Shown: piece after piece, positions 1 through 46,522 of the stretch
Layout: every line of letters begins with the position of its first letter
Position numbering within the stretch: position 1 is the first letter of the stretch
Assembly (NCBI GenBank): GCA_903884185.1
Contig: CAISDV010000113.1
Coordinates: 1 to 46,522 of the forward strand
Length of the DNA: 46,522 bases
Direction: 5' to 3'
Source of the DNA: an uncultured Chitinophagaceae bacterium
Lineage (GTDB): Bacteria; Bacteroidota; Bacteroidia; Chitinophagales; Chitinophagaceae
The notes under the pieces: generated by a model
What the model was told of the DNA's origin: nothing
Seen by the model: only the letters and a program-made list of their open reading frames with translations
The model's database searches: none
Translations under genes and position numbers: made by a program

Positions 1-348
1 CCATTTCAACAATTCATCTTCGTTTTTAACAGCGATGCTTCCTATTGTTGCAAGAGCGGCGCCTGATTCAAAAACAGTAGTAAGTTCAGCTGCAGTTTTA
101 ATACCTCCGCCAAAATCAATGATCAAAGAAGTGTTTTGAGCAATTGCTTCCAATACTTTCCAGTTCTTTACTGCTCCGGCTTTAGCACCATCAAGATCAA
201 CGAGGTGTAGGCGTTTTAATCCTGCATTCTCAAATTGTTTAGCTATCTCCAGTGGGTTCTCATTATATATTTTCTTCTGTGTATAATCGCCCTGCGTTAA
301 GCGAACGCATTTGCCATCGATAATATCTATTGCGGGGATGATTTGCAT
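1..348 (-). CDS. hisA: HisA, phosphoribosylformimino-AICAR isomerase (partial, C-terminus off window)
   Basis: This is the N-terminal 116 codons of HisA, the TIM-barrel isomerase that opens the ProFAR sugar ring by an Amadori rearrangement in histidine synthesis. The start ATG at 348 gives [20 protein letters not shown], the family signature with the catalytic Asp of the first strand (PAIDI), followed by an [11 protein letters not shown] segment that binds phosphate and substrate in the family. The frame is open to the window edge, so the C-terminal half and probably hisF/hisI lie to the left. It follows hisH across a 104-nt gap that carries an inverted repeat. Cytoplasmic. The identity is very secure. 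Confidence 0.96.
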
Positions 349-359
349 AATTATTATTG

Positions 360-437
360 TTGCCACAGAAACACAGAAGCACAGAAGAAATGCAGGCGGT
401 AAGAATATATTTCTGTGCCTCTGTGTTTCTATGGCAA
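360..437. repeat. Imperfect inverted repeat in the hisH-hisA gap
   Basis: The left arm (360-391, beginning TTGCCACAGAAACACAGAA) is repeated in reverse complement at 409-437, which ends in CTATGGCAA. The loop is about 17 nt. The long imperfect hairpin fills most of the hisH-hisA gap. Elements with similar CACAGA/CAAAGG-type arms occur at 15828-15930, 16043-16104 and 24296-24381. Transcribed within the operon, it could form a stem that affects mRNA stability or expression of distal genes. That role is inference. Confidence 0.75.
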
Positions 438-452
438 TTTCATTCGTTTATT

Positions 453-1040
453 TTATAAGCTCAGGAAATTTTTTAATATCTGTTCACCTACATCTGCTGA
501 TTTTTCGGGGTGAAACTGTACCCCGTAAAAATTATCTTTCTGTAAGGCCGAACTGTAAGGCTGAATATAATTTGTTGTTGCAATAGTGTGATCACCCAAA
601 GAGGCATAATAACCGTGAACAAAATAGCAAAAGCCATTCTCTTTCACTCCTCCAAATAATTGGCCTGAAAGGTTATAGATGTTATTCCATCCCATCTGTG
701 GTATTTTCTCCGATGATACAGGCTTGAATGCTTTTACTTTTTCAGGAAATACAGACAGGCAGGGTGTATCATTCTCCTCGCTGTAAGAGCACATTAATTG
801 CATACCCAGGCAAATGCCGAGTACGGGTTGTTTGAGATTGATCAGAAGATCATCTAATTTTCTATCCTGTAAGTATTTCATGGCAGTACTTGCTTCTCCC
901 ACCCCCGGGAAGATGACCTTATCTGCACTTTGTATTTGTCCGTGATCATCTGTTACTTCCGCAGACACACCAATACGTTCTAATGCATACAGCACCGACT
1001 GTATATTACCTGCATTGTATTTGATGATGACTATCTTCAT
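453..1040 (-). CDS. hisH: HisH, glutaminase subunit of imidazole glycerol phosphate synthase
   Basis: HisH hydrolyses glutamine and channels ammonia to HisF, which makes imidazole-glycerol phosphate and AICAR. The 195-aa length is normal. Visible motifs are the N-terminal YNAGN, the PGVGEA oxyanion segment, the nucleophile elbow LGICLGMQ (Cys77) and the GVQFHPEKS triad part (His177, Glu179). The gene starts 14 nt after the trpA stop on the same strand and is followed by hisA, so it is the first his gene of the distal block and is transcriptionally behind the trp genes. It may therefore be partly governed by the trp leader. An internal promoter cannot be excluded. Confidence 0.97.
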   Translation of the reverse strand: MKIVIIKYNAGNIQSVLYALERIGVSAEVTDDHGQIQSADKVIFPGVGEASTAMKYLQDRKLDDLLINLKQPVLGICLGMQLMCSYSEENDTPCLSVFPEKVKAFKPVSSEKIPQMGWNNIYNLSGQLFGGVKENGFCYFVHGYYASLGDHTIATTNYIQPYSSALQKDNFYGVQFHPEKSADVGEQILKNFLSL

Positions 1041-1054
1041 TCTCTTGTGAAATA

Positions 1055-1825
1055 TTATTTAAGTATACCGTTCAGAAAGTCAGCGGTGGTTTTTCCTATG
1101 TCTTTCGTATTCTCCAATGCTTTTATATATGCACTTCCAATAATTGCACCATTGGCATATTTGCAGGCAGATGAAAAAGTTTCTTTGTCCTTGATGCCAA
1201 AGCCTACCAATACAGGATTTTTTAATTTCATTCCCTCCAAACGTTGCAGGTATTTTTCAACTGCATCAAAATCTTTGTCTTTGCCTGTAGTGGCTGAAGA
1301 ACTTACTGCATACAGAAATCCGCTACTCAACTCATCTAATTTTATAATTCTTGCGTCGGAAGTTTCGGGAGTAACAAGAAAAATAAAGTCCAATCCATAC
1401 TTTTTAATAATAGCGCCATACTCTGTTTCAAATTCATATTCAGGGAGATCGGGAAGGATCAATCCATCCACTCCGGCTTTAGATGCATCGGCACAAAACT
1501 GTTCAAACCCATATTGCAAAACAGGGTTCATATATCCCATCAATATTACAGGTATATGGATCGTTTTACGAAAGCCTTCCAATTGTTTAAATAAAACGGG
1601 GATGCTCATTCCGTTTTCCAATGCTTTACTGCCGCTTGCCTGTATCACCGGCCCATCGGCAAGTGGATCGCTATAAGGCATGCCTAGTTCAATAATATTG
1701 GCGCCATTGTCTTGTAATGATTTCATTACATGCAATGTGCTTTCTAATGTTGGATAGCCAGCAGTGCAATAGACATTTAAAACACCTTGTTGCTTGTTTT
1801 TAAAAAGTTCAGATATTTTACTCAT
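1055..1825 (-). CDS. trpA: TrpA, tryptophan synthase alpha subunit
   Basis: The alpha subunit cleaves indole-3-glycerol phosphate to indole and glyceraldehyde 3-phosphate and passes indole to TrpB through a tunnel. The protein is a 256-aa TIM barrel of normal size. It has [18 protein letters not shown], which carries the catalytic Glu46 and Asp57 (equivalents of Salmonella Glu49 and Asp60), and GFGIKDKE near the phosphate site. Its start overlaps the trpB end by 8 nt, which suggests coupled translation of the two subunits. It is the last trp gene, and hisH follows after 14 nt. Confidence 0.98.
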
Positions 1826-3026
1826 TTGTATTTTCTTTCATTGCGTTCATATAAGTTGCCAGATCTTTATCTCCCCTTCCGCTTAAACAGATTACTACCC
1901 TGTCATCGCTTTTAAATTTCATTTTTTTCAGTGCGGCAAAAGCATGTGCGGTTTCCAAAGCCGGAATGATGCCTTCCATTTTAGCTACTTCAAAAGCTGA
2001 TTGTAATGATTCGTTATCTGTAGCGCTCAAAAAAATACCGCGGCCGCTTTCAAAGAGATTAGCATGCATCGGGCCGATACCGGGATAATCCAATCCCGCA
2101 GAAATACTATGTGGTTCTATCACTTGCCCGTCTGCAGTCTGCATCACCAGGCTTTTGCTGCCATGAAGCACTCCGGGTTTGCCAAGTTGGGTGGTTGCAG
2201 CACTCATACCACTATTTACCCCATGTCCTGCAGCTTCTACTGCTACCAGTTTTACACTCAACTCATCCAGAAAATGATAGAACGCACCCGCTGCATTACT
2301 TCCGCCACCTACACAAGCCATCACATGCGAAGGCAATTCATTGCCCGTTTTTTCTTTTAGTTGTTTGCGTATCTCTTCACTGATCACACTTTGAAAACGT
2401 GCCACCATATCGGGATAGGGATGCGGCCCAACCACACTTCCTATTATATAATGTGTATCTACCGGGTTATTGATCCAGTCGCGGATTGCTTCATTGGTAG
2501 CATCTTTTAAAGTCATGCTGCCACTTGTTGCCGGTATCACTGTTGCACCCAGCATTTTCATCCTTGCCACATTGGGAGCCTGGCGTTCAATATCTTTTTG
2601 ACCCATGTATACAATGCATTCCATTCCTTTCAAAGCACATACGGTTGCTGTTGCCACACCATGCTGCCCGGCACCTGTTTCAGCAATGATCCTTGTCTTA
2701 CCCAACCGCCGCGCCAATAGTATTTGCCCAACGGTGTTATTGATCTTATGCGCACCGGTATGACAAAGATCTTCTCGTTTTAAAAATATTTGAGTACCAT
2801 GCATTTCACTTAACCGCGCAGCAAAATATAAAGGGGTTGGCCTTCCCACATAATCGCGAAGCAATTCTTTCAGTTCTTTGATAAAGCCTTCTTCGGCCAT
2901 GATAGTCAAATATTTTTCTTTCAGCTCTTCCACATTGCGATGAAGCATTTCCGGAATATAGGCACCGCCAAATTTTCCGTAATATCCATGTTCATCGGGA
3001 TGCTGGTATGTTTTTGTTGTTGCCAT
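1818..3026 (-). CDS. trpB: TrpB, tryptophan synthase beta subunit
   Basis: This PLP enzyme condenses indole with serine to give tryptophan. The 402-aa sequence has the PLP-lysine motif HTGAHKINN (Lys94), the AETGAGQHG loop, the glycine-rich phosphate loop CVGGGSNA and the C-terminal CLSGRGDKD segment. It belongs to the ordinary TrpB1 class, as expected when it is paired with trpA. It lies 4 nt after trpF and overlaps trpA by 8 nt in a tightly packed operon. Cytoplasmic alpha2-beta2 complex with TrpA. Confidence 0.98.
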
Positions 3027-3030
3027 TATA

Positions 3031-3672
3031 TTACTGTGCTTGTTTTATTTCGTTCACGAATTGCTTTATTTTATTCATGTCTTTTACCCCGGGAGAGGTT
3101 TCGAATTTGCTGTTAATATCCACAGCAAACAGGTCCTTTGCTACCGGCTCTTTTGAGAATTCCAGCAGTTTAGCTGCATCATCCGGTTGAATGCCTCCAC
3201 TCAAAAAAAATGGCTTTTGAATATTCAATCCCTTTAAAAGATCCCAGTTGAATTTTTTTCCTGTGCCACCATAGCCCGCTCCTTCGGTATCAAATAAAAA
3301 CATATCCACTACATCTATATAATCTTTGATCTTCCATAAAATATTATCCCCTTCAGCAAGGCGGAAGGCTTTTACCACTGTGATATAATCCGCGATCTTC
3401 TCGCATTCTTTTGGTGTTTCATCTCCATGAAGTTGTACCAGGTAGAGGCCGCAATCATCAACTGTCTTTAAAATGTCTTCGGGATAGGCATTTACAAACA
3501 CGCCCACTTTATTGATATTGCCTTTTATTTTTTTTATCTCGGTGGCAGGGACATGTTTGAATATATAACGCGGGCTTTTGGGATAAAAGATAAAGCCGCA
3601 AAACTCAACGCCCATGGCATCTAACTGTTTTAACTGCTCTACTTGTGTCATGCCGCAGACCTTTATTCTCAT
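3031..3672 (-). CDS. trpF: TrpF, phosphoribosylanthranilate isomerase
   Basis: TrpF performs the Amadori rearrangement of phosphoribosylanthranilate to CdRP. The 213-aa TIM barrel begins MRIKVCGMT, with the catalytic Cys in KVCGMT, and has [16 protein letters not shown] at the phosphate-binding end and FLSGGI. A dedicated TrpF and a separate HisA mean that the bifunctional PriA arrangement known from actinobacteria is not used here. Its start overlaps the trpC end by 4 nt (ATGA-type), and trpB follows after 4 nt. Confidence 0.97.
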
Positions 3673-4457
3673 ACCGTTTTTGTTTTGAGTTGTTGAACAA
3701 AATCGGCAAAGGCAATCGCTGGATTAGGCTGCTTCATAAAGTTCTCACCAATGAGGAACCCTTTGAAGCCTGCACTCTGTAAAGTTACGATGGCATCTAC
3801 ATTATCTATCCCGCTTTCCGCGATAGCCAGCTTAGTTGTTGGTATTTTCTGAATAAGCTCAAGCGAGGTACTAATATTTACTTCAAAAGTTTTTAAATTC
3901 CTGTTGTTCACTCCCACCAGGTCTATTTCGTCACAACAATGGCCAAGCTCTTCTTCATTGTGTACTTCCAATAATGTTTCCAGTCCGAGGTTCTTTGCAC
4001 AAATGGCCAGGCTCTTTACTTCTGCCGGGGTAAGGCAAGCCGCGATCAGTAAAATTAAATCCGCCCCCATTGCTTTTGCTTCATAGACCTGGTATTCATC
4101 TATCATAAAATCTTTTCGCAGGATGGGTACTTCATTTACTCTTGCCGCCTCGAGGTCGGCAGTGTATCCACCAAAAAAATCTGTATCGGTCAATACAGAA
4201 ATACCAGATGCGGATTTTGCGTAAGCTGATGTTACGTGCACCACATCTGCAGTGGCGTTAATGATTCCTTTTGAGGGCGATTTTCGCTTAAATTCGGCTA
4301 TGATACCCGTACGCTCATTATCTAATAAAAAATTCCGAAGTGACAAAGTTTCCCTTGAAAAGAAAGGGTGTTTTACCAATTCATTTACCGGCGCTGATAT
4401 TTTACGTTCAGCAACGGATAATTTTTTATTTGCGATGATGGTATCCAGGATATTCAT
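3669..4457 (-). CDS. trpC: TrpC, indole-3-glycerol phosphate synthase
   Basis: TrpC closes the indole ring from CdRP with loss of CO2 and water. The 262-aa barrel shows the signature IIAEFKRKSPSKG (Lys57 and the Ser-Pro-Ser loop), LRKDFMIDEYQV with the catalytic Lys, LEVHNEEEL, VGVNNRNLKTF and AESGI. It is monofunctional, not fused to TrpF as in enterobacteria. Only 1 nt separates it from trpD, and it overlaps trpF by 4 nt. Confidence 0.97.
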   Translation of the reverse strand: MNILDTIIANKKLSVAERKISAPVNELVKHPFFSRETLSLRNFLLDNERTGIIAEFKRKSPSKGIINATADVVHVTSAYAKSASGISVLTDTDFFGGYTADLEAARVNEVPILRKDFMIDEYQVYEAKAMGADLILLIAACLTPAEVKSLAICAKNLGLETLLEVHNEEELGHCCDEIDLVGVNNRNLKTFEVNISTSLELIQKIPTTKLAIAESGIDNVDAIVTLQSAGFKGFLIGENFMKQPNPAIAFADFVQQLKTKTV

Positions 4458-4458
4458 C

Positions 4459-5451
4459 TTATTGCAGGCTGGTTAATGTTTGCAAAGTACCGTACGCTTT
4501 TCCGCTCTCGAGGCTTTCTACTGCCGCACTATAAGCATCTTCATAATTCTTGAATTTACCTGTGCAGTGCAATGCCATGGCTGCATTAGCTAGCACTACT
4601 GCATTCTGCGCCCATGACCCATCTCCTTTAATGATTTTCAAAAATATTTTAGCGGCTTCATCTACCGAATTGCCCCCATAAATATCTTCAGCAGATACCA
4701 TGCGCTTGCCTAACTGTTCAGGTGTCATGATTCTTTCACCTGCATTGGTAATGACTTTTGTATCGTTGGTGAGTGATATCTCGTCGTATCCATCCAGGCT
4801 GTGAATGATAGTGAATGCTTTGCCTGTGTGTTGCAGCAGGTAATTATAAATACGCGCCATTTCCAAACTATACACGCCTATCAATTGAAAATCAGGTGAC
4901 GCTGGATTTACCATTGGCCCCAGCATATTAAAGAATGTTCTTACCCCCAGGTTCTTACGGATCGGGCCTACTGTTTTTAATGCGGGATGAAATAACGGCG
5001 CATGCAGGAAACAGATATTGGCTTTGTCTATCTCTTTTTCCAGTTGTGCTTTATCATTTTTGAAACGATACCCCAATTGTTCCATCACATTGCTTGAACC
5101 GCTGATAGAAGAAGCCCCATAGTTACCATGCTTGGCCACTTTTTGTCCGGCGCCTGCAACTATAAAACAAGAAAGTGTAGAAATATTAAAAGTGTTTTTT
5201 CCATCGCCACCGGTACCAACGATATCCATAGTAGAATAATTGCTGAAATCGATCTTCACGCACAGCTCCAGCAGCGCATCACGAAAACCCTGCAGTTCTT
5301 CTATTGTAATGCTCCGCATGAGGTACACAGTGATAAAAGAAGCGATCTCGCTTTCATTATAAGTGCCGCTGGAAATATTCATGAGAATTTCCTTTGCCTG
5401 CGCGCGGCCTAATGTTTTGTGTTCAAAAAGAAATTGAAGGATCTTTTTCAT
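4459..5451 (-). CDS. trpD: TrpD, anthranilate phosphoribosyltransferase
   Basis: TrpD transfers the phosphoribosyl group of PRPP to anthranilate. The 330-aa protein has the class signature GTGGDGKNTFNIST for PRPP, KHGN, and RNLGVRTFFNMLGPMVNP, which contributes to the anthranilate site in the family. It is a stand-alone enzyme and is not fused to the amidotransferase TrpG, whose gene lies 6 nt upstream. It is the third gene of the trp operon and is cytoplasmic. Confidence 0.97.
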   Translation of the reverse strand: MKKILQFLFEHKTLGRAQAKEILMNISSGTYNESEIASFITVYLMRSITIEELQGFRDALLELCVKIDFSNYSTMDIVGTGGDGKNTFNISTLSCFIVAGAGQKVAKHGNYGASSISGSSNVMEQLGYRFKNDKAQLEKEIDKANICFLHAPLFHPALKTVGPIRKNLGVRTFFNMLGPMVNPASPDFQLIGVYSLEMARIYNYLLQHTGKAFTIIHSLDGYDEISLTNDTKVITNAGERIMTPEQLGKRMVSAEDIYGGNSVDEAAKIFLKIIKGDGSWAQNAVVLANAAMALHCTGKFKNYEDAYSAAVESLESGKAYGTLQTLTSLQ

Positions 5452-5457
5452 ACTATT

Positions 5458-6072
5458 TTATTGTTGTAACCAGTTTTTCATAATGGCTTCGCCTTGTGGT
5501 GTCAATACACTTTCGGGGTGAAACTGAACTCCCTGCACATCGTAAGTTTTATGCTGTAATGCCATGATATAATCATTGTCATCTCTTGCAGTTACTTCCA
5601 GGTCAGCCGGGAAATTTTCATCACTCAATATCCAGCTATGGTATCGTCCTACTTCCAATGTATTGCCAAGCCCTTTGAAAAGCCCTGAGCTTGATTCAGA
5701 AACAGAAGCACCAGATTTACTCTTCCCAACTCTTATATCAGTTGCCACTCCATGATACACTGTTGATAAATTCACTAACGTTCCCCCAAATGCTTCTCCG
5801 ATGGCCTGGTGCCCGAGACAAACGCCGAGTATTGATTTAGTGGCTGCATATTCTTTTATCAAGGATAGCAAGAGTCCTGCTTCACTGGGTATTCCCGGAC
5901 CGGGTGATAAAATGATCTTGTCGTATTTCGCTACGTTTTCCAGCGCGATCTCATCATTACGAAACACATCAACTTTTTCATGCGTAATCTTTTCAACTAA
6001 ATGAACCAGATTATACGTAAACGAGTCATAATTATCGAATACTAAAATTTTAATGCCTTTCCTATCACTCAT
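5458..6072 (-). CDS. trpG: TrpG, anthranilate synthase glutaminase subunit
   Basis: TrpG supplies ammonia from glutamine to TrpE. The 204-aa class I amidotransferase has ILSPGPGIPSEAG (oxyanion strand), GVCLGHQAIGEAFGG (nucleophile Cys85) and GVQFHPESVLTPQGE (His185, Glu187). In many bacteria a TrpG of this type also serves PabB, and no separate pabA is visible here, so a dual role is possible. It lies 31 nt after trpE, in a gap of AT-rich TAACTTATAAC-like short repeats. Confidence 0.96.
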   Translation of the reverse strand: MSDRKGIKILVFDNYDSFTYNLVHLVEKITHEKVDVFRNDEIALENVAKYDKIILSPGPGIPSEAGLLLSLIKEYAATKSILGVCLGHQAIGEAFGGTLVNLSTVYHGVATDIRVGKSKSGASVSESSSGLFKGLGNTLEVGRYHSWILSDENFPADLEVTARDDNDYIMALQHKTYDVQGVQFHPESVLTPQGEAIMKNWLQQ

Positions 6073-6103
6073 AACTCATAATTTATAACTTATAACAAAA
6101 AAA

Positions 6104-7552
6104 TTATAGTTCACTCGCCAACACCACCGCCTTCTTCAACGCATTGAGTTTATTATTCACTTCCTGGAGTTCACTTTCCGGATTACTTGCCGCAACAATG
6201 CCTGCGCCCGCTTGATAAACCAGTTCATTATTTCTACTGAGGAAGGTGCGTATCATAATAGCGTGGTTACAACTTCCATCAAATCCCATAAACCCTAAAG
6301 CACCGCCATAGTAACTGCGCGAAGTGGGTTCATACTTATCAATCAATTCCATTGCTTTGAACTTGGGCGCGCCACTTAATGTACCTGCCGGGAAAGTCTT
6401 TGCCAGTAATGCAAATGGATTGGTGCCTTCTTTTACTTTACCTGTCACTTCACTCACCAGGTGTATTACATGCGAATAAAATTGCACCTGCCTGTACTGA
6501 CTAACAGTTACTTCATCGCATAATTGGCTAAGATCGTTTCGTGCCAGATCAACCAACATCACATGCTCTGCATTTTCCTTTGCATCTTTTAATAATCTTT
6601 CAGCTGCGGCATGATCCACATCATCATCACCTGTGCGTTTAAATGTTCCTGCAATGGGATGCACAATGGCTTTTCCATTTTGAACGATCAACTGACTTTC
6701 AGGCGAGGATCCCATCAACTTATAATCACCATAATCAAAAAAGAATAAGTAGGGAGAAGGGTTCACGCTACGGAGTGCCCTATACACATTAAATTCATCA
6801 CCCGTAAATCCCTGTTGAAACCTTCTGCTCAAAACGATCTGGAAAACATCACCGCGGTAGCAACTCTGAATTCCCTTCTTCACCATTTCTATATAATTGG
6901 CATCCGTCATATTGGATGTCTCGTCACCTTTTGGTTTGAAAGGAAAAATAGGAACGTCCTTACTTTTTATCAATCCCTCAACAATACCCAGTTCACTTTC
7001 TACCTCATTCATCACATTCTCACAAATAAATAATTCGTCTTTAAAATGATTGATCGCGATAACGTATTGATAAAGACGGTAACGCATGAGGGGGATGTCG
7101 GGATGCGAGATTCGGGATGCGGGATGCGGGATGCGAGATTCGGGATGCGAGGATTTCAATGATATAGTATCAAAAAATTGTACCGCATCAAAACTGGCGT
7201 AGCCAAACAATCCCTGCGCATGTTTGGCAGTTTTTTCTTCTACTTTATTTACTTCAAAGGTTTGCATGAAATTCCAGAGAAGGGCGGGCACTTCACTCTT
7301 GTTTTTAAGTGGCACTCGTTCAGGTTTTCCACCGGGAAATTTGAATTCAATGCTTTCGGTAGAGCTGATCTCGATACCCGCAATGGCATTGATACATATA
7401 AATGAATAGCTGTTTTCGGCTACATGATGGTCAGTGCTTTCGAGGAGTATCGTATCACGGAACCTGTCGCGCACACGCAGGTAGATACCAACAGGCGTAT
7501 AAATATCCGCCAGCATCTTCTTTACTTTTGTTTCAATATGGATCTTCTTCAT
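6104..7552 (-). CDS. trpE: TrpE, anthranilate synthase component I (carries an in-frame repeat insertion)
   Basis: TrpE converts chorismate to anthranilate using ammonia from TrpG. The 482-aa protein has the tryptophan feedback motif LLEST near residue 36, then AGTFKRTGDD, VDLARNDL, AGTLSGAPKFKAMELID and YYGGALGFMG of the chorismate-binding domain. Residues about 134-151 are an odd Ser/His/Pro/Arg-rich stretch (HPESRIPHPASRISHP) placed between DAVQFFDTI and DIPLMRYRLYQ. The DNA encoding it is a copy of a genomic repeat also present elsewhere in the window. It is the first structural gene after the trpL attenuator and is the regulated entry step of the pathway. Confidence 0.97.
   Translation of the reverse strand: MKKIHIETKVKKMLADIYTPVGIYLRVRDRFRDTILLESTDHHVAENSYSFICINAIAGIEISSTESIEFKFPGGKPERVPLKNKSEVPALLWNFMQTFEVNKVEEKTAKHAQGLFGYASFDAVQFFDTISLKSSHPESRIPHPASRISHPDIPLMRYRLYQYVIAINHFKDELFICENVMNEVESELGIVEGLIKSKDVPIFPFKPKGDETSNMTDANYIEMVKKGIQSCYRGDVFQIVLSRRFQQGFTGDEFNVYRALRSVNPSPYLFFFDYGDYKLMGSSPESQLIVQNGKAIVHPIAGTFKRTGDDDVDHAAAERLLKDAKENAEHVMLVDLARNDLSQLCDEVTVSQYRQVQFYSHVIHLVSEVTGKVKEGTNPFALLAKTFPAGTLSGAPKFKAMELIDKYEPTSRSYYGGALGFMGFDGSCNHAIMIRTFLSRNNELVYQAGAGIVAASNPESELQEVNNKLNALKKAVVLASEL
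7092..7153. repeat. GGGATGCGAGAT-type repeat embedded in trpE
   Basis: The plus strand carries tandem GGGATGCG(A/G) units with variants GGGATGCGAGATTC. The same unit types occur in the non-coding arrays at 28525-28607 and 30016-30114. Here they lie wholly inside trpE and add about 18 codons without disturbing the frame (codons about 134-151, 7100-7153). Confidence 0.8.
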
Positions 7553-7592
7553 GTTTGTTATCGTTTAGCTTCCAGCTTCGGTTTTGGCAAAT

Positions 7593-7618
7593 AAAAACCC
7601 CGACAGGTTGTGTCGGGG
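7593..7618 (-). terminator. trp attenuator terminator hairpin
   Basis: On the minus strand the 8-bp stem CCCCGACA/TGTCGGGG (7611-7618 with 7598-7605) encloses a 5-nt loop and is followed by five U residues (7597-7593). It lies between the leader peptide and trpE, 41 nt before the trpE start. It is a standard intrinsic terminator, and its position marks it as an attenuator rather than the end of an operon. Confidence 0.88.
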
Positions 7619-7665
7619 CTTGAATATTATTCAATAAGTACTGGCCATGCCACTACAATCCCCGA
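7613..7665 (-). promoter_or_regulatory. trp antiterminator pairing
   Basis: The last codons of the leader peptide contain TCGGGGATTG (7665-7656). It can pair with CAAGCCCCGA (7622-7613), which includes the 5' arm of the terminator. The pairing is 9 bp with one A-G mismatch. A ribosome stalled on the Trp codons (7688-7680) leaves this segment free, while one that reaches the stop codon covers it. This is the alternative structure expected of translation-coupled attenuation. Confidence 0.78.
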
Positions 7666-7712
7666 TCAAGGTTTGTATGCCACCACCAATATTTGTTTGT
7701 AATTTGTTTCAT
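7653..7712 (-). CDS. trpL: TrpL, tryptophan leader peptide (19 aa)
   Basis: A 19-codon reading frame encodes MKQITNKYWWWHTNLDRGL, with three consecutive TGG codons at positions 9-11, and stops at TAG. It lies about 100 nt upstream of trpE and is followed by a terminator hairpin and a competing pairing. The peptide itself probably has no function; translation of its Trp run senses charged tRNA-Trp. No Shine-Dalgarno sequence is visible, and the ATG lies only 9 nt from the predicted -7 promoter box. Recognition rests on codon content plus structure, not on a database match. Confidence 0.9.
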   Translation of the reverse strand: MKQITNKYWWWHTNLDRGL

Positions 7713-7721
7713 GTTGTAATA

Positions 7722-7753
7722 CAAATTTGCAGGAGAATGTGTTCGTAACCAAA
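7722..7753 (-). promoter_or_regulatory. Predicted trp promoter (Bacteroidota type)
   Basis: On the minus strand TTTG (7753-7750) is followed after 20 nt by CAAATTTG (7729-7722), one mismatch from the Bacteroidota -7 consensus TAnnTTTG. The predicted transcription start lies about 6 nt before the trpL ATG. The layout matches the his promoter at 15760-15791 exactly. Confidence 0.65.
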
Positions 7754-7821
7754 TTTTTTTTACATTTTACCCGGAATATTGTGGCCTGACAGCCTAATTT
7801 CAACTCAATAAGAAACTTCTT

Positions 7822-9093
7822 ATGAAAAAAATATACCTGTTTTCCATCCTTCTTGCTGCCTGTTATCTCGCCAGCGCGCAATCAGGCGATACCACTTATA
7901 TATTAAGGCCCGACCGCGTTTTTGACGGAGAATCCATGCATACTGGATGGGTAGTGGCTGTAAAAGGCGATAAGATCGTTAGTGTTGGAAATGCAGACCA
8001 GGTAAAACCCGGCGGCCCATCACGATCCATAGAATTAAAGGGCACTACAATATTACCCGGTTTTATAGAAGGGCATTCACATCTTTTTCTTCATCCTTAT
8101 AATGAAACAAAATGGGATGAACAGGTATTGAATGAATCAAGGGCTGAGAGAACCGCAAGGGCAGTAGTGCATGCGCGAAATACTTTGCTTGCAGGTTTTA
8201 CTACTGTGCGTGATCTTGGAACTGAAGGAGCGGCGTACGATGATGTGGGGCTAAAACACGCAATAGAAAAAGGTATCATCCCCGGGCCAAGAATGATCGT
8301 TGCCACAAGGGCGATCGTTGCTACAGGAAGTTATGGGCCTAAGTTAAAAAACACAGACGATATCATTATCAAAGGCGCTGCCGAAGCAGATGGTGTTGAT
8401 GCATTGACAACAGAAGCACGCACACAAATTGGTAATGGCGCTGATGTGATAAAAGTGTATGCCGATTATCGCTGGGGATTGAATAAAACAGCGCAACCCA
8501 CTTTTACTTTGGATGAATTAAAAGCATTGGTAGCTGTTGCCGGAAGTAGTGGCAGAAAAGTAGTGGCCCATTCTTCTACTGTTGAAGGCATGAGGCGATC
8601 CATACTTGCGGGAATTGCAACCATTGAACACGGAGATGATGGCAATGAAGAAATATTTGACCTGATGGTAAAATATAAAACAGCGCTTTGCCCTACGATC
8701 TCTGCAGGTATTGCCGTGAGCGAATACGACGGATGGGTGCACGGCAGTTTGCCAGAGCCTGAACGCATCACAAAAAAGAAAAAGAGTTTTGCACTTGCCT
8801 TGCAAAAAGGAGTGACCATTTGTTTTGGAGGAGATGTGGGAGTATACGCACATGGCGATAATGCCAGGGAAATGGAAAACATGGTGGCTTATGGCATGAA
8901 ACCGATTGATGTATTGCGATCTGCTACTTCTATAAATGCGGATGTGTTTGGTTATGGTGATATGATAGGGAGGATTAAAGCAGGGTTATTTGCTGATTTG
9001 GTTGCTGTGGAAGGGAATCCTTCAGACAATATCAGCAATGTGCGGAAATTAATGTTAGTGATGAAAGATGGACATATCTATCTAAGCAAATAG
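7822..9093 (+). CDS. Secreted metal-dependent amidohydrolase (imidazolonepropionase/prolidase-like)
   Basis: This 423-aa protein has a signal peptide (about residues 1-19, ending in ASAQ) and the amidohydrolase metal-site pattern. EGHSHLF carries the HxH pair, and a later lysine in DVIKVYADY is the likely carboxylated Lys. Further ligands are AHSSTVEG and TIEHGDD (His) and FGGDVGVYAHGD (Asp). The family hydrolyses C-N bonds in cyclic amides, dipeptides or similar compounds, and the substrate cannot be read from sequence. Export suggests it acts in the periplasm. It lies on the opposite strand between hisB and the trp leader, diverging from trp and converging on hisB, and so interrupts the his/trp block. 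A role in those pathways is not indicated. Confidence 0.85.
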   Translation: MKKIYLFSILLAACYLASAQSGDTTYILRPDRVFDGESMHTGWVVAVKGDKIVSVGNADQVKPGGPSRSIELKGTTILPGFIEGHSHLFLHPYNETKWDEQVLNESRAERTARAVVHARNTLLAGFTTVRDLGTEGAAYDDVGLKHAIEKGIIPGPRMIVATRAIVATGSYGPKLKNTDDIIIKGAAEADGVDALTTEARTQIGNGADVIKVYADYRWGLNKTAQPTFTLDELKALVAVAGSSGRKVVAHSSTVEGMRRSILAGIATIEHGDDGNEEIFDLMVKYKTALCPTISAGIAVSEYDGWVHGSLPEPERITKKKKSFALALQKGVTICFGGDVGVYAHGDNAREMENMVAYGMKPIDVLRSATSINADVFGYGDMIGRIKAGLFADLVAVEGNPSDNISNVRKLMLVMKDGHIYLSK

Positions 9094-9135
9094 GACTAGG
9101 ATTCGTAGGATTTAAAGATTGCAGGATTACTTAAT

Positions 9136-10266
9136 CTACAATATACCTTTAGTGCTTGGAAGGTAATTGCTCAATGGATCTCTCTTCACTGCCATTCGTA
9201 TTGCTTTGGCAAATGCTTTAAAGATGGCTTCTATTTTATGGTGCTCATTATCACCCTTGCATTCAATATTCAAATTACATTTTGCGGCATCACTGAATGA
9301 TTTAAAGAAATGAAAGAACATTTCTGTTGGCATCTCTCCTATTTTTTCTCTTTTAAATTCAGCATTCCATACCAGCCAATTACGCCCGCCAAAATCAACC
9401 AGCACTTTGGCCTCAGCCTCATCCATCGGTAATGCAAATCCGTAGCGCTCCATTCCGCGCTTGTCGGCGAGTGCTTTGGCAAATGTTTCACCCAAAGCGA
9501 TACCAGTATCTTCAATCGTGTGGTGTTCATCAATATGCAGGTCGCCTGTGGTTTCAATTAATAGGTCCATCTTCCCGTGGCGTGCTATCTGCTCCAGCAT
9601 GTGATCAAAGAACCCAAGCCCGGTATGAATAGAAGCCTGGCCACTCCCATCTAAATTCAACTCTACTTTTATTTTTGTTTCATTTGTATTTCTTTCCACT
9701 ACCACTTTTCTCAAACCCATTTTAAGAAAAGTATAAATATCATTCCAATTGCTTGTTTCAAATGCGATGGTGCTTCTTAATTCTTTTTCCTTGTCTGCAG
9801 TCAGTTCATGCAGATCGTTTTTTAAGTAGATGGCTTTGCACCCCAGGTTTTTTGCGAGTTGAATATCAGACCAGCGATCACCAATCACAAATGAATTGGA
9901 GAGATCAAATTTTTCTGTATTCAAATAATGTGTAAGCATGCCTGTTCCAGGCTTACGGGTAGCTTTGTTATCTGCGGGAAGGCTTTTATCAATACATATT
10001 TCATCAAATACAAATCCTTCGCCTTTGAGTGTGCGGAGCATTAAATCCTGGTAAGGAGTGAAATTTTTTTCGGGATAAGAAGCTGTGCCAAGCCCATCCT
10101 GGTTGGTTACCATTACTTTTCGGTAATCAAATTCAGCGGCAATCTTTGACAAAGTGCTGATAGCACCTGACACAAATGAAGTTTTCTCCAGGCTATCTAC
10201 CTGGTAAGTGCCTGGAGGTTCCTGCAAGATCACTCCATCACGGTCTATGAATAAGATTCTTTGCAT
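9136..10266 (-). CDS. hisB: HisB, bifunctional histidinol-phosphatase / imidazoleglycerol-phosphate dehydratase
   Basis: This 376-aa fusion has an N-terminal HAD-type phosphatase (FIDRDGVI with Asp8 and Asp10; VTNQDG; the KPGTGM segment; IGDRWSDI) over about residues 1-165. A C-terminal IGP dehydratase follows from about residue 170, with its two His-rich metal motifs FFDHML and [10 protein letters not shown]. It catalyses the dehydration of IGP and the dephosphorylation of histidinol phosphate. It starts 2 nt after the cytochrome c gene, so it is translated from the same transcript. It ends the early his cluster and faces the amidohydrolase gene. Confidence 0.97.
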
Positions 10267-10268
10267 GG

Positions 10269-10736
10269 TTATTTTTTCTTCTTTCCTGCATTCCTCACTG
10301 CAGCCACTTCCGAAGGCAGCACCGCAGAAGCTTTGTTCTTCCAGCTATTTCTTACATATGTGAGTGCATCAGCAATTTGCTGATCGGTTAATTCAGGATG
10401 CGGTGCCATCACATTATTATATATCTCATTTTCGATCTCAACACCTTTCATTCCTTTCAATACAATATTGATCAGTTTTGCTTTGTCGTTTGCAATCACC
10501 GCTTTTGCACCGGCCAATGGAGCATTCATCATGGTAACTCCGCTCCCGTTCGCCTGGTGACAAGCGAGGCATTGTTTCAGGTAAACATCCTGGCCACGGA
10601 TGATAGAAACTCTGATCCCTGTTGCAGGAGCCGTGGTATTTGTAACAGGCTTTGCCGGTACTTGTTTTTTAGGTGCAGTTTGAAAACTTAGAATAGCCGT
10701 TATCAATACAATAGTGCCAATCAATTTCTTCATCAA
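10269..10736 (-). CDS. Exported single-heme cytochrome c
   Basis: This 155-aa protein has an N-terminal hydrophobic export signal ([14 protein letters not shown]), a Pro/Thr/Ala-rich linker and one heme-attachment site CLACH in [14 protein letters not shown]. Downstream Met residues in GMKG and [10 protein letters not shown] could supply the axial ligand. The fold suits a small periplasmic c-type electron carrier. It lies 5 nt after the dehydrogenase gene and 2 nt before hisB, so it is co-transcribed with both. Its likely partner is the neighbouring dehydrogenase, from which it would accept electrons. Its place inside a his operon is unusual. Confidence 0.85.
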
Positions 10737-10741
10737 TATGT

Positions 10742-12004
10742 TTATTTGCCGTTATAAATAATACGATAGAGGGTTCCTTTTGCATCGTCTGATACATATA
10801 AAGAACCATCAGGCCCCTGCGCCAAACCACATGGACGGTGTTGTGCGTCGTTAGGATTTTTTACTTCAGTCAAACCGGAAAAGCCATTCGCGAACACTTC
10901 CCAGTCGCCTGAAGGTTTGCCGCCTTTAAAAGGAACAAACACAACATAATACCCTTCCTGTGGCAAAGGCGCCCTGTTCCATGATCCATGGAAAGCAATG
11001 AATGCACCATTCTTATATTTTGCAGGGAACATATTACCTGAATAAAATAATAAACCATCCGGTGCAAGATGTCCAGGGAAAGCAACTGTTGGATTGATCG
11101 CATCAGCACCACCTTCTTTTTTTCCATCGCCACCATATTCAGGCGCTAATATTTTTTTGTGCTGGATCTGATCGTAGAAAATATATGGCCAGCCTGCGTT
11201 ATCACCTTTCTTAATTTCATACATACATTCTGCAGGTAATTCGGCGCTTTGTTTTTCATTAAAGAATTCTGGCCAGTTCTGAAACAACTGGTCCCTTCCA
11301 TGCTGCATGACAAATAAAGAATTGGTTTGCTGGTTCCAATCAAATCCCACTACATTTCTCAATCCAGTTGCATAACGTATACCATCGGCCTGGGTTTGAT
11401 TCAGTTTATCAGGGCTGTACTGCCAGATACCTGCTGCATCATTTAAAACCGGGCAAGGCATTTTACCTTTAGAGCCTGCTGTCCTGTCCTGCTCCTGGCA
11501 GGAATTGGAATAAGCGCCCTGGTTCACATAAATATGGTTATCGTTATCCAGTATAAGCGACTTTGAAGGATGCTGCCCTGTTCCTAAACCCGTGATTATT
11601 TTATCCGGTGCATCGGGGTTGATCACTTCATTCTTATCATTCAGTTTATAACGAAATACTTCTGTATTGGAAGATGCATACAAGTAGCCATTTTTGATGG
11701 TGATACCAGTGCCACCGTAATTACCAAAGCCGGTTATGACATCTGCTTTACCGTTTCCTTTACTGTCGTGTAACCGAAGGACACCCTTGCCATTTACTGC
11801 ACGGTCCAACTTTATATAAACATCGCCCTGCGTTGTAACAACAATATGTCGTGCCCTGCCCAGGTTTTCAGCTACTTTCAATGCACCGAAACCAGCGGGT
11901 AATTTTAAACCTGCATTGTCGGCATCAGGTGCCGGTTTGCCCTGCGCAGATGCAGAGAAAGTAAACGCCATCATACCAAAAAAATAGAAAAGAATTTTTT
12001 TCAT
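10742..12004 (-). CDS. Exported PQQ-type sugar dehydrogenase (sorbosone dehydrogenase family)
   Basis: This 420-aa protein has a signal peptide (to about residue 20, SASAQ) and a beta-propeller of the glucose/sorbosone dehydrogenase family. The repeats include GFGNYGGTGITIKNGYLYA, ATGLRNVVGFDW, MQHGRDQLFQNWPEF, GDNAGWPY, FHGSWNR, HRPCGLAQGPDGSLYVSDD and a C-terminal YRI strand. The family oxidises aldoses or similar compounds with PQQ in the periplasm and passes electrons to cytochrome c, and a cytochrome gene follows directly. It sits between hisC and hisB. The true substrate is unknown, and PQQ use is inferred from the family. Confidence 0.82.
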   Translation of the reverse strand: MKKILFYFFGMMAFTFSASAQGKPAPDADNAGLKLPAGFGALKVAENLGRARHIVVTTQGDVYIKLDRAVNGKGVLRLHDSKGNGKADVITGFGNYGGTGITIKNGYLYASSNTEVFRYKLNDKNEVINPDAPDKIITGLGTGQHPSKSLILDNDNHIYVNQGAYSNSCQEQDRTAGSKGKMPCPVLNDAAGIWQYSPDKLNQTQADGIRYATGLRNVVGFDWNQQTNSLFVMQHGRDQLFQNWPEFFNEKQSAELPAECMYEIKKGDNAGWPYIFYDQIQHKKILAPEYGGDGKKEGGADAINPTVAFPGHLAPDGLLFYSGNMFPAKYKNGAFIAFHGSWNRAPLPQEGYYVVFVPFKGGKPSGDWEVFANGFSGLTEVKNPNDAQHRPCGLAQGPDGSLYVSDDAKGTLYRIIYNGK

Positions 12005-12052
12005 GTTTTATTTTTTAGAGGCTTAAAGATACTTATTTCAGCAAGCGCACAA

Positions 12053-13114
12053 TTAAGATGTTTGATCTTTTATATGATCGGCCCAAACATCCACCAGGGC
12101 TGTGTTTTCCTGCTCTGTGCCAACGGTGATGCGCAGGCAACCTTCGCAGAGTTGCACATTGCTACGATCACGCACCACGATCCCGTTTGCTAACAAGTGT
12201 TCGTATATGCCGCGCGGATCAGCCACTTTCACCAAAAGAAAATTGGCATCGGATGGATACACTTTCTCCACACCCGGAATTTTCTGCAACACTTCTGCCA
12301 ATGCTTCGCGCATGGCAACCAGTTCTTTGATCATCTCATTTACCTGTCCGGTTTCTTCCAGTGCTTTCAACGCCAGGTCCTGTGTTGCCTGGTTAATATT
12401 ATAAGGTGGTTTTACTTTATTGAGTACCGTAATAATTTCTTCCGAAGCAAATGCCATACCCAAACGCAATGCTGCGAGTCCCCATGCTTTGCTGAATGTT
12501 TGCAGGATCACAAGGTTGGGATAATCTGCCAGTTCGGGAATAAATGAACGTTGCCTTGCGAAATTGATATATGCTTCATCGATCACTACCAGTCCATTGA
12601 AATTATTGAGGACAGATTCAATATCGCTCCGCTGCATAGAATTTCCCGTGGGGTTATTGGGCGAACAGATCCAAATGATCTTTGTATTGGCATCAGCGAG
12701 TTTTTCAAGATGGATCAGGTCCAATTGAAAATTATCCAGCAAGGGTGCTTTACGAATTTCAACATTATTAATATTGGCGCTCACTTCATACATGCCATAA
12801 GTAGGTGGACAAATAATGACATTGTCTTCTTTGGGTTCGCAAAAACAGCGGAATAAAAGATCAATACATTCATCACTACCATTACCAAGGAAAATATTTT
12901 CCTGTGGGATATTTTTTACCTGGCTGATAGCGGCTTTCAATGTGCGTTGGTATGGATCGGGGTAACGGTTATACCATTTGGTGAGTGGTGAACCAAGGCT
13001 GTTCTCATTGGCATCGAGGAATACTTTTGCTTCTCCACTGAATTCATCGCGCGCGGAGGAGTAAGGCTTGAGGGCCTTGATATTTTCTCTGATTAATTTT
13101 TGAAGATCAAACAT
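12053..13114 (-). CDS. hisC: HisC, histidinol-phosphate aminotransferase
   Basis: HisC transaminates imidazole-acetol phosphate to histidinol phosphate using glutamate. The 353-aa fold-type I PLP enzyme has GNGSDECIDLL, ICSPNNPTGN, VVIDEAYINFA and the PLP-lysine motif TFSKAWGLAALRLG (Lys209), with a C-terminal CLRITVGT containing the substrate-binding Arg. It is the third his gene, separated from hisD by about 100 nt filled with a repeat and followed by the dehydrogenase gene after 48 nt. Confidence 0.96.
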   Translation of the reverse strand: MFDLQKLIRENIKALKPYSSARDEFSGEAKVFLDANENSLGSPLTKWYNRYPDPYQRTLKAAISQVKNIPQENIFLGNGSDECIDLLFRCFCEPKEDNVIICPPTYGMYEVSANINNVEIRKAPLLDNFQLDLIHLEKLADANTKIIWICSPNNPTGNSMQRSDIESVLNNFNGLVVIDEAYINFARQRSFIPELADYPNLVILQTFSKAWGLAALRLGMAFASEEIITVLNKVKPPYNINQATQDLALKALEETGQVNEMIKELVAMREALAEVLQKIPGVEKVYPSDANFLLVKVADPRGIYEHLLANGIVVRDRSNVQLCEGCLRITVGTEQENTALVDVWADHIKDQTS

Positions 13115-13131
13115 GTTTTATTTTTTACCGG

Positions 13132-13212
13132 GGAGGCAGGGATCCCGAAGTTTCGGGAGGTGAGTTCCGCAGAGATTTCTCCCCGACCCTCCCCGACTCT
13201 CCGTCTCTGCGG
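13132..13212. repeat. Structured GC-rich repeat between hisD and hisC
   Basis: It contains a short hairpin CCCGAA/TTCGGG (13144-13157) and a longer inverted pair CCGCAGAGA (13167-13175) with TCTCTGCGG (13204-13212). The right arm ends directly against the hisD stop codon at 13213. The arms resemble those at 15828-15930, so this is a dispersed intergenic element. Confidence 0.75.
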
Positions 13213-14496
13213 TTAATCTTTCTTCAATCTTATTGATACAGCATTTTTATGCGCTTCTAATCCTTCTGCTTCAGCCATTAATTCAACTGTCTTACCAATA
13301 TTCTCCAATCCCTCCCGTGTTAATTTCTGAAAAGTAATTTTTTTTACGAAACTATCAACACTTACACCGCTATATGCTTTTGCAAAACCATTAGTGGGCA
13401 AAGTGTGATTGGTGCCGCTTGCATAATCACCCACGCTTTCGGGAGAATAATTTCCTAGAAAGATAGAACCGGCATTGATGATCTTTTCTGCGATGGCTTC
13501 ATCATTAGTGCAGGAAATGATCAGGTGCTCCGGGGCATATTCGTTAACCAGATCAATGGCTTCATTTATATTTTTTAAGATGACGGCTTTGCTGTGTTTC
13601 AAAGCTTTTTCAGCTATTGCTTTTCTTGGTAATTGTGCCAGTTGTTTTTCTATTTCGATTTCTACTTGCGTTACAATTGATTCTTCTGTACAAACCAATA
13701 GCACCTGGCTGTCGGCTCCGTGTTCTGCCTGTGATAAAAGATCGGCAGCAATAAAAGAAGCATCAGCAGTTTCATCTGCTAGCACACATACTTCACTAGG
13801 CCCTGCGGGCATATCAATGGCGACACCTTCCTGCTGTATCAATTGTTTGGCGCAGGTAACATATTGATTACCGGGCCCGAATATTTTATAGGCTTTGGGA
13901 ACAGTTACTGTTCCATATGCCATTGCAGCAATGGCTTGGACACCGCCTATCTTAAATATTTTAGTGATACCCACTAATTGTGCAGCAAATAATATGGCAG
14001 GGTGCAGCTTTCCGTCTTTGTTTGGTGGGGAACAAAGAATTACTTCTTTACAACCTGCGATCTTTGCGGGAATACCCAGCATCAATACCGTTGAAAATAA
14101 TGGGGCACTGCCGCCGGGAATATACAATCCTACTTTTTCAATGCCCACGCTTTTGCGCCAGCATTTTACTCCGGGCATGGTTTCAATGATCTCGGGTTGT
14201 TGCAATTGTTTTTTATGGAATGATTGGATATTGGCAGCTGCTAATTCAATGGCTTGTTTTAGTTGGGGCGAGATGGATGCTGTTGCTTCGTTTATTTCTT
14301 TTTCGTTTACAATAAAATTTTCAAGGGCTACTCCATCAAATTGTGAGGTGTATTTTTTAATAGCTGAATCGCCGTTTTGCTTCACATCATTCAGCACAGC
14401 TTCCACTGTTTCCTGTAATGAGGATATATCATAAGTTGGCCTTTGGAGGATTTCCGACCATTGGTTGCGTGAGGGGTATTTAACTTGTTGCATCAT
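13213..14496 (-). CDS. hisD: HisD, histidinol dehydrogenase
   Basis: HisD oxidises histidinol to histidine in two NAD-dependent steps using a bound zinc. The 427-aa length is normal. Motifs are GLYIPGGSAPLFSTVLM, the GPGNQYVTCAKQL nucleotide segment, MPAGPSEVCVLAD, SQAEHGADSQ (zinc/catalytic His), NEYAPEHLI and DYASGTNHTLPT. It is the second structural his gene. The 238-nt gap before it, after hisG, contains a large folded repeat that might separate expression of hisG from the rest. Confidence 0.97.
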   Translation of the reverse strand: MMQQVKYPSRNQWSEILQRPTYDISSLQETVEAVLNDVKQNGDSAIKKYTSQFDGVALENFIVNEKEINEATASISPQLKQAIELAAANIQSFHKKQLQQPEIIETMPGVKCWRKSVGIEKVGLYIPGGSAPLFSTVLMLGIPAKIAGCKEVILCSPPNKDGKLHPAILFAAQLVGITKIFKIGGVQAIAAMAYGTVTVPKAYKIFGPGNQYVTCAKQLIQQEGVAIDMPAGPSEVCVLADETADASFIAADLLSQAEHGADSQVLLVCTEESIVTQVEIEIEKQLAQLPRKAIAEKALKHSKAVILKNINEAIDLVNEYAPEHLIISCTNDEAIAEKIINAGSIFLGNYSPESVGDYASGTNHTLPTNGFAKAYSGVSVDSFVKKITFQKLTREGLENIGKTVELMAEAEGLEAHKNAVSIRLKKD

Positions 14497-14576
14497 TATT
14501 TTTCAAATTGTCAAACCCTGCTTTACATGCTACACCCATATTGTAAAATCTTTTCCCTCGGGCCGGGTGGCCTTCA

Positions 14577-14683
14577 CATTCCCGACGCCGCTGCTTTTTG
14601 TTCTTTGGAAAAATATCCGCAAGCGGATTTTTCCAATCCCGACTTTGTCGGGACCGCACAAAAAGAGGCGGCTTACGGGAATG
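14577..14683. repeat. 107-nt nested inverted-repeat element between hisG and hisD
   Basis: The ends CATTCCCGACGCCGC... and ...GCGGCTTACGGGAATG are imperfect inverted repeats about 30 nt long. Inside are two clean hairpins: GGAAAAATATCCGC/GCGGATTTTTCC (14607-14634) and TCCCGACTTTGTCGGGA (14637-14653). Nested symmetry of this sort is typical of REP/BIME-type mobile repeats or MITE-like elements. No coding sequence is visible in it. Confidence 0.78.
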
Positions 14684-14734
14684 CTGGTAGCAGGTGCGAG
14701 TATTAGGCATCTGTCTAACATATTTTACTCACGG

Positions 14735-15613
14735 TTAAATTATCATTTTTTCTATCGGCACTACTAAAATCCCTTGCGCCCCTGCCGCCTTCAATTGCTC
14801 AATAATATCCCAAAATTCGTTTTCACTCAATACACTGTGCACGCTGCTCCATCCTTCTTCTGCCAAAGGCAAAACGGTTGGGCTTTTCATGCCGGGCAAT
14901 AAACCAATGATCTCTGTTAATTTATTGTTGGGTGCATTTAATAAAATGTATTTATTGTTCTTTGCTTTTTTTACTGCCTGTATTCGGAATAACAATTTAC
15001 TCAGCAATTGTTCCTGTACTGCGCCGAGGTTGTTGTTTTTGATGAGGACAGCTTGCGACTGCAAGATGGTCTCGGTTTCTTTTAACCCATTCATGAACAA
15101 AGTGGAACCGCTACTCACCAGGTCGCAGATAGCATCTGCAAGCCCGATACCCGGGGCTATTTCAACACTCCCACTGATCTCATGTATCTCAGCATTGACC
15201 TTATTTTCTTTCAGGAATTTATCAAGCAATACCGGGTAGCTGGTAGCGATCTTTTTGCCTGAGAGAAAAGAAGCATCCTTATATTCCTCATTCTTTCTCA
15301 CAGCAAGTGAAAGACGGCATTTCCCAAATCCCAGGTTCTCTACCACTTCCACTTTCTTTTTTTTCTCATATACTACATTCTCGCCTACAAAGCCGATATC
15401 GGCAACCGAATCCTCTACATATTGCGGTATATCATCATCACGCAGAAAATACACTTCCAAAGGGAAATTGGATGCATCTGCTTTTAGTTTGTTTACGCCT
15501 GTGCCCAGCTCAATACCACATTCCTTTAGCAGGCGAACCGAATCATCAAAGAGACGGCCGCTTTTCTGTATGGCGAGTTTGAGTTTTGGACCTGTTATTT
15601 CACTGTTTTTCAT
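14735..15613 (-). CDS. hisG: HisG, ATP phosphoribosyltransferase (long form)
   Basis: HisG joins PRPP to ATP in the first, regulated step of histidine synthesis. The 292-aa length fits the long form, with a C-terminal ACT-like regulatory domain (from about residue 220, GMKSPTVLPLAEEGW). It therefore needs no HisZ, and histidine feedback inhibition is expected. Motifs include LKLAIQKSGRL, DIGFVGENVVYE and the PRPP loop SGSVEIAPGIGLADAICDLVSSG, which is cut by one or two substitutions. It is the first structural gene after the hisL attenuator. Confidence 0.96.
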   Translation of the reverse strand: MKNSEITGPKLKLAIQKSGRLFDDSVRLLKECGIELGTGVNKLKADASNFPLEVYFLRDDDIPQYVEDSVADIGFVGENVVYEKKKKVEVVENLGFGKCRLSLAVRKNEEYKDASFLSGKKIATSYPVLLDKFLKENKVNAEIHEISGSVEIAPGIGLADAICDLVSSGSTLFMNGLKETETILQSQAVLIKNNNLGAVQEQLLSKLLFRIQAVKKAKNNKYILLNAPNNKLTEIIGLLPGMKSPTVLPLAEEGWSSVHSVLSENEFWDIIEQLKAAGAQGILVVPIEKMII

Positions 15614-15637
15614 GTTCCTGTTTTTATGGCATACCCG

Positions 15638-15669
15638 AAAAAATAAGGGCCTACTTTTCAGTAAGCCCT
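15638..15669 (-). terminator. his attenuator terminator hairpin
   Basis: On the minus strand AGGGCTTACT (15669-15660) pairs with AGTAGGCCCT (15655-15646). The 10-bp stem contains one U-G pair and a GAAA loop, and TATTTTTT follows. It lies between the His-rich leader peptide and hisG, about 24 nt before the hisG ATG. Confidence 0.88.
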
Positions 15670-15706
15670 CAATGTTTTATAAAATAACACAAACACCGCA
15701 GCCTAC
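15661..15706 (-). promoter_or_regulatory. his antiterminator pairing
   Basis: GTAGGC (15706-15701), which overlaps the leader stop codon, can pair with GCTTAC (15666-15661) in the 5' arm of the terminator. Wobble pairs extend this to about 8 bp. The segment copies the start of the terminator's 3' arm (AGTAGGC), the usual sign of mutually exclusive structures. It is shorter and weaker than the trp equivalent. Confidence 0.62.
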
Positions 15707-15750
15707 CCGATGGGCAAGAAATGATGGTGGATATGTGTGTTAATCTTCAT
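15703..15750 (-). CDS. hisL: HisL, histidine leader peptide (15 aa)
   Basis: A 15-codon frame encodes MKINTHIHHHFLPIG, with four His codons among five consecutive positions (6-10), and ends at TAG. It starts 137 nt upstream of hisG and is followed by an intrinsic terminator and a competing pairing. Shortage of charged tRNA-His should stall the ribosome on the His run and favour read-through into hisG. No Shine-Dalgarno sequence is visible, and the ATG is 9 nt from a perfect -7 box. Identification is by codon content and structure. Confidence 0.9.
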   Translation of the reverse strand: MKINTHIHHHFLPIG

Positions 15751-15759
15751 AATGAGGCA

Positions 15760-15791
15760 CAAAAATAGTGTGCTGTGGGGGAATGGGCAAA
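15760..15791 (-). promoter_or_regulatory. Predicted his promoter (Bacteroidota type)
   Basis: On the minus strand TTTG (15791-15788) is followed after 20 nt by TATTTTTG (15767-15760), a perfect match to the Bacteroidota -7 box TAnnTTTG. The predicted start lies about 6 nt before the hisL ATG. Confidence 0.75.
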
Positions 15792-15827
15792 TTTATATTC
15801 TTGGAGTCTGGAAATGTTTTAAAAGAA

Positions 15828-15930
15828 TTACCGCAGAGCCGCAGAGACAGAGAGAAACGCAGAGAGGAAGTCCTACTGAATATAACTCTGCGAAACTCCC
15901 TGTCTCTCCTCCCGAAGTTTCGAGATCCCC
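15828..15930. repeat. CGCAGAG-type intergenic repeat
   Basis: The left part has repeated CCGCAGAG/CAGAGA units, and the right part has complementary CTCTGCG and CTGTCTCTCC units followed by a CCCGAAGTTTCG hairpin. It is a dispersed element related to the one at 13132-13212. It lies between the his promoter and the ankyrin gene; no gene is seen between 15792 and 16151. Confidence 0.7.
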
Positions 15931-16042
15931 GATAAAAAATTCTTACAAACAAAATAAAACGGGCACATTTTTGAGTGACAATAACACTGGTTCTTATTTA
16001 AGTCACAGTTAGGTAGTTTCACGCAATCCCGACACTTTGGGA

Positions 16043-16104
16043 GCAAAGGAGCAAAGGCACTCCGCCAAAAAACTTTGCGCCTTATTTTTTCTTGGCGTCT
16101 TTGC
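16043..16104. repeat. GCAAAGG/CTTTGC inverted intergenic repeat
   Basis: GCAAAGGAGCAAAGG-type sequence on the left is matched by CTTGGCGTCTTTGC on the right, giving an imperfect long hairpin of the same general kind as at 360-437 and 24296-24381. It ends about 47 nt before the chosen start of the ankyrin gene. Confidence 0.6.
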
Positions 16105-16151
16105 ATGAAAAAAAATATTCTACCTTACCACCTGAATTTGCAACCTGCGGC

Positions 16152-17009
16152 ATGAATAATTCAGATATCAAAGACACTATCTTTCGCGAAGCAGTAGAAG
16201 CTATTGATACTGGCAATATTGCTTTACTGGAACAACTCATCAATGGCCATCCCCGATTGATCACTGAGAAATTGAATCATCCCAAAGAAGGATATTTCAA
16301 TAACCCTTATCTGCTCTGGTTTATTGCCGACAACCCAATACGCCATGATAAATTACCGGAAAATATTGTTGCTGTTACAAAGCTGCTCATTAACGCGGTA
16401 AAAAAAACCAGCCCTGAAACCTATCAACATCAAATAGAATATACACTCGGACTGGTAACAACAGGGCGCATTCCGCACGAATCAGGTAAACAAATAGAAT
16501 TGATCGATCTGTTAATTGATGCCGGCGCTCCACCAGGCAAAGGGCATGGAGCATTGGCGCATGGTAATTTTGATGCTGCACGTCGACTAATAGAAAGAGG
16601 TGGGGAACTTACATTGGTTGCAGCTATCTGTCTTTGTCTCCCCAATAATATTGAGATCCTTGCAAAAAATGCAAGCCCTTCGGATCTTCAGACATCCTTG
16701 ATTGCTGCTGCATTTTATGGCAAGGCCGATATGATCAAATTCCTGATTGAACTGGGCGCTGATGTCAATGCATTTGCCGATCCTGGTTTTCATTCGCACG
16801 CAACAGCATTGCACCAGGCTGTGTATTCCGGTTCGCTTGATACAGTAAAAATATTGGTAGACGCCGGAGCAGGACTGGATATAAAAGACAAAGTTTATGA
16901 ATCAACTCCGTCCGGTTGGGCTAAACACATGCGAACAGTAACAGGCGATGATGAGATGAGAAAAAAATATAAAGAAATTGAAACTTATCTCCTAGGCAAG
17001 GAGAAGTAA
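16152..17009 (+). CDS. Ankyrin-repeat protein
   Basis: The product is 285 aa from the ATG at 16152. An upstream TTG at 16092 would add 20 residues encoded by repeat DNA, so it is not preferred. Ankyrin-type helices are clear in the C-terminal half: AAFYGKADMIKFLIELGADV, then TALHQAVYSGSLDTVKILVD with DAGAGLDIKDK. Degenerate repeats occur earlier (IDLLIDAGAPPGKGHGALAH, NFDAARRLIERGGELTL). No signal peptide or enzyme domain is seen. Ankyrin arrays bind other proteins, and the partner is unknown. It is followed after 20 nt by the reductase-like gene on the same strand. Confidence 0.85.
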   Translation: MNNSDIKDTIFREAVEAIDTGNIALLEQLINGHPRLITEKLNHPKEGYFNNPYLLWFIADNPIRHDKLPENIVAVTKLLINAVKKTSPETYQHQIEYTLGLVTTGRIPHESGKQIELIDLLIDAGAPPGKGHGALAHGNFDAARRLIERGGELTLVAAICLCLPNNIEILAKNASPSDLQTSLIAAAFYGKADMIKFLIELGADVNAFADPGFHSHATALHQAVYSGSLDTVKILVDAGAGLDIKDKVYESTPSGWAKHMRTVTGDDEMRKKYKEIETYLLGKEK

Positions 17010-17029
17010 TCATTCCCAAACAACATATC

Positions 17030-17599
17030 ATGAGAAAACTAATCCTATCCATGCACGTATCGCTCGACGGTTTTGTTGGCGGCCCAAAGGGCGAGCTCGA
17101 CTGGGTGCATGTTGACAAAGATATCTTTAACTATACCGGCGCCCTTACAACAGAAGCTGATATTGCATTATACGGCCGTGTTACATATGATATGATGGAA
17201 GCCTATTGGCCTACGGCTGCAAACAAACCAGATGCATCACCTCATGATATACAACATTCTGACTGGTATAATAAAACAGAAAAGGTGGTTATCTCAAAAT
17301 CATTAAAAGGCAAAACTCTGTCCAACACACGCATCATCAGTGATAATATTGCAGAGGAAGTTTCCCACTTAAAAGAAGGAACCGGAAAAAACATTCTCAT
17401 TTTTGGAAGCCCATCAGCAGCGCAGACACTAATGCTAGAAAATTTAATTGATGATTACTGGCTTTTTGTGAACCCTGTATTGCTTGGACAGGGTATCCCA
17501 TTATTTAAAAATATAAAAGAGAAAATAAAATTGAAACTTGCATTTGAACACGCTTTTTCATCGGGGGTAGTTTGCCTTCATTATCAAACCATACACTAA
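17030..17599 (+). CDS. Dihydrofolate reductase-like / RibD C-terminal domain protein
   Basis: This 189-aa protein is of the RibD-C/DHFR-like fold, which binds NADPH. Seen are MRKLILSMHVSLDGFVGGP at the N-terminus, LYGRVTYDMMEAYWP, VVISKSLKG, GKNILIFGSPSAAQTL and NPVLLGQGIPLF, the usual order for the stand-alone DHFR-like proteins of Bacteroidota. It lacks the deaminase domain of true RibD, so a role in riboflavin synthesis is unlikely. The substrate is unknown. It is followed by the exported NTF2-like gene within 2 nt. Confidence 0.88.
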   Translation: MRKLILSMHVSLDGFVGGPKGELDWVHVDKDIFNYTGALTTEADIALYGRVTYDMMEAYWPTAANKPDASPHDIQHSDWYNKTEKVVISKSLKGKTLSNTRIISDNIAEEVSHLKEGTGKNILIFGSPSAAQTLMLENLIDDYWLFVNPVLLGQGIPLFKNIKEKIKLKLAFEHAFSSGVVCLHYQTIH

Positions 17600-17601
17600 T
17601 T

Positions 17602-18075
17602 ATGCAACCAAACAGATCTGTTATCGTATTGCTCATTCTTTTTGTTACAACATTTTCATGCATTGCACAGGAAAAAAAAGTGGCACCCACATCACAAGAC
17701 CTATATCATGAGATCGCATCCATGGATAGCACTTTGTTTGATGCCTTCAACACACAAAACATGGCAAAGTTCAGGCCTATGTTCACCGATGATCTTGAAT
17801 GGTTCCAGGATAATGACGGGCTTGTTCCTAATAAAACTGTTTTTGAGAATTTCGGAAACACTTTTAAGAAGGAGTTTAAACTAACAAGAAAATTAGTGAA
17901 GGGCAGCCTGGAAGTGCACCCGTTAAAAGGTTATGGCGCCATTGAGATCGGTGTTCACCAGTTCCGCCACATAGAAAACGGGAAAGAAGAAGTGGGCACT
18001 TTCAAATTTCTGATGATCTGGCAGAAGAAAGACGGGAAGTGGAAAATATCAAGAGTGATTAGCTACGATCATTAA
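17602..18075 (+). CDS. Exported NTF2-like protein (DUF4440/SnoaL type)
   Basis: From the ATG at 17602 the product is 157 aa with an N-terminal export signal (VIVLLILFVTTFSCIAQ). A Cys sits near the cleavage site, so a lipoprotein is possible but the lipobox is weak. The rest fits a cone-shaped NTF2-like fold: LFDAFNTQNMAKFRPMFTDD, LEWFQDNDG, GYGAIEIGVHQF and FLMIWQKKDGKWKISRVI, whose last strand is typical of DUF4440. Members may be enzymes or ligand binders, and no function can be assigned. It is probably co-transcribed with the preceding gene. Confidence 0.8.
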   Translation: MQPNRSVIVLLILFVTTFSCIAQEKKVAPTSQDLYHEIASMDSTLFDAFNTQNMAKFRPMFTDDLEWFQDNDGLVPNKTVFENFGNTFKKEFKLTRKLVKGSLEVHPLKGYGAIEIGVHQFRHIENGKEEVGTFKFLMIWQKKDGKWKISRVISYDH

Positions 18076-18089
18076 TTAAATAATTCAAA

Positions 18090-18578
18090 ATGAGTAAAGC
18101 AGATACAAAGGACTTACTAAAATTTCTCAAGCCATTTGACAAAGAGATCATTGACACCGTTCTTTGGCTGCGCGAATTTGCCTGGGACCTATACCCAAAG
18201 GCCAATGAACTCATATACGACAATTATAATGCACTTGCTTTTGGCTGGTCGCCCACAGACCGCGTGGGACATACCTTCTGTTCCATTGCTGTTGGGCGAA
18301 CCAGCAAGAACATTCACTTCGGATTTTATTGGGGAAGCCAGATTGCAGATCCAAAAAAAATATTACTCGGGCAGGGAAATCAATACCGCTATATTTTAGT
18401 GACGGATAAGAAAGATTTTCCAAAAGCCTATATCACCAAACTGGTTAAAGAGGCATATGCCAATTCGCTGGCAAAAGTGAAAGATCCGAAACAACTCATG
18501 CAGGGAAAGACAATCACAAAATCAGTTTCGAACAAAAAAAGAGAAAAGAAACCAGTTGTGGCGAAGAAAAAATCGTAG
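18090..18578 (+). CDS. DUF1801-family protein
   Basis: This 162-aa protein has the pattern of DUF1801 (YdhG-like) proteins: LRELAW-like WLREFAWDLYPKANELIYDN, then AFGWSPTDR, HFGFYWGSQIADP and YILVTDKKDFPKAYITKLVKEAY. The C-terminus is a strongly basic tail (KKREKKPVVAKKKS). Function in the family is poorly known. It starts 14 nt after the NTF2-like gene and is the last gene of a four-gene plus-strand run from 16152. No signal peptide. Confidence 0.8.
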   Translation: MSKADTKDLLKFLKPFDKEIIDTVLWLREFAWDLYPKANELIYDNYNALAFGWSPTDRVGHTFCSIAVGRTSKNIHFGFYWGSQIADPKKILLGQGNQYRYILVTDKKDFPKAYITKLVKEAYANSLAKVKDPKQLMQGKTITKSVSNKKREKKPVVAKKKS

Positions 18579-18643
18579 CCTTATTAAAGCCTGCAGCTAC
18601 TTTATTTTCCGGAAATATTGACAATTTTTTGTACCTTTATAAA

Positions 18644-18799
18644 ATGAAAACAAAGCCTGTAAAGGGTAAATACAAAAAGCCGTCAAGAGAGCAAATTATG
18701 CTATCCACGTTAGCATCTTTTCGTATTGAAGGGATTAATATCTCCAAAGAAATGGCTTTACTTACTTTAAAAAAAGTAGAGCTCAGTTTGGGAAGATAA
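18644..18799 (+). CDS. VbhA-like Fic antitoxin (51 aa)
   Basis: A 51-codon gene starting at 18644 carries the class I Fic inhibitory motif SxxxEG as S25-F-R-I-E29-G in LASFRIEGINIS, close to the LASQRLEGLEPD of VbhA as I recall it. In the family the Glu pairs with the second Arg of the Fic motif and blocks productive ATP binding. The N-terminus is basic (KTKPVKGKYKK). The gene's last 17 nt overlap the end of the Fic gene on the opposite strand, so the pair is tail-to-tail rather than the usual antitoxin-first operon. TACCTTTA 4 nt before the ATG may be a -7 box. The motif is seen; the function is inference from motif and neighbour. Confidence 0.78.
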   Translation: MKTKPVKGKYKKPSREQIMLSTLASFRIEGINISKEMALLTLKKVELSLGR

Positions 18800-19370
18800 A
18801 ATTTAATATTTCTTCCATTTTCGCATAATCTCTACTTGCTGCCGACTGCACCGCTGAGACATAAACATCAAATTCCTTTTCAGTTATTAGTTCAAATCTT
18901 AAAGCATCAAAACCTTGTTTAAGAGACATAAGGTTTGCCAGTATTCTTGCAGTACGACCATTACAATCTCTAAAAGGATGAATAAACAAAAATTCTCCGT
19001 GAACTTTAGCAATATCCTTTATTAACTCGTCCTTGCTGCTATACTTATTGGGTAATTTGGATAGGGTTTCCTTTTCAAATTCCTTCATTATTTCAGGCAG
19101 AAACCGGGCAGCTGCAAAAGGGAATCCTCCTTTCGATAAATTAACATCGCGATATTTTCCAGCAAAAGAATACAAATGCCCAAGGGCCGATTTATGAATT
19201 TGCAAAATGTACTTCACATCAAACTTTGTTCTACCAGACAGTTTCTCGGTTAAAATAATTTCCGCTTTTAAAAAACCTTCAAACTCCGACAATGCAATTT
19301 CTTCTGCCGAAGTAAGGTTAAGCAGATTGGGCAAAAATTCATTCTGGCTATTTGGAGTTTGATACTTCAT
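18783..19370 (-). CDS. Fic-domain AMPylase-type toxin
   Basis: The product is 195 aa from the ATG at 19370; a further ATG at 19415 would add 15 residues. The Fic core is present: the flap SFAGKYRDVNLSKGGFPFA (about residues 68-86), then the active-site motif HPFRDCNGRTAR (His131-Arg142) after VHGEFLFI. Consensus is HxFx(D/E)GNGRxxR, and here Cys136 replaces the first Gly. The catalytic His and both Arg residues are kept. Fic enzymes usually transfer AMP from ATP to a target protein such as gyrase or topoisomerase IV. No SxxxE(G/N) motif is evident inside the protein, which fits inhibition in trans by the 51-aa neighbour. Confidence 0.9.
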   Translation of the reverse strand: MKYQTPNSQNEFLPNLLNLTSAEEIALSEFEGFLKAEIILTEKLSGRTKFDVKYILQIHKSALGHLYSFAGKYRDVNLSKGGFPFAAARFLPEIMKEFEKETLSKLPNKYSSKDELIKDIAKVHGEFLFIHPFRDCNGRTARILANLMSLKQGFDALRFELITEKEFDVYVSAVQSAASRDYAKMEEILNFIFPN

Positions 19371-19506
19371 ATCATGTTGACAAATATAAAGCTCCCAAAG
19401 ACATTTGGGAAACAATCAATTGAACAAAACAGTTTCCTGTAGCAATTTCCTTCCAAAAATTCATTAGGTTCGCATACGCATTATCATCAACACCAAAACC
19501 AACTAT

Positions 19507-21924
19507 ATGCTCTCCTTCAAGAAACTGTTCATTGCAGCTACGCTATTCATCGCATTCAGTTCTGTAAAAGCACAGGATGCCATTAGCTACCAAACTCCAC
19601 CCAAAGACATTGCAGACCTGTTGCTTGCGAAGCTTACACCTGCAGTGAGTATCGACAGCAAAGCAGAATGGATACTGCTGAGTGAACGAAACTCCTACCC
19701 CTCTGTTGCAGAACTGGCAATGCCTGAAATGCGTATCGCGGGACTGCGTATCAATCCAAACAATTTTGCACCCAGCCGCCAGAGCTTTGTCAATAATTTT
19801 ACTTTAAAGAATATTCAAACGGGCATAACAAGCCAGGTTACGGGGTTACCTTCTCCACTTCTTTCAAGCGGAGCCTTTTGGAGCCCCAATGAAAAAAAGA
19901 TCGCATTTCTGAATGTTACCAATAACCATGTTGACCTGTATGTGATAGATATCGCTACAAAAAAAGCAATGAAGGTGAATCAGCAACCACTCAATGTTGT
20001 ATTAGGCGGTGGCGTTACATGGATGAGCGATAATACTTTATTGTACCGTGTCATTGCAAAACCCGCCAGCGCTGCTCCGCCAAAACCGTTAGCTCCCAAA
20101 GGGCCAACTATCCAGCAAAATCTTGGAAAAGCTGCGCCCAGCGCTACTTATGAAGACCTGATCAAATCGCCGTATGATGAACAGTTGTTTGAATTTTATG
20201 CTACCTCTCAACTGGTGAAAAATACCAATGGTGTTGAAACACCCATTGGCAAACCTGCTATTTATAATAATGTGTCTTTATCACCCGATAACAAATACTT
20301 GCTTGAGCGCACTGTTAAAAAACCATTTTCTTATTTAGTGACAGCAGGTGGTTTCCCTTCCACCGTTACTATTACAGATCTTACTGGCAAGCCGTTGAAA
20401 GTATTGGCAGAACTGCCTTCCACAGAGGGCACTCCATCAGGCAATGATAATACGCAAAATGTCCCACGAGGTTTTAACTGGAGAGCCGATGAAGCTGCTA
20501 CGATTGTATGGAGCGCGCCATTGGATAGTGGCCTCATTAAAAATAAAATGGAATTCCATGATGCGGTCTACGCACTCAGCGCACCATTTACCGGCGATGC
20601 AAAAGAATTATTTAAAACGCAGATGCGTTACCAGGGAACTACCTGGGGAAATTCAACACTGGCATGGGTGCAGGAAGGCTTGCGTTCAAAACAATTGGGA
20701 AGAGTGAGCCGTTACAATCCAACCACTGGCACACTTGAAAAATTATTCGAACGCAACCAGACAGATGCTTACAATAATCCCGGTTTCCCTGTCACAGATA
20801 AAAACAAATTCGGAAGGAACGTGATCATTACTATTGAGAACGGAACAAAAATATTAATGAACAATACGGTGGGCGCTTCACCAAAAGGCGACCTCCCCTT
20901 CCTTGCCAAATTCGACCTCACCACAAAAAAGAATGAGATCATCTGGCGTAGTGGAGAACAATCTTTTGAAAGTATCTCCGATGTAATTGATCCTGAAAAA
21001 TTGATCGTTCTTACTAGAAAGGAATCACAGAAAGATGTTCCTAATTATTATATCCGCAACCTGTCAACCAACGCCGAGCCGAAAGCTGTCACCAGTTTTA
21101 CAAATCCATATCCGCAACTGGATGGCATCAGCAGGCAGAAAATTTCATACAAACGTGCTGACGGTGTTAGTCTTACCGGCGATTTGTATTTACCAAAAGG
21201 ATACAACAAAGACAAAGATGGCCCATTACCTGTTTTGATATGGGCGTATCCTGCAGAATATAATTCAGCTGCAGATGCTGCACAGGTAAGAGGTTCACAG
21301 AATCATTTTACTTCTATCAGTTGGGCATCTCCTATTTTTTGGGTAACACAGGGCTATGCCATTTTAGATAATGCAGAAATGCCCATCGTTGCAAAAGATG
21401 GCAAGAAGCCCAATGATACTTTTGTTGAACAGTTACAACAGAATGCAGAAGCAGCGATCAATAAATTAAGTGATATGGGTGTAGGTGATCGAAACCGCGT
21501 AGCTGTTGGCGGACATAGTTATGGTGCATTCATGACAGCCAATCTCTTGGCGCATACCAAATTATTTAAAGCAGGTATTGCACGTAGTGGAGCTTACAAC
21601 CGAACCCTCACTCCTTTTGGTTTCCAGAATGAGGACCGTACCTATTGGGATGATCCAAAATTGTATTATGAAATGAGCCCGTTCAGTTATGCCAACCAGA
21701 TCAAGACGCCTATACTATTGATACATGGAGATGCGGATGATAATCCCGGCACCTTCCCTATCAACAGCGAACGTTTGTTTAATGCTATTAAAGGTTTTGG
21801 CGGAACGGTCCGTTTTGTGTTCCTGCCTTATGAAGCGCATAGCTATCGTGGCAAAGAAAACCTATTGCACATGTTATGGGAAATGAATGCGTGGCTGGAT
21901 AAGTATGTGAAGAATAGTAAATAA
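19507..21924 (+). CDS. S9 family glutamyl-type endopeptidase (CGEP-like)
   Basis: This 805-aa exported protein (signal to about residue 22, SSVKAQ) has an N-terminal beta-propeller and a C-terminal alpha/beta hydrolase. The catalytic triad is Ser671 in GGHSYGAFM, Asp744 in HGDADDNPG and His778 in YEAHSYRG. The run IARSGAYNRTLTPFGFQNED is nearly that of the plant chloroplast glutamyl peptidase group as I recall it, so cleavage after Glu is the best guess. It probably acts in the periplasm on peptides. A shared terminator separates it from the convergent peptidase gene. Confidence 0.92.
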   Translation: MLSFKKLFIAATLFIAFSSVKAQDAISYQTPPKDIADLLLAKLTPAVSIDSKAEWILLSERNSYPSVAELAMPEMRIAGLRINPNNFAPSRQSFVNNFTLKNIQTGITSQVTGLPSPLLSSGAFWSPNEKKIAFLNVTNNHVDLYVIDIATKKAMKVNQQPLNVVLGGGVTWMSDNTLLYRVIAKPASAAPPKPLAPKGPTIQQNLGKAAPSATYEDLIKSPYDEQLFEFYATSQLVKNTNGVETPIGKPAIYNNVSLSPDNKYLLERTVKKPFSYLVTAGGFPSTVTITDLTGKPLKVLAELPSTEGTPSGNDNTQNVPRGFNWRADEAATIVWSAPLDSGLIKNKMEFHDAVYALSAPFTGDAKELFKTQMRYQGTTWGNSTLAWVQEGLRSKQLGRVSRYNPTTGTLEKLFERNQTDAYNNPGFPVTDKNKFGRNVIITIENGTKILMNNTVGASPKGDLPFLAKFDLTTKKNEIIWRSGEQSFESISDVIDPEKLIVLTRKESQKDVPNYYIRNLSTNAEPKAVTSFTNPYPQLDGISRQKISYKRADGVSLTGDLYLPKGYNKDKDGPLPVLIWAYPAEYNSAADAAQVRGSQNHFTSISWASPIFWVTQGYAILDNAEMPIVAKDGKKPNDTFVEQLQQNAEAAINKLSDMGVGDRNRVAVGGHSYGAFMTANLLAHTKLFKAGIARSGAYNRTLTPFGFQNEDRTYWDDPKLYYEMSPFSYANQIKTPILLIHGDADDNPGTFPINSERLFNAIKGFGGTVRFVFLPYEAHSYRGKENLLHMLWEMNAWLDKYVKNSK

Positions 21925-21956
21925 AGTATTTAGAGTATATAAAGTTGTTGTGTAAT

Positions 21957-21995
21957 TAAAAACGATGGGCAGTCCAAAGCTGCCCATCGTTTTTC
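21957..21995. terminator. Bidirectional intrinsic terminator
   Basis: The 12-bp perfect stem AACGATGGGCAG (21961-21972) / CTGCCCATCGTT (21980-21991) has a 7-nt loop. It is flanked by A residues on the left and T residues on the right, so it can stop transcription from both the S9 peptidase gene and the convergent C1 peptidase gene. Confidence 0.9.
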
Positions 21996-21998
21996 GTT

Positions 21999-23675
21999 TT
22001 ACTGCCTGAATAATATTATACCATATTCTTTTCCACTATTGTCAAATACCTGCCCACTCAAAGCTCCCTTTGTAGTATTCAAGAGGTATGTTTCCGCATA
22101 TCCTTTATTTCTGCCATAGAGGCCCAGCATGGTCATTGATTGAATGATCACATGCATGGGATTTGCCTTCTCTACAAACATGGTTCCCGCATAACCACCG
22201 CTTTGCCCACCCGGCACATAAAATGAAGCCGAATAAGCATCGTATGTTCCATTGCGGAAATTTCCTGAAAGAAGTTGGTCACGCTGGCCCACAGACAACA
22301 TACCCATTGTATTGTTGTACATGAATTTCCAATCACCCATATAAGATGATGTTGTGAGAGTACCCTGGTATGGTTTACCCGGTGGCAGTATAACACTTTT
22401 CTTTTTTGCATAACCACCATATATTTTTCCGTCCAGGCCCGTGTATGAACCGGCCATGATACGGCCCTTATCTTCCAGCAGCGTAAAATTGAATTGCCTT
22501 CCACTCATATCATCCCATATCACATTTGGCTTTTCAAGGTTGATAAAAAAATGAAGGTTCATTCCGTCGCTGTAGCCATTCACCTTGTATGCTTTCCCGG
22601 AACGGTCATAAAAAGTACCGAGCCTGTTATCAGCATTATTCACTCCCTGTTCTTTCCAAAGCACTTCCATCACATGTTGTACATGATAGATATCCAATAT
22701 TCCCGGAACGCCATCCAGGTTTATATCCCACCTCCCTACAAATCCTAATGGTGTCCATCTTGCAGGAGGGTTTACTGAATTGATATAAGATCCCTGGTTA
22801 CCGTATGCTTTAACATAGTCGTAGGTAACCCTCGTAAATCCATCGTTATGTCCCAATGAGGCGGGCACCGGGCCCCAGGAGTTTTTAATAATGAAGCAAT
22901 GTTTTTTAGGGTCTCTGTCGCGCCTGTCGTAACCAATGATCAGCATGGCGTGTGATCCATATCCGCAATTAGAACAGGTATATTGAGAAGCAGTATCCCA
23001 GATCGGGGTTGAAGGAAAATATCCGGTCATATCCCATACCACTTCCTTACCGCTTCTCAATATTTGTTCTATTGCGTTAACATCATTTCCACTCACCAAT
23101 CCATAAGAAGCAATCGAATAATATTTGTCAGCAACCAATGCGGCAGGCGGTAGAAAAACGGTGTCCATATTAAAGTCGCTCATCCGTTTTTGTTTTAACC
23201 AGTAACTATTATCCCATGGAAACCGAAGGGGCCTGAAATCGGTTGAATCATAGTCCCTGCTTTTGTAGGGCATCAATCTTTCATCGGGCACTTTCAATCC
23301 ATTTCCCAGTTGCTTGATGTAACTATATCCCTGGCCGCCGCCAAAAGCCCCTACCTGGGCTTCTTTGCCATCATTGCCCCTTGCAACAATGTCGCTCCAA
23401 CTGAAATCAAGCCAGAAAGTCTTACCCATATAATTCAGGAATTGTTCACTAAGGTTGAGATCGCCATAACCGGACCTTTTATAAGCAGCTTCCAATCCGC
23501 CAATAGCTGCAAACGTTATACAGGTATTCCTTGCACCCTGGTCCCTGATAGGTGTCTGGTTCCTGGCAAGGTTTACATAATTGGGTGTCAGTATTAATGC
23601 CCTGGGGGTATTGTTTTGCGAATAAAGGCATACCTGCATTAATACAAATGATAAGAGTGTAATACTTCTTTTCAT
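21999..23675 (-). CDS. Exported papain-like (C1) cysteine peptidase with C-terminal beta-rich region
   Basis: The product is 558 aa with a signal peptide (LLSFVLMQVCLYSQ). The catalytic domain spans about residues 35-290: the oxyanion Gln46 and nucleophile Cys52 in PIRDQGARNTCITFAA, His242 in GSHAMLIIGYDRR and Asn265 in IIKNSWGP. The usual CGSCW motif is altered to RNTCITF, as in distant bacterial C1A members. No long propeptide precedes the domain. The last 270 residues are beta-rich repeats resembling NFRNGTYDAYS and YAGTMFVEK segments, with a GRWDINLDGVPGILDI stretch of Ca-loop look. They may bind substrate or the surface. Confidence 0.87.
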   Translation of the reverse strand: MKRSITLLSFVLMQVCLYSQNNTPRALILTPNYVNLARNQTPIRDQGARNTCITFAAIGGLEAAYKRSGYGDLNLSEQFLNYMGKTFWLDFSWSDIVARGNDGKEAQVGAFGGGQGYSYIKQLGNGLKVPDERLMPYKSRDYDSTDFRPLRFPWDNSYWLKQKRMSDFNMDTVFLPPAALVADKYYSIASYGLVSGNDVNAIEQILRSGKEVVWDMTGYFPSTPIWDTASQYTCSNCGYGSHAMLIIGYDRRDRDPKKHCFIIKNSWGPVPASLGHNDGFTRVTYDYVKAYGNQGSYINSVNPPARWTPLGFVGRWDINLDGVPGILDIYHVQHVMEVLWKEQGVNNADNRLGTFYDRSGKAYKVNGYSDGMNLHFFINLEKPNVIWDDMSGRQFNFTLLEDKGRIMAGSYTGLDGKIYGGYAKKKSVILPPGKPYQGTLTTSSYMGDWKFMYNNTMGMLSVGQRDQLLSGNFRNGTYDAYSASFYVPGGQSGGYAGTMFVEKANPMHVIIQSMTMLGLYGRNKGYAETYLLNTTKGALSGQVFDNSGKEYGIILFRQ

Positions 23676-23926
23676 GGTAAGTGATTTAGGGGTATGAAAG
23701 AAATTATATTATCTATTCAGAAGATGCAGTAAAAAACATATTTCCACAGGAATAAATGTAAAAGAAATATTAATTGAGCAAAAAAATTGTCGGTGAACCT
23801 ATTTGTGCCATGCTAAAATATTGTTCCCTTTCTGTCCATTTTCTTTCCCCTCATTTGTTATACAGTTGTAATTTACTTATTCAATGATCAGTCTCCCGGC
23901 TCGTCGGGGACACAAAACCTAAAAAA

Positions 23927-24280
23927 ATGGATGAATTTATTCTGATTTTCAGGCACATGGATGGCGGTAAAATAGCTTCTCCGGAACAAATGCAGACATG
24001 GATGAAACAGACCATGGACTGGATCGGTGGCATTGCTGCACAAAACAAATTTACTAGCGGCACAGGATTGCCTTTTGATGATGCCAGGGTGGTTAGGCAC
24101 GACAAAACCGTTACTAATGGCCCCTTTGGCGAGATCAAGGAGACCATTGGCGGGTTTATTATTGTAAAAGCCAATTCCGTTGAGGAAGCGGTTGAATTTG
24201 CAAAGGGTGCACCTGTTTTAATGGGCGAAGGCAATACCGTGGAAGTTAGAAAAATTGCTAAGAGAGATGGCATTCATTAA
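23927..24280 (+). CDS. YCII/DGPF-domain protein
   Basis: This 117-aa protein is of the YCII-related family. It has FILIFRHMDGG at the N-terminus, TNGPFGEIKETIGGFIIVKA (the DGPF motif, here NGPF) and EEAVEFAKGAPVL. Such proteins are conserved partners of ECF42 sigma factors, and the sigma gene follows on the same strand after a repeat-filled 116-nt gap. The biochemical role of DGPF proteins is not established; a ligand-sensing or small-enzyme role is assumed. The adjacent gap 23676-23926 has no recognisable gene. Confidence 0.88.
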   Translation: MDEFILIFRHMDGGKIASPEQMQTWMKQTMDWIGGIAAQNKFTSGTGLPFDDARVVRHDKTVTNGPFGEIKETIGGFIIVKANSVEEAVEFAKGAPVLMGEGNTVEVRKIAKRDGIH

Positions 24281-24295
24281 ATTTATTTTTTTTAT

Positions 24296-24381
24296 TTAAC
24301 CACAATAGCCACAAAGGAGGCACTAAGAACACAAAGAATCCCTTGTGTCCATTGTGACTTCCTTGTGCTCCTTGTGGTTAA
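24296..24381. repeat. Long inverted repeat between the DGPF gene and its sigma factor
   Basis: TTAACCACAATAGCCACAAAGG on the left is matched by CCTTGTGCTCCTTGTGGTTAA on the right, with complementary CACAAAGAA/TTGTGTCC units inside. It is an imperfect hairpin of about 86 nt, of the same type as at 360-437. It may weaken or tune read-through into the sigma gene (inference). Confidence 0.75.
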
Positions 24382-24396
24382 AAGCAGCATTCTCTT

Positions 24397-25623
24397 ATGA
24401 CTCAAGAGGAATTAATACCACATTTATTCAGAACCGAATCAAGAAAGATCACGGCTGTCCTCTGCAAACATTTTGGAATGGAGCATATTGAAATGGCAGA
24501 GGATATTGCCAGTGAAACCTTTTTATCTGCACTTGAAACATGGACCTACAAAGGCATACCCAATAACCCTGTAGCCTGGTTATATGCGGTTGCAAAAAAT
24601 AAAGCAAGAAATCATACCAGTCGCAACAACCTTTTTACAGAAAAGATCGCCCCGCAAATAAAACGATCGATCATAGATAACAATGAAATGGATATTGACC
24701 TGTCGGACCAAAATATTACAGATAGTCAACTCCAAATGCTGTTTGCTATTTGTCACCCGTCTATTTCCAAAGAAGCACAGGTGGGTTTGGCGTTGCGTAT
24801 TCTTTGCGGGTTTGGAATAGAAGAGATAGCTACTGCTTTTTTAACCAATAAAGAAACGGTCAGCAAACGGTTACAAAGAGCCAAGGAGAAGTTAAGGGTA
24901 GGTAAAGTATCTATTGTCATTCCGACTGACACGGAGATTGGAGAAAGATTAGAAGCCGTTCTCACTACCATTTATCTTCTTTATAACGAAGGGTATTATT
25001 CTGAAAGTAGCGATATAGTGCTACGCAAAGACCTATGCCTGGAAGCCATGCGGCTGGCTTATTTGTTGGTCGAAAATGAACAAACCAATCAACCAGCAGT
25101 TAATGCCCTGCTGGCATTGATGTGTTTTCACTCTTCCCGGTTTGAAGCAAGGATCAGCAATAATGGTGAAGTCGTTTTATACCAGGACCAGGATGAAACA
25201 CTTTGGAATGATGAACTAATAGCAAAGGGCGCTTACTTTCTTCAGCAGGCATCAAAGGGGGATCAAATGTCGAAGTACCATTTGGAAGCCAGCATTGCTT
25301 ACTGGCATACCATTAAAGCCGATACAAAAGAAAAATGGGAGAATATTTTACAGCTCTTTAATCAATTATTACAAATAGAATACTCACCTGTTGCGGCACT
25401 CAACAGAACCTATGCGCTTTCAAAAGTTCATGGAAATGAACGGGCTATTGTTGAAGCCGAAAAACTTGGCCTCACAGAAAATCATTTTTATTTTACTTTG
25501 CTGGGCGAATTGTATAAGGGGGTAGACAATGAGAAAGCAAAATCAAATTTTCAGAAAGCATTGGCGTTGGCAAAAACACAGTCAGATAAATTGACGATTC
25601 AAAAGCAAATTGAGGAATTATAA
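24397..25623 (+). CDS. ECF42-type RNA polymerase sigma factor
   Basis: The 408-aa protein has sigma-2 (about residues 10-70: AEDIASETFLSALETW, NPVAWLYAVAKNKARN) and sigma-4 (about 115-170: LALRILCGFGIEEIATAFLT, VSKRLQRAKEKLR). A long C-terminal extension of about 230 residues follows with TPR-like helices (YLLYNEGYYSES; NRTYALSKVHGNERAIVEAE; GELYKGVDNEKAKSNFQKAL). This layout and the upstream DGPF gene are the hallmarks of group ECF42, which has no anti-sigma factor and is thought to be controlled through its own C-terminal domain. The flavin reductase gene follows 11 nt later and may belong to its regulon. Confidence 0.9.
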   Translation: MTQEELIPHLFRTESRKITAVLCKHFGMEHIEMAEDIASETFLSALETWTYKGIPNNPVAWLYAVAKNKARNHTSRNNLFTEKIAPQIKRSIIDNNEMDIDLSDQNITDSQLQMLFAICHPSISKEAQVGLALRILCGFGIEEIATAFLTNKETVSKRLQRAKEKLRVGKVSIVIPTDTEIGERLEAVLTTIYLLYNEGYYSESSDIVLRKDLCLEAMRLAYLLVENEQTNQPAVNALLALMCFHSSRFEARISNNGEVVLYQDQDETLWNDELIAKGAYFLQQASKGDQMSKYHLEASIAYWHTIKADTKEKWENILQLFNQLLQIEYSPVAALNRTYALSKVHGNERAIVEAEKLGLTENHFYFTLLGELYKGVDNEKAKSNFQKALALAKTQSDKLTIQKQIEEL

Positions 25624-25634
25624 TTGTTATTAGG

Positions 25635-26180
25635 ATGAGTAGAAAAAAAGTGTTTGCGATTTCCGGGAGCACCCGGGCAAGTTCAACAAATTTGAATTTA
25701 TTAAAAGCCATTGCCCGGCTTGCAGAAGATAAGTTTAGTATTTCTGTTTTCGATGGACTGGCTGATCTGCCGCATTTTAACCCGGATCATGACAATGACA
25801 ATCCTCCAAAAGAAGTCCTTGCATTCAGGAATCAGCTACGTGAATGCGATGGCATATTGATATGCACACCGGAATATGCAATGGGTGTTCCGGGAACTTT
25901 GAAGAATGCGATCGACTGGACCGTTTCATCGATGGAATTTGCACATAAACCCACCGCACTCATCACTGCTTCAACATCGGGGCAAAAGGGGCACCTTTCA
26001 TTAGTGGAAACATTAAAAGTTATTGAAGCAGATATCACAGATGAAACGCAACTGGTGATATCTTTTGCAAGAACCAAGATCAATCATGATTGCCAGGTAA
26101 CTGATGAAAAAACATTGGGAGAGATCAATTTGCTGATTGATGCGTTTGATAAATTAATATCGAATGTAAAAAGCAAATAG
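25635..26180 (+). CDS. NADPH-dependent FMN reductase
   Basis: This 181-aa flavodoxin-like protein of the NADPH-dependent FMN reductase family has the phosphate-binding loop ISGSTRASSTNLNLL, CTPEYAMGVPGTLKNAIDW (the family signature) and a TASTSGQKGHLSL segment at the flavin ring. It reduces FMN or quinone-like acceptors in the cytoplasm. It follows the ECF42 gene by 11 nt and is probably co-transcribed, hinting at a stress or redox response. Confidence 0.92.
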   Translation: MSRKKVFAISGSTRASSTNLNLLKAIARLAEDKFSISVFDGLADLPHFNPDHDNDNPPKEVLAFRNQLRECDGILICTPEYAMGVPGTLKNAIDWTVSSMEFAHKPTALITASTSGQKGHLSLVETLKVIEADITDETQLVISFARTKINHDCQVTDEKTLGEINLLIDAFDKLISNVKSK

Positions 26181-26225
26181 AAAGCTATAGCTCTTTCATT
26201 ACCTGCATTTACATTGCTTTTCACA

Positions 26226-26428
26226 GGTAGCCCCTATGGGGCAATATGATTTTTGATGCCGTTTCTACAAATATGGCACCCCGCTGGGTTGCTCAATTAA
26301 CCATCAAGTAGTTCACTTATTGAAAACAGTTATGTCAAAAAAGTTCACGAGAAATTTCTATGCCCCATGGGGCTACCTATTTGTAACACCATGTAAAAAA
26401 TTATTTTTTGCCCCGTTAGGGGCTACCC
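26226..26428. repeat. Cluster of three GGTAGCCCC/GGGGCTACC palindromes
   Basis: Three related short palindromes lie at 26226-26244 (GGTAGCCCCTATGGGGCAA), 26361-26377 (TGCCCCATGGGGCTACC) and 26409-26428 (TGCCCCGTTAGGGGCTACCC). The first is inverted relative to the other two. This is a REP-like array filling the gap between the FMN reductase and lysoplasmalogenase genes. No coding sequence is visible here. Confidence 0.78.
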
Positions 26429-26440
26429 ATTTGCTAATAA

Positions 26441-27118
26441 TTACTCCTTCTTATTTTTTATTGTCCCCATTGTAATCAGCCCCTGCGCCAGTCCATACGT
26501 GAGCATAATGACCACTCCTGCCAATGGAAATGAATGATAAAATTTATTGATAGCCAGTGAAGAATCGCTCAGTACAAAAAATATCGCTCCGCTGACAAGT
26601 AAGGCTGAAGCCTTCTTTGTAACGGCGCCAACCGAAGCAATACTACTGATGAGCATAAATGTCAATACCACAGAGTATGCAGCAACAGGGATCAGCAACC
26701 CACCTAATTTAGGCCAGAGCAAAGCCATCAGTCCGCTTGTGTAAACCACTATCAGCAATAAATAAAACGGGTACTTTTTAACTCCCATTTTTAAAGAAGC
26801 TCCTGCAGAGAAATAGTAAATGATATAACAGATATGAGCCAGGAGGAACGACACCAATCCCCCCATAAAAAACAAAGCGTCTTTCTGTTCAAATAATAAT
26901 AGTATATCTCCTACCCAACTTAAGAACAAACCTGCCATTACCCATTTCCAAGGAGTGCTTGCAATGGGTTTTCTGTTTTGCCATAATCCCCAGAAAAGCA
27001 TGGGTAGGAATAATGGTTTGCAATATAAATGAGTGGCTGGCATATCTGCTATTGACCCAATGATATCGACCAAAAGCAGTGCAGCGTATATTCCTAACCA
27101 GGCGGGGAATCGTTTCAT
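26441..27118 (-). CDS. YhhN/TMEM86-family lysoplasmalogenase-type membrane protein
   Basis: This 225-aa polytopic membrane protein has about seven or eight hydrophobic segments. Family features are the N-terminal YCKPLFLPMLFWGLW after the first segment, GLFLSWVGDILLLF with its conserved Asp, FFMGGLVSFLLAHICYI, and the late FVLSDSSLAINKFYHSF. Vertebrate TMEM86 members hydrolyse the vinyl-ether bond of lysoplasmalogens, and in bacteria the substrate is less clear. It faces the divergent lipoprotein gene across a 70-nt shared promoter region. Confidence 0.88.
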   Translation of the reverse strand: MKRFPAWLGIYAALLLVDIIGSIADMPATHLYCKPLFLPMLFWGLWQNRKPIASTPWKWVMAGLFLSWVGDILLLFEQKDALFFMGGLVSFLLAHICYIIYYFSAGASLKMGVKKYPFYLLLIVVYTSGLMALLWPKLGGLLIPVAAYSVVLTFMLISSIASVGAVTKKASALLVSGAIFFVLSDSSLAINKFYHSFPLAGVVIMLTYGLAQGLITMGTIKNKKE

Positions 27119-27188
27119 AAAGCAGATTTATATTGCAATATCGGTTTTTTTGCCTTCAGAAAGTTGGACAAAATTGTACCTTAGGAAG

Positions 27189-27947
27189 ATGAAATTTGCC
27201 TCCCTTTCCCTTGCCATAGTCTTATTGATTATTTCCTGCAAACAACCTGTAAATAATGGAAATAAAGATATCAATCCATCCGCAGACAATGTAATTACAA
27301 AAGATTCTTTCAGTTATCTACCATTTTGGGATTCAACCATGAATCATTATAGAGAAGAAGGTTATATTGATACATTTTCTGTTAATAATAATCGTTTCCG
27401 AGTAGTTTTGGATACAAGTTCCAGCGGCGATGATGTACCCGTTGAAAAGTTGGTGAATGGTCAGTGGAAAAAAATATTTGAGCTCTATATCCTGAGTATG
27501 CATAATGATTATGATAGAAAGCAGGATGTAAACAATGATGGGTTTACCGATATTATATATTCAAACAGGCAGTGGTCAGAGGCATATCTCTTCAATAAAG
27601 AAACAGGATCTTTCGATACGAGTATTGTAAATCTGGCATCAGAATGGACACTGATCGATACAAGCCATAATATCTATTGCAATACACTTAATGTAAAGGG
27701 CGACCAGGGTAATTCAGAACTTTACACCTTCAAGGGAAATAAAAAGATCATTTTATATTACCTGGATTTTGACAGAGAAATTGATAGCAACGGCGCAAAA
27801 TATTATCCCAAAATGACGCTTTATAAAACCGATGACCTGGGGAAAGAGCATACCATTGATGTTATACCAATACCACAAAATACTGATGATTTCGATTATT
27901 TAACTTATTGGAAATCTCACTACAAAAAATTATTAGGTTATCGCTAA
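27189..27947 (+). CDS. Lipoprotein of unknown function
   Basis: The ATG at 27189 is chosen because it begins a clear lipoprotein signal, MKFASLSLAIVLLIISCKQ, with the lipid-carrying Cys at position 17. The longer upstream frame overlaps the divergent gene. The mature part of about 235 residues has FSYLPFWDSTMNHYREEGYI, a Ca-binding-like or VCBS-like DVNNDGFTDIIYSNRQ segment, and ends in YWKSHYKKLLGYR. No family is recognised with confidence. It is probably anchored in the outer membrane or periplasm and is followed by a GNAT gene. Confidence 0.75.
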   Translation: MKFASLSLAIVLLIISCKQPVNNGNKDINPSADNVITKDSFSYLPFWDSTMNHYREEGYIDTFSVNNNRFRVVLDTSSSGDDVPVEKLVNGQWKKIFELYILSMHNDYDRKQDVNNDGFTDIIYSNRQWSEAYLFNKETGSFDTSIVNLASEWTLIDTSHNIYCNTLNVKGDQGNSELYTFKGNKKIILYYLDFDREIDSNGAKYYPKMTLYKTDDLGKEHTIDVIPIPQNTDDFDYLTYWKSHYKKLLGYR

Positions 27948-27980
27948 TATTGATTTGTAAAAATTGCAATCAAACTATTC

Positions 27981-28524
27981 ATGCCCGAAAATAAAATATC
28001 CGCAAGGGAAATTCAGGAACAAGACATTGAACCCATCATCAATTATTGGCTAAACGCCAGCGATGAATTCATGACCGGTATGGGTGTTGACCTAACCAAA
28101 ATGCCCACCCGTGAACAATGGCGAAACTTTCTACATGAGCAATTAAGTCAATCTTACAAAGAAAAAAAATCATATTGCATTGTCTGGCTGCTGAACGATC
28201 AACCTGTAGGTCATTCAAATATTAGTAAGATCATTTTTGGCAAAGAAGCATTCATGCACCTGCACTTATGGAATAAAGATACCCGGCAAAAAGGGCTGGG
28301 GACAGATCTCGTAAAAAAGACACTGCCATATTATTTTAATAACATGGAGCTTCAAACATTGTATTGCGAACCCTATGCATTGAATCCTCCACCCAATAAA
28401 ACACTTAAGAGAGTCGGGTTTGATCTTGTAAAAGCATATACCTGTATTCCCGGCTGGCTCAACTTTGAGCAGGAAGTAAATCTCTGGGAAATGAAGCGTG
28501 AAAAATTTGAAGTTTACGGGGTAT

Positions 28525-28526
<2 letters not shown>
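27981..28526 (+). CDS. GNAT-family acetyltransferase
   Basis: This 181-aa protein is of the RimJ/RimL-like GNAT group. The N-terminal IREQ-like [15 protein letters not shown] strand, [33 protein letters not shown] (the RxxGxG acetyl-CoA loop) and [12 protein letters not shown] match motifs C-A-B. The substrate is unknown. It is preceded by the lipoprotein gene (33 nt). Its TGA stop codon is the first triplet of a tandem GATACGGGATGCGAGAT repeat array. Confidence 0.85.
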
Positions 28527-28607
<81 letters not shown>

Positions 28608-28611
28608 GTTA

Positions 28612-28706
28612 ATGTACGATTTACGATGTAATATGTTAGATGTATAATAAATTATAGGGCTGACGCACTCTCACACACATCGTACATCTTACATCCGACA
28701 TCTAAC
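28612..28706. repeat. ATGTACGAT/ATGTTAGATGT inverted repeat module
   Basis: TAATGTACGATTTACGATGT on the left and ACATCGTACATCTTACATC...CATCTAACATTA on the right are imperfect inverted copies with a central spacer. Similar modules are at 37733-37815 and 41664-41827. The right arm stops 1 nt before the stop codon of the next gene. Confidence 0.8.
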
Positions 28707-28707
28707 A

Positions 28708-29178
28708 TTACCTATGTTTCCGATGCTTATGATGATGGCTTTTTCTTGGATTGGGAGCAGGCATAGAATGTACGGGATGTGCGCCCTGCTTCCTGCTTTT
28801 ACGGATGAGGTTGCCAAGCAGGAATAAAGTAATTCCAAATAAAGCGAATATGAATTGCAGGAAATTAAATTCCCTGATCATTTCAATTTGTACCAATATC
28901 CAAATAAATACTATCACCCCTTCCGCCATCATTAAGTAAGGATATATTTTTCTATGCTGAAGGGCTATCACTGCAGCTATCGCACTGCAGGCACCAATGG
29001 CAATTAATAATATCCAGCCCGGTGTTGTATAATCTATAAATGGAGTTCCTTTAAGATCAGTTGTCAGCATCCGCATCGAACGGCCGGTGGGGTCAGAGAT
29101 CAGCATATATCCGCCAATCAAGCCCGAAAGAGCAGTGAGTACAAGTATGGCAATACAGAGCTGGCGGGCAGTTCTCAT
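28708..29178 (-). CDS. Four-helix membrane protein with basic His-rich tail
   Basis: This 156-aa protein has about four membrane segments (LCIAILVLTALSGLIGGYML; PGWILLIAIGACSAIAAVIA; YLMMAEGVIVFIWILV; LQFIFALFGITLFLLG). It ends in a positively charged tail, SHHHKHRKHR, that would face the cytoplasm by the positive-inside rule. No family is recognised. The His/Lys/Arg tail could bind metal or nucleic acid, or may simply be disordered. It stands alone, convergent with the acetyltransferase and separated from it by two repeats. Confidence 0.7.
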   Translation of the reverse strand: MRTARQLCIAILVLTALSGLIGGYMLISDPTGRSMRMLTTDLKGTPFIDYTTPGWILLIAIGACSAIAAVIALQHRKIYPYLMMAEGVIVFIWILVQIEMIREFNFLQFIFALFGITLFLLGNLIRKSRKQGAHPVHSMPAPNPRKSHHHKHRKHR

Positions 29179-29231
29179 AAGGCAATTTAAGCAATATTTA
29201 TTGGTGAACTATTTAATTCACCGATTAAAAT

Positions 29232-29265
29232 AAAGCCGGCAAGCAATTGACTGCTCACCGGCTTT
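29232..29265 (-). terminator. Intrinsic terminator after the TonB-domain lipoprotein gene
   Basis: The stem AAAGCCGG (29232-29239) / CCGGCTTT (29258-29265), extended inside by AGCA/TGCT pairing, lies 9 nt beyond the stop of the minus-strand gene. It is followed on that strand by ATTTTAA. It is a plausible terminator although the T run is short. Confidence 0.75.
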
Positions 29266-29274
29266 AGCTGATCC

Positions 29275-29907
29275 TTAATCAAGCTGGTAAGTAATAGGCA
29301 GGGTGAACCTTGTCTTTACATTTTTACCCTTAATACTACCAGGTTTCCAGGTTGGCATATTGTTCACCACTCTCACGGCTTCATCATCAAGGCCATATCC
29401 CAAATTCGCTGATACAGCTTTAGGCAGGTTTACTTTTCCTTTTTCATCTATGGTAAACACCAGTTTCACAGTTCCTTCTTTATTATGATCAATAGCATCC
29501 TGCGGGTATTCTATATGGTCCTGGATATACCTCGCCAATGCATCTTGTCCTCCCGGAAATGAAGGAGCAATGTCGGCACGGTTATAAATGCCTTCATTGT
29601 CCATAGTTATGGCATCATTGGTATTGACATTAACTGTTTCCCATTTGATATAAGCCTTTCCCTTCTTGCTTTTGCGGGCCGGCATTTTAGTAGGGGCAGA
29701 TGGATCCACCTTACTTAAACTGGCATCTACCGGAGGTACAAGCGTACTCGTTGCAGTTGTGCCACCAGAATCAAGTGTTGCCGGTGCTACCGCGACTGTA
29801 GCCATCTTTGAAGTATCAGTCGGACTTGTATTGTTATCCGCGGAATTACAGGCGGAGAAGATTGCCAGGCATGCCATGGCAACAGGAATTAATTTAACGG
29901 TTTTCAT
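29275..29907 (-). CDS. Lipoprotein with TonB C-terminal domain
   Basis: From the ATG at 29907 the product is 210 aa with a lipoprotein signal, MKTVKLIPVAMACLAIFSAC, lipidated at Cys20, then a Thr/Ser/Pro/Ala-rich linker. The last 85 residues form a TonB C-terminal domain: FPGGQDALARYIQDHIEYP, GTVKLVFTIDEKGKVN, LDDEAVRVVNNMPTWKPG and FTLPITYQL. The domain is like that of TonB, but there is no transmembrane anchor or ExbBD-contact segment, so it is probably not an energising TonB. It may instead bind the periplasmic side of outer-membrane proteins. A longer upstream start is less likely. Confidence 0.85.
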   Translation of the reverse strand: MKTVKLIPVAMACLAIFSACNSADNNTSPTDTSKMATVAVAPATLDSGGTTATSTLVPPVDASLSKVDPSAPTKMPARKSKKGKAYIKWETVNVNTNDAITMDNEGIYNRADIAPSFPGGQDALARYIQDHIEYPQDAIDHNKEGTVKLVFTIDEKGKVNLPKAVSANLGYGLDDEAVRVVNNMPTWKPGSIKGKNVKTRFTLPITYQLD

Positions 29908-29978
29908 AGTGATCTTGAGTTTGATGAATGGATATTTCTGCTCTATAAGCAAAAGCCAGACCAAACTCAAAATCATTT

Positions 29979-30114
29979 ACGATTTCAGATTTATAATTTA
30001 CGATTTGCTCACATCCCATATCGCCTGCCTCGCATCACTGATCCCGAATCTCGTATCCCTTATCACATACCCCACATCCCGTATCTCAAATCCCGTATCT
30101 CCTATCTCGCATCA
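29979..30114. repeat. Compound repeat: TTTACGATTT units then CGCATC/CCCGTATCTC array
   Basis: The first 30 nt carry TTTACGATTTCAGATTTATAATTTACGATT, as at 41664-41700. From about 30016 there are direct copies of CCCGTATCTC/CCCGAATCTCGTATCCC, the reverse complement of the 28525-28607 units. The array ends on the TGA stop codon of the FKBP fusion gene (TGATGCGAGATAG on the minus strand). Confidence 0.8.
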
Positions 30115-31773
30115 CTTCACCCCAATCACTTCAATATCAAAGACAAGAACACTATTCGGCGGAATATCCTTACTGCGGCTGCGGATAGAATAACCCAGGG
30201 AAGAAGGGATGATCAAGCGGATCTTGCCACCCACCTTGCATGCAGCCAGGCCCAATTGCCAACCTTTAATAAGTCGTTTTAGGGGGAATGCCACTGTTTT
30301 ATCTCCTTTTGTTCCGTCAAAAACACTTCCATCTTTTAGCAGTGACCCTTTGTAAAAACAGACCGCCGTATCATTTGCAGAAACAAAACGGCCTGTTCCT
30401 TCTTTTAATATTTGATAATACACACCATCGATAGATCCGGTTGTATCAATTTTCTTTGCTGCAATAGCATCCATTATTTCTTTCGTTTCTCTTTGAAGTT
30501 CTGCTGCGCTGTCAATGTTTTTGGTAACATCAATAACAGGCCGTTGCTTATTGGGCATTCGCGTAAATGTATTGTTATATGCTGCATTGGAAGGCTGAAA
30601 CCCACCATTCCATAAATAGAAACGATTATAATCATCCGTGCCACCACCATAATCTATCCTGTCGCCCGCTTTGCCTGTGGCATCATAAGAAAATTTAGCT
30701 TGCGTCAATTCCACCCATCGCTGGTTACTCCCTTGTACCCACTGGTTGCCGAAATATGCTTTGCGCTGCAACTGTCCATTGATACCCACAAAATTTTCAT
30801 TGAAGGAATAAAGCCCGTGCAAATAATTACCGTCTCTTGGCGCTTTAAAACTCGCTATCAGTTTCCACAATTTTTTCTCGGGCATATAAAAATAACCAGT
30901 GTAAATAGTTGTCTTTGTGGCGCTGTCGGGGATGATCGTTACCAGGAACTTATAAGTGCTATCCGCTTTCCAGTCGTACACCCAGTGACTATGCCCGCCT
31001 GTGCCTTCATTCCCAAATCCTTCTGCCACCACATCTTCACCTTTTGCCATGAGTTGTACCTTATTGCTGTCGGCCACTTTGTTCCTGTCAACCGCTTCAT
31101 TGCCTGCATCCCAAATGGAAAAAATTACACGCCTTTCTTTTTCACCATTCACCTGTATTCCAAAATATCCTCTTGAAAACCCTGTTGCCATATAATAACT
31201 GTGCACAATATCATTTCCTTTGGGAACAGTAACCTCATCGTAAAACTGAATGGCTTTCAGGCTATCGTCCAATGGATATTTTAAATGCACGGAAGCGGCA
31301 TTGCGTCTCGGCATTTTATTGAAATGAATATTATTGATTGCATCGCCACTCAATTGTAATGACCTGATATCTGTCTTTCCAGCAGCGCTCATTAAACTCA
31401 GTACAGCAGTATAATAACCGGGTTGTAAAATTTGAACAGTATGTTTTTTTGTGGATTGATATGAATTGCTTTTAGGGATATTCACTGTAAAACGGCTACC
31501 TGCAATTTCGATAGTAACGGTACTGTTTGCCAGAGCGTTTTTCGCATCAAGGTTCAACACCAACTTTCCTGTATCACGGAGGTAAAAATGAAATTCAATT
31601 TTTTGTTTGGGATTGGACCAGCCCGATAGACCTGTTTTATCGCTGAACATGTCTTCCTCATTTTTTTCTGCAGGAACAGCATAAGCGGTATATGCAGGAA
31701 TACTGACTGTTGTTTGAGCTGTAAGTGCAAAAGAAATGGTCAATCCTAAAAAAAATAAGATACAACGTTGCAT
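30112..31773 (-). CDS. Exported DUF5077-DUF3472 protein fused to an FKBP-type prolyl isomerase
   Basis: From the ATG at 31773 the product is 553 aa with a signal peptide (FFLGLTISFALTAQ). Domains in order are a beta-sandwich like DUF5077 (about residues 20-150, IEFHFYLRDTGKLVLNLDA and TVTIEIAGSRFTVNIPKS), then DUF3472 (about 155-415, KAIQFYDEVTVPKG; SYYMATGFSRGYFGIQVNG; RRVIFSIWDAGN; GTGGHSHWVYDW). Last is an FKBP domain (446-553, YYQILKEGTGRFV; FDGTKGDKTVAFPL; KGWQLGLAACKVGGKIRLIIP; LGYS; VLVFDIEVIGV). The FKBP part keeps the main-chain layout of active isomerases. Fusion of a probable carbohydrate-binding DUF3472 region to FKBP is unusual. It probably acts in the periplasm or on the surface. 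Confidence 0.85.
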   Translation of the reverse strand: MQRCILFFLGLTISFALTAQTTVSIPAYTAYAVPAEKNEEDMFSDKTGLSGWSNPKQKIEFHFYLRDTGKLVLNLDAKNALANSTVTIEIAGSRFTVNIPKSNSYQSTKKHTVQILQPGYYTAVLSLMSAAGKTDIRSLQLSGDAINNIHFNKMPRRNAASVHLKYPLDDSLKAIQFYDEVTVPKGNDIVHSYYMATGFSRGYFGIQVNGEKERRVIFSIWDAGNEAVDRNKVADSNKVQLMAKGEDVVAEGFGNEGTGGHSHWVYDWKADSTYKFLVTIIPDSATKTTIYTGYFYMPEKKLWKLIASFKAPRDGNYLHGLYSFNENFVGINGQLQRKAYFGNQWVQGSNQRWVELTQAKFSYDATGKAGDRIDYGGGTDDYNRFYLWNGGFQPSNAAYNNTFTRMPNKQRPVIDVTKNIDSAAELQRETKEIMDAIAAKKIDTTGSIDGVYYQILKEGTGRFVSANDTAVCFYKGSLLKDGSVFDGTKGDKTVAFPLKRLIKGWQLGLAACKVGGKIRLIIPSSLGYSIRSRSKDIPPNSVLVFDIEVIGVK

Positions 31774-31829
31774 ACAATTGGTTTTGGGAATCAAACTTAA
31801 CGAAAGCATATTATCCGGAGGCCAAAAGA

Positions 31830-32213
31830 TCAAATTGCATTAAACCACACGGGTTTTTTACTCGCGGGCGAAGCATTATAGTTAATGAACAACTCCTCTC
31901 CTTTTTTAATATCCTTCACTGTTGTAATGGTCATTAATTCATGAGCAAAATCCATATCATAATCGCAGTTGGCATCATAATCATGGTTATAAATGGAGAT
32001 ATAACCCAATCCCAGTGCACCTTTTGTTCCATCATTTCCCCATTCAAAAAAATAATCGTAGAGTTTTGTCTCTTCTGCTTTTTTTCTTTCCACGCTGCTG
32101 AATACCAATACAGGTGATATTTCAATAACAATACCGGCAGCAATATTTTCTGTTGTAAAAACGCCATTCCCTCCTTTGGGTGAAGGGGCTACAGTTAAGA
32201 AAGGCAATATCAT
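31830..32213 (-). CDS. Small SET-domain protein
   Basis: This 127-aa protein is almost entirely a minimal SET fold. It has KGGNGVFTTENIAAGIVIE (the GxG SAM loop, residues 14-32), YNHDYDANCDY (the NHxxxxN SAM/catalytic motif, Asn76-Asn82) and KKGEELFINY (the catalytic Tyr112 region). SET proteins methylate lysines using S-adenosylmethionine. The target here is unknown; bacterial members are often small and modify ribosomal or DNA-binding proteins. It is monocistronic, diverges from the magnesium transporter and has no signal peptide. Confidence 0.85.
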   Translation of the reverse strand: MILPFLTVAPSPKGGNGVFTTENIAAGIVIEISPVLVFSSVERKKAEETKLYDYFFEWGNDGTKGALGLGYISIYNHDYDANCDYDMDFAHELMTITTVKDIKKGEELFINYNASPASKKPVWFNAI

Positions 32214-32277
32214 GTGATTGTTTAAGCCGGTGAAGGTAAAGCAAAGAGCTATTTCAAATTTTCACCTACAAAATCAA

Positions 32278-33705
32278 ATGCCTAAATTGCGCCCCATGAG
32301 CCTGGAATTAGAGCAACATAGTTTGCAGGAACAATTTGAACAGCTCATCGCCTCCAGCGATAAACTGCAGATAAGTGAATTCCTGAACGACCAGAACATC
32401 AGTGATGTAGCCGACCTGATCAATGCATACCCCGAATACGAGGCGCAGATCATCGGCAACATGGCCATACACCGTGCTGCCAGTGTATTCAAGATATTGG
32501 ACATCGCGCAGCAAAGAGATATTGTAAAAGAATTGCCTCCATACAAGACCGCAGAATTATTGAATGAACTGCCTGCGGATGACCGTACCGATTTTTTGGA
32601 AGAGCTGCCAAAAGAAGTGATCCGCGACCTGATAAAACTGATAGATCCCGAAGAAAGAAAAATAACACTGAGCCTGCTGGGCTATCCTGAAGATTCTGTG
32701 GGAAGGCTGATGACACCCGACTATGTGTATATATATGCACACAATACGGTAGAAGAAGTGTTTGCCACCATCAGAAAATTTGCCAAGAACAGTGAAACGA
32801 TCGATGTGATCTATGTGATCAATGATAAAGGCGAACTCATAGATGATATTAAGATCAGGGATGTGATCCTTGCTGCGCCTGATAAAAGAGTGGATGAGAT
32901 CATTGATGGACGTATTGTAGCATTGAATGTGAATGACGACCAGGAGCATGCCAACCAGGTATTTAAAATGAATAACCGGGTGGCGTTACCTGTAACAGAT
33001 GATAACAATATTCTTCTTGGCATTGTTACCATCGATGATATGTTGTGGGTAGCAAATGAAGAATATGGAGAGGATATCCAGAAGATAGGTGGTACGGAAG
33101 CATTGGATGAACCTTATTTGGATACACCACTTTTTAAACTGGTTCGCAAAAGAGCAGGTTGGCTGATCGTACTTTTCCTGGGTGAGATGCTGACAGCTAC
33201 CGCCATGGCATACTTTAATGATGAGATCGCTAAAGCAACCATGCTGGCGATGTTTATTCCTTTGATCATGTCGAGTGGTGGTAATAGCGGTTCCCAGGCA
33301 TCTACCCTGATCATACAAGCGATGGCAGTTGGTGAATTAACCATCTCTGATTGGTGGCGCGTGATGCGAAGGGAAATTTTATCCGGGTTATTATTAGGAA
33401 GTATTTTAGGTGTGATAGGTTTTATCCGTATTTCAATCTGGGCAACCTTAATGCACCATGGAGCACTCAGGGATCTTTACGGAGAACATTGGCTGCCACT
33501 TGCTTTTACGGTAGGCGTGGCTCTAATTGGCGTGGTATTATGGGGAACATTAATGGGTTCCATGTTACCTCTTGTATTAAAAAAATTAGGCGCCGATCCG
33601 GCTGTATCTTCTGCACCATTTGTTGCAACGCTGGTGGATGTAACCGGTATCATTATTTATTTCAGCGTAGCCTGGCTAATATTTTTCTCCAACGCACATA
33701 TATAA
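32278..33705 (+). CDS. mgtE: MgtE, magnesium transporter
   Basis: The product is 475 aa from the ATG at 32278; the next ATG, at 32296, is also possible. Layout is an N-terminal helical domain (LPADDRTDFLEELPKEVI), two CBS domains (GRLMTPDYVYIYAHNTVEEV and ALPVTDDNNILLGIVTIDDM) and five membrane helices. The latter include the pore signature PLIMSSGGNSGSQASTLIIQ and KKLGADPAVSSAPFVATLVD. In the family the cytosolic domains sense Mg2+ and close the channel. It is an inner-membrane protein. No M-box-like leader is recognised in the short gap upstream. Confidence 0.96.
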   Translation: MPKLRPMSLELEQHSLQEQFEQLIASSDKLQISEFLNDQNISDVADLINAYPEYEAQIIGNMAIHRAASVFKILDIAQQRDIVKELPPYKTAELLNELPADDRTDFLEELPKEVIRDLIKLIDPEERKITLSLLGYPEDSVGRLMTPDYVYIYAHNTVEEVFATIRKFAKNSETIDVIYVINDKGELIDDIKIRDVILAAPDKRVDEIIDGRIVALNVNDDQEHANQVFKMNNRVALPVTDDNNILLGIVTIDDMLWVANEEYGEDIQKIGGTEALDEPYLDTPLFKLVRKRAGWLIVLFLGEMLTATAMAYFNDEIAKATMLAMFIPLIMSSGGNSGSQASTLIIQAMAVGELTISDWWRVMRREILSGLLLGSILGVIGFIRISIWATLMHHGALRDLYGEHWLPLAFTVGVALIGVVLWGTLMGSMLPLVLKKLGADPAVSSAPFVATLVDVTGIIIYFSVAWLIFFSNAHI

Positions 33706-33707
33706 GA

Positions 33708-34220
33708 TCATTTTCCTTTTCTAATATCTCCTTCAAAAGAAATGGCTTCGCGGTTATTGCTGATCACCTGCAATGAAGCGGATCCGTTTGATGAAATAGT
33801 CAGCGTTATCTGTTGTACATCAATAGCATCTTTTGGTTTTATTAAAATATCCCAGCCTCTCTTTGTTTCATTAACTGTGTATTCAAATTTTACCGATTTG
33901 AACTCAATGCCCCCGCCTTCTAAATTGGCTGGTGCCGAATAAGCACGGCCAAAGTAAGGCAGGTAAGTATTGATGGTATCGCCATTTATTTTCATATGAA
34001 AGCCGCTGCTTAATATTCTGGAACCTCCCCGCATAGGAAGTGCATAAGCAGGTTCAAAAACATAATTCTTTGAAGACACTATATCTTTTATTTTAGCCTC
34101 TTTTTGTGCTTCTTTATCTTTTCTTGATTCCTGGGCTGTTACATTCCCAAGGACAATAATTGTTGCGAAAGCCAATACCAGCAGCCCTTTCATTGTGTAT
34201 TGAAAATAAGGCGTTTTCAT
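33708..34220 (-). CDS. Exported DUF4251 protein
   Basis: This 170-aa protein has a signal peptide (GLLVLAFATIIVLGNVTAQ). Its body matches the DUF4251 pattern: SSKNYVFEPAYALPMRGGS, the YLPYFGRAYSAP core, FEYTVNETKRGWDILIKP and a C-terminal TLTISSNGSASLQVISNNR. The family is common in Bacteroidota, forms a beta-rich periplasmic or outer-surface protein, and has no known function. Two nucleotides separate its end from the convergent mgtE end. Confidence 0.85.
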   Translation of the reverse strand: MKTPYFQYTMKGLLVLAFATIIVLGNVTAQESRKDKEAQKEAKIKDIVSSKNYVFEPAYALPMRGGSRILSSGFHMKINGDTINTYLPYFGRAYSAPANLEGGGIEFKSVKFEYTVNETKRGWDILIKPKDAIDVQQITLTISSNGSASLQVISNNREAISFEGDIRKGK

Positions 34221-34445
34221 ACTATTCTGTTTTATATAAGATGCCCGCTTTCATATTTTCCGTTGATCCTATATCATAAAATTATGCCAAAGAAATCTGC
34301 TTGCCTTACATCAAACTCTATACCGTTATGAGAAATGACCATGTTCATTATTAAGAAACTGCTAATTCGTTGAAAATAAAATGAATATCCTCACAAATTC
34401 ATACCCGAAAGGATTATCTTTCGGCTCTATCAAATCTAACGTGCG

Positions 34446-35204
34446 ATGCTTGTCATCCTTTTATTCTTTTTTGGCCATTGGTTCCTGTCCTTGTTTTTTC
34501 ATTCTTTTTTCCTGCACCGTTATGCTTCCCACCAGATGTATACAACCAGCAAAGGATGGGAAAAGGTATTTTATTTTTCTACCTGGCTGGTACAAGGCTC
34601 TTCTTTCTTAGTACCCCGCGCATATGGCGTGATGCATCGTATGCACCATACATACAGCGACACAGATAAAGACCCGCATTCACCACACTTCTTTAGGGAT
34701 ATCTGGCACATGATGTGGCATACGGTTGTTATTTTTCGTGGCTTTCTCACCCGCAAAAATCTACCTGATCCTGAATTCACCGCTGAATACCTGCCTGTCT
34801 GGGATAAACTCGACAGGTTTGGGCATCATGCACTGACACGTATCGTATTCGGAGCATTGTATACTACTGTTTATATTTTATTTGCACCTAATGCATGGTG
34901 GTTTTTACTGTTGCCAATACATTTAATGATGGGTCCAATACAAGGCGCAATCGTTAACTGGTTCGGGCATAAGTATGGTTATAGCAATTATAATAATGGC
35001 GATCAGTCAAAAAATTCTTCGCCCTGGGGAATATTATTGATGGGGGAATTGTTCCAGAACAATCATCACTATTCAAAATACAGCGCCAATTTTGCAAAGA
35101 AATGGTTTGAGTTTGATACTACTTATTTGGTGATGCGTGTTATGAACAAACTCCGCATCATTAAATTAAAAGTTGTGGTGTTGCCGGTAATTGTTACAAA
35201 GTGA
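34446..35204 (+). CDS. Acyl-CoA/fatty-acid desaturase (delta-9 type)
   Basis: This 252-aa membrane di-iron desaturase has all three histidine boxes: HRYASH (24-29), HRMHH (64-68) and NNHHY (His207, His208). Hydrophobic segments lie before box 1 and between boxes 2 and 3 (FGALYTTVYILFAPNAWWFLLL). It is shorter than typical stearoyl-CoA desaturases of 300 or more residues and lacks a cytochrome b5 domain. It introduces double bonds into acyl chains to tune membrane fluidity. A 225-nt gap separates it from the divergent DUF4251 gene, with no operon partners. Confidence 0.9.
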   Translation: MLVILLFFFGHWFLSLFFHSFFLHRYASHQMYTTSKGWEKVFYFSTWLVQGSSFLVPRAYGVMHRMHHTYSDTDKDPHSPHFFRDIWHMMWHTVVIFRGFLTRKNLPDPEFTAEYLPVWDKLDRFGHHALTRIVFGALYTTVYILFAPNAWWFLLLPIHLMMGPIQGAIVNWFGHKYGYSNYNNGDQSKNSSPWGILLMGELFQNNHHYSKYSANFAKKWFEFDTTYLVMRVMNKLRIIKLKVVVLPVIVTK

Positions 35205-35819
35205 TCAAGGCTTTAGTTTTTTTGAAAGAGATGCTTTGACCTCATCCTGCCATTCCTGTTTTAAAATACTTAGTACAATACTGTCCTTTCTTTGCGAGCT
35301 ATTTCTTGTAGGCATATTGCTTCGTAAAATACCATCCACTTTACAACCAATACTTTTCATTGCCGCAATGCTGCGTACATTATTATTATCTGCACGGAAT
35401 TCTACCCGCTCCATACCCATTTTCTCAAAAGCAAATTGCAATAACAGGTATTTACAATGCTTATTGATCCCCGTGCCACGAAACCGTTCGCCATACCAGG
35501 TATACCCCACTTGCAGGCTTTGATAAGATAACTGGATATCATAAAACCGGGTACTCCCTGCGTATTGCTGCGTTTTTTTATCAAATACAATAAATGCGTA
35601 TTCTTTTTGTTCTTCTCTTCCGTTCAAAGCTGCATGGATATATGCTTTCAGGCCTTCTTCCCCAGCAGCAGTTAGCAATGAAAATTGCCAGGTATCTGGT
35701 TCATGGAGGGCAAATTCAAGCAGATTCGCGTAATCATTTTCCTGCAAAGGGCGCATTAAAACGCAATCATCTTCTAATACATAATTTTCTGAGAAATTAA
35801 ATGCCATCTCCATACTCAA
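35205..35819 (-). CDS. GNAT-family N-acetyltransferase (RimJ/RimL type)
   Basis: This 204-aa protein has LEDDCVLMRPLQENDYANLL, YAFIVFDKKTQQYAGSTRF, LQVGYTWYGERFRGTGINKH (the RxxGxG-like acetyl-CoA loop), ERVEFRADNNNVRSIAAMKSIG and a C-terminal tail. This is the pattern of ribosomal-protein-serine/alanine acetyltransferase-like GNAT enzymes. The real substrate is unknown. It converges on the desaturase, with the two genes abutting end to end. Confidence 0.88.
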   Translation of the reverse strand: MSMEMAFNFSENYVLEDDCVLMRPLQENDYANLLEFALHEPDTWQFSLLTAAGEEGLKAYIHAALNGREEQKEYAFIVFDKKTQQYAGSTRFYDIQLSYQSLQVGYTWYGERFRGTGINKHCKYLLLQFAFEKMGMERVEFRADNNNVRSIAAMKSIGCKVDGILRSNMPTRNSSQRKDSIVLSILKQEWQDEVKASLSKKLKP

Positions 35820-35892
35820 TCGCTTTGTTGATGAGCGCGTAAATTCATTAAAAAAATTGATATTGCATCCTTAATCTAATGACTCTATTATT

Positions 35893-37728
35893 ATGTGCGG
35901 AATTGTAGGCTACACAGGGCACCGGGAAGCATACCCGGTTATTTTAAAAGGGTTAAAACGTCTTGAATACAGGGGGTACGACAGTGCAGGTGTTGCACTT
36001 TTTAATAATGGGCTGCATGTCTATAAAAAGAAAGGAAAAGTGGCGGAACTTGAAGAAAGTGTCATAGGGAAAGACATGCACGCTTTCATGGGTATCGGGC
36101 ATACCCGCTGGGCAACACATGGCGAGCCAAGCGACAGGAATGCACACCCGCAGGTATCTAACAGCGGCGAATTGGCGATGATTCATAATGGAATCATTGA
36201 AAATTATCTCTCCATTAAAAATGACCTTCTTAAAAAGGGATATTCATTTTCGAGTGATACCGATACAGAGGTGTTCCTGAATTTTATTGAGGATATCAAA
36301 AAAAATAATGCATGCGGTCTTGAAGAAGCATTACGTATTGCTCTGAAACGCATCGTTGGTGCTTATTGTATTTTACTGATCTCTGCTGATGATCCTGAAA
36401 CCATTATTGCTGCAAGAAAAGGAAGTCCGCTGGTAATTGGTATCGGCAAAGGAGAACATTTTCTCGCAAGCGATGCATCACCCATTATAGAATACACAAA
36501 AGAAGTGGTGTATGTGAACGACTATGAAATTGCGATCGTTCGCCCAGATGAACTGATATTAAAAAACCTGGGAAATGAAAAGCAAACGCCTTTTATTACC
36601 AAGCTGGATATGGAACTGGCAGCCATTGAGAAAGGTGGTTATGATCATTTCATGCTGAAAGAAATTCATGAACAGCCCGAGACCATTCATGATTGCCTGC
36701 GCGGAAGATTATTACCTGAGACAGGCCAGATAGTGATGAGTGGCGTTGAGAATCATTTGGCTGAACTCATCAATGCACAACGGATCGTGATCGTTGCGTG
36801 CGGTACCAGCTGGCATGCGGGGCTTGTAGCTGAATATATGATCGAAGAACTATGCCGTATACCGGTTGAAGTGGAATATGCGAGTGAGTTTCGTTACCGT
36901 AATCCTGTTATAAATAAAGGTGATGTCATTATTGCCATTTCACAAAGCGGCGAAACAGCAGATACGCTTGTTGCCCTGGAAAGCGCAAAAGAAAAAGGTG
37001 CTTTTATTTTCGGGATCGTGAATGCAGTAGGAAGTAGTATCGCGCGTTTAAGCCATGCAGGAGCGTACACACACGCGGGGCCTGAAATAGGAGTAGCAAG
37101 CACTAAAGCATTTACCGGACAACTGGCAGTACTTACGATGATCGCTCTTAAAATGGGTTACTCCAAAGGCACTATTGACCATGAGCGTTATATTGGATTG
37201 ATGAAAGAACTGGAAGCAGTTCCCGAAAAGTTAAGAGAGATATTAAAAGACACATCTTCGATACAGCGTGTTGCTGAAAAATACAAAGATGCCCGCGATT
37301 TTTTATTTCTTGGGAGAGGATATAATTTTCCCATTGCACTGGAAGGCGCATTAAAGCTGAAAGAAATTTCTTATATCCATGCGGAAGGTTACCCCGCAGC
37401 CGAAATGAAGCACGGCCCTATCGCACTAGTAGATGACCAATTGCCTGTTGTATTTGTTGCCACCAAAGATTCCTATCACCAAAAGATCGTCAGCAACATA
37501 CAGGAAATAAAAGCAAGAAAAGGAAAAGTGATCGCTATAGCCACGCAGGAAGACGCGATGATAGCGAGTATGGCCGATGATACCTTGTTTGTGCCTGATG
37601 CCGATGAATTGATCGCGCCATTGTTGAGTGTTGTTCCCTTACAACTATTAAGTTATTTTGTGGGAGTGGCGAAGGGACTGGATGTAGATAAGCCGAGGAA
37701 TCTTGCGAAAAGTGTCACAGTAGAATAA
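35893..37728 (+). CDS. glmS: GlmS, glucosamine-6-phosphate synthase (isomerising)
   Basis: GlmS makes glucosamine-6-phosphate from fructose-6-phosphate and glutamine, the entry to peptidoglycan and LPS amino sugars. The 611-aa protein has an N-terminal glutaminase with nucleophile Cys2 (CGIVGYTG), GIGHTRWATHG and two SIS domains (VACGTSWHAGLVAEYM; AISQSGETADTLVAL; FLGRGYNFPIALEGALKLKE). It ends in the NLAKSVTVE C-tail characteristic of the family. No glmS ribozyme is expected or seen in this phylum. A DUF4954 gene follows after a 96-nt repeat-filled gap. Confidence 0.98.
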   Translation: MCGIVGYTGHREAYPVILKGLKRLEYRGYDSAGVALFNNGLHVYKKKGKVAELEESVIGKDMHAFMGIGHTRWATHGEPSDRNAHPQVSNSGELAMIHNGIIENYLSIKNDLLKKGYSFSSDTDTEVFLNFIEDIKKNNACGLEEALRIALKRIVGAYCILLISADDPETIIAARKGSPLVIGIGKGEHFLASDASPIIEYTKEVVYVNDYEIAIVRPDELILKNLGNEKQTPFITKLDMELAAIEKGGYDHFMLKEIHEQPETIHDCLRGRLLPETGQIVMSGVENHLAELINAQRIVIVACGTSWHAGLVAEYMIEELCRIPVEVEYASEFRYRNPVINKGDVIIAISQSGETADTLVALESAKEKGAFIFGIVNAVGSSIARLSHAGAYTHAGPEIGVASTKAFTGQLAVLTMIALKMGYSKGTIDHERYIGLMKELEAVPEKLREILKDTSSIQRVAEKYKDARDFLFLGRGYNFPIALEGALKLKEISYIHAEGYPAAEMKHGPIALVDDQLPVVFVATKDSYHQKIVSNIQEIKARKGKVIAIATQEDAMIASMADDTLFVPDADELIAPLLSVVPLQLLSYFVGVAKGLDVDKPRNLAKSVTVE

Positions 37729-37732
37729 ATGT

Positions 37733-37815
37733 AAAATGTTAGATGTACGATTTTAGATGTGATCAACACATCGTACATCCCACATCTAACATCGTACATA
37801 AAAAAACATCGTACA
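37733..37815. repeat. ATGTTAGATGTACGAT inverted repeat module
   Basis: TGTAAAATGTTAGATGTACGA on the left is answered by TCGTACATCCCACATCTAACATCGTACAT on the right, with an extra direct ACATCGTACATAAAAA copy. It starts 5 nt after the glmS stop and is the same family as at 28612-28706 and 41664-41827. Confidence 0.8.
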
Positions 37816-37824
37816 TAAAAAGAT

Positions 37825-40047
37825 ATGCCCCAAAACATCATTAAAAAAACACCCGTTGCCGCGCTTGGTTATAATTTCATTGGGAAGGAATATATCCCAA
37901 AGGGGAAAGATGAATATTACCTGCGTGAGATGCAGGACAGAAGTGGCATCAGTTATCGCCATCTCACCGCTTACGAAACAGAAGCATTGGTAAGGAACAG
38001 GAATACGAGTGACGATTGGAGCAAGATATTAGTATCTGATGCTTTTAACCCTGAACTGGTAAAGAACTGTAACTTTTTTGGGTTGGTAAGGATCGGGAAA
38101 CTGGAGCCGCTTTGCCTGGGCTTTAGCGACCTGAAATCTCCTGTTGGATTATATAATTCAACTATCATTAGTTGCGATTTTGGCGATAATGTTGTGATCG
38201 ATAATGTAAATTATCTCTCACATTATATCATTGGCAATGAGGTTATCATTGTGAATGTGAATGAGCTGGTGACCACCAACCACGCCAAATTCGGCAATGG
38301 TATTTTGAAGGAAGGAGAAAATGAAAATGTGCGGATATGGATGGAAGTGTGTAATGAAAATGGTGGCAGGCGGGTGATTCCTTTCAATGGCATGTTGCCC
38401 GGTGATGCTTATTTATGGAGTAAATACAGGGATGATGATGCTTTGCTTAAAAAATTCCAGGACTTCACAGAACTCAAATTCAATAAGAAAAGAGGATATT
38501 ACGGTAAAGTTGGACACCGTACCGTTATCAAAAATTGTGCGATCATCAAAGATGTTTGGATCGGAAATGATGCATATATCAAAGGCGCGAATAAACTAAA
38601 GAATCTTACCATCAACTCAGGTGAAGAAGGAAGATCACAGATCGGTGAAGGCTGCGAATTAGTAAATGGGATTATTGGTTATGGATGCAGGATATTTTAT
38701 GGTGTGAAGGCTGTACGTTTTATCATGGCGCCGCACTCACAATTAAAATATGGTGCAAGGCTGATCAATTCATACCTCGGCAATAATGCTACTATATCCT
38801 GCTGCGAAGTGTTGAATTCGTTGATCTTCCCGGCACATGAACAGCATCACAACAACTCTTTCTTATGTGCAGCGCTTATCATGGGACAAAGTAATATTGC
38901 TGCAGGGGCTACTTTAGGATCGAACCATAATTCCAGGAGCAATGATGGTGAAATGATCGCAGGGCGCGGGTTCTGGCCGGGACTATGTGTGAGCCTGAAA
39001 CACAATTCAAAATTTGCCAGCTATACTATTATTGCCAAAGGCGATTATATGGCTGAGTTAAATATACCTATCCCCTTCTCGCTTGTCAGCAATGATACTA
39101 CCCATGACCGGCTGATAGTGATGCCGGGTTACTGGTTTTTTCACAATATGTATGCATTGGAGCGGAACAGTACAAAATATGTTGACAGGGATAAGCGAAC
39201 AGAAAGGATACAGTATTTTGAATATGATTACCTGGCGCCCGATACAATAAATGAATTATTTCATGCCATACAGTTGCTGGAAGAATTTACCGGGAGGGCA
39301 TGGCTGAAAAAACAATCCCCTTCTAAAAAGCACTCACCTGCCGCCTGCCTTGCAAAAGGAAAAGAATTATTGAACGATAAAAAAAATATTGTTGATGAGC
39401 TAGAGATCACAGCAGATGATTTTGAAAATGCGAAAAGAAAGACAGTCCTTATAAAAGCGTGGCAGTCGTATTCCTTATTCAAAGAGCTGATCAACTATTA
39501 CGGAGCTTTACAGTTCTTAGATTTCATGCAAAAAAAATCATTCCGCTCATTGGGTGATGTGACAAAGGCCTTGCCCGGAAAATTACAAAGGGATGAATGG
39601 CTGAATATTGGCGGGCAGTTAATGCCAACTTCAGTAGTAAACACTTTAAAGGAAAAGATCAAAACAGGAAAGATCAAATCATGGGACGGTGTGCATGCTT
39701 TTTATGAAGCCGCAGGGAAAAAATATACAGAACAAAAGTTGAAACATGCCCTTGCATCGCTGGCAGAGATCAACAATATCAATCTCAAAAAAGCAGACAA
39801 AAAAACAATTGCTTCTTTGTTCAACAATGCGGTAACAACTAAGGAATGGATGGCCAAAGGAATTTATCATTCCAGGGAAAAAGACTACACTAACAAGTTC
39901 AGAAAAATGGCCTACGATACCAATAAAGAAATGAATGCAGTAATGGGTGAATTAGATAATAACACGTTTATCCAGCAACAATTGGGAGGATTACAAAAGT
40001 TCAAACAGGAAGTTGCATTGTGCCGGAAAAAATTGAAATTGAAATAG
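37825..40047 (+). CDS. DUF4954-family protein with beta-helix (hexapeptide-like) core
   Basis: This 740-aa cytoplasmic protein belongs to the DUF4954 family of Bacteroidota. The middle (about residues 90-430) has many short left-handed beta-helix-like turns: ISCDFGDNVVIDNV, IGNEVIIVNVNELV, VWIGNDAYIKGAN, GCELVNGIIGYGCRIFYG, RLINSYLGNNATISCCEV. These resemble those in sugar-nucleotide acyl- or nucleotidyl-transferases. The C-terminal 250 residues are helical and charged. The function is unknown; a link to amino-sugar metabolism is suggested only by the glmS neighbour. Confidence 0.85.
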   Translation: MPQNIIKKTPVAALGYNFIGKEYIPKGKDEYYLREMQDRSGISYRHLTAYETEALVRNRNTSDDWSKILVSDAFNPELVKNCNFFGLVRIGKLEPLCLGFSDLKSPVGLYNSTIISCDFGDNVVIDNVNYLSHYIIGNEVIIVNVNELVTTNHAKFGNGILKEGENENVRIWMEVCNENGGRRVIPFNGMLPGDAYLWSKYRDDDALLKKFQDFTELKFNKKRGYYGKVGHRTVIKNCAIIKDVWIGNDAYIKGANKLKNLTINSGEEGRSQIGEGCELVNGIIGYGCRIFYGVKAVRFIMAPHSQLKYGARLINSYLGNNATISCCEVLNSLIFPAHEQHHNNSFLCAALIMGQSNIAAGATLGSNHNSRSNDGEMIAGRGFWPGLCVSLKHNSKFASYTIIAKGDYMAELNIPIPFSLVSNDTTHDRLIVMPGYWFFHNMYALERNSTKYVDRDKRTERIQYFEYDYLAPDTINELFHAIQLLEEFTGRAWLKKQSPSKKHSPAACLAKGKELLNDKKNIVDELEITADDFENAKRKTVLIKAWQSYSLFKELINYYGALQFLDFMQKKSFRSLGDVTKALPGKLQRDEWLNIGGQLMPTSVVNTLKEKIKTGKIKSWDGVHAFYEAAGKKYTEQKLKHALASLAEINNINLKKADKKTIASLFNNAVTTKEWMAKGIYHSREKDYTNKFRKMAYDTNKEMNAVMGELDNNTFIQQQLGGLQKFKQEVALCRKKLKLK

Positions 40048-40050
40048 AGA

Positions 40051-40740
40051 TCAGGCAGACCTTTCTTTTACCCATTTTAGCGCCAGCTTTAGTTGTTCTT
40101 CACGGGTGAGGTTTGTATTATCTAAAACAATGGCATCATCTGCTTTACGTAAAGGGCTTACTTCGCGGTTACTATCCATATAATCCCTCATTTCAAGATT
40201 TTCTTTTACATCTTCTATGGAGATATTGTGATTTTTCTCGTACAACTCTTTAAACCTTCTTTCTACACGTACATCCGGATCAGCGGTAACAAATATTTTT
40301 AATTCGGCATCCGGGAAAACAGTGGTACCAATATCACGCCCGTCCATCACGATCCCTTTTTTCTTTCCCATTTTTTGCTGCTGTACAACTGCAAATTCAC
40401 GCACTTCCTTTATTGCAGCCACATCGCTTACTTTTTCGCTTACCAGCATATCCCTGATAAATGATTCAATGTTTTCATCATTCAATAAAATATCGCTGTT
40501 GCCTGTCTGATCATTCATTTCAAAATCAAGTGCGATCTCCTGCAAAGCCATATTCACTTCTTTTGTATGGTTCCAGTTGATATGCTCACGCAAAAAATAT
40601 AAGGTAATGGCACGGTACATTGCCCCGCTGTCAACAAAAGTGTAATTCAGCTCTTTTGCCAATTGTTTGGCGAGGGTACTTTTACCACAGGAGGAAAAAC
40701 CATCAATGGCAATTACTATTTTTTTAGCCTTTAACATCAT
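40051..40740 (-). CDS. cmk: Cmk, (d)CMP kinase
   Basis: Cmk phosphorylates CMP and dCMP with ATP. The 229-aa protein has the P-loop GFSSCGKSTLAKQLAKEL, the CMP-binding YTFVDSGAMYRA segment, MDGRDIGTTVFPDAELKIF, and a REEQLKLALKWV C-terminus. It is monocistronic on the minus strand, downstream of dapA but separated from it by a terminator. Confidence 0.97.
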   Translation of the reverse strand: MMLKAKKIVIAIDGFSSCGKSTLAKQLAKELNYTFVDSGAMYRAITLYFLREHINWNHTKEVNMALQEIALDFEMNDQTGNSDILLNDENIESFIRDMLVSEKVSDVAAIKEVREFAVVQQQKMGKKKGIVMDGRDIGTTVFPDAELKIFVTADPDVRVERRFKELYEKNHNISIEDVKENLEMRDYMDSNREVSPLRKADDAIVLDNTNLTREEQLKLALKWVKERSA

Positions 40741-40754
40741 TATTGATTTGATAC

Positions 40755-40777
40755 AAAAATCCCGCTATCAGCGGGAT
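40755..40777 (-). terminator. Intrinsic terminator overlapping the dapA stop codon
   Basis: On the minus strand ATCCCGC/GCGGGAT (40777-40771 with 40765-40759) forms a 7-bp stem whose 5-nt loop contains the TGA stop of dapA (40770-40768). TTTTT follows. The last codons of dapA are therefore part of its own terminator. Confidence 0.8.
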
Positions 40778-41661
40778 AATTTTTCGGCTACGAATTTTTT
40801 TATCTTTTGTTGCAATTCCTTGCTTACAGGTACAACGGGCAGGCGAAGCGAATTTTCTATCAATCCCAGTTCATATAGAAATGCTTTTACGCCGGCTGGA
40901 TTATTTTCTGCAAACAAATGATCATATGCTTCCAGTAATTTGTAATGCTGTGCTGTTGCATTTGCGAAATCATTCTTCAATGACAAGCGAACTATTTCTG
41001 AGTATTGTTTTGGAAAACAATTAGCAGCTACACTGATCACACCATCCATTCCGCATGCGATCTGTGAAAGTCCGAGTCCATCATCACCACTCACCACCAA
41101 AAAATCTTTTGGCCTGTCGCGCAGTATTTCCATGCATTGCTGCATATCGCCACTGGCTTCCTTCATACCTGCAATATTAGGCACTTCATACGCCAGCCTG
41201 GTAGTAGTAGCAGCGCTCATATTACGGCCGGTTCTTCCCGGCACATTATATAATATGATGGGCTTGGGTGATGCTTCTGCCAAAGCTTTATAGTGAAGGA
41301 ATAAACCTTCCTGTGAAGGCTTGCTGTAATACGGAGATGCACTCAACACTGCTGTAGCTTTATCAAGGGGAAATGATTGCAGGTCCTTGATCAATGCATG
41401 TGTATTATTGCCACCAATACCTACCACAATGGGTACACGGCCATTTACCTTTTCATTGGTATAATGAATGATATCCAACTTTTCCTGCTTCTCTAATGTA
41501 GGTGTTTCACCTGTTGTTCCAAGTGTTACCACATACTCTGCACCACCTTCAATAACAAAGTCGATCACTTTGCCCAGTGCAGTAAAATCTACTTCAAGGT
41601 TTGATTTGAACGGTGTAACTAATGCCACACCTGTACCTTTTAATTTTGAACGTAAAGACAT
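40768..41661 (-). CDS. dapA: DapA, 4-hydroxy-tetrahydrodipicolinate synthase
   Basis: DapA condenses pyruvate with aspartate semialdehyde, the first dedicated step to lysine and meso-diaminopimelate. The 297-aa TIM barrel has LGTTGETPTL (pyruvate site), ILYNVPGRTGRNMS (Tyr139) and the Schiff-base Lys167 in GMKEASGDM. It lies downstream of accA across a 169-nt gap that consists mostly of repeats. Confidence 0.95.
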   Translation of the reverse strand: MSLRSKLKGTGVALVTPFKSNLEVDFTALGKVIDFVIEGGAEYVVTLGTTGETPTLEKQEKLDIIHYTNEKVNGRVPIVVGIGGNNTHALIKDLQSFPLDKATAVLSASPYYSKPSQEGLFLHYKALAEASPKPIILYNVPGRTGRNMSAATTTRLAYEVPNIAGMKEASGDMQQCMEILRDRPKDFLVVSGDDGLGLSQIACGMDGVISVAANCFPKQYSEIVRLSLKNDFANATAQHYKLLEAYDHLFAENNPAGVKAFLYELGLIENSLRLPVVPVSKELQQKIKKFVAEKLSR

Positions 41662-41663
41662 TT

Positions 41664-41827
41664 TTTAATTTAAGATTTACAATATACGATTTACGATTTG
41701 CTTAAATTCCTATTCTGTTGTTATGTACGATGTTAGACTTGTCCGCCTCAGGAGGATGTACGGTGTAAGATGTGTAAATTATTTGCGATGACCTACATCT
41801 AACATCTCACATCGTAAATCGTACATT
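41664..41827. repeat. Composite ACGATTTACGATTT and ATGTTAGA/TCTAACAT repeat module
   Basis: The accA-dapA gap begins with AATTTAAGATTTACAATATACGATTTACGATTT and continues with TGTACGATGTTAGACTTG on the left and ACATCTAACATCTCACATCGTAAATCGTACAT on the right. Inverted arms can form a long stem. The right arm ends 4 nt from the accA stop codon. Confidence 0.8.
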
Positions 41828-41830
41828 TCC

Positions 41831-42802
41831 TCAAGATTCCTGCCAGAAACCCATTTTACCAAACTTCTCTATACGTTGATTGATCCTTGTGTTTGGGTCT
41901 ATGCTTTTGAGTTCGGGCAAAACATTGATAAGATATTTTTTTAGGTATACGGCAGCATCATTATAATCCCAATGTGCTCCACCAATAGGCTCTGGAATTA
42001 TTTCATCAACCAATCCAAATCCTTTCATATCAATAGCTGTTAAACGCAATTGCTCCGCTGCAGTTTCTTTCTTTTCCCAGCTACGCCATAAAATGGTGCT
42101 GCAATTTTCAGGAGAGATAACGGTGTACCAGGAATTCTCCAGCATACATACCCTGTCACCCACCCCTATACCTAAAGCGCCGCCACTTGCACCTTCGCCA
42201 ATGATCACACAGATCACAGGTACTTTTAAGCGGATCATTTCATAAATATTCCTGGCGATCGCTTCACCTTGTCCGCGTTCTTCTGCTTCCAAACCGGGAA
42301 ATGCACCCGGAGTATCAATTAAAGTAATGATAGGCTTATTAAATTTTTCAGCGAGGCGCATCAGCCTCAATGCTTTTCTGTAGCCCTCAGGATTGGCCAT
42401 TCCAAAATTGCGCATCTGGCGCATTTTAGTATTGCTTCCTTTTTGCTGGCCTATCACCATAACTGTTTCACCATCCAATTGAGCAAAGCCACCCACCATT
42501 GCTTTATCGTCTTTTACATTCCTGTCGCCATGCAGTTCCAGGAAACCTGAAAATGTTTTCTCAATATATTTAAGAGTATAAGGCCTGTCGGGATGCCTGC
42601 TCAATTGCACCCGTTGCCACGGGGTAAGATGGCTTGTGATCTCCTTTCTTTTTTCAATAATGGCACCTTCCATTTTCCCGATGGTCTCGCTCATATCTAT
42701 TTTGCTCTTCTCGGCTGTCTGTTTCAATTTATCGATCTCTTCATACAGCGTTTTGATAGGCTGTTCAAAATCGAGAAACTGCCTGTTCGGGTACTGTGGC
42801 AT
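41831..42802 (-). CDS. accA: AccA, acetyl-CoA carboxylase carboxyltransferase alpha subunit
   Basis: AccA, with AccD, transfers the carboxyl group from biotin to acetyl-CoA to give malonyl-CoA for fatty-acid synthesis. The 323-aa protein begins with a coiled-coil-like region ([19 protein letters not shown]). It continues with the crotonase-like core: [60 protein letters not shown] and [10 protein letters not shown]. Length and motifs are typical. Confidence 0.97.
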
Positions 42803-42858
42803 AGTTTTACCGGGATTAAGTTGGTAAAATTACGGGAAGCAGGTTTTTCATGAAAAGA

Positions 42859-42891
42859 TTTGTTTTCAAAAAGGCGTTACCCTTATCTTTG
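42859..42891 (+). promoter_or_regulatory. Predicted promoter of tRNA-Asp
   Basis: TTTG (42859-42862) is followed after 21 nt by TATCTTTG (42884-42891), a perfect -7 match to TAnnTTTG. The predicted start lies about 35 nt before the mature tRNA. Confidence 0.7.
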
Positions 42892-42929
42892 CCGTCCTGA
42901 AAATGAGTGGTTTTACCATTTATTTGGAA

Positions 42930-43003
42930 GGATCGGTAGTTCAGTTGGTTAGAATGCCGCCCTGTCACGGCGGAGGTCGCGGGTTCGAGTCCCGTCCGGT
43001 CCG
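42930..43003 (+). tRNA. tRNA-Asp (anticodon GUC)
   Basis: This is a complete 74-nt cloverleaf. The acceptor stem is GGATCGG/CCGGTCC with discriminator G, the D-arm is GTTC/GAAT with one G-U pair, the anticodon stem is CCGCC/GGCGG, the loop is CTGTCAC with anticodon GTC (42964-42966), and the T-loop is TTCGAGT. CCA is not encoded. It marks the border between core genes and the putative mobile region, and the 3' half of a tRNA is a common attachment site. Confidence 0.97.
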
Positions 43004-43018
43004 CTTACTTTTCTCTAG

Positions 43019-43047
43019 AACCCGCACTGGATGCGGGTTTTGTTTTT
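43019..43047 (+). terminator. Intrinsic terminator after tRNA-Asp
   Basis: The 8-bp stem AACCCGCA (43019-43026) / TGCGGGTT (43032-43039) with a CTGGA loop is followed by TTGTTTTTTT, a strong plus-strand terminator. Next to it is a direct repeat TTTTTTACTCTAT (two copies from about 43043) of unknown role. Confidence 0.88.
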
Positions 43048-43143
43048 TTACTCTATTTTTTACTCTATCTCAAACATTTTAACACTCTGTCTTTACGTCA
43101 CTTCACATGTGTTTTGTAAATTTACGGTAGAAAAATGTGAATT

Positions 43144-43932
43144 ATGGATTTGAAGATTTTGCATCCTGTAGAATCATCGGAAAAAAATTACAAATGGAAA
43201 GACAAACTAAACGGTTTAACCGGGCATTTGAGTTGTCGTTTCCTGGAATGGTCAGCCTGGTATAACATGGATATCCCGCAACGACTGTTGGGTCATTACC
43301 GTTTATATAAACTTTTTAAAACTGAAAACGATCCTGCCACCGCTAATGGCGTTGCCATACCATTGGCCTATATAGTCAGTTATAGGGCTTCCCATGGGGT
43401 TAAATATGCTCTTTCCTCAATCATGGCCTCCATCTATTATATTTTTACGTTTGGCAAAAGATATTCCCCTTTGCAAATCGAAGGTATTAACCGCTTACTG
43501 GTAACCGATAAAGCGGTTATTCTACAGGAATTTTTGCAAGATGCGGATAAAGATTTCGCGCAGGCCTTATCAAATGCCGTTGCACAAATTGGTTCTCCTT
43601 ATTTTGTTGATAAGGCAAACAACAGGCTAACATTTATTCAGCAGAACAAAAATGAGTATAACCATCATTTTAATGAATATAATACGGTTCAACCTGCGAT
43701 TAATGGAGTAAAGGGGAAAGAGAAAGGCGTTTTTTCAAAAAAACAATTACTCATTCTTTTTGATCTGCTTTCTGAAAACGGGGCTATTGATAAAATAGAT
43801 TATTCCAAGCCCAACAGGTTTGAAAGCATCGCAAGTATGTTGCAGGCGGTTTCCGGTAAAAGCAAAGACTCCATACTGGAACAACTCAAAGATACCCGTA
43901 GCGATGGATTGTATTCATTTCAATGTATGTAA
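43144..43932 (+). CDS. Unknown protein, first gene of the putative island
   Basis: This 262-aa protein has no family I can name. The N-terminus has WKDKLNGLTGHLSCRFLEWSAWYNMDIP. The middle has a hydrophobic helix-like YALSSIMASIYYIFTFGKRY and EGINRLLVTDKAVILQEFLQDADK. The C-terminal 60 residues (FSKKQLLILFDLLSENGAID...FESIASMLQAV) faintly recall the C-terminal helical part of RteC-like proteins of Bacteroidota mobile elements. That resemblance is weak. It is the first gene after tRNA-Asp, which suggests cargo or regulation of an element. TAAATTTA about 22 nt before the ATG could be a -7 box. Confidence 0.65.
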   Translation: MDLKILHPVESSEKNYKWKDKLNGLTGHLSCRFLEWSAWYNMDIPQRLLGHYRLYKLFKTENDPATANGVAIPLAYIVSYRASHGVKYALSSIMASIYYIFTFGKRYSPLQIEGINRLLVTDKAVILQEFLQDADKDFAQALSNAVAQIGSPYFVDKANNRLTFIQQNKNEYNHHFNEYNTVQPAINGVKGKEKGVFSKKQLLILFDLLSENGAIDKIDYSKPNRFESIASMLQAVSGKSKDSILEQLKDTRSDGLYSFQCM

Positions 43933-44050
43933 TACCATTCATTTAAACTCTCATACTTTCTATATGATTCGCCACTTTGATCTGTATATTATATAGGGTG
44001 ATTCATTGTTTATACCGATATATTTTTTTCTCTATTTCTGCGTTATAGAG

Positions 44051-44155
44051 ATGGAACAAAAAAAAATCATCAAAAACATTGAACTTTCAAAAAAACAGAA
44101 AGCTGAGTACCGGAAAATTTGTCAGTGGTACATTTTGTTTTCTGAATTATCGTAA
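44051..44155 (+). CDS. Possible small protein (34 aa)
   Basis: A 35-codon frame starts at ATG 44051 with a lysine-rich N-terminus (EQKKIIKNIELSKKQKAEYRK) and ends WYILFSELS. Its last 9 nt overlap the end of the minus-strand gene. Codon use is unremarkable, and it could be a remnant or chance frame. Confidence 0.3.
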   Translation: MEQKKIIKNIELSKKQKAEYRKICQWYILFSELS

Positions 44156-44455
44156 AGCATCGCTGTTAAAAATTTTAGGACTGCTGGCACCATACTTTCG
44201 GATATTATCCTTAAAATCCATCCACAAGCGGATATTGTAGTCTGCTATTTCCAGCAACTCTTCGGGCGTTAATTTGTGAGGATTCATAACGGCAGGGGTG
44301 GATTTATCTTCCGGTTGCTGCTGGCCAGAAGAAAAAATATTGGGAGCATACCCTTCCCCGAGTTCTAAGCTTTTGCCAATTGCCACGCTGTTGCCGAACA
44401 ATTTGATTTGTTTGCCTGTGTTTAAAATCAAGGTTCTTCTTTTAAAATCTGTCAT
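44147..44455 (-). CDS. Unknown 102-aa protein downstream of the HTH gene
   Basis: This small soluble protein of 102 aa has no recognised family. It starts MTDFKRRTLILNTGKQIKLFGN, has a low-complexity middle (SSGQQQPEDKSTPA) and a helical end (LTPEELLEIADYNIRLWMDF). It follows the HTH gene by 58 nt on the same strand and is probably co-transcribed with it, so a role in the element's regulation or excision is plausible. Inference from position only. Confidence 0.65.
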   Translation of the reverse strand: MTDFKRRTLILNTGKQIKLFGNSVAIGKSLELGEGYAPNIFSSGQQQPEDKSTPAVMNPHKLTPEELLEIADYNIRLWMDFKDNIRKYGASSPKIFNSDALR

Positions 44456-44513
44456 AGTTGTTGTTTTAAAATGTTATTTGAATATTTTTTTGATGGGACT
44501 GGTGAAAAGAAAA

Positions 44514-44873
44514 TCAACCTGTTTTCGTACTACCTGCATCCTGAGCCAAGGGCTTTACCGATAGCTGTTTTTGCAACTGCACCACTTGTTCCCGAAAGAA
44601 AAAGCGCCGGGACTTAATTTTAAAAGATTGGAGCAACTCCGACTTTCGCCAGTCATTAATTGTCTGCCGGCTCACATTAAAAATCTTTTGAACTTCTTTG
44701 GAGGATAGAAAAGGCGAATCTTCGTTTGAATGGAAATGATCAGCCGGGACATTGGCTGATACCACTTCCCTGATCTTTTTGTCAATCAGGCCTTCAAATA
44801 ACCTGATGAGTTCCTGCGGTTTTTGTATTAACAAAAACGGAGCCGCTCCATTTGCATTTGCTTCTTGTTCCAT
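44514..44873 (-). CDS. Excisionase-type helix-turn-helix protein
   Basis: This 119-aa protein has a winged-helix/MerR-like DNA-binding segment at about residues 55-105: FLSSKEVQKIFNVSRQTIND followed by WRKSELLQSFKI and RRFFFREQVVQLQ, the HTH_17 (excisionase) pattern. The N-terminal half is helical (LIRLFEGLIDKKIREVV). Such proteins direct excision or repress element genes. It diverges from the primase-helicase gene, with two palindromes in the shared gap, and may bind them. Confidence 0.85.
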   Translation of the reverse strand: MEQEANANGAAPFLLIQKPQELIRLFEGLIDKKIREVVSANVPADHFHSNEDSPFLSSKEVQKIFNVSRQTINDWRKSELLQSFKIKSRRFFFREQVVQLQKQLSVKPLAQDAGSTKTG

Positions 44874-44953
44874 GCTATAAAATTTACAAGAGCAAAATAA
44901 GCGTGTAAAAAGAGGTGAATATTTTCAGATCGTCCTGAAAAAATAAGTGACTG

Positions 44954-44998
44954 AAACTGAATTAGTTTGACAGGGATTTACAGAACTGTTAAGTTCTG
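44954..44998. promoter_or_regulatory. Two palindromes in the divergent HTH/primase-helicase gap (candidate operators)
   Basis: AAACT-GAATT-AGTTT (44954-44968) and CAGAACT-GTTA-AGTTCTG (44981-44998, perfect 7-bp arms) lie close together. The second sits 18 nt upstream of the predicted -7 box of the primase-helicase gene, over its -33 region. That placement suits a repressor site, perhaps for the divergent HTH protein. Confidence 0.55.
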
Positions 44999-45015
44999 GG
45001 GCGCTATTCTTATCT

Positions 45016-45023
45016 TAGATTTG
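45016..45023 (+). promoter_or_regulatory. Predicted -7 box of the primase-helicase gene
   Basis: TAGATTTG is a perfect match to TAnnTTTG, 17 nt before the ATG. The -33 element is poor (no TTTG at the expected distance), which would fit a regulated promoter. Confidence 0.5.
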
Positions 45024-45040
45024 TTTGCAATCAAAGAAAA

Positions 45041-46522
45041 ATGAAACAAAACCTGGAAGTATTCAAATCTCTTTTTAAAGGAAGAGAAGATGTTTTTGCT
45101 ATCCGTTGGGAGAAAGGAGATAAAAGCGGGTATGTCCCCGCTTATGATCTGAATTGGGAGGAGTTTAGGGTACACAAAGTAAAAGGTGGCAGTTTAAAAG
45201 ATTTTGCGAATAAAAAATATGCAGTTTTAACTGAGATAAGACTTGCCAACCACTTGTCCGGTAAAGAAATTGTTGGTATTTATCCGCTATTACAAGACAA
45301 TACATCCTGGTTTATTGCGGCTGATTTTGATCAATCAACTTCAAAAACCAAATGGTGGGTGGATGAATGTCAGGCATTCATCCTGGAATGCGAAAAGCAT
45401 CCCCTGCCTGTTTACCTCGAACGTTCCAGGTCTGGCAACGGCGGTCATGTCTGGATGTTTTTTGAACATACATACCCAGCTTTTAAAAGCAGGCGGATCT
45501 TTTCTCATCTTTTGAATACTTCAGGTGTTCTCTCTGGTATGGATAAAAGCTCCAATTTTGACCGATTTTTCCCGAACCAGGATGAACACAGCGCCAAAGG
45601 TCTCGGAAATTTAATCGCCCTTCCCCTGCAAGCCAAAGCACTGGAAAACGGCAATGCCTGTTTTATCAATCCTCAAAACTCAGAACCCTTTGCTGACCAA
45701 TGGGCATTCCTGCGCGCCGTACAAAAGGTGAAAATCGAAGAATTGGATGGGTTGTATGAGGCTATTATCAATAAGGAGACCAGAATAAATCTACCAAATG
45801 GGAAATTGCAGATCACGCTCAGCAATCAAATCGTATTGCCGCGCCTTGGTCTAAATCCATTACTCGTAAAATATCTAAGAGACAATCTCAATTTTATCAA
45901 CACAGATTATATTATCCGCAAACGCGCCGGGAAAAATACCTACAATACGGAAGGGTATTTCAAAACGGTGGAAGAAAAAGAGGATACTATTGTTATACCA
46001 AGAGGTGTTATTGGAAGATTGCTCCGTTATTGCCATGAACAAAGTATAAGCTACCAGCTTGATGATAAAAGAATAAAATTGGAACCGATTAGGTTCAACT
46101 CTTCTGTTTCACTATTCGATTACCAACAACCGGCTGTTGACATTACGGACAAAAAGGACTTCGGCGTTATTGTGGCTCCGCCCGGCGCTGGCAAAACAGT
46201 AATAGGTCTGGAAATTATCGCAAGAAAGCAGCAGCCTGCACTGATCATTGTACACCGCAGACAATTGTTTAATCAGTGGGTGGAGAGGATCCAGTCATTT
46301 TTGGGTATCCCAAAATTTCGCATTGGAAGAATCGAAGGGGGAAAATATGAAATTGGCGAGGAGATTACAGTAGCCATGGTACAGAGTTTACAAGCTTCAA
46401 ATCCAAACGACAAAGACAAACTATACCGCTCATTTGGAACCATTATAGTAGATGAATGCCACCATATCCCGGCCAAAACATTTAGAGAAGTGATACAAGA
46501 TTTTCATTCCTATTATCTCTAC
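45041..46522 (+). CDS. Primase-helicase of TOTE-conflict-system type (partial, C-terminus off window)
   Basis: The frame is open from ATG 45041 to the window edge (494 codons). The N-terminal part (about residues 15-230) looks like an archaeo-eukaryotic primase-type domain: the metal pair D95-F-D97 in WFIAADFDQS, then SGNGGHVWMFF (131-141, with the His expected in this fold) and DRFFPNQDEH. An SF2 helicase starts at about 365: Walker A APPGAGKT (379-386), VHRRQLFNQW and Walker B VDECHH (Asp471). The linker may hold a winged helix. This order matches the primase-helicase of TOTE conflict systems, thought to act against invading or selfish DNA. The helicase part is certain, and the TOTE assignment is by recalled resemblance. 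Confidence 0.82.
   Translation, partial: MKQNLEVFKSLFKGREDVFAIRWEKGDKSGYVPAYDLNWEEFRVHKVKGGSLKDFANKKYAVLTEIRLANHLSGKEIVGIYPLLQDNTSWFIAADFDQSTSKTKWWVDECQAFILECEKHPLPVYLERSRSGNGGHVWMFFEHTYPAFKSRRIFSHLLNTSGVLSGMDKSSNFDRFFPNQDEHSAKGLGNLIALPLQAKALENGNACFINPQNSEPFADQWAFLRAVQKVKIEELDGLYEAIINKETRINLPNGKLQITLSNQIVLPRLGLNPLLVKYLRDNLNFINTDYIIRKRAGKNTYNTEGYFKTVEEKEDTIVIPRGVIGRLLRYCHEQSISYQLDDKRIKLEPIRFNSSVSLFDYQQPAVDITDKKDFGVIVAPPGAGKTVIGLEIIARKQQPALIIVHRRQLFNQWVERIQSFLGIPKFRIGRIEGGKYEIGEEITVAMVQSLQASNPNDKDKLYRSFGTIIVDECHHIPAKTFREVIQDFHSYYLY

Follow-up and report, generated by a model that had tools for sequence, protein, structure and literature searches.

What controls hisG, the first of the histidine biosynthesis genes encoded on a contig from an uncultured member of the Chitinophagaceae, is the question raised by the 46,522-nucleotide stretch of DNA analysed here (the window). 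A preliminary description, made from the letters alone, placed an attenuator with a His-rich leader peptide upstream of hisG, matched it with a similar arrangement at the trp genes, and proposed that both amino acid blocks are controlled by ribosome stalling rather than by a repressor. Our analysis leads us to regard the hisG leader as, very probably, a ribosome-mediated transcription attenuator of the E. coli his type which would sense charged tRNA-His. A repressor may act in addition to the attenuator.

Anatomy of the hisG leader region

The elements upstream of hisG, in the order in which they would be transcribed, are as follows.

15791-15760, minus strand: Bacteroidota-type promoter, an exact match to TTTG-N20-TATTTTTG
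15791-15788, minus strand: -33 TTTG of the promoter, with a 20-nt spacer to the -7 box
15767-15760, minus strand: -7 box TATTTTTG; the predicted RNA start is at about 15755
15750-15703, minus strand: leader peptide ORF, MKINTHIHHHFLPIG and stop, with His at codons 6, 8, 9 and 10
15743-15684, minus strand: predicted segment 1:2 protector hairpin, from RNAalifold, minimum free energy (MFE) folding and pair counts
15707-15700, minus strand: segment 2, GGUAGGCU, containing the UAG that is the leader stop codon
15696-15691, minus strand: inner part of segment 2, GUGUUU
15677-15660, minus strand: whole of segment 3, predicted partner of either segment 2 (antiterminator) or segment 4 (terminator)
15677-15672 and 15667-15660, minus strand: the two parts of segment 3, AAACAU and GGCUUACU
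15669-15638, minus strand: intrinsic terminator, a 10-bp stem with a GAAA loop and a U tail
15613-14735, minus strand: hisG (TIGR00070, 189.9 bits), the first gene of the presumed regulated set

Read directly from the minus strand, the 15-codon frame with its HIHHH motif (ATG AAG ATT AAC ACA CAT ATC CAC CAT CAT TTC TTG CCC ATC GGG TAG) stands where the preliminary description had placed it, as do the promoter and the terminator with its U tail. The terminator stem is AGGGCUUACU-GAAA-AGUAGGCCCU (10 bp, 15669-15646), its tail is UAUUUUUU (15645-15638), and its 3' arm, AGUAGGCCCU, constitutes segment 4. The competing pairing of GTAGGC (15706-15701) with GCTTAC (15666-15661) is also present and can be extended to 8 pairs. 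In the protector, CACA, CACC and CCC of the His-codon region pair with UGUG, GGUG and GGG further downstream. The leader RNA has a folding z-score of -5.06, which none of 200 shuffles equalled.

Between hisG and the divergent ankyrin-repeat ORF that begins the other side of the region, at 16092, there are 478 nt. The ORF list holds no minus-strand ORF of at least 100 aa between hisG and 18783, so the terminator is unlikely to be part of an upstream gene. The exact promoter pattern occurs twice in the window against 2.24 expected and is not rarer than chance. Simulated windows average 0.3 short His-rich ORFs (at least 4 His in 6 residues) and the real one has three, and the His run alone is therefore little proof. 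Since neither the promoter string nor the His-rich ORFs convince by themselves within the window, the case rests on comparison.

Conservation of the leader in relatives

The best 80 of 240 loci from a HisG genome scan were kept. They were labelled mostly Chitinophagaceae, Sediminibacterium, Flavihumibacter or Bacteroidetes, and the one labelled Beijerinckiaceae (L071) is probably a mislabelled bin. L027 and L030 were dropped when the hisG start was not found by the script, leaving 78 loci. A His-rich ORF precedes hisG in all 79 upstream regions (the window and 78 relatives), and the conservation of His codons that the preliminary description had named as a way of checking its reading was borne out. 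Under a strict rule (at least 4 His in 6 residues within 420 nt before hisG) the ORF is present in 73 of the 78 relatives, against a background of 2 in 401,938 nt of flanking DNA with both strands counted, and this conservation settles the reality of the leader. The typical peptide in these loci is MKxxxHIHHHHFLPxG. By script, an intrinsic terminator lies between the leader ORF and hisG in 76 of the 79 regions; in two of the three misses (L015 and L046) the sequence was clipped by the choice of hisG start, while in L018 the hairpin is present but its T run is interrupted.

A covariance model built from the leader (R1) was run on the window's own genome and on 195 genomes of the family. The own genome gave one strong match (E 9.4e-15) and a next best of 0.22. 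All six of these weaker matches (E 0.22 to 9.4) were rejected, as a leader was absent on visual inspection. Among the matches listed, 145 of the 195 family genomes have one, a figure that overstates the number of his leaders because its weak tail is mostly another switch, found before asd, and 126 of the 195 have one below E 1e-6. Sixteen of the 24 listed matches above 1e-6 were inspected: the gene downstream is asd for 13, an aminotransferase gene for 2 and hisG for 1. The downstream gene is hisG in G033, G091, G126, G150, G253 and G292, six of the 126 strong matches. Twenty of the 50 family genomes lacking an R1 match are listed, and of these 15 have no hisG and 5 have one; by eye, L270 and L271 carry a diverged His leader, L272 was unreadable by script, and L268 and L269 have no leader near hisG. 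Some locus sets overlap (L115 is L081; the asd loci L216 and L222 are L262 and L242), so that the counts in this study are not fully independent.

Alternative RNA structures

For an alignment of 76 leaders (A1), RNAalifold predicts the protector and the terminator together, and the antiterminator appears when segment 4 is omitted. Counts of pairs are biased towards the proposed structures, which were built on the very sequences counted, and by the relatedness of the loci. They gave 92.2% of 1879 cells paired for the protector with the terminator (35-48% for slid versions) and 89.5% of 1195 cells for the antiterminator (35-47% for slid versions). The predicted protector and terminator pairings covary within the family, with double changes in 13 of 25 pairs and a covariation that 0 of 500 shuffles, which ignore relatedness, reached. 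For the antiterminator the covariation score is 0.145 against 0.125 for shuffles (2 of 500 as high), a small excess; shuffles did as well in 30 of 500 for pair types and in 11 of 500 for pairs with a double change, and double changes occur in 17 of its cells, no more than in slid versions (6 to 37). The weakness of this covariation is explained by the outer helix, GGUARGC:GCUUACC, which is nearly invariant within the family.

When the leaders are folded without segment 4, segment 2 pairs with segment 3 in 75 of 76, and in 65 of the 76 the antiterminator has a lower energy than the terminator. For the window's own leader the energies are equal (-16.0 and -15.9 kcal/mol for antiterminator and terminator), and the choice of structure would therefore be a matter of timing.

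Ribosome spacing and the stop codon

The leading edge of a ribosome reaches 12 nt past the start of the codon in its A site. With this general figure assumed, segment 2 is left free by every A-site His codon in 72 of the 79 leaders and by at least three such codons in all 79; it would be covered once a ribosome had reached the stop codon. Leaders in the family loci have 3-6 His codons, the last of which is 16 nt from segment 2 in 58 of 79, and in 71 of 79 the U of GGURRG is the first base of the stop codon. Reinitiation at hisG from the leader stop was considered and rejected, as the distance of 89 nt does not fit the peak of 11-14 bp that PMC4833913 gives for Bacteroidetes.

These features bear on the view that the terminator is weak and constitutive, with control exerted through a separate promoter or repressor and the leader only tuning the basal level. 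An additional repressor would be compatible with such an arrangement, but the conserved exclusive pairings and the His-codon spacing, which like the anatomy are taken from the sequence itself, would have no role in it, and we consider it very unlikely.

Distribution in the Bacteroidota

Of 296 genomes drawn from the phylum, all at least 90% complete, 252 gave a HisG match. The sample taken from them comprised 60 upstream stretches and 30 further loci, with families labelled by f-numbers and f1 denoting that of the window. The script found a His-rich ORF in 43 of the 60 stretches (L148 is doubtful) and in 28 of the 30 loci (at least L097, L103 and L104 are doubtful); it found none in three stretches of f28, in two each of f17 and f47, and in one each of f13-f15, f18, f19, f25, f35 and f48. 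The segments were tested in 41 of the 60 stretches, L132, L148 and L155 of the 43 script positives being omitted and L156 being added by eye. By script, 30 of the 41 have an intrinsic terminator; the other 11 are L121, in which one is seen by eye, and four leaders of f3, two of f8 and four of f23.

From one family to another, the predicted segments 2 and 3 mostly vary in step. Judged by eye, segment 2 is GGUARGC in f1; most leaders of f5 have CUCAAGCG and two of f8 have GUGGCAGG. In 30 leaders the energy of the segment 2:3 pairing was -10.4 kcal/mol with the leader's own segment 3 against -6.6 with segment 3 from other families, 12% of the foreign segments being as good, and L112, L114, L118, L156 and L164 did no better than about a third to a half of their swaps. 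A mutually exclusive antiterminator with co-changing arms was found by these comparisons, with modest covariation inside the family and some leaders failing the swap. We conclude that the predicted his attenuator is conserved across the Chitinophagaceae and, in other forms, across the phylum.

The leader might alternatively act through its product, as a nascent-peptide sensor or a His-rich micropeptide (binding metal, for example), the peptide being under selection and the terminator incidental. The C-terminal LPxG is indeed well conserved within the family, but the conserved letters look like RNA: in 5 of the 79 leaders (L021, L022, L029, L048 and L065) the stop is displaced and GGURRG is nonetheless retained, and two of these five have it in a different reading phase. 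In other families the C-termini differ (for example SQAK, RGRF and GVGL) and their RNA pairs with its own segment 3. Trp and Lys/Thr versions of the leader also exist. A function of the peptide itself is extremely unlikely.

Two further observations concern individual families. The f23 leaders (L168-L171, L083-L088, L093, L095, L098, L101 and L106) contain 7-12 His and often have a GTG start at the predicted first RNA base; by script, none of the four tested has an intrinsic terminator. In L122 (f2; 352-425 and following) the end of a tRNA-Phe gene directly adjoins the presumed his leader at its ATG, and the leader RNA may be released there by tRNA processing.

Promoter position and predicted RNA start

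A -7 box, TAnnTTTG, lies no more than 60 nt from the leader start in 77 of the 79 f1 loci, the window included, and a -33 TTTG was found in 71 loci, in 68 of them at a distance of 18-21 nt upstream of the box. From the G of the box to the start codon the gap is 4 nt in 15 of the 77, 5-10 nt in 57 and at least 15 nt in 5. Because PMC9723704 places the box at -12 to -5 in Flavobacterium psychrophilum, a gap of 4 nt would make the AUG the first RNA base, and the gap of 9 nt in the window leaves a predicted 5 nt before the AUG. The leader mRNA is thus predicted to be leaderless or nearly so, its start being placed solely by the position of the promoter. Among the f23 leaders, 8 of 15 have a gap of 4 or 5 nt, several of them with GTG starts, and in f5 and f16, where the box was found, it is mostly longer (7 to 35 nt).

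Leaderless mRNAs are put at 5.5% in F. psychrophilum by PMC9723704, and 5' UTRs shorter than 10 nt at about 3.7% in Bacteroides thetaiotaomicron by PMC7366714, which also mentions short ORFs resembling leader peptides. An attenuator leader that starts almost at the first RNA base and is spread through the phylum is little described.

Proposed mechanism

Rfam searches of the whole window at the gathering score returned one distant tRNA and nothing else, and a search of 7500-15850 at E values up to 10 returned nothing at the his leader, the His_leader and T-box models being unmatched. There is next to no chance that a T-box or another tRNA- or metabolite-binding RNA controls hisG with the ORF as a by-product: a T-box would likewise read histidine status via a terminator, but no Rfam model matches the leader and a T-box does not need the conserved His codons, frame and stop position that are all seen here.

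The reading of the leader as a ribosome-mediated attenuator, as the preliminary description had it, draws its support from the conservation of the His codons and of the pairs, the way in which segments 2 and 3 vary in step from family to family, and the ribosome spacing. The RNA start, the loading of the ribosome and the response to histidine are inferred. RNA polymerase would start about 5 nt upstream of the leader AUG and a ribosome would load immediately. When charged tRNA-His is scarce, the ribosome would stall on the His codons with its leading edge short of segment 2, which would allow segment 2 (GGUAGGCU...GUGUUU) to pair with segment 3 (AAACAU...GGCUUACU); this would block the terminator and hisGDC...B would be transcribed. 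When tRNA-His is charged, the ribosome would reach the UAG inside segment 2 and cover it, segment 3 would pair with segment 4 (AGUAGGCCCU), and transcription would stop at the U tail. If the leader were not translated, the His-codon region would hold segment 2 as the protector and the terminator would form as well.

Related leaders before trpE and asd

The parallel that had been drawn with trp holds. The window's trp leader, MKQITNKYWWWHTNLDRGL (7712-7653 and 7619-7591, minus strand), has a CGGGG/CCCCGA antiterminator and a terminator. A search at E 1e-60 found trpE in 13 of 29 relatives (own genome included), and all 13 trpE loci have a leader, with WWW in 12 and WW in 1. An Rfam motif, Bacteroid-trp, appears in a table of PMC2864571, and it has no match in the window at the Rfam gathering score nor in 7500-15850 at E up to 10.

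The asd gene is preceded by a leader of the KHTKRxKK type with a GGAAGG/CCUUCC antiterminator and a terminator, found in the own genome at G000:C112 20915-21066 (L238) and at L208, L209, L211-L220, L222 and L239-L267. The own leader is MKQIKHTKRIKKPVSVWEGA, with the box 7 nt before the ATG. Thirty asd loci were taken and 29, the own one included, were left after L260 was dropped by the script; 24 of the 29 have a Lys/Thr motif leader, a composition that is biased because leaders were picked by that motif, and L240 and L263 are Lys-rich by eye. We regard this switch as a candidate lysine/threonine-codon attenuator. At L210 and L221 a Lys-rich leader with GGUAGGCC/GGCUUACC arms stands before an aspartate-aminotransferase-like gene. 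The names asd and aminotransferase rest on one 140-residue fragment each, which scored under the NCBIfam whole-protein cut-offs (191.8 of 223 bits and 67.4 of 550, respectively), and the remaining loci were matched to them by eye.

Layout of the his genes

The other his genes of the window are distributed as follows.

14496-13213, minus strand: hisD (TIGR00069)
13114-12053, minus strand: hisC (TIGR01141)
12004-10269, minus strand: glucose/sorbosone dehydrogenase-like and cytochrome c genes, between hisC and hisB
10266-9136, minus strand: bifunctional hisB (PRK05446), behind two unrelated genes
1040-453, minus strand: hisH, starting 14 nt behind trpA
366-1, minus strand: start of hisA, after hisH, at the end of the window

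The preliminary description had spoken of two amino acid blocks. A his and a trp leader are each present, but the his genes do not form one block, as hisH and hisA are found behind trpA. Because hisH starts so close behind trpA and hisA is next, both probably follow the trp attenuator and not the his attenuator. On the operon strand no TAnnTTTG box lies within trpA; there is one in trpD (4646-4639). The remainder of hisA is on contig C176, along with a hisA/hisF-like gene.

Comparison with known attenuators

The E. coli his leader has a longer run of His codons than the leaders of this family. According to PMC3766115 the E. coli and Salmonella attenuator is Rfam His_leader (RF00514), and with its mechanism as described in PMC9413887 it shares with the present leader the His codons before hisG and the logic of protector, antiterminator and terminator. 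The present leader differs in having no Rfam match, a stop codon inside segment 2, a Bacteroidota-type promoter and, by prediction, little or no 5' UTR. By its description in PMC9413887, the set of candidate his attenuators in Firmicutes is also similar, with 3-5 consecutive His codons and a terminator and antiterminator recognised by comparison in 17 genomes. The trpL of Sinorhizobium meliloti (PMC7298713) and the leuL of Streptomyces lividans (PMC8079986) likewise have a leader ORF at the first RNA base, in other phyla and for other amino acids; their RNA starts are reported, whereas the RNA start here is predicted.

Within the phylum, PMC9723704 reports a structured 5' element before hisG in F. 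psychrophilum, again with no Rfam hit, and suggests leader-peptide attenuation for amino acid operons, but its account of the element names it without a leader peptide, alternative pairings or a spread beyond the Flavobacteriaceae. This was the single report of a hisG 5' element in the phylum that our literature search returned, the coverage of which was thin for subscription titles, so an earlier description may exist. In introducing their survey of his genes in this superphylum, the authors of PMC8305728 refer to attenuation upstream of hisG. The switch is therefore of a known kind with a textbook mechanism, and a structured 5' element of hisG had already been reported in F. psychrophilum; in the literature searched, this kind of switch is scarcely described in the phylum. 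The fresher points are the predicted near-leaderless leader, the occurrence of the same design before trpE and asd, and the position of hisH and hisA behind the trp operon.

Implications for the Chitinophagaceae

A his attenuator across the Chitinophagaceae, and with different arms in several other families, would mean that the principle is widespread and that it has been missed because no model covers these leaders. We lean slightly towards the view that the Chitinophagaceae possess a set of leaderless or near-leaderless attenuators of one design, with segment 2 at or near the stop codon and repeated as segment 4, serving his, trp and an asd with Lys/Thr codons, and that the design is old in the Bacteroidota. 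This would be contrary to the suggestion in PMC3766115, drawn from Rfam models only, that amino acid attenuators may originate in the gammaproteobacteria with few transfers. Such a switch would need the ribosome to be tightly coupled to RNA polymerase in a phylum that, as PMC9723704 states, does not rely on Shine-Dalgarno sequences to start translation, and a leader that begins near the first RNA base would make this coupling in the Bacteroidota testable with a small reporter.
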